From: Dacryopinax spathularia
Lineage: Eukaryota > Basidiomycota > Dacrymycetes > Dacrymycetales > Dacrymycetaceae
DNA length: 64,000 bases
Direction: 5' to 3'
Assembly (NCBI GenBank): GCA_037974965.1
Contig: JBBPFI010000003.1
Location: forward strand, 558,001 to 622,000
Position numbers and translations under genes: made by a program. The notes beneath the pieces were generated by a model. It did not search any database. It saw only the letters and a list, made by a program, of their open reading frames with translations, and was not told the DNA's origin. Positions 1-64,000 of this stretch are shown here, piece after piece. Positions within the stretch are counted from its first letter, which is position 1. Each line of letters opens with the position of its first letter.

Positions 1-853
1 GTATGAGCAGTAGGAGCGGCGTGCAGAGTAGGTTGGCGTAGGAGGGGCGAGGTGGATGAGGTTGCGGTCAGGGACGACGTGGACGACGACGACGACGCAA
101 GGGACGTCGACGACGACGACGCAAGGGACGTCGACGACGACGAGATATTCGCAAGTTTCACAACTTGCGTACGCAAGTCCGCACTATCTTCCCTTCTGTC
201 CTGCTCTCTTCAGACTGCTTTTGCAGCACGTCCTTTGGCTGACTAGCGGCATGATGTTGGACACTCTTGCAGTCCTCGAGGGCCGAAGATGGATGACGGG
301 AATGACTGGTTGAAGCGGCCAATCTTTGAGCGACGACATAGGTCTCGAGTCCGCGATGACCGCCTTGGCGACCACTAAACGGGATGTGAGACCTGTTCGC
401 ATCGGTGATTGCTCAACCTCTCTTGCGGTACCGTCATGATCGAACTCGCCATGAAGCTGGGCAACGCGAAAGCTTCACCATACCGACATGTAAGTTAGGT
501 GGTCGGCAAACGAATTAATGTAGAATTTTTTGTAGACCGACATGGCGTTGTCTGAGGTTACTCCGGCAACAGGACCATCGTCCCAAGCCGGAACGAGGGG
601 ACAACTTCTTGCCACGGTCACCAGTGGCACGACGGACGACATCTGTTCTCCAGTCTCATTGGTCTGCCGCGATATTTTGTGAAGGTAGGAATCGGGTTCT
701 GGGGCCTTCTTTGTTTTCTCGTACCAGTGCACGACGATCAGTGGCTCGTCTATTGCGAGACTGTCCGTGTGGTTCCAGACCAGTGGCTTGTGTGCTCGAA
801 AGACAAGCCGGACTTGAGCGGCTTGTAGCCCTGAGCGACATGTTAGATCGGGG
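1..853. other. gene-poor flank with short tandem repeat
   Basis: No convincing gene is visible. A tandem repeat at about 78-145 has a 24-bp unit built of GAC triplets followed by a short CAAGGGACGTC segment; it reads as an Asp-rich string in one frame but lacks any recognisable protein context. The left end of the neighbouring transposon may lie here or outside the window. I searched by eye for the arm GAGTGGCGAAAC and did not find it. Confidence 0.5.
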
Positions 854-3781
854 CTAAGGCAGGCCGGGTCCGCATTCCGCGAGACAAATAAGCCGCTCAC
901 CGTCCAGAGTCTCCATACTGGCAACTTTGGGATCAACGACCAACAAGACTGGATCATATTGGGCTTCTTCTGGCAACATCGCTATCGCTCGTTTGTTCAT
1001 GCTCGTGCCGATATTTCGAACATCTCGTCGTGACGGTTTCGCTCGAATAGTGCGAATACCTCCTTTGCCGAACTGCTCGTCTAACTTTGGCAGATGTATG
1101 CGGAATTGAAGCCATACATCTAGAAAATCGAATCGAGCGGGAAGGACGTAACTGGCAGGAACCGAGGGTCTACGACGTCCTGTATGCGCAGTACCGGGTG
1201 GAAGGCTCTTCATGTACCAGTAAATAGTAAGCTGCTCGCGAAGATCGGGAAGAGAGAACAGTTCGGCCACTTGTTCAAGGGTATAACGTTCGAGATGGCC
1301 CTTCTTGGCGACTTGTATTGGCGACTTGCCCAGCAAGGACAGATGTTGGGAAGCTGAGGCGGAACTGTCGACCATTTCTTCATGGCTACAAGCTCTGTCG
1401 ACGGCAGGATCGGTCGGCCCGAAGCCATTATCGTCCGTCTGGTTATCGCTACACTGTAGGTCGAACTCCTCTTCATGCCACTGCTGGGTTCGCCAACCAA
1501 GATAGGCACCGAACTGATGTACTTTCTCTTGCCGATTCAGCCAAGTGACCATCTGACGACAGTATGATTTCTTGTTGGTTGCCTTGTACGCCTTTTTCGC
1601 ATAGTCGATGTGATAGCGCTCAGTGGTCTCAGTGTTGTAATTGTCCGTCGTACCGAGGCGACTGATAGTCCCTCTCCAATGTTCCAGGTTATGCAGCTTC
1701 TGGACGCGGAAGTGGTGTATTGTTCCGTTCTTTCCTTTTCGTGCGCCGTTGCGGATGAACACCTTCCGGTTCTGGAAGTAGCGGTTCTTGTACACATCGA
1801 GAAGTCCCAGTGTGGTGGACGTATGGCTGCTGTATTGGGCCATCTGAATGAAATCCAGATGCGCTCGAAGGGTCCTGACGGCTTGTGGCTCCATTCCTTC
1901 GGCTCCCAATACAGACGCAAGAATGATTCGCTGAAGATCGCGATGTAGACGTCCTGTCCACTGCGAGATTTTGCTGACCCCGTGACGCCAATCCCGCATG
2001 CCCGTCATCCTCGGAAGCGCCATCACCCGGCGGTCTATCTCCTCCATAGTCACGGTATTGAACACCCACTGCGCGGTGTGATCGAAAAAGCCCTTATGCA
2101 AGCCGTGGAGCACGTCTTGCGTCAAAACAGAACATATGTCGAAGCAGGGCAGACTTTCCCAGAACGGATTTTCAACGCCGTTTAGGCCTGCAGCCTGACA
2201 AAGCTGGAGGAATCGATAGCTGCTGGCCCTGGGATTATCGGCTCTGATCTGCTTGAGGGTGGAGAGAATCCAGGCGCCAGACCGAGCAGGAAACCGTTTC
2301 GTTGTCTCATCCAGCCCGTGCCCTTTGGCCATACACGAGACACACGCTGTTTGACTCAAACCGGCGAGCATCAGCTGTTCTTGGAGGTCGGCAGCCCATG
2401 CGGCTATGCGTGCGACGACGAGAAGTATATTGCCGTCAGGATCCACCATTGGAACAGGTTGGAGCGCGAGGGTCTCCAGGGGCTTGATGACTATCTTCAT
2501 GCATGCATGCCACATGCGTCGATTGAGCAGCCCCTGAATAGCCTTCGTCTCGCTTTTTCCTCCGGATACATGGGTGAAGGTTTCGGTCGGCATGTAGGCG
2601 AGTAATACCCAAGCCCTGCGACTGGGCTTGGAGCGAATATCCTTAGCGATGGAACCAATCGTCAGGTATATTGGATGAACGGACTTGTCGCCCGAAAAGT
2701 TGGTGAGATGCGTCTTGTCTGAGCTTAGAACGATCGGGATAAACGTTACGTTGGAATCCAAGCTGGCCTGGGCAATGAACACGTCAGACATCGCTAGAAA
2801 AGGCAAAGGAAGGAAGCAGACCTGCACTTGACAGCAGTAGTCTGCGGTGAGCATTTCATTCACAATTCTAACCCGCCTTCTTTCGTCTGTGAATACCAAC
2901 GACGGCTCCAACAGAACGGACCCAGAGAATGTTGGATTCCCTAGGAGATACCGAACACAATCGACTGGGTTACGATAGAACAGTTCCCGGGGTTCCCCGG
3001 GTGCCTCGTCCAGCGTCACGATCTCGCTCCGCCATTCCGGACCGCCAGGCAGCTTATCGACTTTACTGAGAAGTTCTCGCGCATTGCGAAATGAAACGGG
3101 ATGAGCCCGAACCTAACAGAAAGTGCGTGAGAAGAATATCGTCTGGACGATGAGCATACTCACATAGGCGCTCTGTAGGAATTGATCAATGTCGTGCATA
3201 GACAGAGGTGCCTTGAGGAGGAATGCGGCCAGCTCCCACTCCTCGCAATCGGGGAATGGGAAGAATGGATTAGACGGCTCCTTCTCTCCAGCCTTGAAAG
3301 CCTCCCATCTTGTGTTCATGTGCCCGAAAATCTTCTCGTCCGGATCACCGGGCAAGTACGTGCGGTAGGCGCGATCAGCGCTCGCTGCTGGTGCGCTGGG
3401 ATAACATGGCTCTCGGCTGTGAGGCTGTCGGGAGGCACCGACCTCTTCCCCAAGTCCAGGCCCATCGTTGGCGTCCCTTCCCGTCGGCGCTGGATTTCGT
3501 TCCTCTCCGTCCGAGAACCGGTCCGCGGGCTGAAACCATCGCACCTCGTCTCCCATCACGTTGTCATATTCTTCATGTGGCTCCGACTCAGATTCGAACT
3601 CCCAAAAATCGTCCTGAAGCATTTCGTGTTCGGGAAGAGGTGCGTGGAGGATATCCGTCATCCATTTCCGGCAGGAAGCAGCGTTACTTAGGTGTGCCGA
3701 TAGACCGCATTCGCCGCTGCAGATTCGCCCACATGTTACATTCGGACAAGCCAAAGGATTGGGAATCTGTTTCACAGACAT
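854..3781 (-). CDS. Plavaka family transposase
   Basis: About 958 residues in two exons. An intron at 3113-3163 (GTGAGT...TTAG on the minus strand) joins the frames cleanly. The first exon begins with a CPNVTCGR-type C2H2-like finger typical of the N-terminus of these proteins. The second carries family hallmarks: CVRYLLGNPTF, IVLSSDKTHLTNF, the run HPIYLTIGSIAKDIR, and a CVSCMAKGHG Cys cluster. Downstream blocks around DVLHGLHKGFFDH and TTERYHIDYAKKAYKATNKK are also conserved in this group. The protein would bind the element ends and catalyse cut-and-paste transposition in the nucleus. The frame is open from the zinc finger to the C-terminus, so it is potentially functional. The start is the ATG preceding SVKQIPNPLACP. 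Confidence 0.85.
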
Positions 3782-4310
3782 GAGAACTTCTTCTGCGCTC
3801 GGCGATATAGATAAGGCACCTTAGAAAAGCGAGAATAGTCAAGCAGTAGTCTGAGAGTGAGTGACGGCAATGGCAACGGTTCAAGTTGACGTTGAGTTGA
3901 ACCCAGTCAGGGTGGCGCAACTCCCGATTCCTCCGGCTGTTTCGCCACTCAATTCATAGTACCAACTCGAACTTCAGGGACCCTACTTCACCACCGAGCC
4001 CGATTTAGTCATCATTGCTCATTCCTCAGCGAGCGAGGTGATGAAAGCTGCGAAGGATTGCTGAGGCTTGAATAGATCTCAATTCCAATAATCAAACAGG
4101 AACGCTTTGCAGGAACGGGATTGCTTGGAACAAACGTTTCCAGGGCCAGGTCGGCAATGAAGCTGACCACGCCGCAAAGTAAGCTTGACAGACCATTTGT
4201 TACCCGTGCGTAGTACTACATACGAGACCGGGTTACAAAGCGTAATACTACCCATACTACCCATAATCGGCTGCGAACAATCGGTCGATGATATCAAGGG
4301 GCGTGGATCC
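3782..4310. other. intergenic, transposon 5' flank
   Basis: Contains the 41-bp palindrome listed separately at 3910-3950. The rest shows no coding signal that I can support. Confidence 0.5.
3910..3950. repeat. 41-bp palindromic cassette, copy A
   Basis: Left arm GGGTGGCGCAAC and right arm CTGTTTCGCCACTC are imperfect inverted repeats. The same layout with the same overall length recurs at 8930-8970: the 14-base right arm is identical and the left arm agrees at 10 of 12 positions, while the centre differs. It sits 129 bp upstream of the transposase start codon. It may be a transposon end, a transposase binding site or a separate small palindrome. Confidence 0.7.
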
Positions 4311-5040
4311 TCAAACAGTGATAGGTTGCGCACCAGCAAACCCAGAACTCCCGTTTCCCCCATTGGACCCTCCGCTCGGACCGTTGCCGTCACCGCTAGT
4401 AGGTCCGTCCCCATCGCCGTCCTCATCCCCATCGCCGTCCTCTTCCGCCTCCGAGCTCTCCAGAATGTGCTGAAGATCAGGATCATAGTAAAAGTGCCTC
4501 GTCGAGATATGGCGCCCATTAATGTCTGTGAGTTGAACCGTGTAGTGCAGATCGTCGCCGTGAGTGTGGGAGCCCGTCCTGTCAACTCGTCTGAGATCAT
4601 ACTTGCTTATGGAAGTAACACGGACATACCTGAACGAAACCCTTCCGATAACGCGATTACGCCATGTGCCGTTGCTCCGCGCGAGAATGGCTCGGATCTG
4701 CGCGATAGCATGCGCCGTGAACTCGGGATCCGAGCTGCAGTGATCCTATCAGCTAACATTTGCAGAAGCACGCAGACAGGACGTACGCATGGACTTCGGT
4801 AGGGTGCTGCACAGAGAAGACTGGAGCCGCAGGGTTCACGCCGACGATTTCGAAAACCGTCCAAGTTTGTGGTGCGCCCCTCAATGAGCGACCAGTAGTT
4901 TGGCGGGCGTTTCGGATGTTCGTGGTTGACCAGCTGTCAGACAGCCGGTTGAGCCGCCCACGAACGTAGGCCACCCATTCGAGCCAGTTACTGTGCGCGT
5001 TAGGGCGTTTGGAGCGCTTTCCCTTGGTGCCGTTACCCAT
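4311..5040 (-). CDS. small hypothetical protein
   Basis: I do not recognise this protein. Three exons join well. Exon 1 begins MGNGTKGKRSKRPNAH and includes VFEIVGVNPAAPVFSV. A GTACGT-donor intron near 4740-4793 and a GTATGT-donor intron near 4580-4630 keep the frame open. The third exon runs through HGDDLHYTVQLTDINGRH and YYDPDLQHILESSE to a low-complexity Asp/Gly/Ser tail (DGDGDEDGDGDG) and stops after QPITV. The predicted size is about 215 residues. The basic N-terminus and acidic Gly-rich C-terminus suggest a soluble protein; no membrane segment or catalytic motif is visible. It lies between a transposon and a degenerate kinase, so it may be lineage-specific. Confidence 0.55.
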
Positions 5041-5737
5041 ATCGACGAAGTGGGGAGAGCAGGGATGATCAGAGGGTGAGTTAGAGCCTCCTTTAAGGGT
5101 TAATAGCGGCTTCGGAGGCTATGCTTTGCGCAGCGTGGCCACGACGCGCCGGCCACTCGCAGGCAAACCGCCAGATTGCCAGCGAGTAATTGCATCAGAT
5201 ATTCTGTGACGAGTTCAGTGGAAGATACACGCTTCTCCGCCATTGTTTTGTGGCAGGATCGAGTCAGCAATCAACGAAAGCACGCTGCCAGAATCGTTCA
5301 GCAGCAAGTCGAAGTCAGCTATTGCTCCAGATTTGAGCATCTCATCTTCGCCATCGTCAAGTTGCCAGCATCCCGTAAGAAGGGATAGAAGCCAGACCAG
5401 AATGGGGAAGCTAGCCAGAGGTACGGTACAAAGGTGGGGCTGTTCGCGGACCGCGTGGACCAGCTCCTGCGATATCAGGTTCCTGGAATCTAACTCCGTC
5501 AAGGTCTGATACATTTCGGGTGCGCCGGCACGCCATCCCCTCACCCTGGCCTGCTGACATAGAGCTACGGTAGATTGCCGCTGACCTTGTGGCACCCTCT
5601 GCTTTTGGGCTTATGGCAAATGGAACAGCCCCCGATGGGTCCCGTCCTGCCTCCCATCACGACCACCTTATCTCCTCACTCCTTACCAGCAAACCAGCTC
5701 TCACTCTCACATCACTACGCTTCTCTACTCTTACGAC
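5041..5737. other. intergenic; weak minus-strand ORF
   Basis: A 126-codon open frame on the minus strand (5215-5595) contains a hydrophobic stretch (ASFPILVWLLSLLTGCW) and some plausible acidic helices, but no family resemblance and no splice context. I regard it as possible but unproven. The rest appears to be promoter of the downstream kinase, CT-rich just before its ATG. Confidence 0.3.
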
Positions 5738-7517
5738 ATGTCTGCGAAAGCTAGCGGCCGCACAACGAACGTCTTAACAAGCATCTCCCATTTGGCTCAG
5801 GCGTTGCTCGCCGCACGAAACCGCCGAACAAGCAGGGATCTTGAATGCGATCGACTGGACGAGCTCCCGGAAGAGCTCTCCGTGATAGAGAGTCAGTTAT
5901 TTCAGCACGGTTACGACTATTGCCCTATCCGCTTCGGTATGGAGCTCCAAGGAGGCCGATACATCATCCTTCGCAAGCTGGGCTGGGGCCTGTTCGGCAT
6001 GGTGTGGCTGGTTGAGAACCTTGGGCAAGTGCCGCTCGACTCATCTGAAGAAGCTTGCCTAACCCCCTGTCAGCGAAGATGCTGCGACCGAGCGGTTCCG
6101 TGCAGTGAAGGTTCTGCGTGCAGAAGATGTGCGCGCGGAACTGCTGTACAAGGAGGTCAAGGTCTTAAAGAGGATAAGAGCAGCAAATCAGGCTCATCCC
6201 GGACGCGCCCACGTCATCCAACTTATCGACGACTTCAAGATTCAAAGCCTGCTTGGGGAGCATGTTGCTATGGTTTTCGAAGCCTGTGGGCAGTCTTTGA
6301 ACCCCCAATGGACTTGCTTGCTCTCTGTTGAGACGCTACGCGATATTTTCAAGCAAGTGCTCCAAGCGCTCGATTACATCCACACCTGCTGCGGCGTCAT
6401 CCACACAGGTACGTACGCGGTCGATCTGCAGGCCTCACACTCACAAGAATGAACAGATATCAAGCCCTCGAACATACTTCTTGCCATAGAAGATCCTAAA
6501 GTAATCACTAAACAGATCGCTTGCGATCCAGCTCGGCTTCTTGCCAACATACGCATTCGTAATCAGAACGGAGATACAGCAGAAGTACCCATTGCGCCAT
6601 CCCAACCTATTGCTGTACCAATCAGTAACAGCAGACTGAAAATCCGTCTTGCTGATTTCGGAATGGGCATGTAGAGTCTCCCGGATATGCTTTTCGGAGT
6701 GCTCATATGGACACAGCTGATTGGTCAGCGGGAACGCACCGCACAGTTGTGTTAGGGAGGTTGCTGAGACCCCCAGAGGTATTTCTGCACGGAGCTTGGA
6801 ACGAGAAGGTGGATATCTGGACGGCCGCGTGCTTGGTGCGTACCTTTCCTGATTGGGCGAAGCGGGATACTCAATTTCATGGCGGAAGATCGTCGAGCTC
6901 ATGGATGGCAGTCCATTGTTCTCGTGGAAGGAGACCAGGAACTGCACAGGAGAACAACGATATATCGCTACCATGATGCAGCACGTGGGCCCCATGCCGC
7001 AAGAGCTTCTGGCCTCCTGCGGCAGGAGCAATGAGTTCTTTGATAACCACGGTACTTCTCTCCGTGTCGTTCGTTCCTCTGATACGCTGACAAGGCGACA
7101 GGCCGGCTCCTGCACCCGCCAGGACATATGAAGTTAGCGAGCATCAAGAAGCGGCTTTGGAGGAAGCACGAGACTATGAGCCCACGCAGTGTCGACTTGC
7201 TGGAATCCCTTGTTTTAGGCATGATGCGTCCTTTGCCAGATGAGCGATTATCTGCTGCCGAAGCGCTGCAGCACGAGTGGTTTTCCCTACCACCCAAGGA
7301 GCACTTCAAGCCTCTCGACGTCGCTGCTCAGGTTGAGCAGGCTCCTCCCGTCGAAGCGGAAGCGGCACTTCCGCTGAAGCCTTCTGCCCCGGAAGACCAG
7401 TCTAAAGCCGTCGCCGCCGAGCAGCCTTCGCCAGCCGAAGAAGCGATATCGCGGCTGGAACCTTCTGCGCCGGGAGACGTCTCTGCCATGATTGCGGACA
7501 CCAATAAATTGGCCTGA
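5738..7517 (+). pseudogene. SRPK-like serine/threonine kinase, frame broken at DFGN
   Basis: The protein resembles fungal SR-protein kinases. It has a glycine-loop region (GRYIILRKLGWGLFGMVWL), the ATP-lysine in AVKVLRAEDV and a catalytic loop HTDIKPSNILL split by an intron (donor after CACACAG). Then come LADFG, LLRPPEVFLHGAWNEKVDIWTAACL and an HEWF C-lobe end. Introns can be placed near 6034-6097, 6411-6458, 6841-6888 and 7052-7100. After GATTTCGGA the frame must shift: reading one base back gives N-G-H-V-E-S-P-G-Y and stays open to PPEV, and SRPK proteins normally have DFGN or DLGN here. No GT-AG intron repairs this without deleting the activation segment. So it is probably a pseudogene with a one-base deletion at about 6660-6664, or a sequencing error. 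The tail has a duplicated PSAPED/PSAPGD block. Confidence 0.65.
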
Positions 7518-7761
7518 AAAATCTTGCGGTTCGCGATTTGTATCATAGTGCGTGCTGATGCATTTTGTAATACTCATGCATACTACACTGCTTTTACAAG
7601 ACCTGCTCGCGATGTCCATCACTGTGCTTGCATTTCATTGTCCCTGCCATTCCACTTCTCAAGTGACCCGAATCCATCCAGTACCTACCTGCAGTCTTCA
7701 CTGTCTGTCCAGATGTATGCGCGTGGAATTGTCGCGTATAGTAGGACGGAGCTGTTGTGTC

Positions 7762-8778
7762 TCATGATTCTGTAATCGAGCGTACAACCTCCCATTTATT
7801 TGGGTCGTCCTCGCTAAGACCGCCCAGCCATTGGTAATCTAGGCCTTCCCCAGTCCAGACGTCGTGGACAGCGAATATCGTCAGATGCGGGAAGAAGCCC
7901 CGCAGTCGAGTGGCCAGCGTATAGTCGTCCATGGAGAGTGCTTCGGTAGGCAAATCGATATCAAGAAACAATGCAACGAGGTTTTGCAAGGGGGCGAGAT
8001 GCCTGAGCGCCGTGAAGCTGCCGAAGTATGCATATGTCTCATGAAAGTGAGCCTGAGTTTGAGTATCTAAGCAAATGAGATTCACCTGTTCATTGTCGTC
8101 TTCAATTTCGATTTGCAGCATTCGCAAATGCGAGGCACCTGCGAAGAGAGCAGATGCCATGGTCTCAAACATCTCACATGACTCGGTCTTCAGCTTGAGC
8201 ACACGAAGCGTGGAGCACCTCGATATCTTCAACCCAAGATCAATGCTAATCTGTTCATCCTTGAGATCAGAAAGCAGGACAGCGCCCTCGATTGCGCGGC
8301 CGGGCATGAGGAGAGCAACCAGCGACGGCGTTCCGCATATAGTCGTCAGTTTGGGGAGAAATGACGAGCTAGCGTAGTTCGCGATGAGAGTTTCGAGAAC
8401 GCTTGACATGCTTTCTTCAACGGCCAGGGATTCCAGGTTTGTCATGAGACACATAGCTCGGAATGCCATCAGAGAAAGAGCGACCGCAGTAAGAGTAGAA
8501 TCCTCCGTGCTCATCACCATCGCCGTGAAGTCCTGGACCATGAGAGCACGATCGGGGATTTGCATTATGGTGCGATACAGCTTGATCTGAGCAGCTAGAG
8601 GATGATGCCGTTTGTGGTTAATGTAGGTCATAGGTGACTTGTAAAGCAGATAACGAGTGCAGACGAAGAGGTCATAGCACGTCATGGAGAGAGCTGCCAA
8701 GGTGCGGCCGTCGCCCCACAAGTCGACGATATCAGCGATCCTGAACAGCATATCGAGAGGTAGAGCAGGCATCGACAT
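7762..8778 (-). CDS. F-box-like/LRR-like protein
   Basis: An intronless frame of 338 residues. The N-terminus MSMPALPLDMLFRIADIVDL, followed by TLAALSMTCYDLF and a Tyr/Leu-rich turn, is the layout of the F-box-like domains common in mushroom proteomes (LP..l...I...l...L..l...C). The remainder has leucine-rich helical segments (STLRVLKLKT, LRHLAPLQNLVALFLD, FFPHLTIFAVHD) consistent with an irregular leucine-rich repeat fold. Such proteins usually act as substrate adaptors of SCF ubiquitin ligases, but the family is so expanded in basidiomycetes that no specific substrate can be proposed. The start chosen is the first ATG. It is convergent with the kinase gene, about 245 bp apart. Confidence 0.6.
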   Translation of the reverse strand: MSMPALPLDMLFRIADIVDLWGDGRTLAALSMTCYDLFVCTRYLLYKSPMTYINHKRHHPLAAQIKLYRTIMQIPDRALMVQDFTAMVMSTEDSTLTAVALSLMAFRAMCLMTNLESLAVEESMSSVLETLIANYASSSFLPKLTTICGTPSLVALLMPGRAIEGAVLLSDLKDEQISIDLGLKISRCSTLRVLKLKTESCEMFETMASALFAGASHLRMLQIEIEDDNEQVNLICLDTQTQAHFHETYAYFGSFTALRHLAPLQNLVALFLDIDLPTEALSMDDYTLATRLRGFFPHLTIFAVHDVWTGEGLDYQWLGGLSEDDPNKWEVVRSITES

Positions 8779-9144
8779 CTGAGGGATGTTGGCAAGCGAC
8801 TCTTGAAAAAGATGTAGCGAAGAGAGGATGCGTAAGAGAGTGTACTATGTGTCAGATCTACGCGTTACTCGCCGGACGATATGAAGAACGCGTCTCATAC
8901 CGAGTCACGAGCCATCACGGAAGCATTTAGAGTGGCGAAACAGGGATAGGACGTGCCTGTTTCGCCACTCTCGGGTCACGTGGAGTGGCGAAACACCACC
9001 ACTCTCGCCAACTCATCGTTAGTAGTTACATTGTTCCTATTTATGCTGAGTCGCCCCTACCACCTTTATACTTAACTTATACCCCCTTGAGCACGTCTAC
9101 ATCGAGTGTATGCGTCTCTTATACCACCTTTCAACGTCACCATC
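8779..9144. other. divergent promoter region with palindromes
   Basis: Separates the F-box-like gene (-) from the JmjC gene (+). It contains the perfect hairpin at 8929-8971 and a further half-site GAGTGGCGAAACA at 8983-8995, then AT-rich sequence (TTTATACTTAACTTATAC near 9065-9082) that may be the core promoter of the JmjC gene. Confidence 0.55.
8929..8971. repeat. perfect 16-bp inverted repeat (cassette copy B)
   Basis: AGAGTGGCGAAACAGG at 8929-8944 is followed by an 11-nt spacer and its exact reverse complement at 8956-8971. The inner 41 bp (8930-8970) match the cassette at 3910-3950 in length and in both arms. A third forward half-site GAGTGGCGAAACA lies at 8983-8995. The stem could form a hairpin or bind a dimeric protein. 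It may be a collapsed transposon (two ends, no body) or an operator-like element. Confidence 0.8.
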
Positions 9145-12100
9145 ATGAACATGAATGCTTCTTTTCCCGACAATTACGAAGTTCAACTTCCTTTTGACAA
9201 GAGCGACTGCCCATCCAGCTGGTTTCTGGGTCGATCGCATCGCCGTACGCCAGGTCCACTTGTGGGATCCGATGGGACTATTCAAGCCGACCTTCCCGTA
9301 CAAGTCATGGAGACTCTTATTTCCATGATCGCAATGGCTGTCACATTCTTTGGACGTCTCGATGGAGAGCGATGTCTGGTCGACGCAGCACGAAGCCTGC
9401 TACGGTCAAATGGCAATCCGCCGACAAACATGCGTGCTCTGTCACGCGGTATTCGCATTCAGCTGGCCTACTTCGTCGCCAGTGATCGTATCTTCTGGTC
9501 TCACTTCAGGATCAAGCTGGACTCGACGGTGCAGTATGCGAGTCGCCTGAAGATCGAGCCTATGTATTTTTATCCACGGGAGGGTGATCCGAGCGTTGCT
9601 GCATCGGCGGGACCGAACTCGGTCAAGTTTATTGCGTTGCTAAACGACTTCCCCGCTACCGTGGACGACTTCTTCATGAACAGTATCCGAGTTCTCGCCC
9701 AGAACCCGATGAATCAAGGTGTCGCAGAGGAGGATGTCACTTTCGAATGGTCCCGAGTCTTCTTCGGCGCTTCGCACGCCTTGGCTGGCTTGGGAAACCT
9801 GTTTCTGCTAGGCTCGATTCTGGGCGACGCTGTGGTACGTATGTCTATGAAAGTCTCTTTCCTTCTTTGCTGACTGTTATCAGCACACAAGTGTCAGTCA
9901 ATACGGTGAACCAGACCTACCGTCCAAGTACGCTCAATATGGCCCGCTTGCGAACTGTCTCCGCACACTCCATTGTGCGACGGCGACCTCGATTCTCATG
10001 TTGATATCGAAGCATGCTGTGCATAAGCAATGTCCTCCAGTCGAACTTCAATGGTCGGTGAGTGGGATCTACTTGTCCTCCATAGAACTTATAATCTAAT
10101 CAGCTGTTACAGAGGTCAGAGCTTTTGGGAAACTTCATCCCAGTGAATCCCGATAATCAGTTGGCCCAAGCATTCCTTGCGACGGAGCAAATCTTCTGGG
10201 GCGCTATTTCGACCATCATCCAAGAGTTGCGTGGAGGGACCTTAAAAGCTTACGGTTGGAAGAGGGTGCTGCAAATGGTGCGCGGTTGGAAGACTGAATG
10301 GGACAGCGTGAAGCAGCACCTACGGAATTCCACTGTGGAGCTTGAGCCAGCTTGCACTCTGCCGCCTCTGCTTTCGGAACAGTCGAAGTCCGTCACTGGT
10401 CCTGGCAGATCCCTCCTCGCTGGCTCGTCACCTACGCATGAAGAGAACTCACAGGGAGGGCGAGGTGGTTCTGAAGACGCTCGAGCTCCAGGCACGGCCC
10501 TTTCGCAAGGAAGCCCGCATACTTCGACCCCGAGCTCTGGATCTGATCCTCCTCCCGACGGTAACGTGACAGAGATGGAAGATGAGGGCGCAGGGGACTA
10601 CCCAATCCCACTTCCCGATATGAACGAAATCCAACGTCAAGCGAGCATCGAAGACCGCCCCATGCAGGGTTCTCCCCCTAACACTGCCTCAGGAAGTGTC
10701 TCTGATACTGCGACAAGCGAGGAACCGTCGACGGCCGAGTCATCCCGCAAGCGCAACCGCGATCAGCTCGATCAAGGGGATCAGCCGCCAAGAAAGAAGC
10801 CGAAGCCTGCAAATAAACCCAAACCTGTCAACAAGCCGAAGCCCGCCAATAAACCTAAACCTGCAAATAAACCCAAACCCTCGAACAAGCCGAAGCCCGC
10901 CAACAAACCTAAACCTGCAAATAAACCCAAACCTGCGAACAAGCCGAAGCCGGCCAACAAGCCAAAGCCCACGAACAAGGCAAAGCCTGGGAACAACTTC
11001 GGCCACCCGCACCCATGGATGCGCCGCCGCAAGAGCCTATGGCCGTTAGGGTTCCAGCCTGGCTCGAAGGCGACTTCAGGTTCATGGAGAGTCAGATTTG
11101 CCTCCCCTCTCGTGACCGACCGGGCAGGCTCTACTCCTACAACGCAGAGCACGACTTCATCTTCGGTACCTGCAAGGCGGATCCAACTTCGTCCGAAGGG
11201 CACGACCGTGAGCAAGGAGATCCTTGACGCGCTGGCTGACGTACCTATTCGAGCGAGGGACGCCGAAGCACATCTTCCGTTATTGCGCCAGGCGAAGGGA
11301 GATCTCTGGCCAGACATAGTGAGTGCCATAGGCTTGTGACAGGCTTGCTTGCTGACCCCGTATGCCTCTACAGCCGGATGTAGTCAGTGGAGATGAGGAC
11401 TCGGATACTGAGCTCGACGTGGAAGACACGATTAGGGAAGTAAAGCAGATGAAACAGCCGGCCGATGTATGTGACTTTGCAGAGCGACACCTCGTCATGC
11501 ATGCTCATTTGTACACAGGGGCCTACCGCGCAAATCAAGTTTGACCACGATCGTTATGTTCTTGAATTGCCGATTCGACCAGGCATCCGGAATGTATGCT
11601 TCTGGCTTCATTCCCCGTTCGAAACTGACAGAATTCTTTTAGGCTGCTGCTATCCGTCATGCTCGTCAGCTATCTCTTTTCGTAGAGGTGCCGCCGCAAC
11701 CAGAAGACGATCCTGAGTGCGGCTGGCCTGAGAAACCGTTCACGCCTTCTCACAGCCCCGTATGGTACTACACTGCAGCGCATATACACGGAATGTCCAG
11801 TCGCGCACTGCTGGATGCATTCAGGACGCATACACTCGTCATCAGAGATGCTACTCCAGCGGAGGATCTGGTGTCTTTCACTACTGAGTCCTTAGGGCGA
11901 GAACGAGACCTGGATATCCTCCGCACGACCCAAGGTAATGTAACTCGTGCCGTTGCCTGCTGCGCGAATGCTTACCCCAACTTCGCCTGGTAGTTCAGTC
12001 CCAGCTGCCACGATCGGAGCATGCAAAGAGCGACAAGACCCCGGGAGTCAATGCCAGACGCTTGGATTCTTCGCTTTGCAAAATCCTGCGCCTGGTGGAA

Positions 12101-13266
12101 GAGTGCAAAGACGAGCATTATATCTCCACGTTTCTAAACAACCCGTTGGCGGAGGTGCCCGATATACCCGGCTTGCGGTGAAACTGCCTTCAACGAGTCC
12201 AGGATGCCCATTGCTGATCCGCGGATAGGAAACTCGCATCTTCTATCCATGCGTTCCGGCAGACAGCACACTGCGAAGGAGGTTGTCCGGATCCGCCTCT
12301 CGGGCTACTTGGCTGGGAAATGTACCAAACCAAGGGCTGCTATCACATTTGGCATCAAGACTACGGCGGAATGTGCACCGCCATCCAAATTCTCTGCGGG
12401 AAGAAGTTCTGGATCCAGTATCACCGCACCATTGAACGGAAACTAGATCTAAACCTACGGCACAACCTGGAATCCGTTCTTGCTGGGGAGTTGGGGGAAG
12501 CTTGGGGGATACCTCTGCGGCAGGGCGATGTGATGTGCGTCACTCCCTTAACTGTGCATAGAACGCTTTTCTGATTTCCTCGCAGGTTCCAGGGTGCCGG
12601 GGTCTTGCACACGGTCTTCTCCGAGGAACATTGCGTTGTGCGCGGATCCAACTTCGTCGCCTCGACCCAAATCCAACACACAGTCAATACACGAATCACT
12701 CAGTCTCAGATCGGAGAGCACATCACGAATGTTTTCGATCCGCGAGATCGTATCGCGACCTTCCAGATGTTAATATACACAGCCATGGTGATAAGGAATC
12801 GACCCGAGATGCACGACGTCAAGTGGCATGGATGGAAGGCGCCACCTAAGGATATGTCTGATGGACCGGGTATGTAGCAAGAGCATAAATCTTCCACAAC
12901 TATTTGCACTGACGTACATTCATTATAGCTGCTCACATCTACAGCACGCTGGAGGACCTCTCTGCTGCTATGCTGGACATCATGAACCACGACAACTACC
13001 ATTATCAAGGCACCGACGGCGACGACAGCGATCTAGATCTTCTTGATCGAATAGTCAGTCAACCCTCGTACATAGAAATGAAGGATATGGCGATGCGATT
13101 CACCAGGAAACTAAGACTGCTCATCTGGAAGTCGAAGGAGGCTTTCGATGATTACTGTCTTGTCACTCACGGTCGACTCAGAAGCAATCAAATCAGACAA
13201 TGGCAATCGCAGCTCGCTTACCAGGAGGAACGGCAAAGCCGGAAGAAAAAGAGAAGACGAAACTGA
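9145..13266 (+). CDS. JmjC-domain 2OG-Fe(II) oxygenase with Lys-Pro repeat
   Basis: A multi-exon gene of roughly 1,100 residues. The N-terminal half (to about 10,340) is a globular region I do not recognise. A disordered Ser/Pro/Glu linker follows, then 11 six-residue units of the NKPKPA type at about 10,794-10,990. The C-terminal half is JmjC-like: iron ligands H and D in WHQDYGG (12353-12361), then [11 protein letters not shown] and LRQGDVM. An intron at 12535-12585 then joins to [11 protein letters not shown] with the second His at 12608-12610, and to VVRGSNFV. The iron triad and the lysine-like 2OG region are present, so catalysis is plausible. Substrates could be histone lysines or tRNA/protein targets; this cannot be settled here. 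It ends in a basic RKKKRRRN tail that could be a nuclear signal. The start is the first in-frame ATG. Mushrooms carry expanded families of such genes. Confidence 0.7.
10794..10990 (+). repeat. 18-bp coding minisatellite (NKPKPA repeat)
   Basis: Eleven imperfect 18-bp units encode [12 protein letters not shown] variants inside the JmjC gene. Codon choice alternates (AAACCCAAACC versus AAGCCGAAGCC), giving a higher-order pattern of about 36-54 bp. This suggests block duplications. The encoded segment is basic and extended, likely a DNA- or RNA-contacting linker. Confidence 0.85.
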
Positions 13267-13685
13267 TCCGCATCCCCCGGGACTCTATCATATCCTGGGA
13301 TATGAAAAGACTGTCTTTCCGTTGTGCCATACGATGCTTTGTACAACATATCGGCTCTCCTGTTGTATCGTAGACTGTACACCGCTCCCATGCTTTGTAT
13401 TGGAATGTAATTCATTGACAATGAGGACTCAGGCTCATTCACTGTCCCCGACATCAGACTTACAGCAACCAGCCGGGCAGTCGAGATAAGATTTCCCGAA
13501 TAGAAAGTCAGGGAAGAAATCGGGATTGATTACAGGCCGAGGCCGGGACCTACGTAGCATCACCGGAGGCAACGGGGACACTCCCAGATCTGCGGATTGT
13601 CACCGCCTCTCCGCTTTTTTACACGAACTTCTACCTGTCTCCAAATTTTCCTTGAACCAAGACCTGACCCCCTCCAGTCGCCAGC
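13267..13685. other. intergenic
   Basis: 3' flank of the JmjC gene and promoter of the next gene. A CT-rich stretch precedes the ATG at 13686. Nothing else is visible. Confidence 0.5.
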
Positions 13686-16600
13686 ATGCCCGACAGCGAT
13701 AAGAAAGCTAGGAAACGTTCAGACACGATACGGAACCGGGACGTAGGATCTGTTACCGTCTACCATGGATATGACCAGCTGAATGAGTACTAGTCCGCTT
13801 CAGCCGTACAGAAGTACGGCGGGCGAATAACGAGGTCGACGTCGAATGCTCCGCCTCAGCCCGTTCCGGAGGACGAAAAGAACGAGGGATGGAGTGGTCA
13901 CGATGGTCCCCCACAGATCAGAGGCCGCCCTGACAGAGGAAAGCAAGTGTTGCACACTTACGGGAAACGGGTGATGGTCTTGTCATTACACGCGAAGACA
14001 TTATATTGACGAAGCACAGGGAAACCGTACGCGTTCGACCGGCAGAGCTCAGCGTAGTCCTGAAGTCGAGGAAGGGGAGCATCGGAGCATCGGTACGCAA
14101 ACGCTCCGCACTTCATCCACGGCTTGTAGCCTACACAGAGCTAGCAGCACAAACTCCAGTAGTCGACAATCCCACGATCCGACGGATTGAGTCTTTCCCA
14201 CTTTCGCAAGAAGTTCCCTCCTCACGAATTGTACTTCCGGCGACAGCAACAAAACCTCGGGATGGGCGCGTCCAGAGGCAAGAGGTATGGTGCATACGCA
14301 GCAACGGCCCCAGAATATGGCGACGTAAGTGATACAGAGCTACAGCAGTGCAGTCCAGGATATCCAAGAAGAGAGCCTACCCGATCAGACCGATGAGCCG
14401 CCAGAAGAGGATGACCCAGTCAGTGAAGCAGACGATGGAAAATCAGACAGTTCGTGTGGGTATTGCTCGGTAGCGCCATGGACAATCTCACTGAAATTGC
14501 TCAGTGCTGGATCGGGAGAGGACGTTGTTTAGCAGAGATTGGCGTGCAAGCACGAATCAAGTAAGGACAGGATATGAGTTAAGCTGTTTTGACTGGCTCA
14601 TTGTCTTTCTTCAGCGAGAGCCGCGGGAGAAGGTGGCGAAGACTGGTCCCGTGTCGGAGATTCCTATCACCTCGCTTGGTCCATTGTTCCATGTCGTACG
14701 TTCTCGTCCTGCAACTATCAAACTCCCCTGGCTACTGACTTCAAGGTTCTAGAGGCGAGACCACTCAGGCGAGATCTGCTCTCCGAGCATATCCTGTATT
14801 AACTGACAGTCAAATCTAGAAACTGCAGGACCACCTGCACTTCGTGGTGTGAGCAAGCGACCGAACGTCGAATCTACGGGGCACAGTAGATCACGACGCC
14901 CTAATATGTCAGCGACCGTTCTGAGCGCCGAGACTGTAACCGATGGAGCTGCGGAAGGGTTGGAGGCGGGAGAGAAGGGATACGAGATCTATGATGAATG
15001 TCGGGACGGAAGGGAAGGGAGCCAGGAGAACGAGCGAGACGGCGAGGAGGAGGAGGAGGAGGAGGAGGAGGAGGAGGAGGAGGAGGAGGAGAACGATGCG
15101 GTCGGGCAGAGTCTGGGCAAGCAATGCATGGATGAGTCTCTGGATTGTATGGAGGAGGGTGATGTTGGACCTGAACGTGTACGTGAGATTTGCGGATCGC
15201 GATAGGATACTAGCTGACGCTCACGCTATTAGTTCCTCTCTGAGCTGCGAGCGATAACCAGGGTGGGAGGGAATCGGGTACGTTTATCCAGAATGGTGCT
15301 GGATCTATGGAAGCTGACTTCAGCTTGAGGGAGAGCAAACTACCGCTCAAGCGACTCTCGCCGTACGACGCTAGCTGCGAGTCTTGCTCTTGATCGACTA
15401 ATGCGAATGCAGCAGTACAGCAAGAAGAGGCAGCGGGAGTCCATCGACAGGGTCATTAGCGGCTGGGGACTGTCAGGGGTCGATGGCTTCGACGATATGG
15501 AACCTTCGGAGTTTGACGTTGAGCAAGGGTTTGGGGACATGGAGGGCAGACAGGGCGGCAAGGCTCTGAGCATCGGGTTTCCCCAGGTGAGAGCACAGCT
15601 GCATCGCAGCGTCTGAATTGTGACCACGCTGATAGCAGTCGAAGCTCGCTTCGCAGAACCACAATAAGAAAAGGCGACTACTCGTTACGGAGAGCGAACT
15701 TCAGGAAGATGCCGTGCAGAATATGGTACAAACTCAAGCGACTTGCGCTTGTTTGCTGATGTGCTTTATCCAGGACGCCCAATCACTCGTTGTTCATCTT
15801 CGCAATAAAGATATTCAAGCCCGAAGCGGTCGAAACGCCCAGCCCGCCACGCAAAATAGCTCCACTGAGCCATCGGCAGATGCTATCCGTATCCACCTAG
15901 TTCCGGGCGTCAATCCTAAACTCCTTCGAGCATACTCTGCCGCCATGAAAATCACCCTCACGGAGGCCAAGAAGAGAATGAGAGTGATCGTGGCGACCTT
16001 GGAGCCGTATCCAGACAAGAAGCGCGAACTGGAACTGATCAGGCTCTGCGCTGGCGGCGCCAACAACTTTGCTAGGGAACGCGCCCGGTCGGAACCAGCA
16101 CTGATTGACTTCGAACGGTATCCTGGACAAGAACGAGTAGTGCGTTCTTTGTTCTTCTGCACGCATCAGCTTCTGACTTCAAGCGCTTTCCAGATCGGTG
16201 ATGTTGGAGGTTGGCTTCGTAGCCAAATAAAAGAGAAAGCGGAGAAGGCGGTTTTAATCGCCTACCAATGGGCTTTGGAGGGCAGCGTGCAGGAGGTCAA
16301 AGCGAAAATCCGATGGCTCTTGGAAGATTATACCTTCGTTTTCACTAGCGCGACCGCGAGCAACTACCTCTTGCAGGCGGCAAACCGAAGCAACCGAGAC
16401 TTTCACCTGGAACATACTGGCGCCTTTCTTCAATACGCTTTGGTGCATGTGCTCGCCTACCAATTCTGGAATAAAGGCGCGTGTGGTGACGCGCTTCTCC
16501 CTGAATATCGTGATGTTTTCAATCCTGTCCCTTGCGTCCTCATCGCTCTGACGGTGACCGCTGTAAGTCTGAGTTCTAGGATATATCATTGCCAGGCTCA

Positions 16601-16923
16601 TCTCCTACTAGCTCCATCATGCTTTAGCAGAATGGGAAACCGGCTACTTCGTCATGCGTCACTTCGAGTCGAATGACACCAATCGATCCATCTATGAAAC
16701 AGTTCTTGCGAATCTCGAGGCGATGAGGAGACAAAAGAGAGAGGAGTGCCGGGAGATGCAGATCGCGCTAACCACGAAAGCAAGGTTAGCGTCAGATCTA
16801 TCCTGAGCAAATACTTACTAACGGTAACGGCACAGCACCCTCCTCCAATCGGAGGGCAAGGCACAGGACGCGCGCAACAAACTGCCGGCAAATAAGAAGC
16901 TCTTTATCCCGGGTTTGCGTTAG
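13686..16923 (+). CDS. DUF6532-like basidiomycete protein
   Basis: A fragmented, intron-rich gene. Exon 1 begins MPDSDKKARKRSDTIRNRD and joins after a short intron to SASAVQKYGG. The middle is low complexity, including an uninterrupted glutamate run from a GAG tract at about 15043-15092. The C-terminal part (15.7-16.9 kb) is well folded: GANNFARERARSEPALIDFERYPGQ, then LEDYTFVFTSATASNYLLQAANR. Next comes ALLPEYRDVFNPVPCVLIALTVTA, continuing across an intron to LAEWETGYFVMRHFE and IYETVLANLEAMRRQ. The pattern 'PEY...P.P..iALt.TA...AL.EW.TG' is how I recall the DUF6532 domain of mushrooms; the function is unknown. The last exon ends NKLPANKKLFIPGLR. Exon limits in the middle third are uncertain. 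I could not resolve every junction around 14.0-15.4 kb, so some decay cannot be excluded. Confidence 0.55.
15043..15092 (+). repeat. GAG trinucleotide tract
   Basis: About 16 near-perfect GAG/GGA triplets that encode polyglutamate in the apparent frame of the DUF6532-like gene. Such a tract is prone to length change. Confidence 0.85.
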
Positions 16924-17307
16924 CGCACTTTCTTTGTTGTCCTCCCTCCGGTGTTGTGGCTCTCATAGGAATGCAATCAATGCATGATACCACTAGATCA
17001 ATAATTGGCTGCTAGTTTGGCGAGGGATCAAGCTTGTGGTAACCACGACAGCACTACGTAGCACCCAGCATTCTACCAGAACTCTACGAGTGATGTTCGT
17101 GTGCTCCGAGTGAGCAACGATAGGTCCATGGGAGAGCCACGAGATATCTACAGGGCACCACAGGAGTGGATGAAGCCGACAGAGACTGCGCGAGCCACAT
17201 GACGCAAACGCCTCTATATCGGCTCCGAGTACCTTATGAGAGCCGAGGTGTGCTACGACTGCTACGAAGCTCCCGTAGTGCTATGTAGGGTCCGGTACAC
17301 TTCCTGA
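16924..17307. other. intergenic / missing 5' part of glycosyltransferase
   Basis: No reading frame here continues the glycosyltransferase upstream: a TGA at 17305-17307 closes its frame and no convincing upstream exon is found. Otherwise featureless. Confidence 0.5.
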
Positions 17308-18252
17308 TGTGTTCGGCATCGGGTCGTCCACGGTGGTCTCATGCCTGCTGTCGTCGAGGCTTGGTATCCGTATACGAACGACACATATGGTGTTCTGCTG
17401 GAAGACGATGTCGAGCTGTCTCCCCTGTTCTATGCCTGGATCAAGTTTGCCCTCCTGAGATACCGGTACGGACGAGATCGCGGGCAATCTAGCCGACTGT
17501 TCGGGATCAGTCTGTATCAAGCGAAGCATATCGAGCTGCGTCCAGAAGGACGCCGGCCCTTCCACGCCCAAGCGTTGTTCTCCAACTCGTCCATCCGCTA
17601 TCCTCACACGCCCTATCTCTCACAAGTACCTTGTAGCTGGGGCGCGGTGTTCTTCCCCGAACACTGGCGAGAATTCCATTCCTACCTGTCCCTACGCCTA
17701 TCGCCCCGAGGGCAGACTGTTCCGGCAGACATCGTACCCCACATCCGCTCGAACAAATGGTCCCAGTCCTGGAAGCGCTATTTTATCGAGATGACCTACC
17801 TACGAGGCTATGTGATGCTTTACCCGAACTACGACCACTTCGTCTCCCTCTCCACCAACCATCTGGAACCTGGCGAGCATGCTCATCTGAATCTGATCCC
17901 AGAACGGCTTCTGTCAAAGAAGAAAGCGCAGTTCCAGGTTCCTCTGATGGGCATCGAGGCGGGCGATTATGGTGTTCATTTGCTTGATCTGCCGCAAGGC
18001 ACTCTACCGGATTGGCAGGATCTGCCTGTCTTGGATCTTTGGGGCAACATCGCTTCGCTGGATCTGCTCAAATGGCGTGGTGCATATCGACACGAAGAGA
18101 TTACGGAGTGTAACAGATTGCTGCACTTGGAGGAACCGTCGACTTACAATGCCGATGAACTGCTTTGTCTCCACAGAAATGATGAGGACGACGAGGACGA
18201 AGAGGAGCCCGTCGAAGATACAGAAGAGGCAGCGGTGGACGAGCCGGAATGA
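17308..18252 (+). pseudogene. 5'-truncated GT2-like fungal glycosyltransferase
   Basis: The frame contains VVHGGLMPAVVEAWYP and YGVLLEDDVELSPLFYAWIK. The LEDD motif is the probable nucleotide-sugar/metal site of this family. It is followed by VPCSWGAVFFPEHWREF and YLRGYVMLYPNYDHF, all typical of a fungal GT2-like family with large N-terminal regions. Conserved residues (RVVHGGL) lie upstream of the only usable ATG at 17341, and the frame is closed at 17305. So the normal N-terminal half, which usually includes a membrane anchor, is absent. The C-terminus is an acidic DEDEEEPVED tail. I call it a truncated gene or gene fragment. An upstream exon that I failed to see is the alternative. Confidence 0.65.
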
Positions 18253-18362
18253 AGGCTACGAATGAAAGCTGCTGCCAAAAAAAAGCGCATACACGCCTGT
18301 AACAGTCGCAGTCCATAGCGATAAATTGACTGTAATTGCTACAACACTAGTCATGTCCTCCT

Positions 18363-21300
18363 TCACATCTGGATCTGCGAGGCATCAATGCCAAGGGCAT
18401 TCAAGAACAAGTTAACGTTATTAATCTTCATGCGAGCCTCCTCTTCGGTGGTCGCGAGCCCAGTCTTCTGGCTCATGACATTCTCGAGCACCTTGTCGCG
18501 CATCTCTGCGACGAGCTGTTGTTGTTGAGCCATGTCGGCGCTGACAGCGAGTGCTGCGAGGAACTGCCAGGTCGGCTGATCGGCCAGCTCGTCTGCTGCG
18601 GTTGGGCGGATATACTGTGCTGTGCCGAATGGCAGATGCGCGTGCCTGCGTGCGGATGGGAAGAGGGCTAGCAGGGTCCCGGCCAAAGCGTTGAAGAGAG
18701 CGGTATATGTCTTCTGCCATTGCTCCAGCTCCTCTGGAGTGGGCTCGTCTGGTGGCGGAGCGTGCTTCAATCCTTCGGCTTGCGCCAAGAACATCGTCAG
18801 CAATTCAAGGCCGGGCTAGATGGGCACGGTCAGCGTTCGCAACTCAGCTGCTAAATGATTCGACTTACCCTTGTGCGCGCGACTTCTGCAACATTACAAC
18901 GGTTGATCAGATGACCAAGAAGGCCGCTGACTAGTCGAAGACCAGCACGTCTCAGCGCACCGATCAGAGCCGGGAGCACGGTTGACAGGAACAGTTCGGT
19001 CTGCTTCTCCATCTCTCGCTTCTCCGGGCTGTCCGGCTTATCGAGTAGATATGCCTTGCGGACAACGTCGAGCTGGCTGAAACAGGCGATAAGAAGAGTT
19101 ACCACCGTAAGGGATTCCTTCTGGCCTAGGTGGCGCAAAATGCGAGGTAGCAGCTTCTTCCCCTTAGCAGGTCCAAGAATGGCGATCACCGGATGAGGGT
19201 CGCTGATATCCAATGGATCCATGACGTGCATTTCGTACCAAGTTTCCTTGATCAAGGCAGCATATCCGGCTTCCCTACAACATAATCAGATAGAGTTCTC
19301 GTCCTCCTGCAGGTCATTCACTGACCATTCGTGATGTTCCGCTTCGTGACCTTCACCTAGAGGTTCCTCTCGTCGCTTTTGCTCCAGTGCGAGGACGAGA
19401 TCGTAGAGCTTCTCGATCCGCAGCAGGATTTCCTTCTGAGACAGCGAGGCCTTACGCTCAACAGGCTGCATACAGTCAGCTTCCAAGTTCATGACGAGAG
19501 ATGGATGAAGCTTACAACGTTCGACCTGCCCTTCTCGCTGGTAGGGGTTGCCGGAGGCGAGGCCATGACATCCTTGACTTGCAGCAATGGTCTGGGTGCA
19601 ACCTTGGAGGTGCGGCTGGACAGCTTGCCCAGAGCGCGGATATGCTTTTCCTCTGCAATTCATGTCAGCCTGATGTCTCCATGAGAATTGAAAAAGCACG
19701 AACGATCCGCGCTCTTCTCCTTCTCTCTCGTCCTAGCATGCTGGACAAGTTTCTCAACCTGTTGACGCATCCTTTCCATAGCCTTCTCACGCCTACCAGC
19801 ACCGCGGCCAATACCCATCCCCACGCCAACATCGCCAAACTTGATGACTGCCTCACCAGCAGCCTGCTCTCCCATCCTAGCACGAACAATAGCGCCAAAC
19901 ACCTGCGCGTAGAAATCGTCCGCGTACGGATCTTCAGTCACGAGCTGCGACACCTGAATACGGGTGATGAAGTCCTTGTCGCCTTGGGACATAAGCTCGT
20001 TCCTGCGTGCCATACGTGCGAGCTTCTCGGCTTTACGCCGGCGTTTTGCTTCGAGCCGCTCGGTAGCCTTGATCTTTTCCTGCGCGTCGCGTAGGAGCGC
20101 AGCGCGCTTCTCGACGGAAAGCTCGATGATCTCTTCCGGCGTACGAGTGTCGGGCGTCTGTTCGCGAACGACGGGCCGGGTCGGCGCAGCTTGTCCACCA
20201 AGAGGCGGGAAATCGAGCAAGTCGCCAACGTCGCCTTTGAAGAGGCCGCTCTCCGGCCTCGGCTGCTGCTGCTGATGCACACTAGCAGGTCTAGGTCCGT
20301 CGAAAGGCAGGTTATGAGGCGTTCCTTGACGAGCCTCAAGAGGCAGGCCGGGCAAACCCTGTGGAGGCCGTTGCTGCTGGATAGGTGGCTGCTGGATCGG
20401 CTGCTGAGGGGGCATGGGCCCACCGAGCCGAGCAGCTTGCATCTGTCGCTCGATCTCGTCCAGTGAGAACATCGTGTTCGGCGGCGGGTAGAATGGCTCC
20501 CGGGGCAGAGCTGGCTGCTGCAGATGGACTTGACGCATGTCATCCGGCAAAGGAGGCATATCCAGAGGCCGCTGTCCACCGGGCACTCTCAGATCTGGAG
20601 GCAGATCCATTTCGTGCCGAATTGAAGGCATGGCGAAAGTGTTCTCTGGTAGAGAGTGATAAGGCGATGGACCGCCTAGAGGACGCATCTCAGGCAGAAG
20701 ATGCTGCTCGGGGGGTAGCACATGTCGGCCACCAGACGCTGGGCGCATCTCTTGAGGGAACAGCCCTTCCAGCCCACCTCGCGGAGCCGGCATGCCAAAG
20801 CCCTGCTGGGGTTGATGCGGCTGAGGCTGATAATGCCCGTCCCCAATAGGAGGCAGTGTCTGCTGAGGTATCTGCGGCATAGACTGCACTGGCGGAATTG
20901 GTGGTGGCGGCGCATGCTGTTGTGGCGGCGGTGCATAGTTGTCATTTGCACCGAAAGGCGGCAAACTCGGTGCCGCACTTACTCCTCCACCACGAGACTG
21001 AGCTTCCATCTCTGCTTCTATTTCTTGGAGAGTCATCACCCGCGGTTGAGACGGACGCTGTTGATGCAGATTGGCAGGCCTCGGTGGCGTGGGCGTATGG
21101 GTAGCTATTGAAAGATGAGCCCACTTCATTCGGTCTATAGAAGCACGACGTACGAGGGGTATGACGTGCTCCAGCCAGGGATGCTCCAGAGGAGACAGAA
21201 GGAACGATCCCTCCGAGGACAGAGGATACTGAGTTGTCCTTCCATAGTGCTTCAAGAGAGGCTTCTCCCTTCTGTCTTGACGAAGATTCTGCGACGAGGT

Positions 21301-21759
21301 CAGATCCTGCACGATCACCAGTAAACGTGACTTGCGTCTCGTACTGGTAGACGTGGTCGTCCTCGAGGTTGGCAGGTGCGACTGAACTGAAGCGGGTTTC
21401 TTCTCTTGCTTCGGAGGTGCCTTCGGCACTGGGGCGAACGACCCCGTAGTCCTTGCAAAGTCGAAGTCGGTGCCTGTTACAGGCTTTAGCCCGAAACTAA
21501 AGCAAGGCCCGGGGAGTACGTACCGACGTTTCCACCTCCAAAAGTCTCATCATTCAAATCATCATTCTCTTCTTCTAATTTTCCTATATCATAGCCATAT
21601 CCTCCTGCATCGTCCCAGTTGTATACGGCGAGGTCCTCGTCCTATTGTAACACTGTTACGACCACGTACTTCAGAGCGAGCCTTTTCACTGACCTCCTGC
21701 TTCCCCGAGGCCAAGAGGGCATTGCCGTTACTGGCGTCTGCAAATCCGCGAAAAGCCAT
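18363..21759 (-). CDS. PAT1: Pat1 mRNA-decay/decapping activator
   Basis: Pat1 links deadenylated mRNA to decapping in P-bodies, binding Dhh1, Lsm1-7 and Dcp2. The N-terminus MAFRGFADASNGNALL is joined through introns to DEDLAVYNWDDAGGY, DDLNDETFGGGNVGTDFDFA and EASLEALWKDNSVSSVLGG; a 49-nt intron (GTACGT...AATAG) fits exactly. A Pro/Gln-rich region follows, with the repeated helices MTLQEIEAEMEAQ and FSLDEIERQMQAA. The core is QGDKDFITRIQVSQLVTEDPYADDFYAQVF, and the C-terminal alpha-superhelix includes IEKLYDLVLALEQ and GKKLLPRILRHL. The last exon ends in NALGIDASQIQM. The order and motifs match fungal Pat1. It is head-to-head with GDB1 (about 540 bp). Confidence 0.93.
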
Positions 21760-22299
21760 GGTCGACCTCTTCAGACGTCCATTGTCGAATGATCAGGGAC
21801 TTTGTACGATGAGTAGGCTTGAACTGTTGAATGCAGGCTGGCCACTTCCCCGAGAAGGTAAGGGAAGCCTCGTCGGATGCTGACGGCACGCGGCTGACCG
21901 GAAGCAATTTGACGCGATGATGGGAAGGGCGATCAGAGTCGAGGAGGCAAGTCTGCGGACATCACGTTTGTAAAACCCCTGTTATAGGCGCGTCTGGTAT
22001 GAGACAAGTCGTGAACGCGATCTAGTAACTTGTAACAATATGTCTAAGAGCTATGAAAGATTGCTGCTTGGCAGGTAAACCGCGTCTGATGGTTATGTGG
22101 CAATTTCCAACGACCATAACGGCCGAACGCGTGAGAAGCTGAGATGGCCGGTGCGCCCGCAACGACGTCATCATGCCAATGGGCGGATTCATTCTCCCAA
22201 CCCAGCCTTCTTCCCAATCCAGGCCAAACACCTCGGTTCGCGCATAAAGCGCGTCCCTCCTCCTCCTCCTTCCTCCCTACTTTCATCTTGCACCCAACC
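21760..22299. other. divergent promoter PAT1/GDB1
   Basis: Shared upstream region of two conserved genes. A CT-rich stretch (TCCTCCTCCTTCCTCC) precedes the GDB1 start codon. No other element was identified. Confidence 0.5.
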
Positions 22300-25200
22300 A
22301 TGTCTGCCGCCCTCAACAAGGCCGCAGACGCAATTACCAACACCTTCAAGGGCGCCGCCAACGGCCTCTCCAACGGCAAGCCTGCGCCGATAGACATCCC
22401 GAAACCGCACCTGGGTTCCGCAGCGCTTTCGGGGCCTAAAACGCCCGCTGATGAGGGCCTGGAGTTTTTCGCGCGCGAATACCAAGCGGGTGACGCGCCT
22501 ATTCAGGTGTATGAGCTCCCACTGGAGGAGGACGGCGGACCTAACAAGGATCGTTCCGTGAGTACCGGCCAAAAGCTGGATATATGCGCATATATCTGAG
22601 CATATATCTAGTACATTCGGCTACCACCACCCACGACGCCCTATGTGCTCCGTCTTTCCCTCGAGGCTGGTACTCCGCCGTCCAAGAACGGTAACTTGAA
22701 GACCAACTTCCCTCTCGAGGGCGGGTCCTTCGGGAGGGAGAAGTACTATGAGCGCAAACTTCCGACCGATCTCTCCAAGCCCATCCAGATAGACCTCGCC
22801 ATCTCCGCTCCAGGTGCATTCGTCTACTGGATCGAGTATGACCCGCCCATGTTCTCCTCGGAGAAGGGCCGCATCAAAGGCCGTGAAGGCTACTTCAACG
22901 TCGACCCCATCCTGAAGATCCATCCGCGTTCATCCATCCTGTCCGACAAGCTACAGCCTCTGTCCGTCTCAGCCGGTGGTGGGAAAGTGCTGTCCAACAA
23001 GACTGTCAACTTGCCTCTCGATGGTATCGCTATTCTCACTGTCGTATCTAAATGGATGGGCACCATCTCGAACTGGCGGCCGCACTTCGCCGAAGCGATG
23101 CAGAGGGGCTACAACATGTTACACTTCACGCCCCTGCAACAGCGCGGAGAAAGCCGAAGCCCCTACAGCATTGAAGATCAGCTAGCGTATGATCGCGAAT
23201 TGTTCGACAAGCCGGTCTCTGCAAAGGAGGGAGCTGTACAGATGGCTGAGCTGCTGAAAATGGCGAAGGAAGAGTACGGTCTGCTCAGCATGACAGATGT
23301 CGTCTTAAACCACACCGCCAACTCGACCGAGTGGCTCTGGGATCATCCGGAAGCTGGCTACAGCCCGCATAACAGTCCTCATCTGACGCCCGCGCTCGAG
23401 CTGGACGACGCTATCATGCGCCTGTCGGCAAACCTGGTCGCGCGGTCCCTCCCAACCAGGGTAAATTCCCAGCAGGACATCACCACCCTTGTCAATGCAC
23501 TAAGGGACGACATGCGTGCACTCAACTTCTGGCAATACTATGTACTCGACGTCAACGCAGAGAAGAGCAGGGTGAAGGCTGCGCTTGCTTCCGGTAGCGT
23601 CCCTCAATGGTCCGGCGACAACCTTACCGGCAAGAGCGTCGTTGAGATCGCCCAGTATCTCAGGGATCATAACAAGATCGAGAACTTGCACGCCTTCTCG
23701 TCGAGGTTCTGTACCCGGGTTGAGCCAAACTATGCGGCGAGCCTGATCAAGGCCGCCTTCAGCGAGCTGAAGTCGCCGGAAGAGCTTTCAGAGGCTTGGG
23801 GTCGCGTTGTCGATGTCATCAACGTACCTCTCTACGCCGAGTGGGAGGAAGACACCCGCGTCGCGCTGGACAACGTCACCAATCGTATTCGCTACACGCG
23901 GCTCGATGATAACGGACCTAAGCTGGGTGAGATCAACGCTCGCATGCCCCTGGTCGAGACCTACTTCACGCGTCTGCCTAAAAATGAACGGACGGCAAAG
24001 CACGATCCGAGCCAACTGTCCGTTGCCAATAACGGCTGGATCTGGGGAGCCGATCCATTGCAGAACTTCGCCCTGCCTCCGTCAAAGGTCTACCTGCGCC
24101 GCGAAGTGATTGTCTGGGGTGACTGCGTTAAGCTTCGCTTTGGCAATGGACCAGATGACAACCCGTGGCTTTGGGCTTACATGAAGGCGTATGTCGAGCA
24201 ACTCGCTGGCACTTTCGACGGTTTCCGCATGGACAACTGCCATTCCACTCCTCTCCATGTCGGTGTCTACTTCCTGGATGCCGCTCGCAAGGTCAACCCC
24301 AACCTCTATGTTTGCGCCGAACTTTTCACCGGAAGCGAGGAGATGGACCTGGTTTTCGTCAGCCACCTGGGCATCAACAGTCTTATCAGGGAATCGATGA
24401 ACGGTTGGGACCCGAAGGAGATGTCTCGTCTTCTTTACCGTCACGGTGTAGGCAAGCCTATCGGATCCATGGACTCTGCCTGCTTGGCGAGTAAAGAAGA
24501 CCTGCCCAATCCGCTCGGAAAGGGCGGCGTCCGTCCATGCGTTATCACTCCCTTGCAAGGCTCTGCTCCGCATGCATTGCTTTACGATGTCACGCACGAC
24601 AACGAGTCACCGCTCCATAAGCGTAGTGCGGAGGACGCATTGTCGACTGGAGCACTTGTCACTTTCGCGTGGTGCGCAACGGGTTCAAACAAGGGCTTCG
24701 ACGATCTGTACCCTAAGCTCCTTGATCTTGTGGGCGAGTCGCGCAAATATGAGGTTCTTACGGGTGAAGAAGATCGCGGGATCAGCAAGATCAAGCGGTT
24801 GCTGAACCATTTGCATGTCGAGATGGTGCTTGGCGAGTACAACGAGGGCCACGTCCACCAAGAGAATGACGTGCGTGTCCGCTTTCCCAAATCACTGCTA
24901 CCCACTAACTAGTCCTCCAGTACATCGTTCTTCACCGCGTCCAACATACTACCCAGAAGGGATACCTGCTTGTAGCTCATACTGCCTTCCATAAGGGCAG
25001 CAAGGACCGCGGTTGGAGTACGCCCATGAATTTTGTGCTAGTGGACTGTACTGATGCATATTTCAGTCAAACCCATCCAGCTTCGCCGTACCAAGGCGAA
25101 GTTCATCGTGGGTGCAGCTATCAATATCTCCAGCTACGAGGATATCTCAAGCAAGACCACCCTACTCGGCCTGCCTTCCAAGCTCGAACTCCTTCCTCCC

Positions 25201-27433
25201 TGTGAACCGGTGCCCGGTTCCGACGGGGCTGGTCCTTTCTCGGAGATCCGTGTGCCGGATTATTTCCCGCCTGGGAGCATCATGCTTTACGAGACTCAGT
25301 TGGATGGACTCGACCCGCAACTCGAGCAGACCTGCAAGCAGGGTGCCGACGAGGCCTTTGCTGACCTCGACCTGGTCGACCTGAACGTTGTGCTGTACAG
25401 GGCAGATGGAGAGGAGCGCGACGCCACCGGTAAAAACCAATTTACACGCGCGTGTACGGGAGCTGACGGCCGAGATTAGATGGCAACGGGACGTACGATG
25501 TTCCTGGGCTTGGTCCCAACGTTTATTGCGGTCTTGAAGGTTGGATGACGGCTTTGCGTCATATCATGCAGTATAACGATCTGGGCCACCCACTGTGTGC
25601 GCATCTGCGCAGCGGGACCTGGGCATTGGATTGGATTGTCAACCGTCTTGTTACGTAAGTATTGCATATTGCGGCTGGTTTCACCGATTGACAAGGATTT
25701 AGTCAACAAGGCGTGTTTCCTAAGCTCAAGGTCCCCGCTACTTGGTTCCGCGAGCGTTTCGACCAGATAAAGGCTACCGTTCCCGATTTCCTGCGGCCGA
25801 AATACTTCGCTATCGTGGTGTACGAAGCATATAAGGCGGCCAGACGCGCAGTTGTCGAGCAAGGTTCTGATTTCGTCTCCTCGGGCCACGCCTTCACGCA
25901 GGACTTGGCACTCGTATCCATACAGATGCACGGCTTGGTGAAGTCTGCTTCTCTGGATCCCGCAAGACCCGTACCTTCCCTGGCAGCTGGTCTTCCTCAC
26001 TTCTCAGCCGGTTGGGCAAGATGCTGGGGCCGCGACGTTTTCATCTCTCTCCGCGGTCTTTTCCTCACTACTGGTAATTTCCCGGCTGCAAAACAGCACA
26101 TAATTGCTTTCTGCTCGACACTCAAGCATGGCCTAATCCCTAATTTGCTTGACTCGGTTCGCAACCCGCGTTACAACTCCCGCGACTCGCCCTGGTGGAT
26201 GGTGCAGAACATCCAGGATTATGTCAACTCTGCCCCAGATGGCCTTGCCATCCTCTCCGAATCGGTTCCTCGGCGGTTCCCTGCTGATGACACCTGGGTT
26301 GCATGGAACGACCCTCGCGCATACGCGTACTCCAGTACCGTGGCCGAGGTCATCCAGGAGATCCTTCAACGTCACGCCGACGGTATCCACTTCAGGGAAT
26401 ACAACGCTGGCCCCAACCTGGACATGCAAATGACGGATGCTGGGTTCAACATTGACATCTATGTGGACTGGAGGTCCGGAATTATCTTCGGTGGCAACAA
26501 GCATAACTGTGGCACTTGGATGGACAAGATGGGCGAGTCGTCGAGAGCCGGTAACAAGGGCGTTCCTGGTACTCCTCGAGATGGCGCTCCCGTCGAGATC
26601 ACTGGTCTCCTGGCTAGCACCCTGCGCTGGCTAGATCAGCTCTCTACCAAGGGCAAATTCCCTTTCAAGGGTGTGCAGGCTGAGAGTAAGTGCTTCGTTT
26701 ATTGACCTTGTATCGCTTACTGATTCCGTCTTCAGTTGATGGAAAACGCCGTCTTGTCACATACAAGGAGTGGCACACTCTGTTGAAAGACTCCTTCGAA
26801 TACCATTACTACGTGCCGCTCGACCCGAAGGACGATGGCAAGTACAACTGCCAAACCAGCATCGTCAACCGCCGCGGTATGTACAAGGACGTCCATGGTT
26901 CTGGCCCAGGTCGTGAATGGTCAGACTATCAGCTCCGCTGCAATTTCCCCATTGCTATGGTCGTCGCACCCGAGCTGTTCGATCCTCAACATGCCCTGGG
27001 TGCGTTGATGCTGGCCGATCAGGTGTTGAAAGGCCCGCTCGGTATGAAGACGTTGGATCCCTCTGACCAACAATACCGCGGAGACTACGACAACTCAAAC
27101 GACAGCACCGACTTTGCCGTTGCCAAAGGTCTCAACTATCACAACGGACCGGAGTGGATGTGGCCTATGGGCTACTTCCTTCGTGCCTACCTTTACTTCG
27201 ATACCAAGGTTGGAAGCGGCCAACAAAACCCGAACGAAACGCTCCAGTACCTGCTCACTAGCCTTCTGCCTGCTCGCCGCCACATTCGCACGGCTCCTTG
27301 GGCTGGTCTACCAGAGCTCACCAACCGGAACGGCGCGTTCTGCCGCGATGCATGCCCGACTCAGGCATGGAGTGCCAGCACGCTACTCGATTTCCTCGAG
27401 GACGTTCACAAGATTTCGCGCGCGAACCTGTAG
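22300..27433 (+). CDS. GDB1: glycogen debranching enzyme
   Basis: Bifunctional 4-alpha-glucanotransferase and amylo-1,6-glucosidase of glycogen breakdown in the cytosol, roughly 1,550 residues. Exon 1 starts MSAALNKAADAITNT and joins after an intron at 22559-22612 to YIRLPPPTTPYVLRL. The GH13 transferase half shows DGFRMDNCHSTPLHV (nucleophile Asp), LYVCAELFTGSEEMD (acid/base Glu) and the THDNESP block. The glucosidase half (GH133) shows SAGWARCWGRDVFISLRGLF, NSRDSPWWMVQNIQDY and NHNCGTWMDKMGES-like sequence, and ends near TPTQAWSASTLLDFLEDV. All key motifs are present and the frame is continuous over about seven short introns. A 12-A tract follows the stop at 27452-27463. Its downstream neighbour FIS1 is on the same strand. 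Confidence 0.96.
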
Positions 27434-27832
27434 GGGAAACCGGTTCGCCATAAAAAAAAAAAAGAGATTGCTATTGACGAATACCCCCATGCCAAGCGTA
27501 ATTTTGCTAGAGGCAAATCAAACTGAGACCAATGTTCTCTTTACAACAGTGCAATAGTTTTGTGTAGATTACATCAATATTATATGCAAGGACTGCTTTA
27601 CCATTTTGGCTTGCCAACGAGGATGTCGGTGCTGCGCCGCATGTTTTAGGCGCGCAGTCGACCAAAGAAGCGCCCAGCTAAGCGCGTCTGCACAGCCGCT
27701 AAAGCCTCTCGCATCTTCCGGTTATCCCCTGCCGTCGACCGTCGTCATCATATTAACCCCTTAGCTAACAGCGTCTACTGACCTCCCCCATTCGATAGCT
27801 CGCGTTCTTACTCGTCTATCCACAAACTGATC
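27434..27832. other. intergenic GDB1-FIS1
   Basis: GDB1 3' flank (poly-A tract at 27452-27463), then the FIS1 promoter with a pyrimidine-rich leader. Nothing further is seen. Confidence 0.5.
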
Positions 27833-28557
27833 ATGCCTACCGACCTGCCATACGCCGCCGACGCAGAGATCTCCCTCTCATGGGACGAGCTCGATGTACG
27901 TCTCCTCCCTTGCGGCGCACGACCCCGCGCCCCTGACTGCTATGTCTCCAGGTCCTAAGACAGCAATACAATATCGAGCAAGAAAAGGGCTTCGTAACCG
28001 TCCAAACGAAATTCAACTACGCATGGGGGCTCGTCAAGTCCCCACAGAGGGAACATCAGGTCGAGGGCGTCAAGCTGCTGCAAGGTGCGCTGTGCTGCTG
28101 CGTTTCCCCTTCCCCCTCACAGGGGGGAAAGAGCATGGGCTCATAGGTTGAGGCAGAGATATATCGCGCCGAACCGGGGAGGAGGAGAGAATGTCTTTAT
28201 TATCTCGCGTTAGGGCACTATAAGATGGGGAATTATGAGGAAGCGAAGCAGTTTAATGGTGCGTTCCTTCCCTTCTACTCTTCCCGATCACTTAACTCAG
28301 AGTGTATGCTTATGATCTGTCGTGCAGACCTCCTGATCGAAAAGGAACCCAACAACCTCCAAGCCCAAAGCCTCAGAGAACTGATCGACCGTGCCGTTTC
28401 ACGCGGTACGTCCCCCCTTCCTCCCTGACTCGCATATGTATAGCACATCGCTGATCAGAGAGCAGAGGGATACATCGGGATGGCCATAGCCGGCGGAGCC
28501 CTAGCCGCAGGCGGGATATTGGTAGCGAGTCTTGTCCGTCGAGCTATGCGCAAATAA
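27833..28557 (+). CDS. FIS1: mitochondrial fission protein Fis1
   Basis: A tail-anchored outer-membrane receptor that recruits the dynamin fission machinery through adaptors. Five short exons give about 150 residues. [20 protein letters not shown] is joined after the GTACGT intron to [20 protein letters not shown] and [20 protein letters not shown]. Then come [20 protein letters not shown] and [20 protein letters not shown], the two TPR-like helical pairs. The last exon, [20 protein letters not shown], is the single C-terminal membrane span, followed by the basic SLVRRAMRK tail. Length, order and tail all match the family. It lies 400 bp downstream of GDB1 and is convergent with the M50B-like gene. 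Confidence 0.95.
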
Positions 28558-28987
28558 GCAGAACCCACGCCTCATGCGTGCGCAGCTGCGTTCCAGCGGG
28601 TGGGCGATATGAACTCTCCCTGTCGCTGCCCACCAACGCCCAACACCCCTTCTCCTTACTAGTACGACTATTGCCACTGCTATCCGTGGCTGCGGCCAGT
28701 TCGGGCCGATATGGTGCGAGGCCGCTTGTACAGTTTCCAGCTTTTGTTGATGTTGATACAACTACAAATATGATGCATACATGATATCTCCAAAATGGCA
28801 CATAAAGATGCAGTGCAGCCTGGGGCGGCGGTATGAAGAACACAGACAGGGGTTGAATGATTTTGGAATGGGTAGAAAATGCAAGCAAGAATCAGAGTCC
28901 TCCGGTATGTCGTGAGTGTGGAGGATAGAGCCGGAATGAGATGATATGGGATGACAGGAGAGGAGAGGAGAGGAGAGGAGATAAGGT
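28558..28987. other. convergent intergenic region with GGAGA microsatellite
   Basis: 3' flanks of FIS1 (+) and the M50B-like gene (-). At about 28957-28982 there are five GGAGA units, just beyond the stop codon of the minus-strand gene. The open frames on the minus strand here are continuations past its last intron and are not coding. Confidence 0.6.
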
Positions 28988-30281
28988 CTATGTGGGCAGG
29001 AATTGGGCGGCTTGGGCTTGCATGTCTGCTGCCGATAGCTGTTTTTCGGGTCAGGCAGGGACGAAGGGAAGAAGAGAAGCGCGACGGGACCTTGAACGAG
29101 GCCAGCCCCACGAGTACAGAAGCGATAAAGAACAGACTGGCAAACAGCAGCCAGAATATTGCCCACACTGTCAGATATCAGAGTCAGTGAGCGAAGCAGG
29201 TAGATGAGGGCGGGAGGACCCACTGTGGACTGGTATATGTGGATATAAGAGGCTGAACTGCGTTGCATCGGAGTCGTTTACTTTGTTGAAGAATCTGTCG
29301 TCTGAGAGGTCCCCTTGGTTCCAACATCAGTCACACTGCCCGCGAGCATGAGGCTGATAGTAGACGTACAGACGACGTAAAATATGCTCATCGTTCCTGT
29401 TCCCTTCTTGTCAGCTCTCAGTCTACGTGGAAGGACGTGAGGGACGTACCGACAAACAAGCAGTAGAAGCGCAAAGCGTTGGCATGGTCAATAAACCAAA
29501 ACCCGATCAACAAGCCCTCATAAAAGAACGTCAAGACGATCGTCCTACGACCCCCACCAATCATCATCAGTACCCTCCTCCTCCAAGCACACGAAGAAAG
29601 AGAGCTCACAGCTTATCCCTCACCAACGCTAATGGACACAGAAGCCCAACTGCGATGAACCAACTGGCTATCTTTGACCCCAGCGTGTCCCATCCTGCTA
29701 TGAGCATGCAGAACCCGAAGAGGGTCGAGCCGATGTATCCTGCGCTCAGGATCGTAGGTGGGTGACCGCCCTCGACGCGAGTCGCTCCACCTAGGTTCGG
29801 GTCGATCGTTATACTACCTCCGGAATCAGCATGGCCTATAGTGAGAGGGTGGACGAGACGTGCCTTAGTATTCGACCTCCGGTTAATAAGGCCTGTTATC
29901 CTTTTAGCTGGGTTGGAAGGGAGGGGAGGAATTGGGAGGGCGCACCATCATTATATGACAGAACTCGTGCCACCCGACAATTAACAGCTGCTCTCAATCA
30001 TCAGTATCTGCACGGATCCGGAGCGTGCGGGAAGATGGGGCGTACTTTGAGCGGGACAATCAGATCCCTCACTCCTGGGACGTGCCATAGCGGGATGAGG
30101 ATGATAAGGTATACAGCTAGGACGTATAGGACCACCGCCTGTGCTTATAGTCAGCCCGTGTGAAGCAATACCAGCGAGGAGAGAGAGGGCGCACCTGGTC
30201 TGATGTTGGAACTAGCGGTGGAGTGTAGGGCGTTACTACTGGTGGTGCGACGGGTGGACGGGGTATTGGTTGTGTCGACAT
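28988..30281 (-). CDS. peptidase M50B-like membrane protein
   Basis: A fungal multi-pass protein of the M50B-like family (putative site-2-protease-type metallopeptidase fold). Exon 1 reads MSTQPIPRPPVAPPV...PTSDQ. It is joined to AVVLYVLAVYLIILIPLWHV (first membrane span), then to LLIVGWHEFCHIMM, which contains the HExxH zinc motif (HEFCH). Later exons give TIDPNLGGATRVEGGHPP, ILSAGYIGSTLFGFCMLIAG, YEGLLIGFWFIDHANALRFY, MSIFYVVWDLSDDRFFNKVN and MWAIFWLLFASLFFIASVLV. The end is QAAQFLPT. All seven or so junctions keep frame with canonical sites, so the gene looks intact. The substrate is unknown, and the membrane (ER, Golgi or plasma) cannot be told from sequence. It is head-to-head with RRP14. 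Confidence 0.85.
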
Positions 30282-30753
30282 TCCTCCCTCTCTCTTTCTC
30301 TACTCTCAAGCCAACCGTAATCGTAGTCGCAGTCGCAGTCGTAACAGACAATCCAAATGGTCAAGAATGTGAAGAATGTGTAGAGCAAAATGATATACAC
30401 CACCAGTAGACCAGAGGGATCGAGCACGTACGCAGCAAGGGATGCACACACACACACCGCTCGCTGTCCCTACCCGATTGAGAAGAAGCCAAAGGAGCGT
30501 GCCGTTGGCGTCGGGGAATGTTGGACCGTCGGAGCCGCTTCCTTGGCGCAAAGGAGCAACGCGTGGAGGGCACGTGCCTGCTTTTTATTCACAAGCTTGC
30601 GGCCTCACACCGTTTGGTTCCGCTCAAGATCGAGCCTTGTGAGCTTTTGCTTCAGGGACCTCACTTTGGTGCGGAGGAGGACGATTATTTGCCTACTACC
30701 TGGCCTGGCTGCTTGACTTGATACTGTTCTCGAGCTTGAGAGTGTCCAAAAAG
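30282..30753. other. divergent promoter M50B-like/RRP14
   Basis: A 470-bp shared upstream region. It contains a short hexamer-like run around 30322-30341 (repeats of AGTCGC) and a CA-dinucleotide tract near 30446-30459. Open frames on both strands here are shadows. Confidence 0.5.
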
Positions 30754-32316
30754 ATGGCTATCGCGCTAGACGACACGGCGCTCATACGCCAGAGCCTGGA
30801 GAGGCATAATGAGGCATTCTCGAACCTGCTCAAGCTGATCCCACCGCAGTACTATATCGTACCCAACAGCGAGGAGGTGCGTCCCTCGCCCTTCTTGTCT
30901 CGCCGTTGTCGTTGGCTGGTGTGTGGGGGGATGAGTGTGACTGATGAGATTGGCCGGGGTAGGTACCGAGCAAATGGCAGAAGAATACGAAGAAACAGAA
31001 GATGCCGAAGCAGGAGGTGAAGGAGGCTACTAAGAAGGCTAAGAAGGCGAAGGTGCGCTCTCCTCCCCGTACTCTTCCGTCACCGCGGAGTGCTGATCAT
31101 CTATTTGCACTTGCTGTATGGTACAGATGGACCCAGCCAATCAAAAGACTACGCTGGACATCCTGAAAGAAGAAGAGGCGGCGCATGAGGCTAAGAAAGC
31201 TCAAGCCGACGTGAAGGGCAAGGGGAAAGGAAAGCGGAAAGCGGATGAGATGGACTTTGACGACTCCGACTCCGATTCCGACTCCAACGAGCCTGCCGAC
31301 CATCCCGCCGCCCCAGCAAAAACGGACGTAGAGCCCGTCCCCATGGGCTCCGGCTCAATCGTCGAGCTCCGCGCCAAACTGCACGAGCGGATTGCCGCTC
31401 TCCAAGCCAAGTCCGGCCGGAGGAGACAGCCTGGTGCGGGTGATGAGACCGAGCCCGGGGAGGAAACAGACGGTATGATGCCTAGTACTAAGGATGAGTT
31501 GTTGGAGATGAGGAGGCGGAAGCGGGCGCAGATGCGGGATAGGCGGAGGAAGGAGACGAAGGAGCGGAAGGCTAAGGAGCGGGCGGAGAGGGAGGGGAAG
31601 GGCAAGGGCAAGGCGGTGGGTAATGCCCCTCCACCTGTACGTGCTCCTTCCGTTTGGGGCGACTTGCTGGATTTGCGCTAATGGGGAGTCGGAATCGCGC
31701 AGACGAAGTTGCTTGTTCCGGAACCTCCGAAATCTCGGCCCGAGCAAGGGACGGCCTTCAACGTCTCTGTCCAGAACCCCAAAGTCGCCCCGGTTTCTAA
31801 AGCGATCAAGCACCACGCTGCTCCCTCCGACCCCAAAGCCGCTCTGGCAAAGCTCGAGAAGAAGAAACAAGCGCTGGAGAAGCTTGATCCTGAGGCCCGG
31901 AAGAGGCGGGAAGAGCAGGACCGGTACGAGAAGGCCCAGGCGAGGATCGAGGGCGTCAAAGTGCATGATGATCCTGCGAGGCTGAAGAAGGCCGCTAAGA
32001 GAAAGGAGAAGGAGAAGGAGAAGAGCAAGAAAGACTGGTGCGGTCCCTTTCTTCCCCTCATTGCAGAAGCACGCAATTTGTTGACGATGACTCGTGGTGA
32101 TTGTGATTGTACAGGGACAAGCGGAAACGCGAGCTCCAGATCTCGGCGGCTGCGAAGCAGAAGAAAAGGACGGATAATATCCTGGCTAGGAACGAGCGGA
32201 GGAAGGAGAAGAAAGCGGGGGTTAAGCCGAAGAAGGGGAAGGCTAGACCCGGGTTTGAGGGCAAGCCGATGCCGTTTGTTAAGCGCAATAAGGGCAAGGC
32301 TGGTGGGAAGAAGTAG
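30754..32316 (+). CDS. RRP14: rRNA-processing protein Rrp14 / SURF6 homolog
   Basis: A nucleolar protein needed for early 60S and 40S pre-rRNA processing. The N-terminal domain reads LERHNEAFSNLLKLIPPQYY, then SKWQKNTKKQKMPKQ and EATKKAKKAK, matching the RRP14 N-terminal domain. The middle is basic and acidic low complexity (KGKGKGKRKADEMDFDDSDSDSDS). The C-terminal SURF6 domain contains STKDELLEMRRRKRAQMRD, FNVSVQNPKVAP, and RDKRKRELQISAAAKQKKRT. The helix after it, ERRKEKKAGVKPKKGKARPG, and the tail KPMPFVKRNKGKAGGKK close the protein. Five short introns keep frame. The first ATG after the pyrimidine-poor leader is chosen because it begins the conserved helix almost at once. Confidence 0.9.
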
Positions 32317-32921
32317 CTGTGCGAGTAGGGGTCGTTCTTGGTTGTTTAGTGGGGAGACTTTATTCATGCATTTCATTTCCATTCTGGTTTGCTATTGGTG
32401 CCGTAAACTGCTGGCTGGGACTAGCGAGCGGTAACCGGGTTTGGGGATTGCTTACAACCAAACAGAGATTATAATATCCGACCACTCGTGCTGTAGGGGA
32501 TCTTCGGCTGGCCACATCTAATTTCCGTCAGCTCCCGAGTGAAGTGTTCCGCTGTGTAAACCCGACCACTTGATTGATCGATCTGAGTGGCTGAATTTTC
32601 CACGCCTGTGCACCCAAAAGGGACGTTGATGACGCGAGCCCGTGACTGGCTGGCCTCCTACAAGAGCTGTAAATTTGGTTCCGGTGATGGAATGCGCAAC
32701 TTGTGCGGTACCTGCTCAGTCGTGAGTCCCTTGGTCGAGCACCGAATTCCTGCGGTCACTTTGCCCCCACTTTACGGGCACGCACATTGAATCCTCAGTC
32801 GAGCACGCAAAACTATCTTGCTGGCGTCTTTATCTGCAGAGCGAAAAAGGGGAGGGAGAGGACCGGACCGGCGAATCCGGCAGTTGACCGTGCGACCGGC
32901 GGATTGGTGCTCCCATCAGCC
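32317..32921. other. intergenic RRP14-Zap1-like
   Basis: A 600-bp region of mixed composition with no coding signal that fits splice context; probably the long upstream region of the zinc-finger gene. Confidence 0.5.
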
Positions 32922-35033
32922 ATGCTTCAAGCCTTGTCACTCACGCCCAACTCGGGCTCATTCCCGCCATCTCCGACCGAAATCGTCGACAACCGAGAGG
33001 AGCAGTCGCCTCCATCATCACCCGACAAGGTTATCCAGCAACAGCCACCACCACCTTTCTGCAGACAGTGCAAGCTGCAGTGCGAAGGTTGCCAGGCACA
33101 GCACATGGAAATCCAGGTACCATGCACGGACGCCAGCTGCCAGGGCGTCGTAGAGTGCACAGACCAATGCACAATCGTCGAATGTGACCAGGAAGCCTGC
33201 TACGACCAATCTTGTGAGAGCGTATGGTACGCACAGCCCCACATCGAACCGTGGAATGGCGCTTGGTTCTGCGACGCTTGTCCGAAGCCAGCGGTTAGTC
33301 CTCTCCTTTTTCTCTCCCTTTTTCTACCCCCCTAGCTCCCGCACAAACGAGGATACTAATCATTTGAACGACCCCTACAGTGCTGCGACGAGGGACATAC
33401 CGGCCCGTACTGCACCGATACCAACTGTTTTCCCACCGAACAACTGTTCCCTCCTGCACAACTCGATCTCGACATGCCGCCCTCCCAGCAACGCCGCGGC
33501 GGGGCTCCGTTCTTTCCAAATCAGCAACATTATTTTCAAGCCCTCGCCTCCGCATACCCGGGCTCGATGCCGCCCCCGCCGATGAATATGATGACTCCGC
33601 AGGCGCACCAATACATGTCAAACCAGATGGCCGCAGCGATGGGATCAGTCCCCTTCTCAGGCACGGGCTCCAACACGCCCTCTTTGGCAAGCTCGATGTC
33701 CGTGCAGAGCTCCCCCACGCCTTCCGCATTCAACTCGCATACCCTGCCCCTGACCTGCCAGTGGGCTCACTGCCACATGGCTTTCGCCACCCTCGAGGAT
33801 CTCAAGACGCATATCGACTCCCAGCATCTTCACCTGCCGGGTGTGCCCTGCGCGCACGTGGCACAGCCGCCAGGTCACACGCACAGTATGCACGCCCCAC
33901 CTACGCTCGACCCCTCACTACTCGGATTCGACCTCAGCGGCGGTACAGAATGTCCGTGGGGAGATTGTGGAACAGAACTGCGGGCAGAGTTCGAGCCCAA
34001 CAGCATCGCCGGTGCACTCGCCCTCGCCGAGCATCTCCTGCAGAATCATCTCAACCTCGAGCACATGGACAGCATGCAATCCAGCATGGACGTCGACCCG
34101 CTGCTTAACCATCCCCCACCATCCAACCATGTGCAAACGATGGTCTCACCCGTCAACAGCGCCCCTCACTTCCAGCCCCAAAACTCTCGTGCGTCGTCCT
34201 CTACCACAGAGGAGCACGTCTGCGAATGGGAGAACTGTAATGCCGTGTTCGACTCGGCGTCGGAGCTCATGCAGCATCTTACGAACTTTCATGTCGGCTC
34301 GGGAAAGAACGAGTACTGGTGTCGGTGGCGAGGGTGCGATAGGAACTCGGAAGGCAGGGCCTTTGCGAGCAAGCAGAAGATTCTGAGGCATGTTCAGGTA
34401 GGCACTTCCACCTCCCATTCGGATGACATGTCTGATGACTGGTTAGTCCCACACTGGCTACCGCCCCTATGAATGCGAGATCTGCCACCAGTTCTTCTCG
34501 GAGCCGGCAACCTTGCAGCAGCACAAGCGCAGGCATACGAACGAGAGTACGTGGCATCGATGTGGTGATGTGATACACGATCTGACCGTGTATCTAGGGC
34601 CGTTTGTTTGCGACTACCCTGGCTGCGGCAAGGCTTTCGCCATTGCTGGCGCGCTGACTATCCATAAACGCACGCATAACGGCGAGAAGCCGTTCAAGTG
34701 TACCTACTGTGATCGGTGAGTAACGCAGGCACTGCTGTGGTATTTGTGCTAACGCCACATCTTCGAAGTGCATTCTCTGAATCCTCCAACTACACCAAGC
34801 ATGTAAGCCATTTTACCACAATCTTGCTGTTCCAGGTGGCTGACAAGCAACAGCTGCGAACGCATACAGGGAGCAAGCCCTACCAATGTCCCGAGGTCGG
34901 CTGCGGCAAGCGTTTCTCCCGCCCAGATCAACTCAACCGACACGCACAAACGCACAAGTCGCCCCCACAAGGACGCGGGGCCCCACCAGCCGCAGGCGGT
35001 GACGACGAAGAGAGCGACGAAGAGGGGATGTAA
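32922..35033 (+). CDS. Zap1-like C2H2 zinc-finger transcription factor
   Basis: The N-terminal segment is very Cys-rich: [32 protein letters not shown], then [16 protein letters not shown] after an intron. A Pro/Ser/Gln-rich linker follows, then a split array of about eight C2H2-type fingers: CQWAHC..., CPWGDC..., [26 protein letters not shown]..., [56 protein letters not shown] and [19 protein letters not shown]. Yeast Zap1, the zinc-responsive activator, has the same series (CQWDGC, FAISSSLKIH, FNESSNLSKH). Four introns inside the finger array rejoin exactly. The encoded protein probably controls zinc uptake genes, with WxxC fingers acting as zinc sensors. Orthology is inferred by eye. Confidence 0.8.
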
Positions 35034-35365
35034 TTACGCCATACATGGGTTGAACGGAGTTATACATAGCTCGCTGCATTGCTGCATTGTCATTGTAACT
35101 TGCACACATGTCTTAGGGGGTCATCGCATCGGCCACGGATTCGGTCATGTAGACGTGCTTTTGTACTCTGTGGCATTGAATCAAGATATTATTGTAACAA
35201 TGGCTTTTGCCAGCATTAGCGCCGACTCGCATTCATTGAACCCGTAAGGCGGAAGCAAAGTGATGCGAGGAGGCGGACGTGCGTCCCTAGCGCAGGGCGA
35301 GGCTGAGCTCTAGAAGGTAGACCGAGACGCAGCATTCCGAGTAACGTTACGATACCTTTGGCAAT
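35034..35365. other. intergenic
   Basis: 3' flank of the zinc-finger gene and promoter of APL4. No element was recognised. Confidence 0.5.
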
Positions 35366-38300
35366 ATGGCGGCCACTCTGCGCGCCTCGACGGTCGCCAA
35401 CCTCCTTACTGGCGCTGGGGGGTATCATAATCTGAAAGGTGAGCTGTATGCGCCCGCGCTGTCCTGCAGAGAGGCTGACAAGACGTTTCAGCGCTGATCA
35501 AGGCGATCCGGGCATGTAAGGTGCGCACCTTCCCCATCTCCCCGTATATGTCCTCGAGCTGACTTGGGTATCTTGAAGACACTTGCCGATGAGCGCGCCC
35601 TTATCCAGAAGGAGTCTGCGGCGATCCGGACGTCCTTCAAAGAAGAAGACTCCTTTCTGCGACACAACAACATTGCCAAGCTGCTTTATATCCACATGCT
35701 TGGCTATCCCGCCCATTTTGGGCAGATCGAATGCCTGAAGCTCGTTGCCAGCCCGCGGTTCGCGGACAAGCGGCTTGGATACCTGGGGATCATGCTTTTG
35801 CTGGATGAGAATCAGGAGGTCCTGACGCTGGTGACGAATTCGCTCAAGAAGTGCGTGTTTTCATGAGGTCTACGTGCAAGGGGGGAAGTGGCTGACTGTG
35901 CGGGAAGTGACATGAACCACTCGAATATGTATATTGTGGGGCTGGCGCTGTGCACTTTTGCGAATATCTCGTCGGAGGAGATGTCCCGCGATTTGTGTAA
36001 CGAGATCGAGAAGCTGCTTGGGTCGAGTAATACGTATATCCGGAAGAAGGTGCGCTATATGCTTTACTTGCTCCGCAATCGGAAGCTGAGATCTGTCTGC
36101 AGGCTGCTCTGTGCGCTCTGAGAATCGTTCGACGAGTACCGGATCTTCTAGATCATTTCATCGACAACGCCAAGATCCTGCTTTCCGACCGGAACCATGG
36201 CGTGCTTCTGACCGGAGTCACGCTTGTAACGGAGATGTGCGAAAGCGATGCTTCTTGCTTGCCCGAGTTCCGCAAGGTGCGTCAAAGTCGTATGCTAGCA
36301 CTTGCGGCTGTACTGATACGAGAACAGGCTGTTCCCCTGCTCATACGACATCTCAAATCTTTGGTCACAACGGGCTACAGCCCGGAGCACGACGTCTCCG
36401 GCATAACCGATCCCTTCCTCCAAACAAAGATCCTCCGCCTCATCCGCGTTCTGGCTAAGGGTGATGCCCAATCTAGCGAAGCGGTCAATGACATCCTCGC
36501 TCAGATCGCCACTAACACCGATTCTGCCAAGAACGTCGGCAATTCGATTCTCTACGAGACTGTCCTTACGGTGCTGGAGATCGAGGCTGATGCCAGTCTG
36601 CGTGTCATGGCTATCAACATCCTGGGCAAGTTCCTCACGAACAGGGACAACAACATCCGTTATGTCGCTCTCAAAACGCTTAATGACGTCGTTGCCATGG
36701 ATACGAACGCTGTTCTCCGACACCAAAATACCATTCTTGACTGCTTGAGAGACGGCGATATCTCCATTCGGCGGAGAGCGTTGGAGCTGTCCTATGCGCT
36801 CATTCGGGAATCGAACGTTCGGGTGCTGACACGAGAGCTGCTCGCATTCCTGGAGGTTGCCGATAATGAGTTCAAGCTTGGGATGACGACCCAGATCTCG
36901 CTGGCTGCTGAGAGGTTTGCGCCGAACAGGAGATGGCACATTGACACCGTCCTGCGCGTATTGAAGCTGGTCAGTGTCGCTAGTCTTCCCTTGACCGAGA
37001 TTGTTGACATATGACAGGCCGGAAACTTCGTCCGAGAGGAGATTTTATCATCGTTCATCCGGCTAGTTTGCCACACGCCAGAACTACAGGCATACACTGT
37101 GGGCAGGCTATTCTCGGCTCTTCAGTCGGACGTATCGCAGGAGTCGCTCACTCTGGCTGCTGTCTGGCTGATTGGCGAGTTCTCCGACATTCTCCTGGCA
37201 GAAGGCGTAACCGAGGAAGAGAAACACAGAAGTGTATGGAGTCTTTATCCTGGACTTGCGCTGCAGACATGTTGACGTTTGGCTCAGGTGACCGCTTCCG
37301 ACATAATTGACCTCTTCGACTCCGTCCTCCAATCACCCTACGCGAACCCCCTCATCCGCCAATTCGTCCTCACGTCCCTCACCAAACTTTCCACCCGTAT
37401 CTCGCCGAATGACCCGCAACAGCAGCGCATACATGGCATGTTATCGCAGTATACCACCAGCCAAGACCTGGAAATCCAGCAACGAGCAGTCGAGTTCTCG
37501 AGCTTGTTTGGTCAGGGTGAGATTGCGGAAGGTGTGCTGGAGAGGATGCCTCCGCCAGAGATCAAGGCTACTGTTCTGGGAGTCGGTACGTTGATAACGT
37601 GTTTAGCTGGTGCATATAGCTGACTTGCTCTACAGTCAGCGAGGCGAAGCCTGTTGGGTCTACAAGGCAAGACAAGGACGTGCGTCGTTCAGCCCATTTC
37701 CTGCCTCATTATCTAACCTTCGTGTTAGTCCCTCATCGACCTCATGGGCGATGAGACCGCCACCGTGGCACCAACGAACGGGGCCAGGGGCACCAACCCA
37801 CAAGATCTCCTCAAGGACATCTTCGGATCGGACAACGATACGGCCTCCATGCCTGCCACTGTTGCATCGCCAGTATCAAAGCCCAAAGCCTCAGTCAACG
37901 ATATCCTTGGTCTGTTCAACCAGACGCCGTCGGCATCAACACCCGCGCCGGCCGCGGCACCCGCAGGCCTGGGCGGTCTAGGGGATATTTCCAGCTTGTT
38001 CGGATCACAACCTGCCGCCACGTCTCCCCCGGCACCGGCGGCCGCACCTGTCCCAGTGCAGCCCGCCGCTCCAGCGAAGCCCGCAGCATCGAAGCTTCCT
38101 GCTTATACCGCTTATGATAAGAACAACCTGAAGGTCACGTTAACGCCTCAACCGTCTGCGGCTCGGCCTGGTATGGTCACGATACTGGCGACATTCTCAT
38201 GCACTGGCTCCGAGCCTGTTACTGGCTTGAATTTCCAAGCTGCCGTTCCTAAGGTGCGTGAATCGCACACCCCAAGAAGGCTAGTACTAATGCGGGACAA

Positions 38301-38557
38301 TAGACACAACAACTGCAAATGCTGGCTATTTCTAATCCGAATATTTCTGCGGGTGCTCCTGCCACGCAGCAGATGCGGGTCATTGCGCCAGCCGGAGTGA
38401 GTCAACCAGTGTATCGGCGTCTGATTGTGATCTAATGCTTCACCCACAGGCACAGATCCGCTTACGATTACGTTTTAGCTTCACGACCGCTGGGCGTGCG
38501 GTCCAAGACCAAGTAGACTTTGCTGGTTTCCCAGCTGACCTGACCGTGGCGAAGTAA
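35366..38557 (+). CDS. APL4: AP-1 complex gamma-adaptin
   Basis: The large subunit of the AP-1 clathrin adaptor acting at the trans-Golgi and endosomes. It begins [20 protein letters not shown] and joins to [10 protein letters not shown] and [20 protein letters not shown]. The adaptin trunk follows with its HEAT repeats: [72 protein letters not shown] and [16 protein letters not shown] Pro/Ala hinge (37.8-38.1 kb) leads to the C-terminal ear: [44 protein letters not shown] and [14 protein letters not shown]. About ten introns, all short. Full-length at roughly 850 residues; nothing odd. It is convergent with BUD6, with only about 125 bp between stop codons. Confidence 0.95.
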
Positions 38558-38681
38558 TGTACGTTAGGGATGTAGCACCCGGATAGTAGTCTCCTTCTAT
38601 GATACCCATTACAAGAGATGCGCGATATGAACAAAATATGCCAAGAACGAACAAAGTCAAGAAAGCGGAAAATGTCCGTCA

Positions 38682-41600
38682 TCACTTCGGACCAAGTGTC
38701 CCGGACGGCGAGACTGGCGATGTCATCCCGCCAAGCTCGCTCAGCGACGCGGTCGAATTCGGACTGAACATAGCCTTGAGTGTCTGTTCATTCCGCTTCT
38801 GGCGCAGGCGCTCGACTTCCTCTGGACCACCCGTCATCTTCAGCTTCTTCCCCTCCACGAAGTTGCTGAGCTCGGCTTGGAACTCGTCAGAACGGGAGGC
38901 CAGCTCCCTGTCTCTCTGCTTCTGAGCCGCCTCGATCGCCTTCAGACGACGTTCAGGATCAACCTGAGCGCCCCTAATCTCCATCATTACTGTGCTCAAC
39001 CCGCCATGGTTCTCCTCAGGGGGTGGCGGACGGTATGACCGGAGCGCCTTCTGCGCCGGGCCGCTTCCCTTCAGCGAGATGAACTTCTCCACGTGACCGA
39101 ATACCTCCTTTAGAGCCTTGTGATCTTCAACGAGATCTGCCAACAGTTCCTCCTGATGCGTAAGGAACTTCTGCTCTTCCACGATATTCTCCAGTTCCTC
39201 GCCCCAGGTCTTCTTCCACATGGGTTTGATGGTTGACACATGCTGAGATAAACTCTCCAGCTCGGTGGCACACGCATCGATATCGCTCTTGAGCTGCCGC
39301 ATCAACGTCGGCTTTGGAACGACCTGCCGCTTGACGACATCGGCTTTGAGATTCTCAACCGAATCGGTGAGCTCCTCGATCTTCGTAAGAGCATCTTGGC
39401 TGCGAGTGTCGAGTTTATCCTTGCCAGCATTAATATATGCCCTCGTCCCCCCGACCTTAGTATCGGCCAATTCACGGACGGCGTTGGTCTGAACTCGGAG
39501 TCCGCCCAAGGCTTCCTTCGTTTGGTTGATGAAGTCAACGTAGAGCTGCCGCATGACACCCAGGTCCCGGCGAATGTTCTGGACTTCATCAAACTGTGTT
39601 TGAAGATCGTGGACTATTCGGCCGGCCGTGATATCAGAGGCACCAGTCATCTGCGGCTGGATCGGCTCAAGCGGAGGTGGCCTATTAGTCGTGCTGAGCC
39701 TCATCTTCGAAAGTTTGCTGGCTGCGGCCTGGAATTGCACATCCGAAGGGCGAGGAGCAGCCGGCCCTCCGCTGGTCGGCGGAATGAAAGTTGGACCGAC
39801 CGACATCCGACGGGATGCAGCCATCGCCTGCTTCAGTTCACGGATATCCTGGGACACGGCAGAGATCTGCAGATCGATATGCTGCTTCACCTGGTCGAGC
39901 GCTGAAAGACAATGTCAACGCCGAGTTTCATACATGTATAAGCCATACTCACGTTCGACATTCAGCAACAGCCTGCTGCCGTTGCGGATATCGTCCAGGT
40001 TTTCAAGCTCGTATCGAATCCTTGTTGCGGGATCTTCGATATAAATGGCAGGGAAATTCTCCAAGCCAGGGTTGTATGAGAACTTGTCCATGAATAAGAT
40101 CCTCAGACCGGCGAATGATATCGTGGGCTCCATTTCAACCTTCTTCGTATGCATGCCCAAAGTTAGGAAGACAGTTAGAGTTCCTGAGGGAGAACCCCGA
40201 GCCGCGGACGCGTCAACACGGCTTTGTTGGATGGGTGTAGAAGTGAACGGCGCAGAAGACTCGTTGGCAGGTTGTACGGCGCTGAAGTTAGAAAGATCGC
40301 TCCCAGCACTCTCGGACTTAACGATGCCATTCGACGATTTGGCATTGCTGATGAACGCGGGTAGAGGAGGAAGGGGCGGCACATCGTCCACCTTGGAAGG
40401 ACTAGGCGTTTGGCGAGTAGGCGTCTCAGGCGTCCGCGTCCGGCTATCAGATCGGTCGATCCCTTTGCCCTTGACGGGCGACTCCTCGCCTTCCGCCAAA
40501 GCACCCAGATCGATAGGCAAGAAAGATCGGCGGTTCTGGACCATAGCAGCTGTCTGCTTGTCCCGCGCTGATGGGCCCGCAGCACCCATTCTCTGGAAAT
40601 TGAAGGTCGAAAACCGCTTTGATGCCCTTCGCTCCAGTACGTCTGCCCTCTGCAGAGCAGCAAATGATGTGTTCGCGCCGAGAGTGGTCATCCGATCCTC
40701 GTCGCCCGTTGGTGCCAACGGCGGGGTATCCTCGCCTTCCTTTGGTGGGGGAGTGGCGAGTTGTGAGCTATAGGTGCTTGGTTGGGTATCATCTTGTCTG
40801 GATATATTGACGGACGACTCCCCAAGTGTCGCTGGCGAAGCCTCAGAGACGACAACATTTGGGGCTGATGGGGCTGATGGAGCTGGCGGTGTATGTGGCG
40901 GCGGTGTTGGTGGCTCTGACTCATGAAGTGCCTTATCAGTCCCTCCTGTATCCGTTACGCGCAGTTCTGGTTGAGACTCCAGCGGCGGCGTAGACACCTC
41001 TTGTGCTGGCGTCACAGGTTTGTCAGACAATGAGAAGCGCCTGACATCTGGCGGCACCACCGGTGGCGGGAACGATGGTGCTTGCGGCTTGACCGGGCTT
41101 GCAGGCTCTTCCGGTATGGACGAGAAGCCACGATTTCCCGTCAAGGATGGACCTCGACGAGGTAGGTCTTTCCTTGATTCTCTCGAGGGCGACTCAGTGC
41201 CTGCTTGTAGCGTTGATGACTGACCAGTTCGACTCGGTGCTCTTGCAGATGATCGTGATCCAGGTCGAGATGGCGTGTCATTTTCCGATCCGGCGTGATT
41301 GGAGCTGTGGTCGTCCCGTCGACGCTGAGGCACAAAGCCGCCGGGAGTCCTCTCCGAAGAGAGGTTCGCAAGAGATGACTGAGAATTGCTCTCTGTCAGT
41401 CCTGGAGCGCCTCTGCCTTCGTCCACAGACTGTGTTCCTGGTCGGCGGGAAGTTATACTCCCGCTTGCCCGACTTGCTGTCGGAGTAGGCACAGATCGAT
41501 GCTCCCTGGCTCGAGAAGCAGACGGGGTGACTGTCCTTCCCTCTTCTGATGAAGCGGAAGGCGGAACGTCCGTCAAAGCGCGTGACGAGCGAGAGCCGCT

Positions 41601-42236
41601 GCCGGATGACCGTGAGGGCCGCGTAGCCTGCAGTCTGCGATATTCCGACTGCTTCGTTCGGAGGCCGTTGAGAAGGTTGGTAATGATTGTCCGGACCGTC
41701 GGAAGATATCGCTCCAGTGAGGCTGTGGAGGCTTCCTCTGCAAGGCACAGCTCGAGAACGTCGCGGAGATCTTGTGGCACAGATAGCAGTTCGCTAGCGA
41801 CGCATGTAAGAAAAGTGCAATATTGTGAAGGAGTGTACTCACCTCATATCGATGCCACAGGAAGCAAATGCGGCAACGGCTGCATTGAAGTCGTTTCCGA
41901 GCCTAACGTAGACATCGCTGACTTGATTCTCGGTCGCCCGCATTTGACTCCATAGCGTCAAAGACTCGAGCAGTTGCTTGATAGCGACCAAAAGCCGGGT
42001 AACGGTGGTCTCTACGCCATTTCCGGACTGCACACGAGTAAGCACTAGCCCCTGAGGTGATATGGTCCACGCACCGATGAGCTTGGTCTTGGTCGACCCT
42101 CTGATCTTCTCGATTGCGAACCAGAGCTGGACGACTCAGGGGGTCGCTCACTCCTAGACGAAGCGGAGTAATAGGTTGATGAATATCCCCTCTCTGACCC
42201 AGATGAAGCTCCTGACTGCACCCTGGCTGTCGACAT
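38682..42236 (-). CDS. BUD6: Bud6/Aip3 actin-interacting polarity protein
   Basis: A polarisome component that binds actin and helps formins nucleate cables at growing tips and septa. The protein starts MSTARVQSGASSGSERGY (Ser-rich). The Bud6 N-terminal domain follows: LLVAIKQLLESLTLWSQM, ENQVSDVYVRLGNDFNAAV, GIDMR and ELLSVPQDLRDVLELCLAEE, then LPTVRTIITNLLNGLRTKQS. A long disordered Ser/Pro region leads to the conserved C-terminal core: VEMEPTISFAGLRILFMDKF, FPAIYIEDPATRIRYELENL, then after an intron at about 39,900-39,951 LDQVKQHIDLQISAVSQD. A coiled-coil rod ends in LGPK. Roughly 1,130 residues, four exons, intact. It is head-to-head (358 bp) with the Bud6-domain-like gene. Confidence 0.93.
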
Positions 42237-42594
42237 AGTCCAAGCAGTGTGCTAGAGAAAAAGAGTAGAGATAAGAAAAAGAAGAAGACAAGACAGACAA
42301 ATGACCAGCAATAATGGCCGTCTGACGCCTTGCGTCTTGGTCTGTCCAACCCAACCCGTCCCGGCCGAAGTTAGGAAGGACCTGCTAAAATGCCTCCGTT
42401 TTGCCTCCTGCGGACGCGGGTCATCGTCGGATAGGGTCCCTTGGGTTACTAGGAGGGGTCACTCGCCCACATCACAACCGGTCAACACGCAGCGCCAGTA
42501 CATCAGCTCACCCAATATATACCCTCAGTCCAGCTCATCGTCTCTCTGTTTCTACCCTCTATTCAACCCTTGACATCGCTCGATACCCAGGACT
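42237..42594. other. divergent promoter BUD6 / Bud6-like repeat gene
   Basis: A 358-bp shared upstream region. The half nearest the plus-strand gene holds a candidate TATA (CAATATATACCC near 42512). Co-regulation of the two genes is possible. Confidence 0.45.
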
Positions 42595-43809
42595 ATGCTC
42601 AGCAGAAGTGTATCGTCATATAACCCGAGAGCGTCACCGTCTACCACTGTCGCTTCGGACCCTCGCGACAGACGCTTGAAGCCTCGAGTCTCTTGCCCGC
42701 CCGTGCCAACAGAGGCAAGCAGACACGTTCCGAGGCACTAGGACATGCTCTCATACAGACCAGGCGTCGTCACCGGTTGCGGTAGACGAGCATGCTGAGC
42801 GGCTCACGCTGTCAGGCGAACAGCTCATGCAGGTGCTCGCGATGTGGAGTGTTCACAGGAAAGCAGTCTGGCAAGTGAGCGCGACTTTCGCCAGGTTTTC
42901 GAACGAATGTAACGCTTCGGCCTCTGTTTTCTCTGCCGCTGGAGCGGACGCCACGTAAGTCCCATGTGCTCAGCTTTTGGGACGCATATCTGATAGTCTG
43001 GATGCTCAGGTACCTCAAGACAATACCGTCTGAACTGCGGCCAATGCTTGAGCAATTGATGTCGGAAGACCCCTCCATTCGGCGCTTTGAACTCTTCAAG
43101 CCTTCATTGGACGCGATTGTGGCCAGGTTCCTTGGCGAGTTGCGGACTATCAAGGAGCGACATGGGCTGGCTTCTGTGCCAAAGCCTGCTCCCCTTCTTA
43201 AAGTGAGCACGACGAGTCGAATACAGCGGCGGGTGCTGACACCGTCGCACTAGTCCCCGAGCGTCAACATGACCCTCGAAGCTTTTGTCAAGTCTATTGG
43301 AAAGCTGAAGGACGCCATCGATATCTGGAGCGTCAAGGAAACCTCAGGCGAAGACATACGGGCCGGCTTGGACCACCTGGACGAAGACTTTAAGGCCCTG
43401 TCGACCTCTTTCAGCGAACGCGGTATAGATCTCAAGTAAGATGACCCATATTCATCCTGGAAAGGCCGCTCATGATTAAACAGGAGCGAGATTGCCCCGA
43501 TCTTCGAAGAACTGAAGACACTTGTCGAGGAGCTCGTCACGCCAGGCATCGCAGGCGAATGGGACGAACCCTTCTCTGACCAACTGAACGCGCTCCTCAT
43601 CCGGCTACTGAGTGGACTGAAGAGCAAACAAGCCCAACTCTCTCAAGCCCGAGAGCAGATCAAACGACGAGCGACATTCCGACTCCGTACGTCCATCTTC
43701 GAAGAACAAGCTTCTAACGGGCCCAGGCTACCAAGCACTTTATCTCGCAGTCATACCGGAAGGAACTTCACCAGCTGAGGGGAACTTCCAACATTGTCGG
43801 AGGAGGTAG
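42595..43809 (+). CDS. protein with two Bud6-N-terminal-like repeats
   Basis: I know no named homologue. The conceptual protein contains two divergent copies of the Bud6 N-terminal fold. Repeat 1 reads LSGEQLMQVLAMWSVHR, ATFARFSNECNASASVFSAAG, then IPSELRPMLEQLMSEDPS and FLGELRTIKERH. Repeat 2 reads FVKSIGKLKDAIDIWSVKE, LDHLDEDFKALSTSFSERGI, then FEELKTLVEELV and LLIRLLSGLKSKQAQLSQ. Both share the L..WS, F(N/K)A...F...G and L(R/K)..K pattern of BUD6 next door. Introns at 42955-43009, 43203-43253, 43436-43483 and 43687-43726 rejoin frame. The 5' end is unresolved: ATG 42595 opens one frame but the repeat-1 frame needs another exon junction, so an internal ATG near 42826 is an alternative. There is no C-terminal Bud6 core. 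Confidence 0.6.
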
Positions 43810-43893
43810 GCGATCACCCGGAGGAAGGAGGCGACACCCGGAGGAAGGAGGCGACACCCGGAGGAAGGAGGCGATACCCGGACGGAAGAGGCG
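43800..43893. repeat. 20-bp tandem minisatellite
   Basis: Four units of CACCCGGAGGAAGGAGGCGA or close variants start at the stop codon of the Bud6-like repeat gene. The last unit is degenerate. One unit boundary overlaps the inferred terminal codons (HCRRR), so repeat expansion may have set the C-terminus of that gene. Confidence 0.85.
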
Positions 43894-44150
43894 GATTCTG
43901 CGGACCTTGATTCATTGTACATGTACACTGGCGAGAGAACATTGTTGTATCGATACCTATACCATCATTCATGCCGTTTACAGCGTTCCACTCCGTCCGC
44001 TGAGACATCCAACGCCTCATAAGCGCCGGGAAGGATTAGCGCCGACCCTGGGTATACTGCCGAACTTCTTCCGGACTGAAAAGCTGGACCCTCACTTTGC
44101 CACGGACCCTTGCCTGCCTCTCCTCTCTCAGCAGCATTGAACAGCACAGA
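43810..44150. other. intergenic with 20-bp minisatellite
   Basis: Begins with the minisatellite listed separately. The remainder is the TMA16 promoter, with no further features. Confidence 0.5.
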
Positions 44151-44944
44151 ATGCCGCCACCAAAAGCGAAAACTGGCAAGTCGAAAGGGCCGAAGGAAAA
44201 GGTCTTCCATCCCGAATCGCGCAAGGCCGGTCAACTGGAGCGTAAGCTGCTGAGAAAGCAGAAGCTCGAGAAGGCCGCCGTCGCAAAGTCGCGCAAAGCG
44301 CTCGAGCAAGGCGCGTTCCCCACCGTTCCCCTTCTACCCGATGGCTGACAAGGATAAAAAGTGGATAGGAACGTCTTCTTCCTCCATGCTCTGCCTTCCG
44401 AGGCACTTGCGCTCACCTTGAGCGAGATTCACGATATCCTACGTGATGTCTGGTTGATGAGGCACGACGAGCTGATCAAGGCTGAGGAGGCGGCGAGACG
44501 AAAAGGCAGGCCGAGGAGTACGAAGGAGGAGAAGTTACTTGCGCAGAAGCACATGGATGCCGAGGAATATCGGACTGGTATCGGTGCGTACATCGAACGA
44601 TCGTCTAGGAGGAATGCTGATAGTTTTGCGCAGAGATACCCGATCTCACACATCCTGCTAATGTCGCCTTGTTCCGGAAATGGAACGCCGATGACCCAGG
44701 CTTTCTACCCTTGCTGCGCTGGATACGCGTATCGAGTGAGCGGCCAGATGAGGTGGTGGTGTCGAAGGAGGGGAACCAGAAAGCACTGCTGAACGCAGCG
44801 GCGGCGGCCGGTATTTCATTAGATCTGGCACAACAAGCTGCCGATCCAATGGATGAGATACCGCAGGTGGCGGACCTGACTCTGGATGCGGTTCCCAGCG
44901 CTGCTGTGGACGGCCTTGCAGCGGGTTTGGATAATCTACTGTGA
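44151..44944 (+). CDS. TMA16: translation machinery-associated protein 16
   Basis: A 60S pre-ribosome-associated nucleolar protein. It begins MPPPKAKTGKSKGPKEKVFH, then PESRKAGQLERKLLRKQKLE, the Lys-rich N-terminal helix of the family. After an intron follow LTLSEIHDILRDVWLMRHDE, a RRKGRPRSTKEEKLLAQK block and EEYRTG. The next exon continues through IPDLTHPANVALFRKWNADD-like sequence to PGFLPLLRWIRVSSE. The C-terminus (DEIPQVADLTLDAV) is acidic and poorly conserved. Size is about 200 residues. Three exons, intact. It is convergent with the GIN4-type kinase, about 190 bp apart. Confidence 0.88.
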
Positions 44945-45137
44945 TTGCTTTGAGCCTTGGCCGCTACTACATGGGTACGCAAGGGGTGGTCTGTAAATAG
45001 GTACAAATGTGAATGGGGGGTAGTGTTCACTGTTGTTACAATTGGGGCCAAAAGGGGCAGCTTTGCATGCATAACTCGATCCTCACATCCGAATGTCCGA
45101 ATCCTCGATCCCGAAACCACGTCGATTTCACTCGTCA

Positions 45138-48100
45138 TCACCGTAGGTAATCTGACTGTCTTGGTGACTCCAGCGTTGCATCCCACTCGTGTCGTAACCG
45201 AGCGTAAATGACCTTCAACGTTGATAGCGCACCCTTCTCTTGTATGAGGGTCATCACGGTTGTGTAGCCAGCTGCGTTCTGCACGCTGTTGGTGAGGTGG
45301 AACTCCACACGGAAGCGAACGGCTTTCGTGACGGCCATGACACCAGCGGGGTCTGGAAGACTAGTGAATAGCAGGCTTGGTAACGGTAAGAAATTGAACG
45401 TACCACGTATCTCATCCAACTTGCACTTGAGTACACCTGGCCCGTCAGCATTTTGCAGGAGTACAGTGACACCGAAGTTCTGCAGCATCTTGCGACACTC
45501 GTCTCGACTGACAGCCATGTTGTAGCGCGACAGAAGCTCGTATTGAGGCGCCTTGAAGTTGAAGAGGTTGTTAAACCATGTCCTCTTCGGAGCACTGACT
45601 TGGTTATATGACATTGGAGGAACCATAGGAATGTCTTCGCTGCTACTGGTGGACACTAGCACCAACATCGTCAGCTGTTGATCTGCAGGAGGCACCAAGT
45701 CGAAACTCACGAATAGAAGATGCCTTGGAGATGATGCTCTTCTTCTTCTTCAGCGTTCTGTCCGGCATGGTAGGCAGCACGATCTGCACATGTCGCTCGC
45801 CGAGTGCATTACGTCTTCCGGTCCAGCGATTATGCCCCTCCATGGCCTCAGCCCTGTCAATGACGACGAAAGCGTCACGACCAAGTTCCCGAGCATCGAG
45901 AGCCGATCGAGTTCCTTCTACTGATCGTCGAGGTGTGACATTCTCTTTGTTCTCCTTGCTAGGAGAATCGACAGAATATGCTCGCGTCCGTGTAGGCGTT
46001 GGAGCTGGACGACGAGGAGCTGACGGGGGAGCTGATCCGCGGTGTCCAGGAGGATTGCGAAGTTGAGGTGCAGGTGGAAGCAAGCTAGCCCGGACACCGA
46101 CGCTTGGTGGGCGTGGTCCCCTTACCGCCGCTTCATTTCCTGAGATGCCCAGACCAACTTGGGCGTCGTAAGGGGGGGACGCTGCTTCATCCCTGGCGTC
46201 CTCGAACTGATTAGGGTCTGAGAGGCTGAATGTCGCGCTGGAAGGAGTAGGGGGAGGCGGGTTGACAAGGGTGAATGGCGGGAAGTTGGCGTTCGAAGCC
46301 GTAGAGGGCGTGGGTGATGGCTGGCCAGAACCGACGAAGAGGGACTGCCGCGCCTCGATCTTGCTCAGATGCTCCACAATGTCGTTGAAGAACTGCTGCA
46401 CCAGCGGATCGTTAGTCTGAGGCACTTGTATCGGTAGCTTGGGAGACATGACGCTGCTCGCAATCGTGGATGGCGAGCCAGCTGAGAGCGCAGGAGTAGG
46501 CGGCAAGGATGATGTTGCAGGGCTGGGTGCTCTTGGCGCAGTGTTGACAGCTGTAGGCCGCTCTGGAGTACGCTGCGGTGTCGGTGTCTGCAGACTGATC
46601 GCAGGAACGGCCGGTGATGTAGGAGACGAGGGTGAAGAACGATCCGGTATGGGAGCAGGAGGTGCCAAGAACGGCTTCTCCAACCGAGCTCCCTGATCCA
46701 CCCTTGGAGAGGCGGGAGGGCGGCTATGGGACGACGAGGTCTCAGCAGCTTCTAGCTGAGGTGACGGGAGCGGCCGTGGACTGCGAGCTGTAGTGCGAGG
46801 TGATGAGTGTGCCACTGGCGAAAGCAGACGTACACCAGGATCATTACTCGGCTCGCTGATTCCCCGCATGACAGGTGGTCTGCTTGGTGTCGACATCCTA
46901 GAATCGTCCTCACCGGCCGCACGCTTCGGCGTCGGCGCAGACGGGCGAGCAGGTGGTGTTGCCTGCGGTGTCCGACTCTCGATCTCCTCGATCTTTGGAC
47001 TCAAGGCAGGTGGTGCAGGAGCTGGACGATGCCTCTTCGGTTGTGGGACAGCCTCGTCCTCATCCATGTTGAAGTTCTCCAAGTGACGAGCACGGTACTG
47101 CAGCAACAGATGATACACGGCCTTTTCCCATGTTTTCCTTGTGTGCTATATTAGGCATGAACAACCGGATATTGAATTAGACTCACTCGTTATTGAGTAG
47201 ACCCTCCATGATTTCCTCATCCGGAGCGCCATGCCAGAGCGTGCGGAGGTTAGCGAAGATGTCCGCGTCAATGTCGGCAGCGGAAGCGACTGGCCGAGCA
47301 ACCTCTTCCAGCGTAGGCGGCGATACGACGCGACCAGCTATTGGGCGAGGTGCACGAGACAGGAAGAATGGGTGTTGCAGAATTTCCGGCATCTACAACG
47401 TGTCAGCAATGGAACATTGCGAGTAAGGGAGTACCTTACGGTTATCCGCTTGGTAACGTCCTTCTCCAGCATCCGTGAAATCAGATGTTTGCAAGAGCTC
47501 GGAAGATCTGGCGGCATGATATAGTCTCCCTTCTTCACCATCTGCAGCAGCGTGCGGATATCGGGGTGGTCGAAAGGAAGTCGACCCGTACATAGCGCAT
47601 ATAGAATGACTCCACAACTCCAAATGTCGCTGCATGCGCCAGAGTACTTCTTTCCTTGAACGATCTCGGGACTCGCATAATGTGGGCTGCCACAGCTCGT
47701 CTCCAACATACCACCTGCTGCGCTACCACCTTCCCACGCGGCCATACCGAAGTCGGCGACTTTGATGTTCTTTCTTGACCGATCGAGGAGCAAGTTCTCT
47801 GGCTTCAGATCGCGATGCGCAATATTGAAGCGATGGCAGTAATCAACGGCGGAAATGATTTGCTGGAAGTAGTGCAGCGCTTCTGGCAGCGAAAGTCGTC
47901 CACGCGAAACCAGGTAGTCGAACAGCTCGCCACCCTCGACGTACTCCATGATCAGATAGCTAGACAGAGATTGAGAACGACCCAGCCTCGTCAGAGAGTA
48001 GTAACTTACAGCTCGTCACTCGTCTCCCAAACGTCGTACAGGCTGAGCACGTTTGGATGATCGACCAGCTTCATGATGACGATTTCCCGTTCAATGGCCA

Positions 48101-48401
48101 GTAAGATCTTGTCAGCCTGCTCGCCGGCTGCGGACATCGATAACCGGGAGTTCATGAGCGCATGTTTGGACACAATCTTCACTGCCGCATATTGACCCGT
48201 TCGAACGTGTCGTGCGATCTTAACGCGACCTGATAGAACACACTCCTTTAAAGGCTGAACACCACGTCGATTCATGGTTTACGTACCAGAACTGCCCTTT
48301 CCAATCGTCTTCCCTGTCCTCCAGCATCCGATCAACTTTGGATCGTCCTCTCTCCTTGTTCCCCGCTTCTTCAGCTCCGAATGACCCTTCTCCGCCGGCA
48401 T
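45138..48401 (-). CDS. GIN4: GIN4/Cdr2-type (CAMKL) protein kinase
   Basis: Nim1-related kinase that in yeasts organises septins and couples cell size or bud-neck assembly to mitotic entry. The N-terminus MPAEKGHSELKKRGTR leads to LIGCWRTGKTIGKGSSG; an intron then joins to RVKIARHVRTGQYAAVKIV (ATP lysine). Next come VDHPNVLSLYDVWE, EYVEGGELFDYLV, HRDLKPENLLL and the DFG in VADFGMAAWEGG. The activation segment is LETSCGSPHYASPEIVQGKK, followed by ACSDIWSCGVILYALCTGRLPF. A long Ser/Pro-rich middle follows. The C-terminal domain (TWFNNLFNFKAPQYELLSRY, GPGVLKCKLDEIR, AVRFRVEFHLTN, LIQEKGALSTLKVIYARLRH) is the KA1-like end of fungal GIN4 kinases. About 950 residues, intact catalytic residues. Confidence 0.9.
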
Positions 48402-49884
48402 AATTAGGAATAGGTTGTATGTTGATTATAAGGTGTATAATGTAGGGTGTCGAATACGCTGTTGTCGGGCCTGTTGAAGTGCAAGAGACGGTAATGAGGC
48501 AAGGGGAAGCAGCTGGGGAGGCGGACTGCGAGGGGAACGACGGGGTGAGGAGAGGGAAGGAGGAAGGCCCAACCGCGGACCGGACGAGCCCAGACGCATA
48601 TTTGTTACGAGCGCGGCACACTCCCGGCGGACACACCGTTTCAGACAGTGTAAACAAACAGGCATCATAGGTGATGGTGGAGAGGGGTGAGGAGGGCACA
48701 ACGGATAGAGACATCTCATATTGAAGACGCGTGCGGCGGAAGCTATGGTCTGAGATGGCTCGCAGGGCAGGCACCAACGTGTGATCCTCGTCTCGACTCT
48801 CCCCCTGCCATCGGCATGCCAGTGGGCCCTCCGCTCGCCCATTCGTTTGCAAGGCTTCATAACAAATTGGGAAGGTCGTCCATACATCTCCGATAGTCTG
48901 AGTAAAGTCGCACTAATCCCTGCGGGACGCGAGGGTCCTCGAGGAACCTGCATCGACGAGTGACGCGCGAGACTCATTTCCGTCCGGACCTGTTGAAGTC
49001 GAGCCTAAAACCGCCAAGACTACACAGGTTCCAGCTCTCTCACTCATCCTTGATTTGAATGATTGTCGCCTGCAATCATTCCTGCAGCTCGCTCATTGAG
49101 CCTGGTCGCCGCCGGATTGAGCAGCCTGCAATCCCGCCAATACCCGGGAACCGGCGTCGTCGATCCACTGGTGTACCGGTTACGTTAAAGAGTCGCGCTA
49201 ATACCACTAGCGTTGTCTGTCACCTATCTTCTGGATCTCCCGCTTCCAAATCGGCCACTGGGACCGTACCGACTTGTAGGATGTGCGAACATGTGGGAGT
49301 CCCGGGTTTGGGGATAATCGGCCTAGCCTCAACTCGGGCGGTACATCCATGCGGTGTACCTGAACGATGCAAGACAGGTTGGATCAATTCGGTGCTTCAG
49401 TCTCTCCAATGATCTGAAGATAGCGCGATCTTGCCTCGACAGGCGTGCGCGTATCGGTAACCAAAGAAGTGGATGGACACCTCTTGTTCGGCCTGGTTCA
49501 GCGTAAGTAGTGGCAGAATCCGGAAGTCCACGGATGCCATAAAGACTGATTATCACAGAAGAAGTCGCTAGAGACAAGACTTGGGCCTGGTATCATGCGA
49601 TCAAAATCAGAGGAAGAAACCTGCCCATTTCGTTGTAGAGACTACAGCGACGCGAGATGATCGTGCGATCGAAGCAGAAGGGGACGCGTCGATGTTCTGG
49701 GCAGAACCCTAATACGCGAAAGCACGTGAAAAATGGAATGTGCAGCGCAGCCAAAGCTCGCCCTCGCAACCAACTAACCTTGCGCTTGTTTCTTCTATGC
49801 CCCTATACGCCCTCAGCGAACCTACTTGCTTGGGTTCACTACGCGACTACCCTTGTAATAATCTGAAAAATACCCTCGAAGGTC
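48402..49884. other. long divergent promoter region
   Basis: Nearly 1.5 kb between the kinase (-) and the ADF-H/PH gene (+). Short open frames occur but none shows family resemblance, splice sites or consistent codon pattern. A purine-rich block lies at about 48530-48560. The length suggests a real regulatory region or an unrecognised short gene. Confidence 0.45.
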
Positions 49885-51768
49885 ATGTCTGTTGATCTGA
49901 CAGACCCGAACATTCCAGCTGCATATAGCGAGGTTATAGGGGAAGCAGCTACGAACTGGTACGTTTCGGAATCCTGCTGAGCTTTTAGGTAGGAGCTGAT
50001 GTCCGGTTCTTGCATTAGGCTCCTGCTTGGTTATGGAGCTACGAACGCCCAGCTCTTGCTTTATGATACGGGTTCACGTGGTTTGGAGGAGCTGCGCGGA
50101 CACTTAGGTGAAGAGGTGGTGTTCGGCTTGCTGAATTTCGAGGGGCGAATACTATTGTTGGTGTATATGCCCGATAGTGTGAGCGGAGTTAAACGAGCAC
50201 GAGCCCTTGTCCATTCCAGAGCAGTAGGAAATGCCTTCAAGGTGCGTGCAATTCCTCATACACGAGAGACGCGATACTATTGATCTTCTAGGCCCATCAT
50301 GCTGTGTTGATGGCTTCGCGTCCCTCGCAGGTCGAGGAGGATGATGTGAGAGAGAAGCTCGGCCTTCGAACCCCCGTCAGGACCACCAACGTTGTCTACA
50401 CCAAGAGCTCTCCTAGCGTCCAGAGCTTGCCCCCAACTCCGCCACTTTCCGCTCCGCGCCTCTCTGCTACCTCGCAGGAGCTCCAGACGCCCTCTCCAGT
50501 CGGCAAACCCCCGGCTGTCTTGGACCACAGGTCTTCGAGCGACTCGCGTGCTTCGTCGCTACAGCAACGGACGCTAATGCCGAACAATGCTCGACAAGCT
50601 TCCTACGCGTCCTCTCCATCACCTCGAGCATCATCGCCAGCGATTTCAGCGACAAACGAGCAGGCGAGTGATGCCGAATCAGGGCTTCCGCCAGTACCAC
50701 CCAAGTCGGATTACAGGCGACAAGGCTTCTCTACGCCACCTGCCGCATTCTCAAATACGTTGCAGGCGGTGCCTGACCAGCAGCAGGGCATGGCACAAAC
50801 TCCCTCACCCATGCTTCCAAGTACCATATATCCGCAGCCGCAAGGAAACCCCTTCGTCGGCGGTCACCGAGCTCAAGCTGAGAATGGCACGGTCGCTCAG
50901 CCTCCCGACGATCACAGGCGACGAGAGAAATCCCTCCCCGGCCCTCCGCAGACTGAAGCCCAACTTCAAGCCGCGATATCTAGGGCAAAGTGGGAAGCTG
51001 AGGAGCAAGCCGCTTCCAGCCCACAAAGAGTCGCCGGACCCGTTCGTGTGGATCCAGCTGCTTTCGCCGAAGCGGAGCGCCAGAAACGAGAGAAGGAGCT
51101 GCACGATCGAGCTCAGATGGACGCGGAAGAGCAGAGACGACTGGAGATGGAGCGAGTAAGACGACAGGAGGCTGCGCGCCGGCTTCAGCTCGAAGAAGCG
51201 AGACGGGCTGCCGAGGCCAAACGACGGAGTGATGAGGCCGAGGCAGACGCCTACATCCAGAGAAAGAGGCAGCAACAAGAGCAAGAGCGCCAGAGTGAGA
51301 TTGAAGAGCATATCCGACAGCAAAGGCTCGCAGAAGAGGACAAGCGGCGGCAGAGAGAGCGATGGATGGCGGAGCGAGCTAGCTTGGAGGAGAAATTCAA
51401 GGAGTTGCAGGTAGCAGGCAAGGCTATGCTAACTGGATGGGCGAGCCACCAAGTTGGAGTTATTTGGCGGCGGCGATATTTCGAAATCCGACCTGACTTC
51501 ATGGTTATGTTCAAGAATGCGGAGGCGGGTTTCGCAAGCCTTTCCTATCCATACGTGCGCTGACAGGCATGACCAGGAAATCAACAAGCCCGTTGCGACT
51601 CTGTCGATAGCAGATATTCAAGGGATTCAAGACGCGAGAGACGACCTTGAGCTGCCTAATTCTCTCAGGGTCGATTTGAAGGAAGGCGATCCTGCGTACT
51701 TTCACTGCGATTCGCAGAAAGATAAAGAGGTGCTTGCCGCTGCTCTGCGCCAAGCTGCCGGACTATGA
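49885..51768 (+). CDS. ADF-H / coiled-coil / PH domain protein
   Basis: Exon 1 MSVDLTDPNIPAAYSEVIG and EAATNW join after an intron to LLLGYGATNAQLLLYDTG and SRGLEELRGHLGEEVVFG, then LLLVYMPDSVSGVKRARALV. This is an actin-depolymerising-factor homology domain like that of Abp1/drebrin-type proteins. The middle is Ser/Pro-rich disorder, then a long charged coiled coil (EQERQSEIEEHIRQQRL). The C-terminus is PH-like: MLTGWASHQVGVIWRRRYFE, then VATLSIADIQGIQDA and YFHCDSQKDKEVLAAALRQA. About 575 residues. It may couple cortical actin to membrane phosphoinositides at growth sites. The splice inside the PH domain (51.50-51.58 kb) is uncertain: a 73-nt GT-AG intron after YFEIRPDFM fits, but a GC donor would give a better PH sequence. 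Confidence 0.75.
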
Positions 51769-52211
51769 CACGTGATGACTGATATCTTTGCATGCTAACG
51801 ATTTTTCATACCCGCCTTTTCTCTCTTATAACCGTTATTGGACCCGGGTATATCGACTGTATCGCATACTACGCAGCTTGTTGTAGGCGTTACTGGCAGT
51901 GACCAGAAATATTAATTATCAGCCGTATGACTAATCCTGACAATGTTCGCTTAAGAGGCGCGCAAGGGGTGGAGCCGGCCCTAAACGGACGCAAAGCGGG
52001 TTCAGCCGATTGGTGGGGAGGCAGATTTTCCGAGAGGGGGCCGGCGCCGAAAGCCCCTCTCAAAAAAGTCGCATGGGCGGTGCAGTACGGGTTTCCATAT
52101 AACAACCACCCTACTCATCACTCCCATCACCCCTCTTCTACTAACCAACAACCAACCCCCTCCATATATCAAAAACTAGACTTTCATTCTTCATATTCTC
52201 TTTGACCGAGT
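51769..52211. other. DED1 promoter and 5' leader
   Basis: Contains the 3' flank of the ADF-H/PH gene and, from about 52095, a C/T/A-rich leader (repeated CACCC/CTACTC/AACCAACAACC) typical of highly expressed fungal genes. A possible TATA-like CATATAAC is at about 52097. Confidence 0.5.
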
Positions 52212-54320
<2,109 letters not shown>

Positions 54321-55075
54321 TCCCCCCAAAACCCTACGCAATTCCTCCCTGCGACCACACATGCGCTCCTTCACCACGTTCGACCTCCTTTTCGCCTTCC
54401 CTACGACTACTTTCGACTTCATCCTTCACGCCTGGATGCCGTGATTTCGGATCTCCTCTCGGGTTTTTGGTGCATGCTCTCGTGTCTCGTCCCAACGTTA
54501 TACCAACAACGCATAACTCATTCCTCATCGCCAATCTTATCGACTAGACGGGTGCGCTGGGGTGCGGGAACCTAGCTGGCTTAACTTTGTAGAGTAGGCA
54601 GCGGAAGGCGCCTAGAGAAGGCACGATGGCCTTCGATCCATTAGACGCTGCATTCTTCCTTGCAGGCCTGCATCATGACGAGACTGACATTACATCAAAG
54701 AGCATCAACGACCTGTTATAGAGCATTCACAACATCACTGTATCCTAGTTATTTGTCTCTTCCTGCAATGCATACGCATGTGTTCTCGCCCGGCCATTTG
54801 TGCATTAGATTGTGCCAAAATGAAAGTGAATCTGTTCAAACAGCACTAGTGTGATGAACGGAAATCACCAGATAGGCTTACGTGGGCCCGGCTTGGGATT
54901 GGTACGTAGTTGCCTCCGTTGCCCCGTCAGCAATCACAACGTGTGCCTTGGGGACTCCTCATCGTTTTCTCCTCTCTATCACTGACCAGGCGATTGCGCC
55001 GTTCTCCCTTTTCAAAGCAGTATACCATTGCTGGAGGTCTGCCATGTCAGTATCTCTTAATTTGCAGTCTTTCAG
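54321..55075. other. intergenic; may contain 5' exons of next gene
   Basis: 3' flank of DED1, then sequence upstream of the CPFC gene. A TTTCAG at 55070-55075 behaves as a splice acceptor for that gene. Its upstream exon is probably within 54850-55045 (one candidate begins at an ATG at 54854 and uses GTACGT), but I could not make the phases agree. Confidence 0.45.
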
Positions 55076-56808
55076 ACCTCGCAGAACGGCTTTCTTACCC
55101 CTGAATTTCTTCCGTATCCAGACGACGAAAATCAGCGGGCCGTAATGGCTTACGAGTCCATGCTGCCCTCCTCATTGGAGTTCAGCGGGTTCTACGAAGA
55201 TCGACCCATCCGAGCATTGCCCAAACGCAAGCGGATGCCACTCGACTTTCGAGACCTTCCGGAGGACCTGTATAACGACTTGCGACAGTCGCTGCCCATG
55301 GACACCTCATTTGTCGACTCTCTGCCGTCCATGTTCGGCACGTCCGCTCTCGACCCTACCGATGCAGACGCATACTTTCCGCTCTTTCAAGGCATCCAGT
55401 CCGAACTCGCTCAGTCTTTCGACGAGCCACCTCTGGCCTCCCCGGGCCAGGCGCCCGTCGTGGCTGCGAGTGAAGAGGACGAAGATAGGGGTGAAGGCGA
55501 CTATGTCGACCACCTTCAAAATCCTGCAAATTCAAAGAAGAGAAAGGTCCCTGCGGCTCGACGCCAAGAAACTGCGTCTCCTTCTGGGGTGGAGAACATC
55601 GGTGTTGTTGGGAACATGGGTGACGGGGCGAGGCAGGTGGATGGTTTGGTACAGAAGGATGTGTCGGCATCTCGCCCTCCAAGGATATCACGGGCAGCGC
55701 TGGCTGGAGAGCGGATTCAGGAGAAGCTGAGGGCGAGACGGCGCCAGCTGGAGAACGTCATTCCTCAAGGCTCGGACGCCATGGCTGTTGATCTTGTACT
55801 TGCACAGTTAAGCGTGCCATCCGCCCCAACTCCTTCCGGTGATCCTGCGGCGACCAAGCGGCGGACTCTGAAACGCAAAGCGGGTGCGGCGGCGGCACCT
55901 CGCAAGCCTCTGGCTAACAAAGCTTTGCCTGAGGCCGGCAGAACTGGCTTGCCTAACCAGGCTTTCACATTTGAATGCCCTAGTCCTAGTACGCATTTTT
56001 TTTTCCATCTTCGAAAGCCCTCGATGCTGACTTCCCGGAAGTTTCGGAGCGTTACGCTTCCGTGCGCAAGGATATGCAAGCTCTCCAGGCCAAGTTTGAA
56101 GACGAATTGAGCCGCCAAGCAGCGAAAGCTGCTGAAGAGGCGACCAAGCTCGCTGCTATTGTTGCGAGTCATCAAGCCGCCGCTGCCAAAGACAAAGCAG
56201 ATGCCAAGGCCCGCAAGCGCCCATCCGGGAATCCATCTGCAGCCAACTCAGGCAGTCCCGAAGTAGCTGGAATGGCTAAGCAGAAAGGGTCCAAGAAGAA
56301 GAAGCGCTCTGCCATCGCCAACGCATCGAATCCTCATCATTTCCGCAACTACGTGCCATCGAGGCTTCCTTATACCAGTCATCCGTCCGGCGTGGCCGCC
56401 AATGCGGCCAGCCTCAACCTTGCATTTGGACCGCTTCCCGTTGAATTCCTTACAGCACCTATACCCCCCCGCCCTGGCAAGCCCATGGACCTCGCCCATG
56501 ATATGGCAGCGGCTGTTCCCCCTGCAGACGAATGGATCTGCCCTTTCTGCGACTACGACCTATTTTATGCCGATGACGCCAAGTTCCGCAAGGCAATCAG
56601 AAAGCGCAAGCGTATCTTACGTCGACGGCGCAGAGCGAGAGAGCGCGCAGCGGCCGCAGCCGGCACTGCTGCCGCCGCCCCGTCAGCGGACAGCCAAACA
56701 GGCAGTTACGCTGAAGATGACGAGGTGATTAGCAATGCGCCAGAGCGCCCTGATGCAGTACACTCGAACCATGGAGCCCCTCGTGGCAAACGGGAGGGAG
56801 CGGGGTGA
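55076..56808 (+). CDS. conserved fungal CPFC-motif protein (unknown function)
   Basis: I do not recognise a characterised homologue. The frame is open upstream of the first internal ATG (55145): TPEFLPYPDDENQRAV runs from a TTTCAG acceptor at 55075, so at least one 5' exon is missing from this model. Conserved-looking blocks are LPSSLEFSGFYEDRPIRALP, RKRMPLDFRDLPEDLYND and, after an intron near 55990-56041, ERYASVRKDMQALQAKFEDE (coiled coil). Then comes EWICPFCDYDLFYADDAKFR, followed by a very basic helix RKAIRKRKRILRRRRRARER. The CxxC pair with no second pair nearby may bind metal with partners. The arginine helix looks like a nucleic-acid or nuclear-localisation element, so nuclear location is inferred. 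Ala/Pro-rich tails are disordered. Confidence 0.65.
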
Positions 56809-58307
56809 CACAGGGACGCTGAGCAAAGTGCTCAGCGGCCTGGAGCCTCGCGCCCTGTGGACGAAACCTCAGGAACGTCAGTCAGAACGGTGATCGGGAG
56901 GGCTCCTTGAGGTTTTTTGGATCGTTACACCTTGTTGTGTCCATACATTTCATAGTCTTCTTGCATGCTTTAGCTCATTCCTTGCAACGCTTGATTTCCT
57001 GACATCATACCCCATTCGGTACCGGGCGAACATCTTCCATCGGTCCGATGAAAATCTCATGTCTTCCTGCTTCCGTCGGATACTGCCGCAGGGCAAAACT
57101 GATTTTGTGGGAGGCGGTGTAGAGAACAGAAGACCACGAAGTTGTTCGCTTGCGATTTTCCGCATCCCTGAGAACGAGCAACGCGAACGTCCGTCGATCG
57201 TATGCTCTCTCAATGATGGGATCGTGTCGGAACACCCGGTGCTTTAGTCTTGGTCTGAAAGAAAATGGCTCAATGGCAAGCCGGCGGTAACGCAATGCTT
57301 CTGGAGAGATCCCACAGATGGATCCGTCATCACTCATGAGATTGGGTTGTATCTCGCCTTTGTATACACGGGGGGGTACGTTGCCATCATTTCTATGCAA
57401 CCCGCCAGGCCGATCTGAGCGGGTGTTGTCCCTTGAAATGATATTGACAAATCTGGTTGATCTCATTCGCATGGCTGTCATTGTCAACGCCGGCTCTCAC
57501 GGGTGGGAAACGTTCCTGGTCCGACACGAAGGTGGGGTGTGTATGGCGCCAAGGGACTTTTGTGTGTGTTTGACGGGACTAGTAACGGAAAGAGATGGAG
57601 GATAGGAGTGACAAGATAACCCGGGTTGTCGCCCAGATTAGACACTTCAAAGGGACCCGGCGTTACGGAGGCATTATACAATTGGCATGTACAGCCCCCT
57701 CTTCGGCCACGATCATTCCACTGACTGTCCAATCTCAGCCCCTGCACTGATCCCTCCCTTCGAAATCTGCAACCGTCGTGCGGTATCCTCCTGGTCTCCC
57801 TATCCCTCTTCTTATTATCCTCATTCTTCTAACTCACTTTGACTATACTCCTTCTGCCGGTTCCATCTGCTGCAACTATGATGAGCCCTGCTGCTCATGC
57901 ATCTTCCTCGGCGGCGGGCCCATTTGACAGACTTCACCAACATCACCATCAGCACCATCTATCGACCTAGTGGGTATAAAATTCCTTCTATTCTCGCTCC
58001 TTCCGTTACGGTCTATCCGGCCATCAATCACCTCTCCTCGGACGATCGCTTTTGCCGTTCTTTTTTGCATCAAAAGCGGACCGTTACCCCGGAGGGGGAC
58101 TCCGTGAACCTGTCTAAAGCGGTCTTCGTCTTGGAACTGCGTGCTCACCACGCGCGAGTGACGCTTTCCTTACCCTTGATCTTAGCGCCCACGCGCTCAA
58201 CGGCCCCCTTCCCGTGCCTGAGATATAAAGCGAGCACTGACTGCTCGCTTGAATCGTTTCTACCACGCAACATCTGCTCTCCCCCACACCCTTCCTGTTC
58301 TCTTCAC
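56809..58307. other. long intergenic region; possible small minus ORF
   Basis: About 1.5 kb. A minus-strand open frame of 160 codons spans 57005-57487 (with segments such as ISPEALRYRRLAIEPFSFRP and RRTFALLVLRDAENRKRT). It has ordinary composition but no recognised family, so it is a weak candidate. On the plus strand, a 30-codon ORF at 57878 ending in a His-rich run (HQHHHQHH) lies upstream of the GATA factor and could be a uORF on a longer transcript. Confidence 0.35.
58221..58228 (+). promoter_or_regulatory. TATA-like box for GATA gene
   Basis: ATATAAAG lies 80 bp upstream of the chosen ATG. It is followed at once by the inverted repeat GCGAGCA...TGCTCGC (about 58229-58247), which could be a leader hairpin. 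The spacing supports transcription start near 58250 and translation start at 58308. Confidence 0.5.
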
Positions 58308-59713
58308 ATGCAGCACTCCGACGTGAATCGTCCTCGTCCTCCCCCCATGCCTCCTCATGGCCCGCCGGGACATGGCCGTCCCCCTGCCTATTCTCCGAAT
58401 TATTCCAGAGGGCAGGATCATTATCCTTCTCCCACAAATATGGGGTCATTACCTTCCTTGAGTCTACCCGGACTAGCCGTTTCTGAACTGGATCTCTTCT
58501 CTCAACAGTGCTAGCAACCCGTACTACCCATCAGGACCGTACAATACCAATGTGCCATATTATCCGCCTCCGAATCAGCACGTGAGTGGCTTTCATGCGC
58601 TGCGTTTCCGCTGATTGTTGAGCGGATCTTTCTCCCCCACAGTATCCGCAATATGCGGGGCAACGCCCTAATGGTCCCCCTAATCGTCCCTACTTTGGTC
58701 CACCCCCTTCTCACCCCGCTGATCGGCAAACGAGTCCTCAATATGCCGGACGTCCGACCTCACCTCCAGGAGCCCCACCACAATACCGATCGAGATCGCC
58801 AGATCTTGTCCAGGCATGTACATCTGTTACCGTCTGTTCACCTTGCTAATGCATGTTGTGTAGGTTGCTCGACCGTATCGCAATATAATCGGCTCGCTTT
58901 CCTCCGGAGAAATGCCATCAGGCGGACAACTCCAAAACTTGCTCCACTCTGCCATTGAGGGCCTGCATCTATTAGATCCAGAGGCAGCGCAGCAAGTGAC
59001 GCAGGACGATATCAGCCATGACGACATCCGGTATCGCAAGACCAGGCCTCGTGTGGAATACATGGAGCGACCTCCTCCCAATCAGCTTACCCCGCCATTG
59101 CAGGCCGATAGCGGGAAGTCGCTAGACGAGATCGATTCCGAGGACGACGAAAAGCCGAAAGGTCAAATAAAGCGCAGGGTGAGTCTTCCGAAATCAGCCG
59201 GTGACAATTCCGCGTCTGATGTGTGGTCGTAGAAGAGAGAGGGTGCTGGTCCCGACTGCTCCGGCTGTCATTCCACAACGACGCCGGAGTGGAGGCGAGG
59301 ACCGATGGGTAAGTCGTGGTGGACGTATCCTTCCGATCATTCGTCCTCATTCTGGTACGCACAGGACCGCGCACGTTGTGCAACGCCTGTGGACTCGTAT
59401 ACGGCAAGTTGGTAGGCACCACGTCCTTCCGCCTGGCTAGCTATTTCCTAATGGGCGTTGTTCGTAGGTGAATAAAAAACGAACGTACGACAATGCAATC
59501 GCCCAGGGCCAATATATAGCCCCCGCTATTCTCTTCGCGGACGAGGCCAACGAGGGCTGGGGCGACAAGATGCCTACTACGCCCGAGGAGTCGCTGGCTC
59601 TGATCAAAAGGGTGCGGAAGGCCGTTGTTGGAGGTGGTCACCCGCGCAAGCCCAAGGACGGTGTTTCTTCGCCTAGTTCGAACGGTTCGAGCGGTGGTGG
59701 GCCGCGGCATTGA
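58308..59713 (+). CDS. GATA-type zinc-finger transcription factor
   Basis: The N-terminus MQHSDVNRPRPPPMPP is Pro-rich and leads by an intron (58445-58508) to SNPYYPSGPYN and the Tyr/Pro-rich QYPQYAGQRPNGPPNRP. A second intron (58814-58863) appears to use a GC donor. It joins to VARPYRNIIGSLSSGEMPSG and GQLQNLLHSAIEGLHLLDPE, then VTQDDISHDDIRYRKTRPRV. The finger is CSGCHSTTTPEWRRGPMG, PRTLCNACGLVYGKL (CX2C-X18-CX2C), split by an intron. The tail is VNKKRTYDNAIAQGQY. It is a nuclear DNA-binding regulator of unknown target set. There is no PAS domain, so it is not a WC-2 orthologue by this reading. Confidence 0.8.
58814..58863 (+). other. probable GC-AG intron
   Basis: A 50-nt intron with donor CAG|GCATGT and acceptor TGTAG keeps the frame (phase 0) from SPDLVQ to VARPYRN. 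The available GT donor four bases downstream gives a frame that stops early. GC-AG introns are a known minor class. Confidence 0.6.
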
Positions 59714-60374
59714 AACGTTGACACCTCTGCTATGCGGGAGGTGCGTTCCTTCGCCCGATTATCGCTGGGCATAACATATTTCCATATGATCCCTTAATGA
59801 CTCGGGGCGCGCGCCTTTTTTATTCCACACTATGCAGATTCCCTCTTTTACCCACAGCCATTGTGATCAGCTACATATGCCATATTGATAACGCTTGTGT
59901 CGGTGCCGACACGTTCTACACCTCGTGGGGGACTGCCGAGCGACCATCGCGCAACGCGAAGTGCCGTGGTTGGATGACGTGGGCACGGATGGGATCTGCG
60001 CCATTCGGTCGGCGGCGGCCCGCGCTGGCTTCCGGAAGTCGAAGACCCCATTGTCCTCGTGTTCAGATTCTTCCGGTTGGCCAAGAATGTGGGGCATTCA
60101 CTGCCATATCGAATCTGATTGTTGGGAGAAGTTCGGTCAGGCAGGTACCGTCGGGCAGCCTGGCAGCCTTCCAGAGACTGACTGCCGCGGAGGGCGAGGT
60201 GCATGAGAATTCAGGGTAGCATTCTATATATGTGGTAAGTGTCTAAGATGGAAGGGCTATCAATACATCGTGGAATGCCAGACAGATAGCAGAGGGAATA
60301 CGCGATCGTCGAGATCTGATCGGGGGATGTCTCGCGAACGTTGGCTCGCGCGGTGCCTTCTTCTTACCCGATCA
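59714..60374. other. convergent intergenic region
   Basis: 3' flanks of the GATA gene (+) and the MFS transporter (-). A 140-codon plus-strand ORF at 59797-60219 overlaps a minus-strand ORF of similar length, and neither resembles a known family; both are treated as chance. Confidence 0.45.
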
Positions 60375-62878
60375 CTAGCTGTCCTCGATCGTCGCTGCGA
60401 GCCTCTTCGCGAACCGCGAACGTTCGCGGATCTTTGCGCCCCAGAAGAAAAGGATGAAGGGGATGATGCCGAGCAAAGAGGCGAGGAGAGCGATAAGCGT
60501 GCTTGCCCACTGCGGCGTGAGCCGCTCGTACATCGAGAAGGTGAACAACGGGAACGCAGTTGCCGCGCTGCGAGTGTCCAGTCAGCACCGTGTGCGAGCC
60601 GAGCGAAAAATGAGAACGAAAATCGAAAAAGGCAATATGTGGGGAAGTGAAAGGGGGCCGTATACTCACAGGTTGCCTGCACGACGCGGGTCCAAGAATC
60701 CGGGGTATGGTCAGCAGGTGCGATCGGCCGCATGGTTAGGCACTCACGGCACAGGCTCTGTCCGGCAAGAGCTGATGAGGCAAAGATAAGATATCTGTGT
60801 GGTGCGGGCAACGGGCGTCAGAGAATGCGCGAATGGAGCGAGGGGAATAACGCGAGGGAAACGTACGCGTCGGCTAGGTAGCTGAACACCGCTAGATAGA
60901 TCAGGAAGATGGCGGTCGTTATGACTGTTACACCGATGAGGGGTGCGATCCAGTGTACGAAGCGGTAGGATGTCCAGGCGTAGATGAATGCACCTGGTTG
61001 GGATGGTCAGGGTAGTCAGATCGTAGGACATTTGCGCGCTACTCGGGACCGGAGCCCGGGAGATGGCGTACCTAGTGGAAAGAGGATGCCGGCCAGGCAC
61101 GCAGAATAAAGGCGTGCTTCAGCGCCGATGCGGCCGACGTTCTGACGGTACAGCCGCTCCTGGACGAAGAGATTAAATGCCCAGCCGATGAGGGTTCCGA
61201 TCCTTTCGAGTAGGTGAGCGAAGCGGTCAGAGCGGGAAAGAAGCAGGCATACACCATGGCAATGAATGCGAGGCCGAGCTCGCCGGTGTTGAATCCATAT
61301 ATGGTCTGGAAGACGTAGGGCACGGACCTGAGAGTGGTCAGGTCAGTTGATCGGAATGCGAAGCGCTGCAAGAGAGCGTGTGGAATACTGACTCTAACAG
61401 GCAGTACAGCATGCCCCATGCGAAGCCGACCCAGAGCTGCGCACGTGAGGTTGAGTCAGCGGAGAGATCATTCCGGAAAAAATGGACACTTACGCTGAAC
61501 GCCGCGACGACCGGTTCTGTACATAGCAGATCTGCAAGGGGTGTCCGTGGTCAGTTTAAGGGACATGGGAGAGCGTGCCTGACGGCGGGAAAGGCTCAGA
61601 CGCACATAGAGGCCGAGTGAACGAGATGTAGATCAACGTCTTGAGTGATGCGCGCTCGTCCTCGACTCTCGCGCGATACCGGTTGTCGCCCGTCTCCTTG
61701 CGCAGCTTGCGCGCCTCCCGTGTGAGCAGGATCGACGCCCGTGTCTCCTTCATCACCAGGCACATGAAGATGAAACATGCGGCCGTGAAGATGAGCCCGA
61801 GCCACTGGATCCACCGCCATTGCAGGTGCGGGTTCATGTCCACGTATCCGACCGTGACGGGGCCTAGACCCGTCATAAGGCAGGCCATAAGCGCGAAGAG
61901 GGACATGGGGATGCCTCGCTCGGAAGTCACCCAAATGTCCGCGAGGGTACCACCGACCTGAGCGTTTATCAGCACAGTCACAGCATATATGCGGCGAGAC
62001 CTGCTCACAAGTGTGCTACCGGTGCTTCCGGCCATACCAAGAATGAACCGCGACACCAGCACCGTCTGGATATTCCTCGCCACGGCCATCGGAATGAAAA
62101 ACACTATTCTCCATATCAGCCACCCCCTCACAAAAAGCACAAAACCTGCTCACATCCAAAAATAGCTGTGCTAACCAAATACATCGGCAGCCTCCCAAAC
62201 TCCTCACTAAAGCTCGCCAGCACGAGCGGAGCCAGGCCAAAGCCGAGCGCATACAGGCTGAGACCTAGCGCTGCAAGTTCTTGTGAGCACCCAAGGTCCG
62301 CTTCCATCGTGTTGTATCCCATTGCGTATGCAGATCCGGTCGCCGCTGTTAGCGCTGTGAAGGATACTAGGGCGGCTGTCATGGCCCATTTTCGTGGGCG
62401 GGAGAAGTTGAACGGGTTGCGGGGGTCGCCTTTCTCGTACTCCACCTACACGGAGCGATCAGCCTGCTTGCTTCATAAAAAGTTTGCAGAGGAGAGGACC
62501 CACGTAGATCACATCCTCAGCTCCAGCCTCCTTCTTCAGCCCATCTGCTCCAGTCTCAAGCGCACTTTCCTCCACAGCAGGCGGTACAGTCCTCGTCGAC
62601 GCCCGACTCGCGCTCCTCTTCCTCTCCCCATGCTCATGATGGTGATGATGGTGATGGTGAAACGGACCCTCCGCAACCTCCTCATTACTCGGCAAGTCAT
62701 GTATCCGCGGGTCGATCGGCTCATGTACATGTGCCCTATCCGTCAGCGCGAACCCATCCTCCGTATGCCGGTGTTCTGCCATCGCTGGTCGCTCGTCCCC
62801 GCCTGGGGCCTGAGGGGACGGCATAGCGCTCGTACTGGAAGCGGGAACGAGAGTGGTAGCGGAGTTGTTGGTGGTCAT
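60375..62878 (-). CDS. MFS transporter, DHA1 (polyamine/drug:H+ antiporter-like)
   Basis: A 12-span major facilitator of the plasma or internal membrane. The long hydrophilic N-terminus has a run of eight histidines near residue 80 (FHHHHHHHHEHG). Conserved sequence starts VEYEKGDPRNPFNFSRPRKW, then SAYAMGYNTMEADLGCSQEL and LSLYALGFGLAPLVLASFSE with FGRLPMYLVS (motif A region). Further blocks are ILGMAGSTGSTLVGGTLADIW (motif C-like), WRWIQWLGLIFTAACFIFMC, AFSLWVGFAWGMLYCLLES and GFNTGELGLAFIAMV. The end is the cytoplasmic tail KRLAATIEDS. Eight to ten introns, all small. Full-length with no break seen. The layout fits the TPO1/fluconazole-exporter branch; the substrate is unknown. Confidence 0.85.
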
Positions 62879-63655
62879 TGTGTGCGGTCCCTACTGGTTA
62901 CTGGAGCCGGCGAGGAGGAGGGGATCGGGGTATGATCGGGCCAGGAGAGTGGGAGCCAAGACCAAGCAGCTGCCAGAGGGGGAGTCAGACGTCGGGGTCG
63001 GAGCCGTAGCCGTCGTCGGGAGATATACCTCAGCACCGAAGAGAACTAAAATTGCCGGGTAAACCACTGAGTTTGTCGTTGGGCACAAATAACTTGGCCG
63101 AAGCGGCTTGTGACCGTCGAATCATCTTCGAGCCGAGGTCCGAGTTGTCCGCCATCGCCGAACCCGCTTTTACACCGGCAATCAGTTCTGCTTTCGGGGA
63201 AGGATCGTGTGAGCGCGGACGACACGGTGGTTTATCGCCGATTTGAGTAACCGCGGAGGTCCGGTCCCTTTGCCGACACTTCCGAGCGGCGGGGCTTGAC
63301 CGGTTGGGCTTCTTCTGTAAGTTCTTCCAGCCGTCGCGACTTGGATAATGTCGTTAAATAGAGTAGAAATAGAACAATTTGTTGGAGCTGCAAGCACGAA
63401 GATCCGCTTAGAGCGAAAGTTAGATGGAGTTCCTTAATTCATGCTAATGTTCATCCTTCTACGCCTTCATTCTTCCTTGGCGCCAGGGTCGCTACACCTT
63501 CGTCATCAAGCCTGAAATTTTGGTCCCGTGAAAGTGCCTGCTAAGCTAGCAAGCTGTTGGTCAGTATTCTAACCCAGCAGCTCGTGTTTCTACAACAACT
63601 TCTGTACCACCAGCAAAACATCGATAACCTGGGCCGGCGGTAGCAGCGGGTCAAG
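62879..63655. other. divergent promoter MFS/HGH1
   Basis: Nearly 780 bp. No gene is seen. A possible TATA (TTAAATAGAGTAG) is at about 63354-63366, some 290 bp upstream of HGH1. Confidence 0.45.
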
Positions 63656-64000
63656 ATGTCCACAGAAGCGCAATTAGAAGAGGTGCGCTATCTCTGCCTT
63701 TCCCACGCTGCTACGTGGCTGACGAGGAATTGGTCTGCAGCTACTGCAGTTCTTGCATGATCGGAACCCGCAAGCGCGCCAGGTTGCACTTGCCAACCTT
63801 GTGGGATACAGCGCCAAGGACTCGCCCTATCGAAGTCTTTTCGTGCCCCGCTCGTCGGGCGGGCTGTTGAACAACAAAGATACCAAGCAAGCAACCGTGA
63901 TCCGGGATCTGAAGCTGCTATGTCAAGACCAACCCGTACGCCCTCCTTCTCCTTTGCTTTCCGAAAGGTGTACGCTGACACTGTGGGACCAGGCAACAGC
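63656..64000 (+). CDS. HGH1: Hgh1 family (DUF383/DUF384) protein, 5' part
   Basis: Starts MSTEAQLEE, joins after a 59-nt intron to LLQFLHDRNPQARQVALANL and VGYSAKDSPYRSLFVPRSS, then TKQATVIRDLKLLCQDQP, where a GTACGC intron begins. This is the ARM/HEAT-like N-terminus of Hgh1, the chaperone adaptor for eEF2 folding. The 3' end is off the window. Confidence 0.82.

Follow-up and report, generated by a model that had tools for sequence, protein, structure and literature searches.

What kind of protein is encoded beside BUD6 in Dacryopinax spathularia, and what could it do in a cell that also has a full Bud6? The question arises in a window of 64,000 nucleotides (the whole stretch of DNA analysed, C3:558001-622000) from a source genome of 29.2 Mb in 24 contigs. 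Of Bud6, a central actin-cable regulator, the N-terminal region is understood least, and the functions of this region are termed less well defined in the passages of the yeast study covered here (PMC6737964). A natural protein made of little but a doubled Bud6 N-terminal domain would be a ready tool for finding the partners of this region, and it could serve in testing whether a paralogue without the core tunes polarity.

Two divergent Bud6 N-terminal domains without the actin/formin core

The gene lies on the plus strand at 42595-43809. Its six-exon model (42595-42702, 42764-42954, 43010-43202, 43254-43435, 43484-43686 and 43727-43809) runs from an ATG at 42595 to a TAG stop ending at 43809 and encodes 319 aa. 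The spliced model is supported by its codon score and by a match of 121.2 bits, in two stretches, to the Pfam family PF23153 (Aip3p_Bud6_N). Repeat 1 is formed by exons 2 and 3 (42764-43202) and scores 65.9 bits (E 4.7e-18) over profile positions 5-104 of 109, while repeat 2 is formed by exons 4 and 5 (43254-43686) and scores 59.9 bits (E 3.4e-16) over positions 4-108. Both are well above the cut-off of 27 bits and cover the profile at near full length. The preliminary description had aligned the two segments by eye with the Bud6 N-terminal domain of the neighbouring gene and had proposed a profile comparison with the corresponding Pfam domain; the homology is borne out by that comparison. Its remark that no named family was known does not stand, as the domain already has a name in Pfam. 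Matches of two other families to the whole tandem protein fall short of their cut-offs (E 0.13 and 0.16).

Pairwise comparison leads to the same relationship. Local alignment scores exceed those of all 2000 shuffles in each of the three domain pairs (3/3): BUD6-N and repeat 1 share 34 of 104 aligned residues (score 163, z 28), BUD6-N and repeat 2 share 25 of 108 (score 99, z 15.6), and the two repeats share 25 of 105 (score 72, z 9.5). Repeat 1 is thus nearer to BUD6-N than repeat 2 is, and by score the repeats are least like each other. The three aligned domains have 14 invariant columns in common, with the WS pair and two GID residues (G and D) among them; the shared positions comprise W-S, A, F, G and D, L, and E. 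A [VI]P..LR motif is common to BUD6-N and repeat 1 and is absent from repeat 2.

The Bud6 C-terminal core is missing from the tandem protein, as the preliminary description had held: PF03915 finds no match in it at E values up to 10, and the only genomic place found for this profile is BUD6. A Bud6/AIP3 orthologue is recognised by this C-terminal core, and the tandem protein is not one by that measure. It consists of two divergent Bud6 N-terminal domains without the actin/formin core.

On the minus strand, the neighbouring gene is a full BUD6 (38682-42236), which can be spliced into a single frame encoding 1135 or 1134 aa, stop excluded. Its exons are 42236-42075, 42027-41843, 41793-39953 (or from 41790) and 39901-38682, and the choice of exon 3 acceptor sets the length. 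The N-terminal 193-residue piece matches PF23153 with 159.2 bits, and the core matches PF03915 with 450.8 bits in the genome search and with 344.9 and 85.3 bits on two large open frames. The start codons of the two genes (42236 on the minus strand, 42595 on the plus strand) are separated by an upstream region of 358 bp (42237-42594).

The surroundings of the pair contain several other genes. On the plus strand, a match to the Adaptin C-terminal domain (PF02883, 34 bits) at 37744-38400 belongs to a gene that converges on the BUD6 3' end and stops just short of it. Directly downstream of the tandem gene, also on the plus strand, lies the gene for Translation machinery-associated protein 16 (44097-44944), with PF11176 in two of three scanned open frames. 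It is followed on the minus strand by what appears to be a single protein kinase gene (45138-47949, given as unspliced exons), with a PF00069 kinase domain (162 bits). A Fungal_KA1 match close to the end of this gene stays under its threshold (21.4 bits; cut-off 27), and the near end of the gene is about 3 kb from the BUD6 start. The gene resembles septin-associated kinases of the Gin4/Hsl1 type. Far from the pair, at 854-3019 on the minus strand, a Plavaka-type transposase frame (PF18759, 266.8 bits) occurs with DUF6830, and DUF6532 matches are also present within the window.

In the genome as a whole, the PF23153 profile gives at least five exon-level matches (E up to 10), all inside the tandem gene and BUD6; four of the five are above the cut-off, and the fifth (42797-42958) is just under it at 25.3 bits. 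PF03915 identifies at least one place, which is BUD6. These counts are lower bounds, as the genome profile searches score the best candidates only. A DNA search of the source genome with 42237-43809 returns the self-match alone, as does a protein search with repeat 2 (E up to 10). The latter misses repeat 1 and BUD6 and is therefore too insensitive to exclude further copies; the profile search is the better guide. A scan of viral contigs yields 43 pattern stretches and no relative; a prokaryote scan yields 66 pattern stretches and one 21-residue match, in a Clostridia MAG (L012), that is taken as chance.

Fourteen named genomes served as controls for the genome profile searches; the repeat 2 protein search and the DNA search were run without them. 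None of the 14 gives a match to PF23153, GIT_SHD, FH2, EB1, STE3 or hydrophobin, and sub-cut-off matches occur in Haloferax volcanii for PF03915 and in Escherichia coli for SH3BGR. In the source genome, seven exon matches to STE3-type receptors fall at two places of a single contig, and hydrophobin gives three matches. Together with the Plavaka and DUF6532 matches of the window, these are markers of a kind that fits Agaricomycetes.

A sole Bud6 homologue was identified by BLASTp in Neurospora crassa, according to the part of that report covered here (PMC3265482), which fits, without proving, the absence of the second gene from ascomycetes. Among the open-licence matches listed, as judged by title and beginning of abstract, none describes a Bud6 paralogue or a tandem or stand-alone Bud6 N-terminal protein. 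What is new is the domain arrangement, that is, two Bud6 N-terminal domains and no core; the domain family itself is already known in Pfam.

Intron positions, probable duplication history and coding potential

Gene structure gives independent support for the homology of the three domains. A single internal phase-2 intron divides the domain in BUD6, repeat 1 and repeat 2, and breaks the codon directly after GIDM, GADA (the GID-equivalent motif) and GIDL, respectively. These introns are located at 41794-41842 on the minus strand in BUD6 (GTGAGT...TAG, or 3 bases longer with the alternative acceptor), at 42955-43009 on the plus strand in repeat 1 (GTAAGT...CAG) and at 43436-43483 on the plus strand in repeat 2 (48 nt, GTAAGA...CAG). 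The place is the same in BUD6 and repeat 1, and repeat 2 agrees within one codon, the closest that its intron can be aligned owing to a one-residue gap. A phase-0 intron also lies at the edge of each domain, and the conserved tryptophan is codon 26, 28 and 25 past it in BUD6, repeat 1 and repeat 2. In repeat 2 this is the inter-repeat intron (43203-43253, plus strand, GTGAGC...TAG); in repeat 1 it is the modelled intron 1 (42703-42763, plus strand), which is uncertain, with a weak donor (GTGCCA) and an acceptor picked for frame.

When one intron per domain is placed at random under a uniform model, the internal introns coincide to within one codon and share their phase in 6 of 200000 trials; the edge introns coincide to within three codons and share their phase in 808 of 200000. 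The latter number is to be read with the caveat that keeping the frame was part of the reason for choosing the splice ends of intron 1 in both genes. Because intron places and phases match in all three domains, the two-exon pair itself seems to have been duplicated, and because the three domains are just 23-33% identical, the duplication looks old. The 5'-terminal two-exon cassette of BUD6 may first have been copied in inverted orientation across the shared upstream region; this copy would then have doubled in tandem to give the two repeats. The preliminary description had presented the gene as transcribed head-to-head with its parent over 358 bp. The geometry is as described; BUD6 is no more than likely as the parent, given how far the three domains have diverged.

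The codon statistics of the tandem gene are those of a coding sequence over most of its length. The modelled frame scores 0.136 bits per codon vs -0.103 in both other frames, and the highest value among 2000 letter-shuffled sequences is -0.004. BUD6 reaches 0.142 bits per codon, but its exons were part of the training set. The four domain exons (2-5) each score highest in the modelled frame; they are open in the right frame, look coding by codon use and have standard splice ends. In exons 1 and 6 the modelled frame gives -0.108 and -0.119 bits per codon, and exon 6 has an alternative stop-free frame that does better (0.13), which leaves both termini of the protein uncertain. At the C-terminus this also concerns the modelled last intron (43687-43726, plus strand), which has 40 nt and a branch-like CTAAC site. 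A tandem array of 20-bp units (43798-43893; 4.8 copies, 92% matches) begins within the modelled last exon, at the 3' end of the gene. One open frame extends into this array, and if the last intron is unused, the frame stops earlier, ahead of it.

Predicted structure and candidate partners

The structure predicted for repeat 2 has four helices and is of low confidence (mean pLDDT 64.4, pTM 0.46); the underlying alignment had one full-length row and four rows that cover half the domain. Foldseek returns 243 PDB matches for this model at E up to 10, and not one of them reaches E 0.001. With a model this weak and no PDB match at that level, no fold relation is claimed. A sequence search of the PDB with phmmer finds nothing at E up to 1, and six matches from a PDB profile search (E up to 10, the best 0.69) are taken as chance. 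The four-helix model fits a helical binding module without proving one.

Membrane targeting, which the preliminary description had considered, finds no clear support in the modelled protein. There is no transmembrane segment, the best 19-residue hydropathy being 0.75. The two ends, which include the uncertain exons, carry net charges of +5 and +6 over 36 residues each, and peripheral membrane contact through these basic ends is possible.

What a Bud6 N-terminal domain may bind can be judged from yeast, as far as the accessible part of the study goes. Residues 1-141 of yeast Bud6 bind Aip5 directly in split-ubiquitin and pull-down assays; the part of Aip5 involved extends from residue 1000 to the end in the pull-down, and residues 1000-1131 suffice in the split-ubiquitin assay (PMC6737964). 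Bud6 1-364 helps localisation and binds Bim1, and the parts that bind Bni1 and actin are C-terminal (PMC6737964). Fission yeast is described as lacking Aip5 in the portion of the source covered (PMC12450465).

Possible partners occur in the source genome, each number being a lower bound. The profile searches find a Spa2-type candidate (two neighbouring SHD matches that fit one gene), a formin (one FH2 locus with two exon matches) and one EB1 match. The SH3BGR profile has a single match (L013, about 1501-1662 on the minus strand, 34.7 bits), in which the domain is at the start of the frame and is followed by a long low-complexity stretch. An Aip5-like partner was sought through this profile; the sole match found does not carry the domain at the C-terminus as Aip5 does. 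SxIP is the Bim1-type binding motif. Binding of Bim1 through it finds no support for the tandem protein, with 0 motifs in 319 residues vs 2 in the N-terminal part of BUD6.

Possible roles and comparison with known systems

The preliminary description proposed an accessory of the polarisome, acting as a competitor or scaffold, and this is a fair hypothesis when set beside the yeast data on the Bud6 N-terminus. We tentatively favour, at somewhat less than even chances, a two-domain, non-nucleating adaptor or competitor for the partners of Bud6-N, derived from a duplicated BUD6 5' cassette. Each repeat would be a helical protein-binding module for the partner or partners that place Bud6 at growth sites. 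Because the core that binds Bni1 and actin is absent, the tandem protein would occupy these partners without nucleating actin; on the yeast domain map, in the part of the study covered, two N-terminal domains without a core should therefore bind Bud6-N ligands without helping the formin (PMC6737964). A two-headed, core-less protein would hold such partners two at a time, and the outcome may be competition with Bud6 or the bridging of two partner molecules. If both genes are transcribed from the shared 358 bp, the dose of the tandem protein could be tied to that of BUD6. It is a good deal more doubtful that mushroom-type fungi possess a dedicated two-headed Bud6 decoy, encoded from the same upstream region as BUD6, that ties up or bridges the factors placing Bud6 and so sets the place and strength of actin cables at hyphal tips, septa or clamp cells.

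Other readings of the gene need to be weighed against an adaptor or competitor. The domain pair may have moved outside the polarisome, for instance to the septum, nuclear migration or vesicle tethering, and have ceased to share partners with BUD6. The strong divergence of both repeats from BUD6-N and the loss of [VI]P..LR from repeat 2 would agree with this, as would the finding, in the portion of the study available, that in Neurospora even BUD-6 fails to colocalise with SPA-2 in the Spitzenkorper (PMC7275032). The invariant positions kept in all three domains and the shared upstream region nevertheless suggest some common use, and we regard such a departure as rather unlikely. Further down the scale of probability, the tandem protein may bind the N-terminal domain of BUD6 itself and modulate Bud6 directly, without a third partner. 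The Bud6 core is dimeric, and a two-domain chain from a locus with paralogous domains would mimic the two N-termini of the dimer; self-association of the Bud6-N domain is, however, not stated in the portions of the literature examined, and we consider direct binding improbable.

The least probable account is that the gene is a decaying or unexpressed partial duplicate of BUD6, a relic whose frame is open by chance. It would explain the poor codon scores of exons 1 and 6, the weak donor of intron 1 and the repeat array running into the 3' end. The copies look old at 23-33% identity, yet the four domain exons are open, coding-like and bounded by standard splice ends, whereas stops and frameshifts would be expected in a relic of that age; a pseudogene is thus very improbable.

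The wider interest of the proposed adaptor or competitor hinges on the conservation and expression of the tandem gene. If conserved, it would represent an extra component of the hyphal growth machinery in mushroom-forming fungi, maybe one that is missing from yeast models.

Among known systems, Bil2, an inhibitor of the formin Bnr1, is an earlier example of a protein that restrains formin-driven actin cables, in the part of the report covered and with no sequence relation claimed (PMC7900418). Aip5 (YFR016c), the yeast ligand of Bud6 1-141, is a partner and not a relative of Bud6-N, and illustrates what this domain can bind (PMC6737964, as far as covered); the only SH3BGR-type match found here is without an Aip5-like layout. 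The Bud6/AIP3 core (PF03915) is present in the neighbouring full Bud6 and has no match in the tandem protein. The closest likeness is to the Aip3/Bud6 N-terminal domain (PF23153), with both repeats above the cut-off and the intron places of BUD6 retained, and the difference is that the tandem protein has two copies of this domain in a small protein without the C-terminal core.
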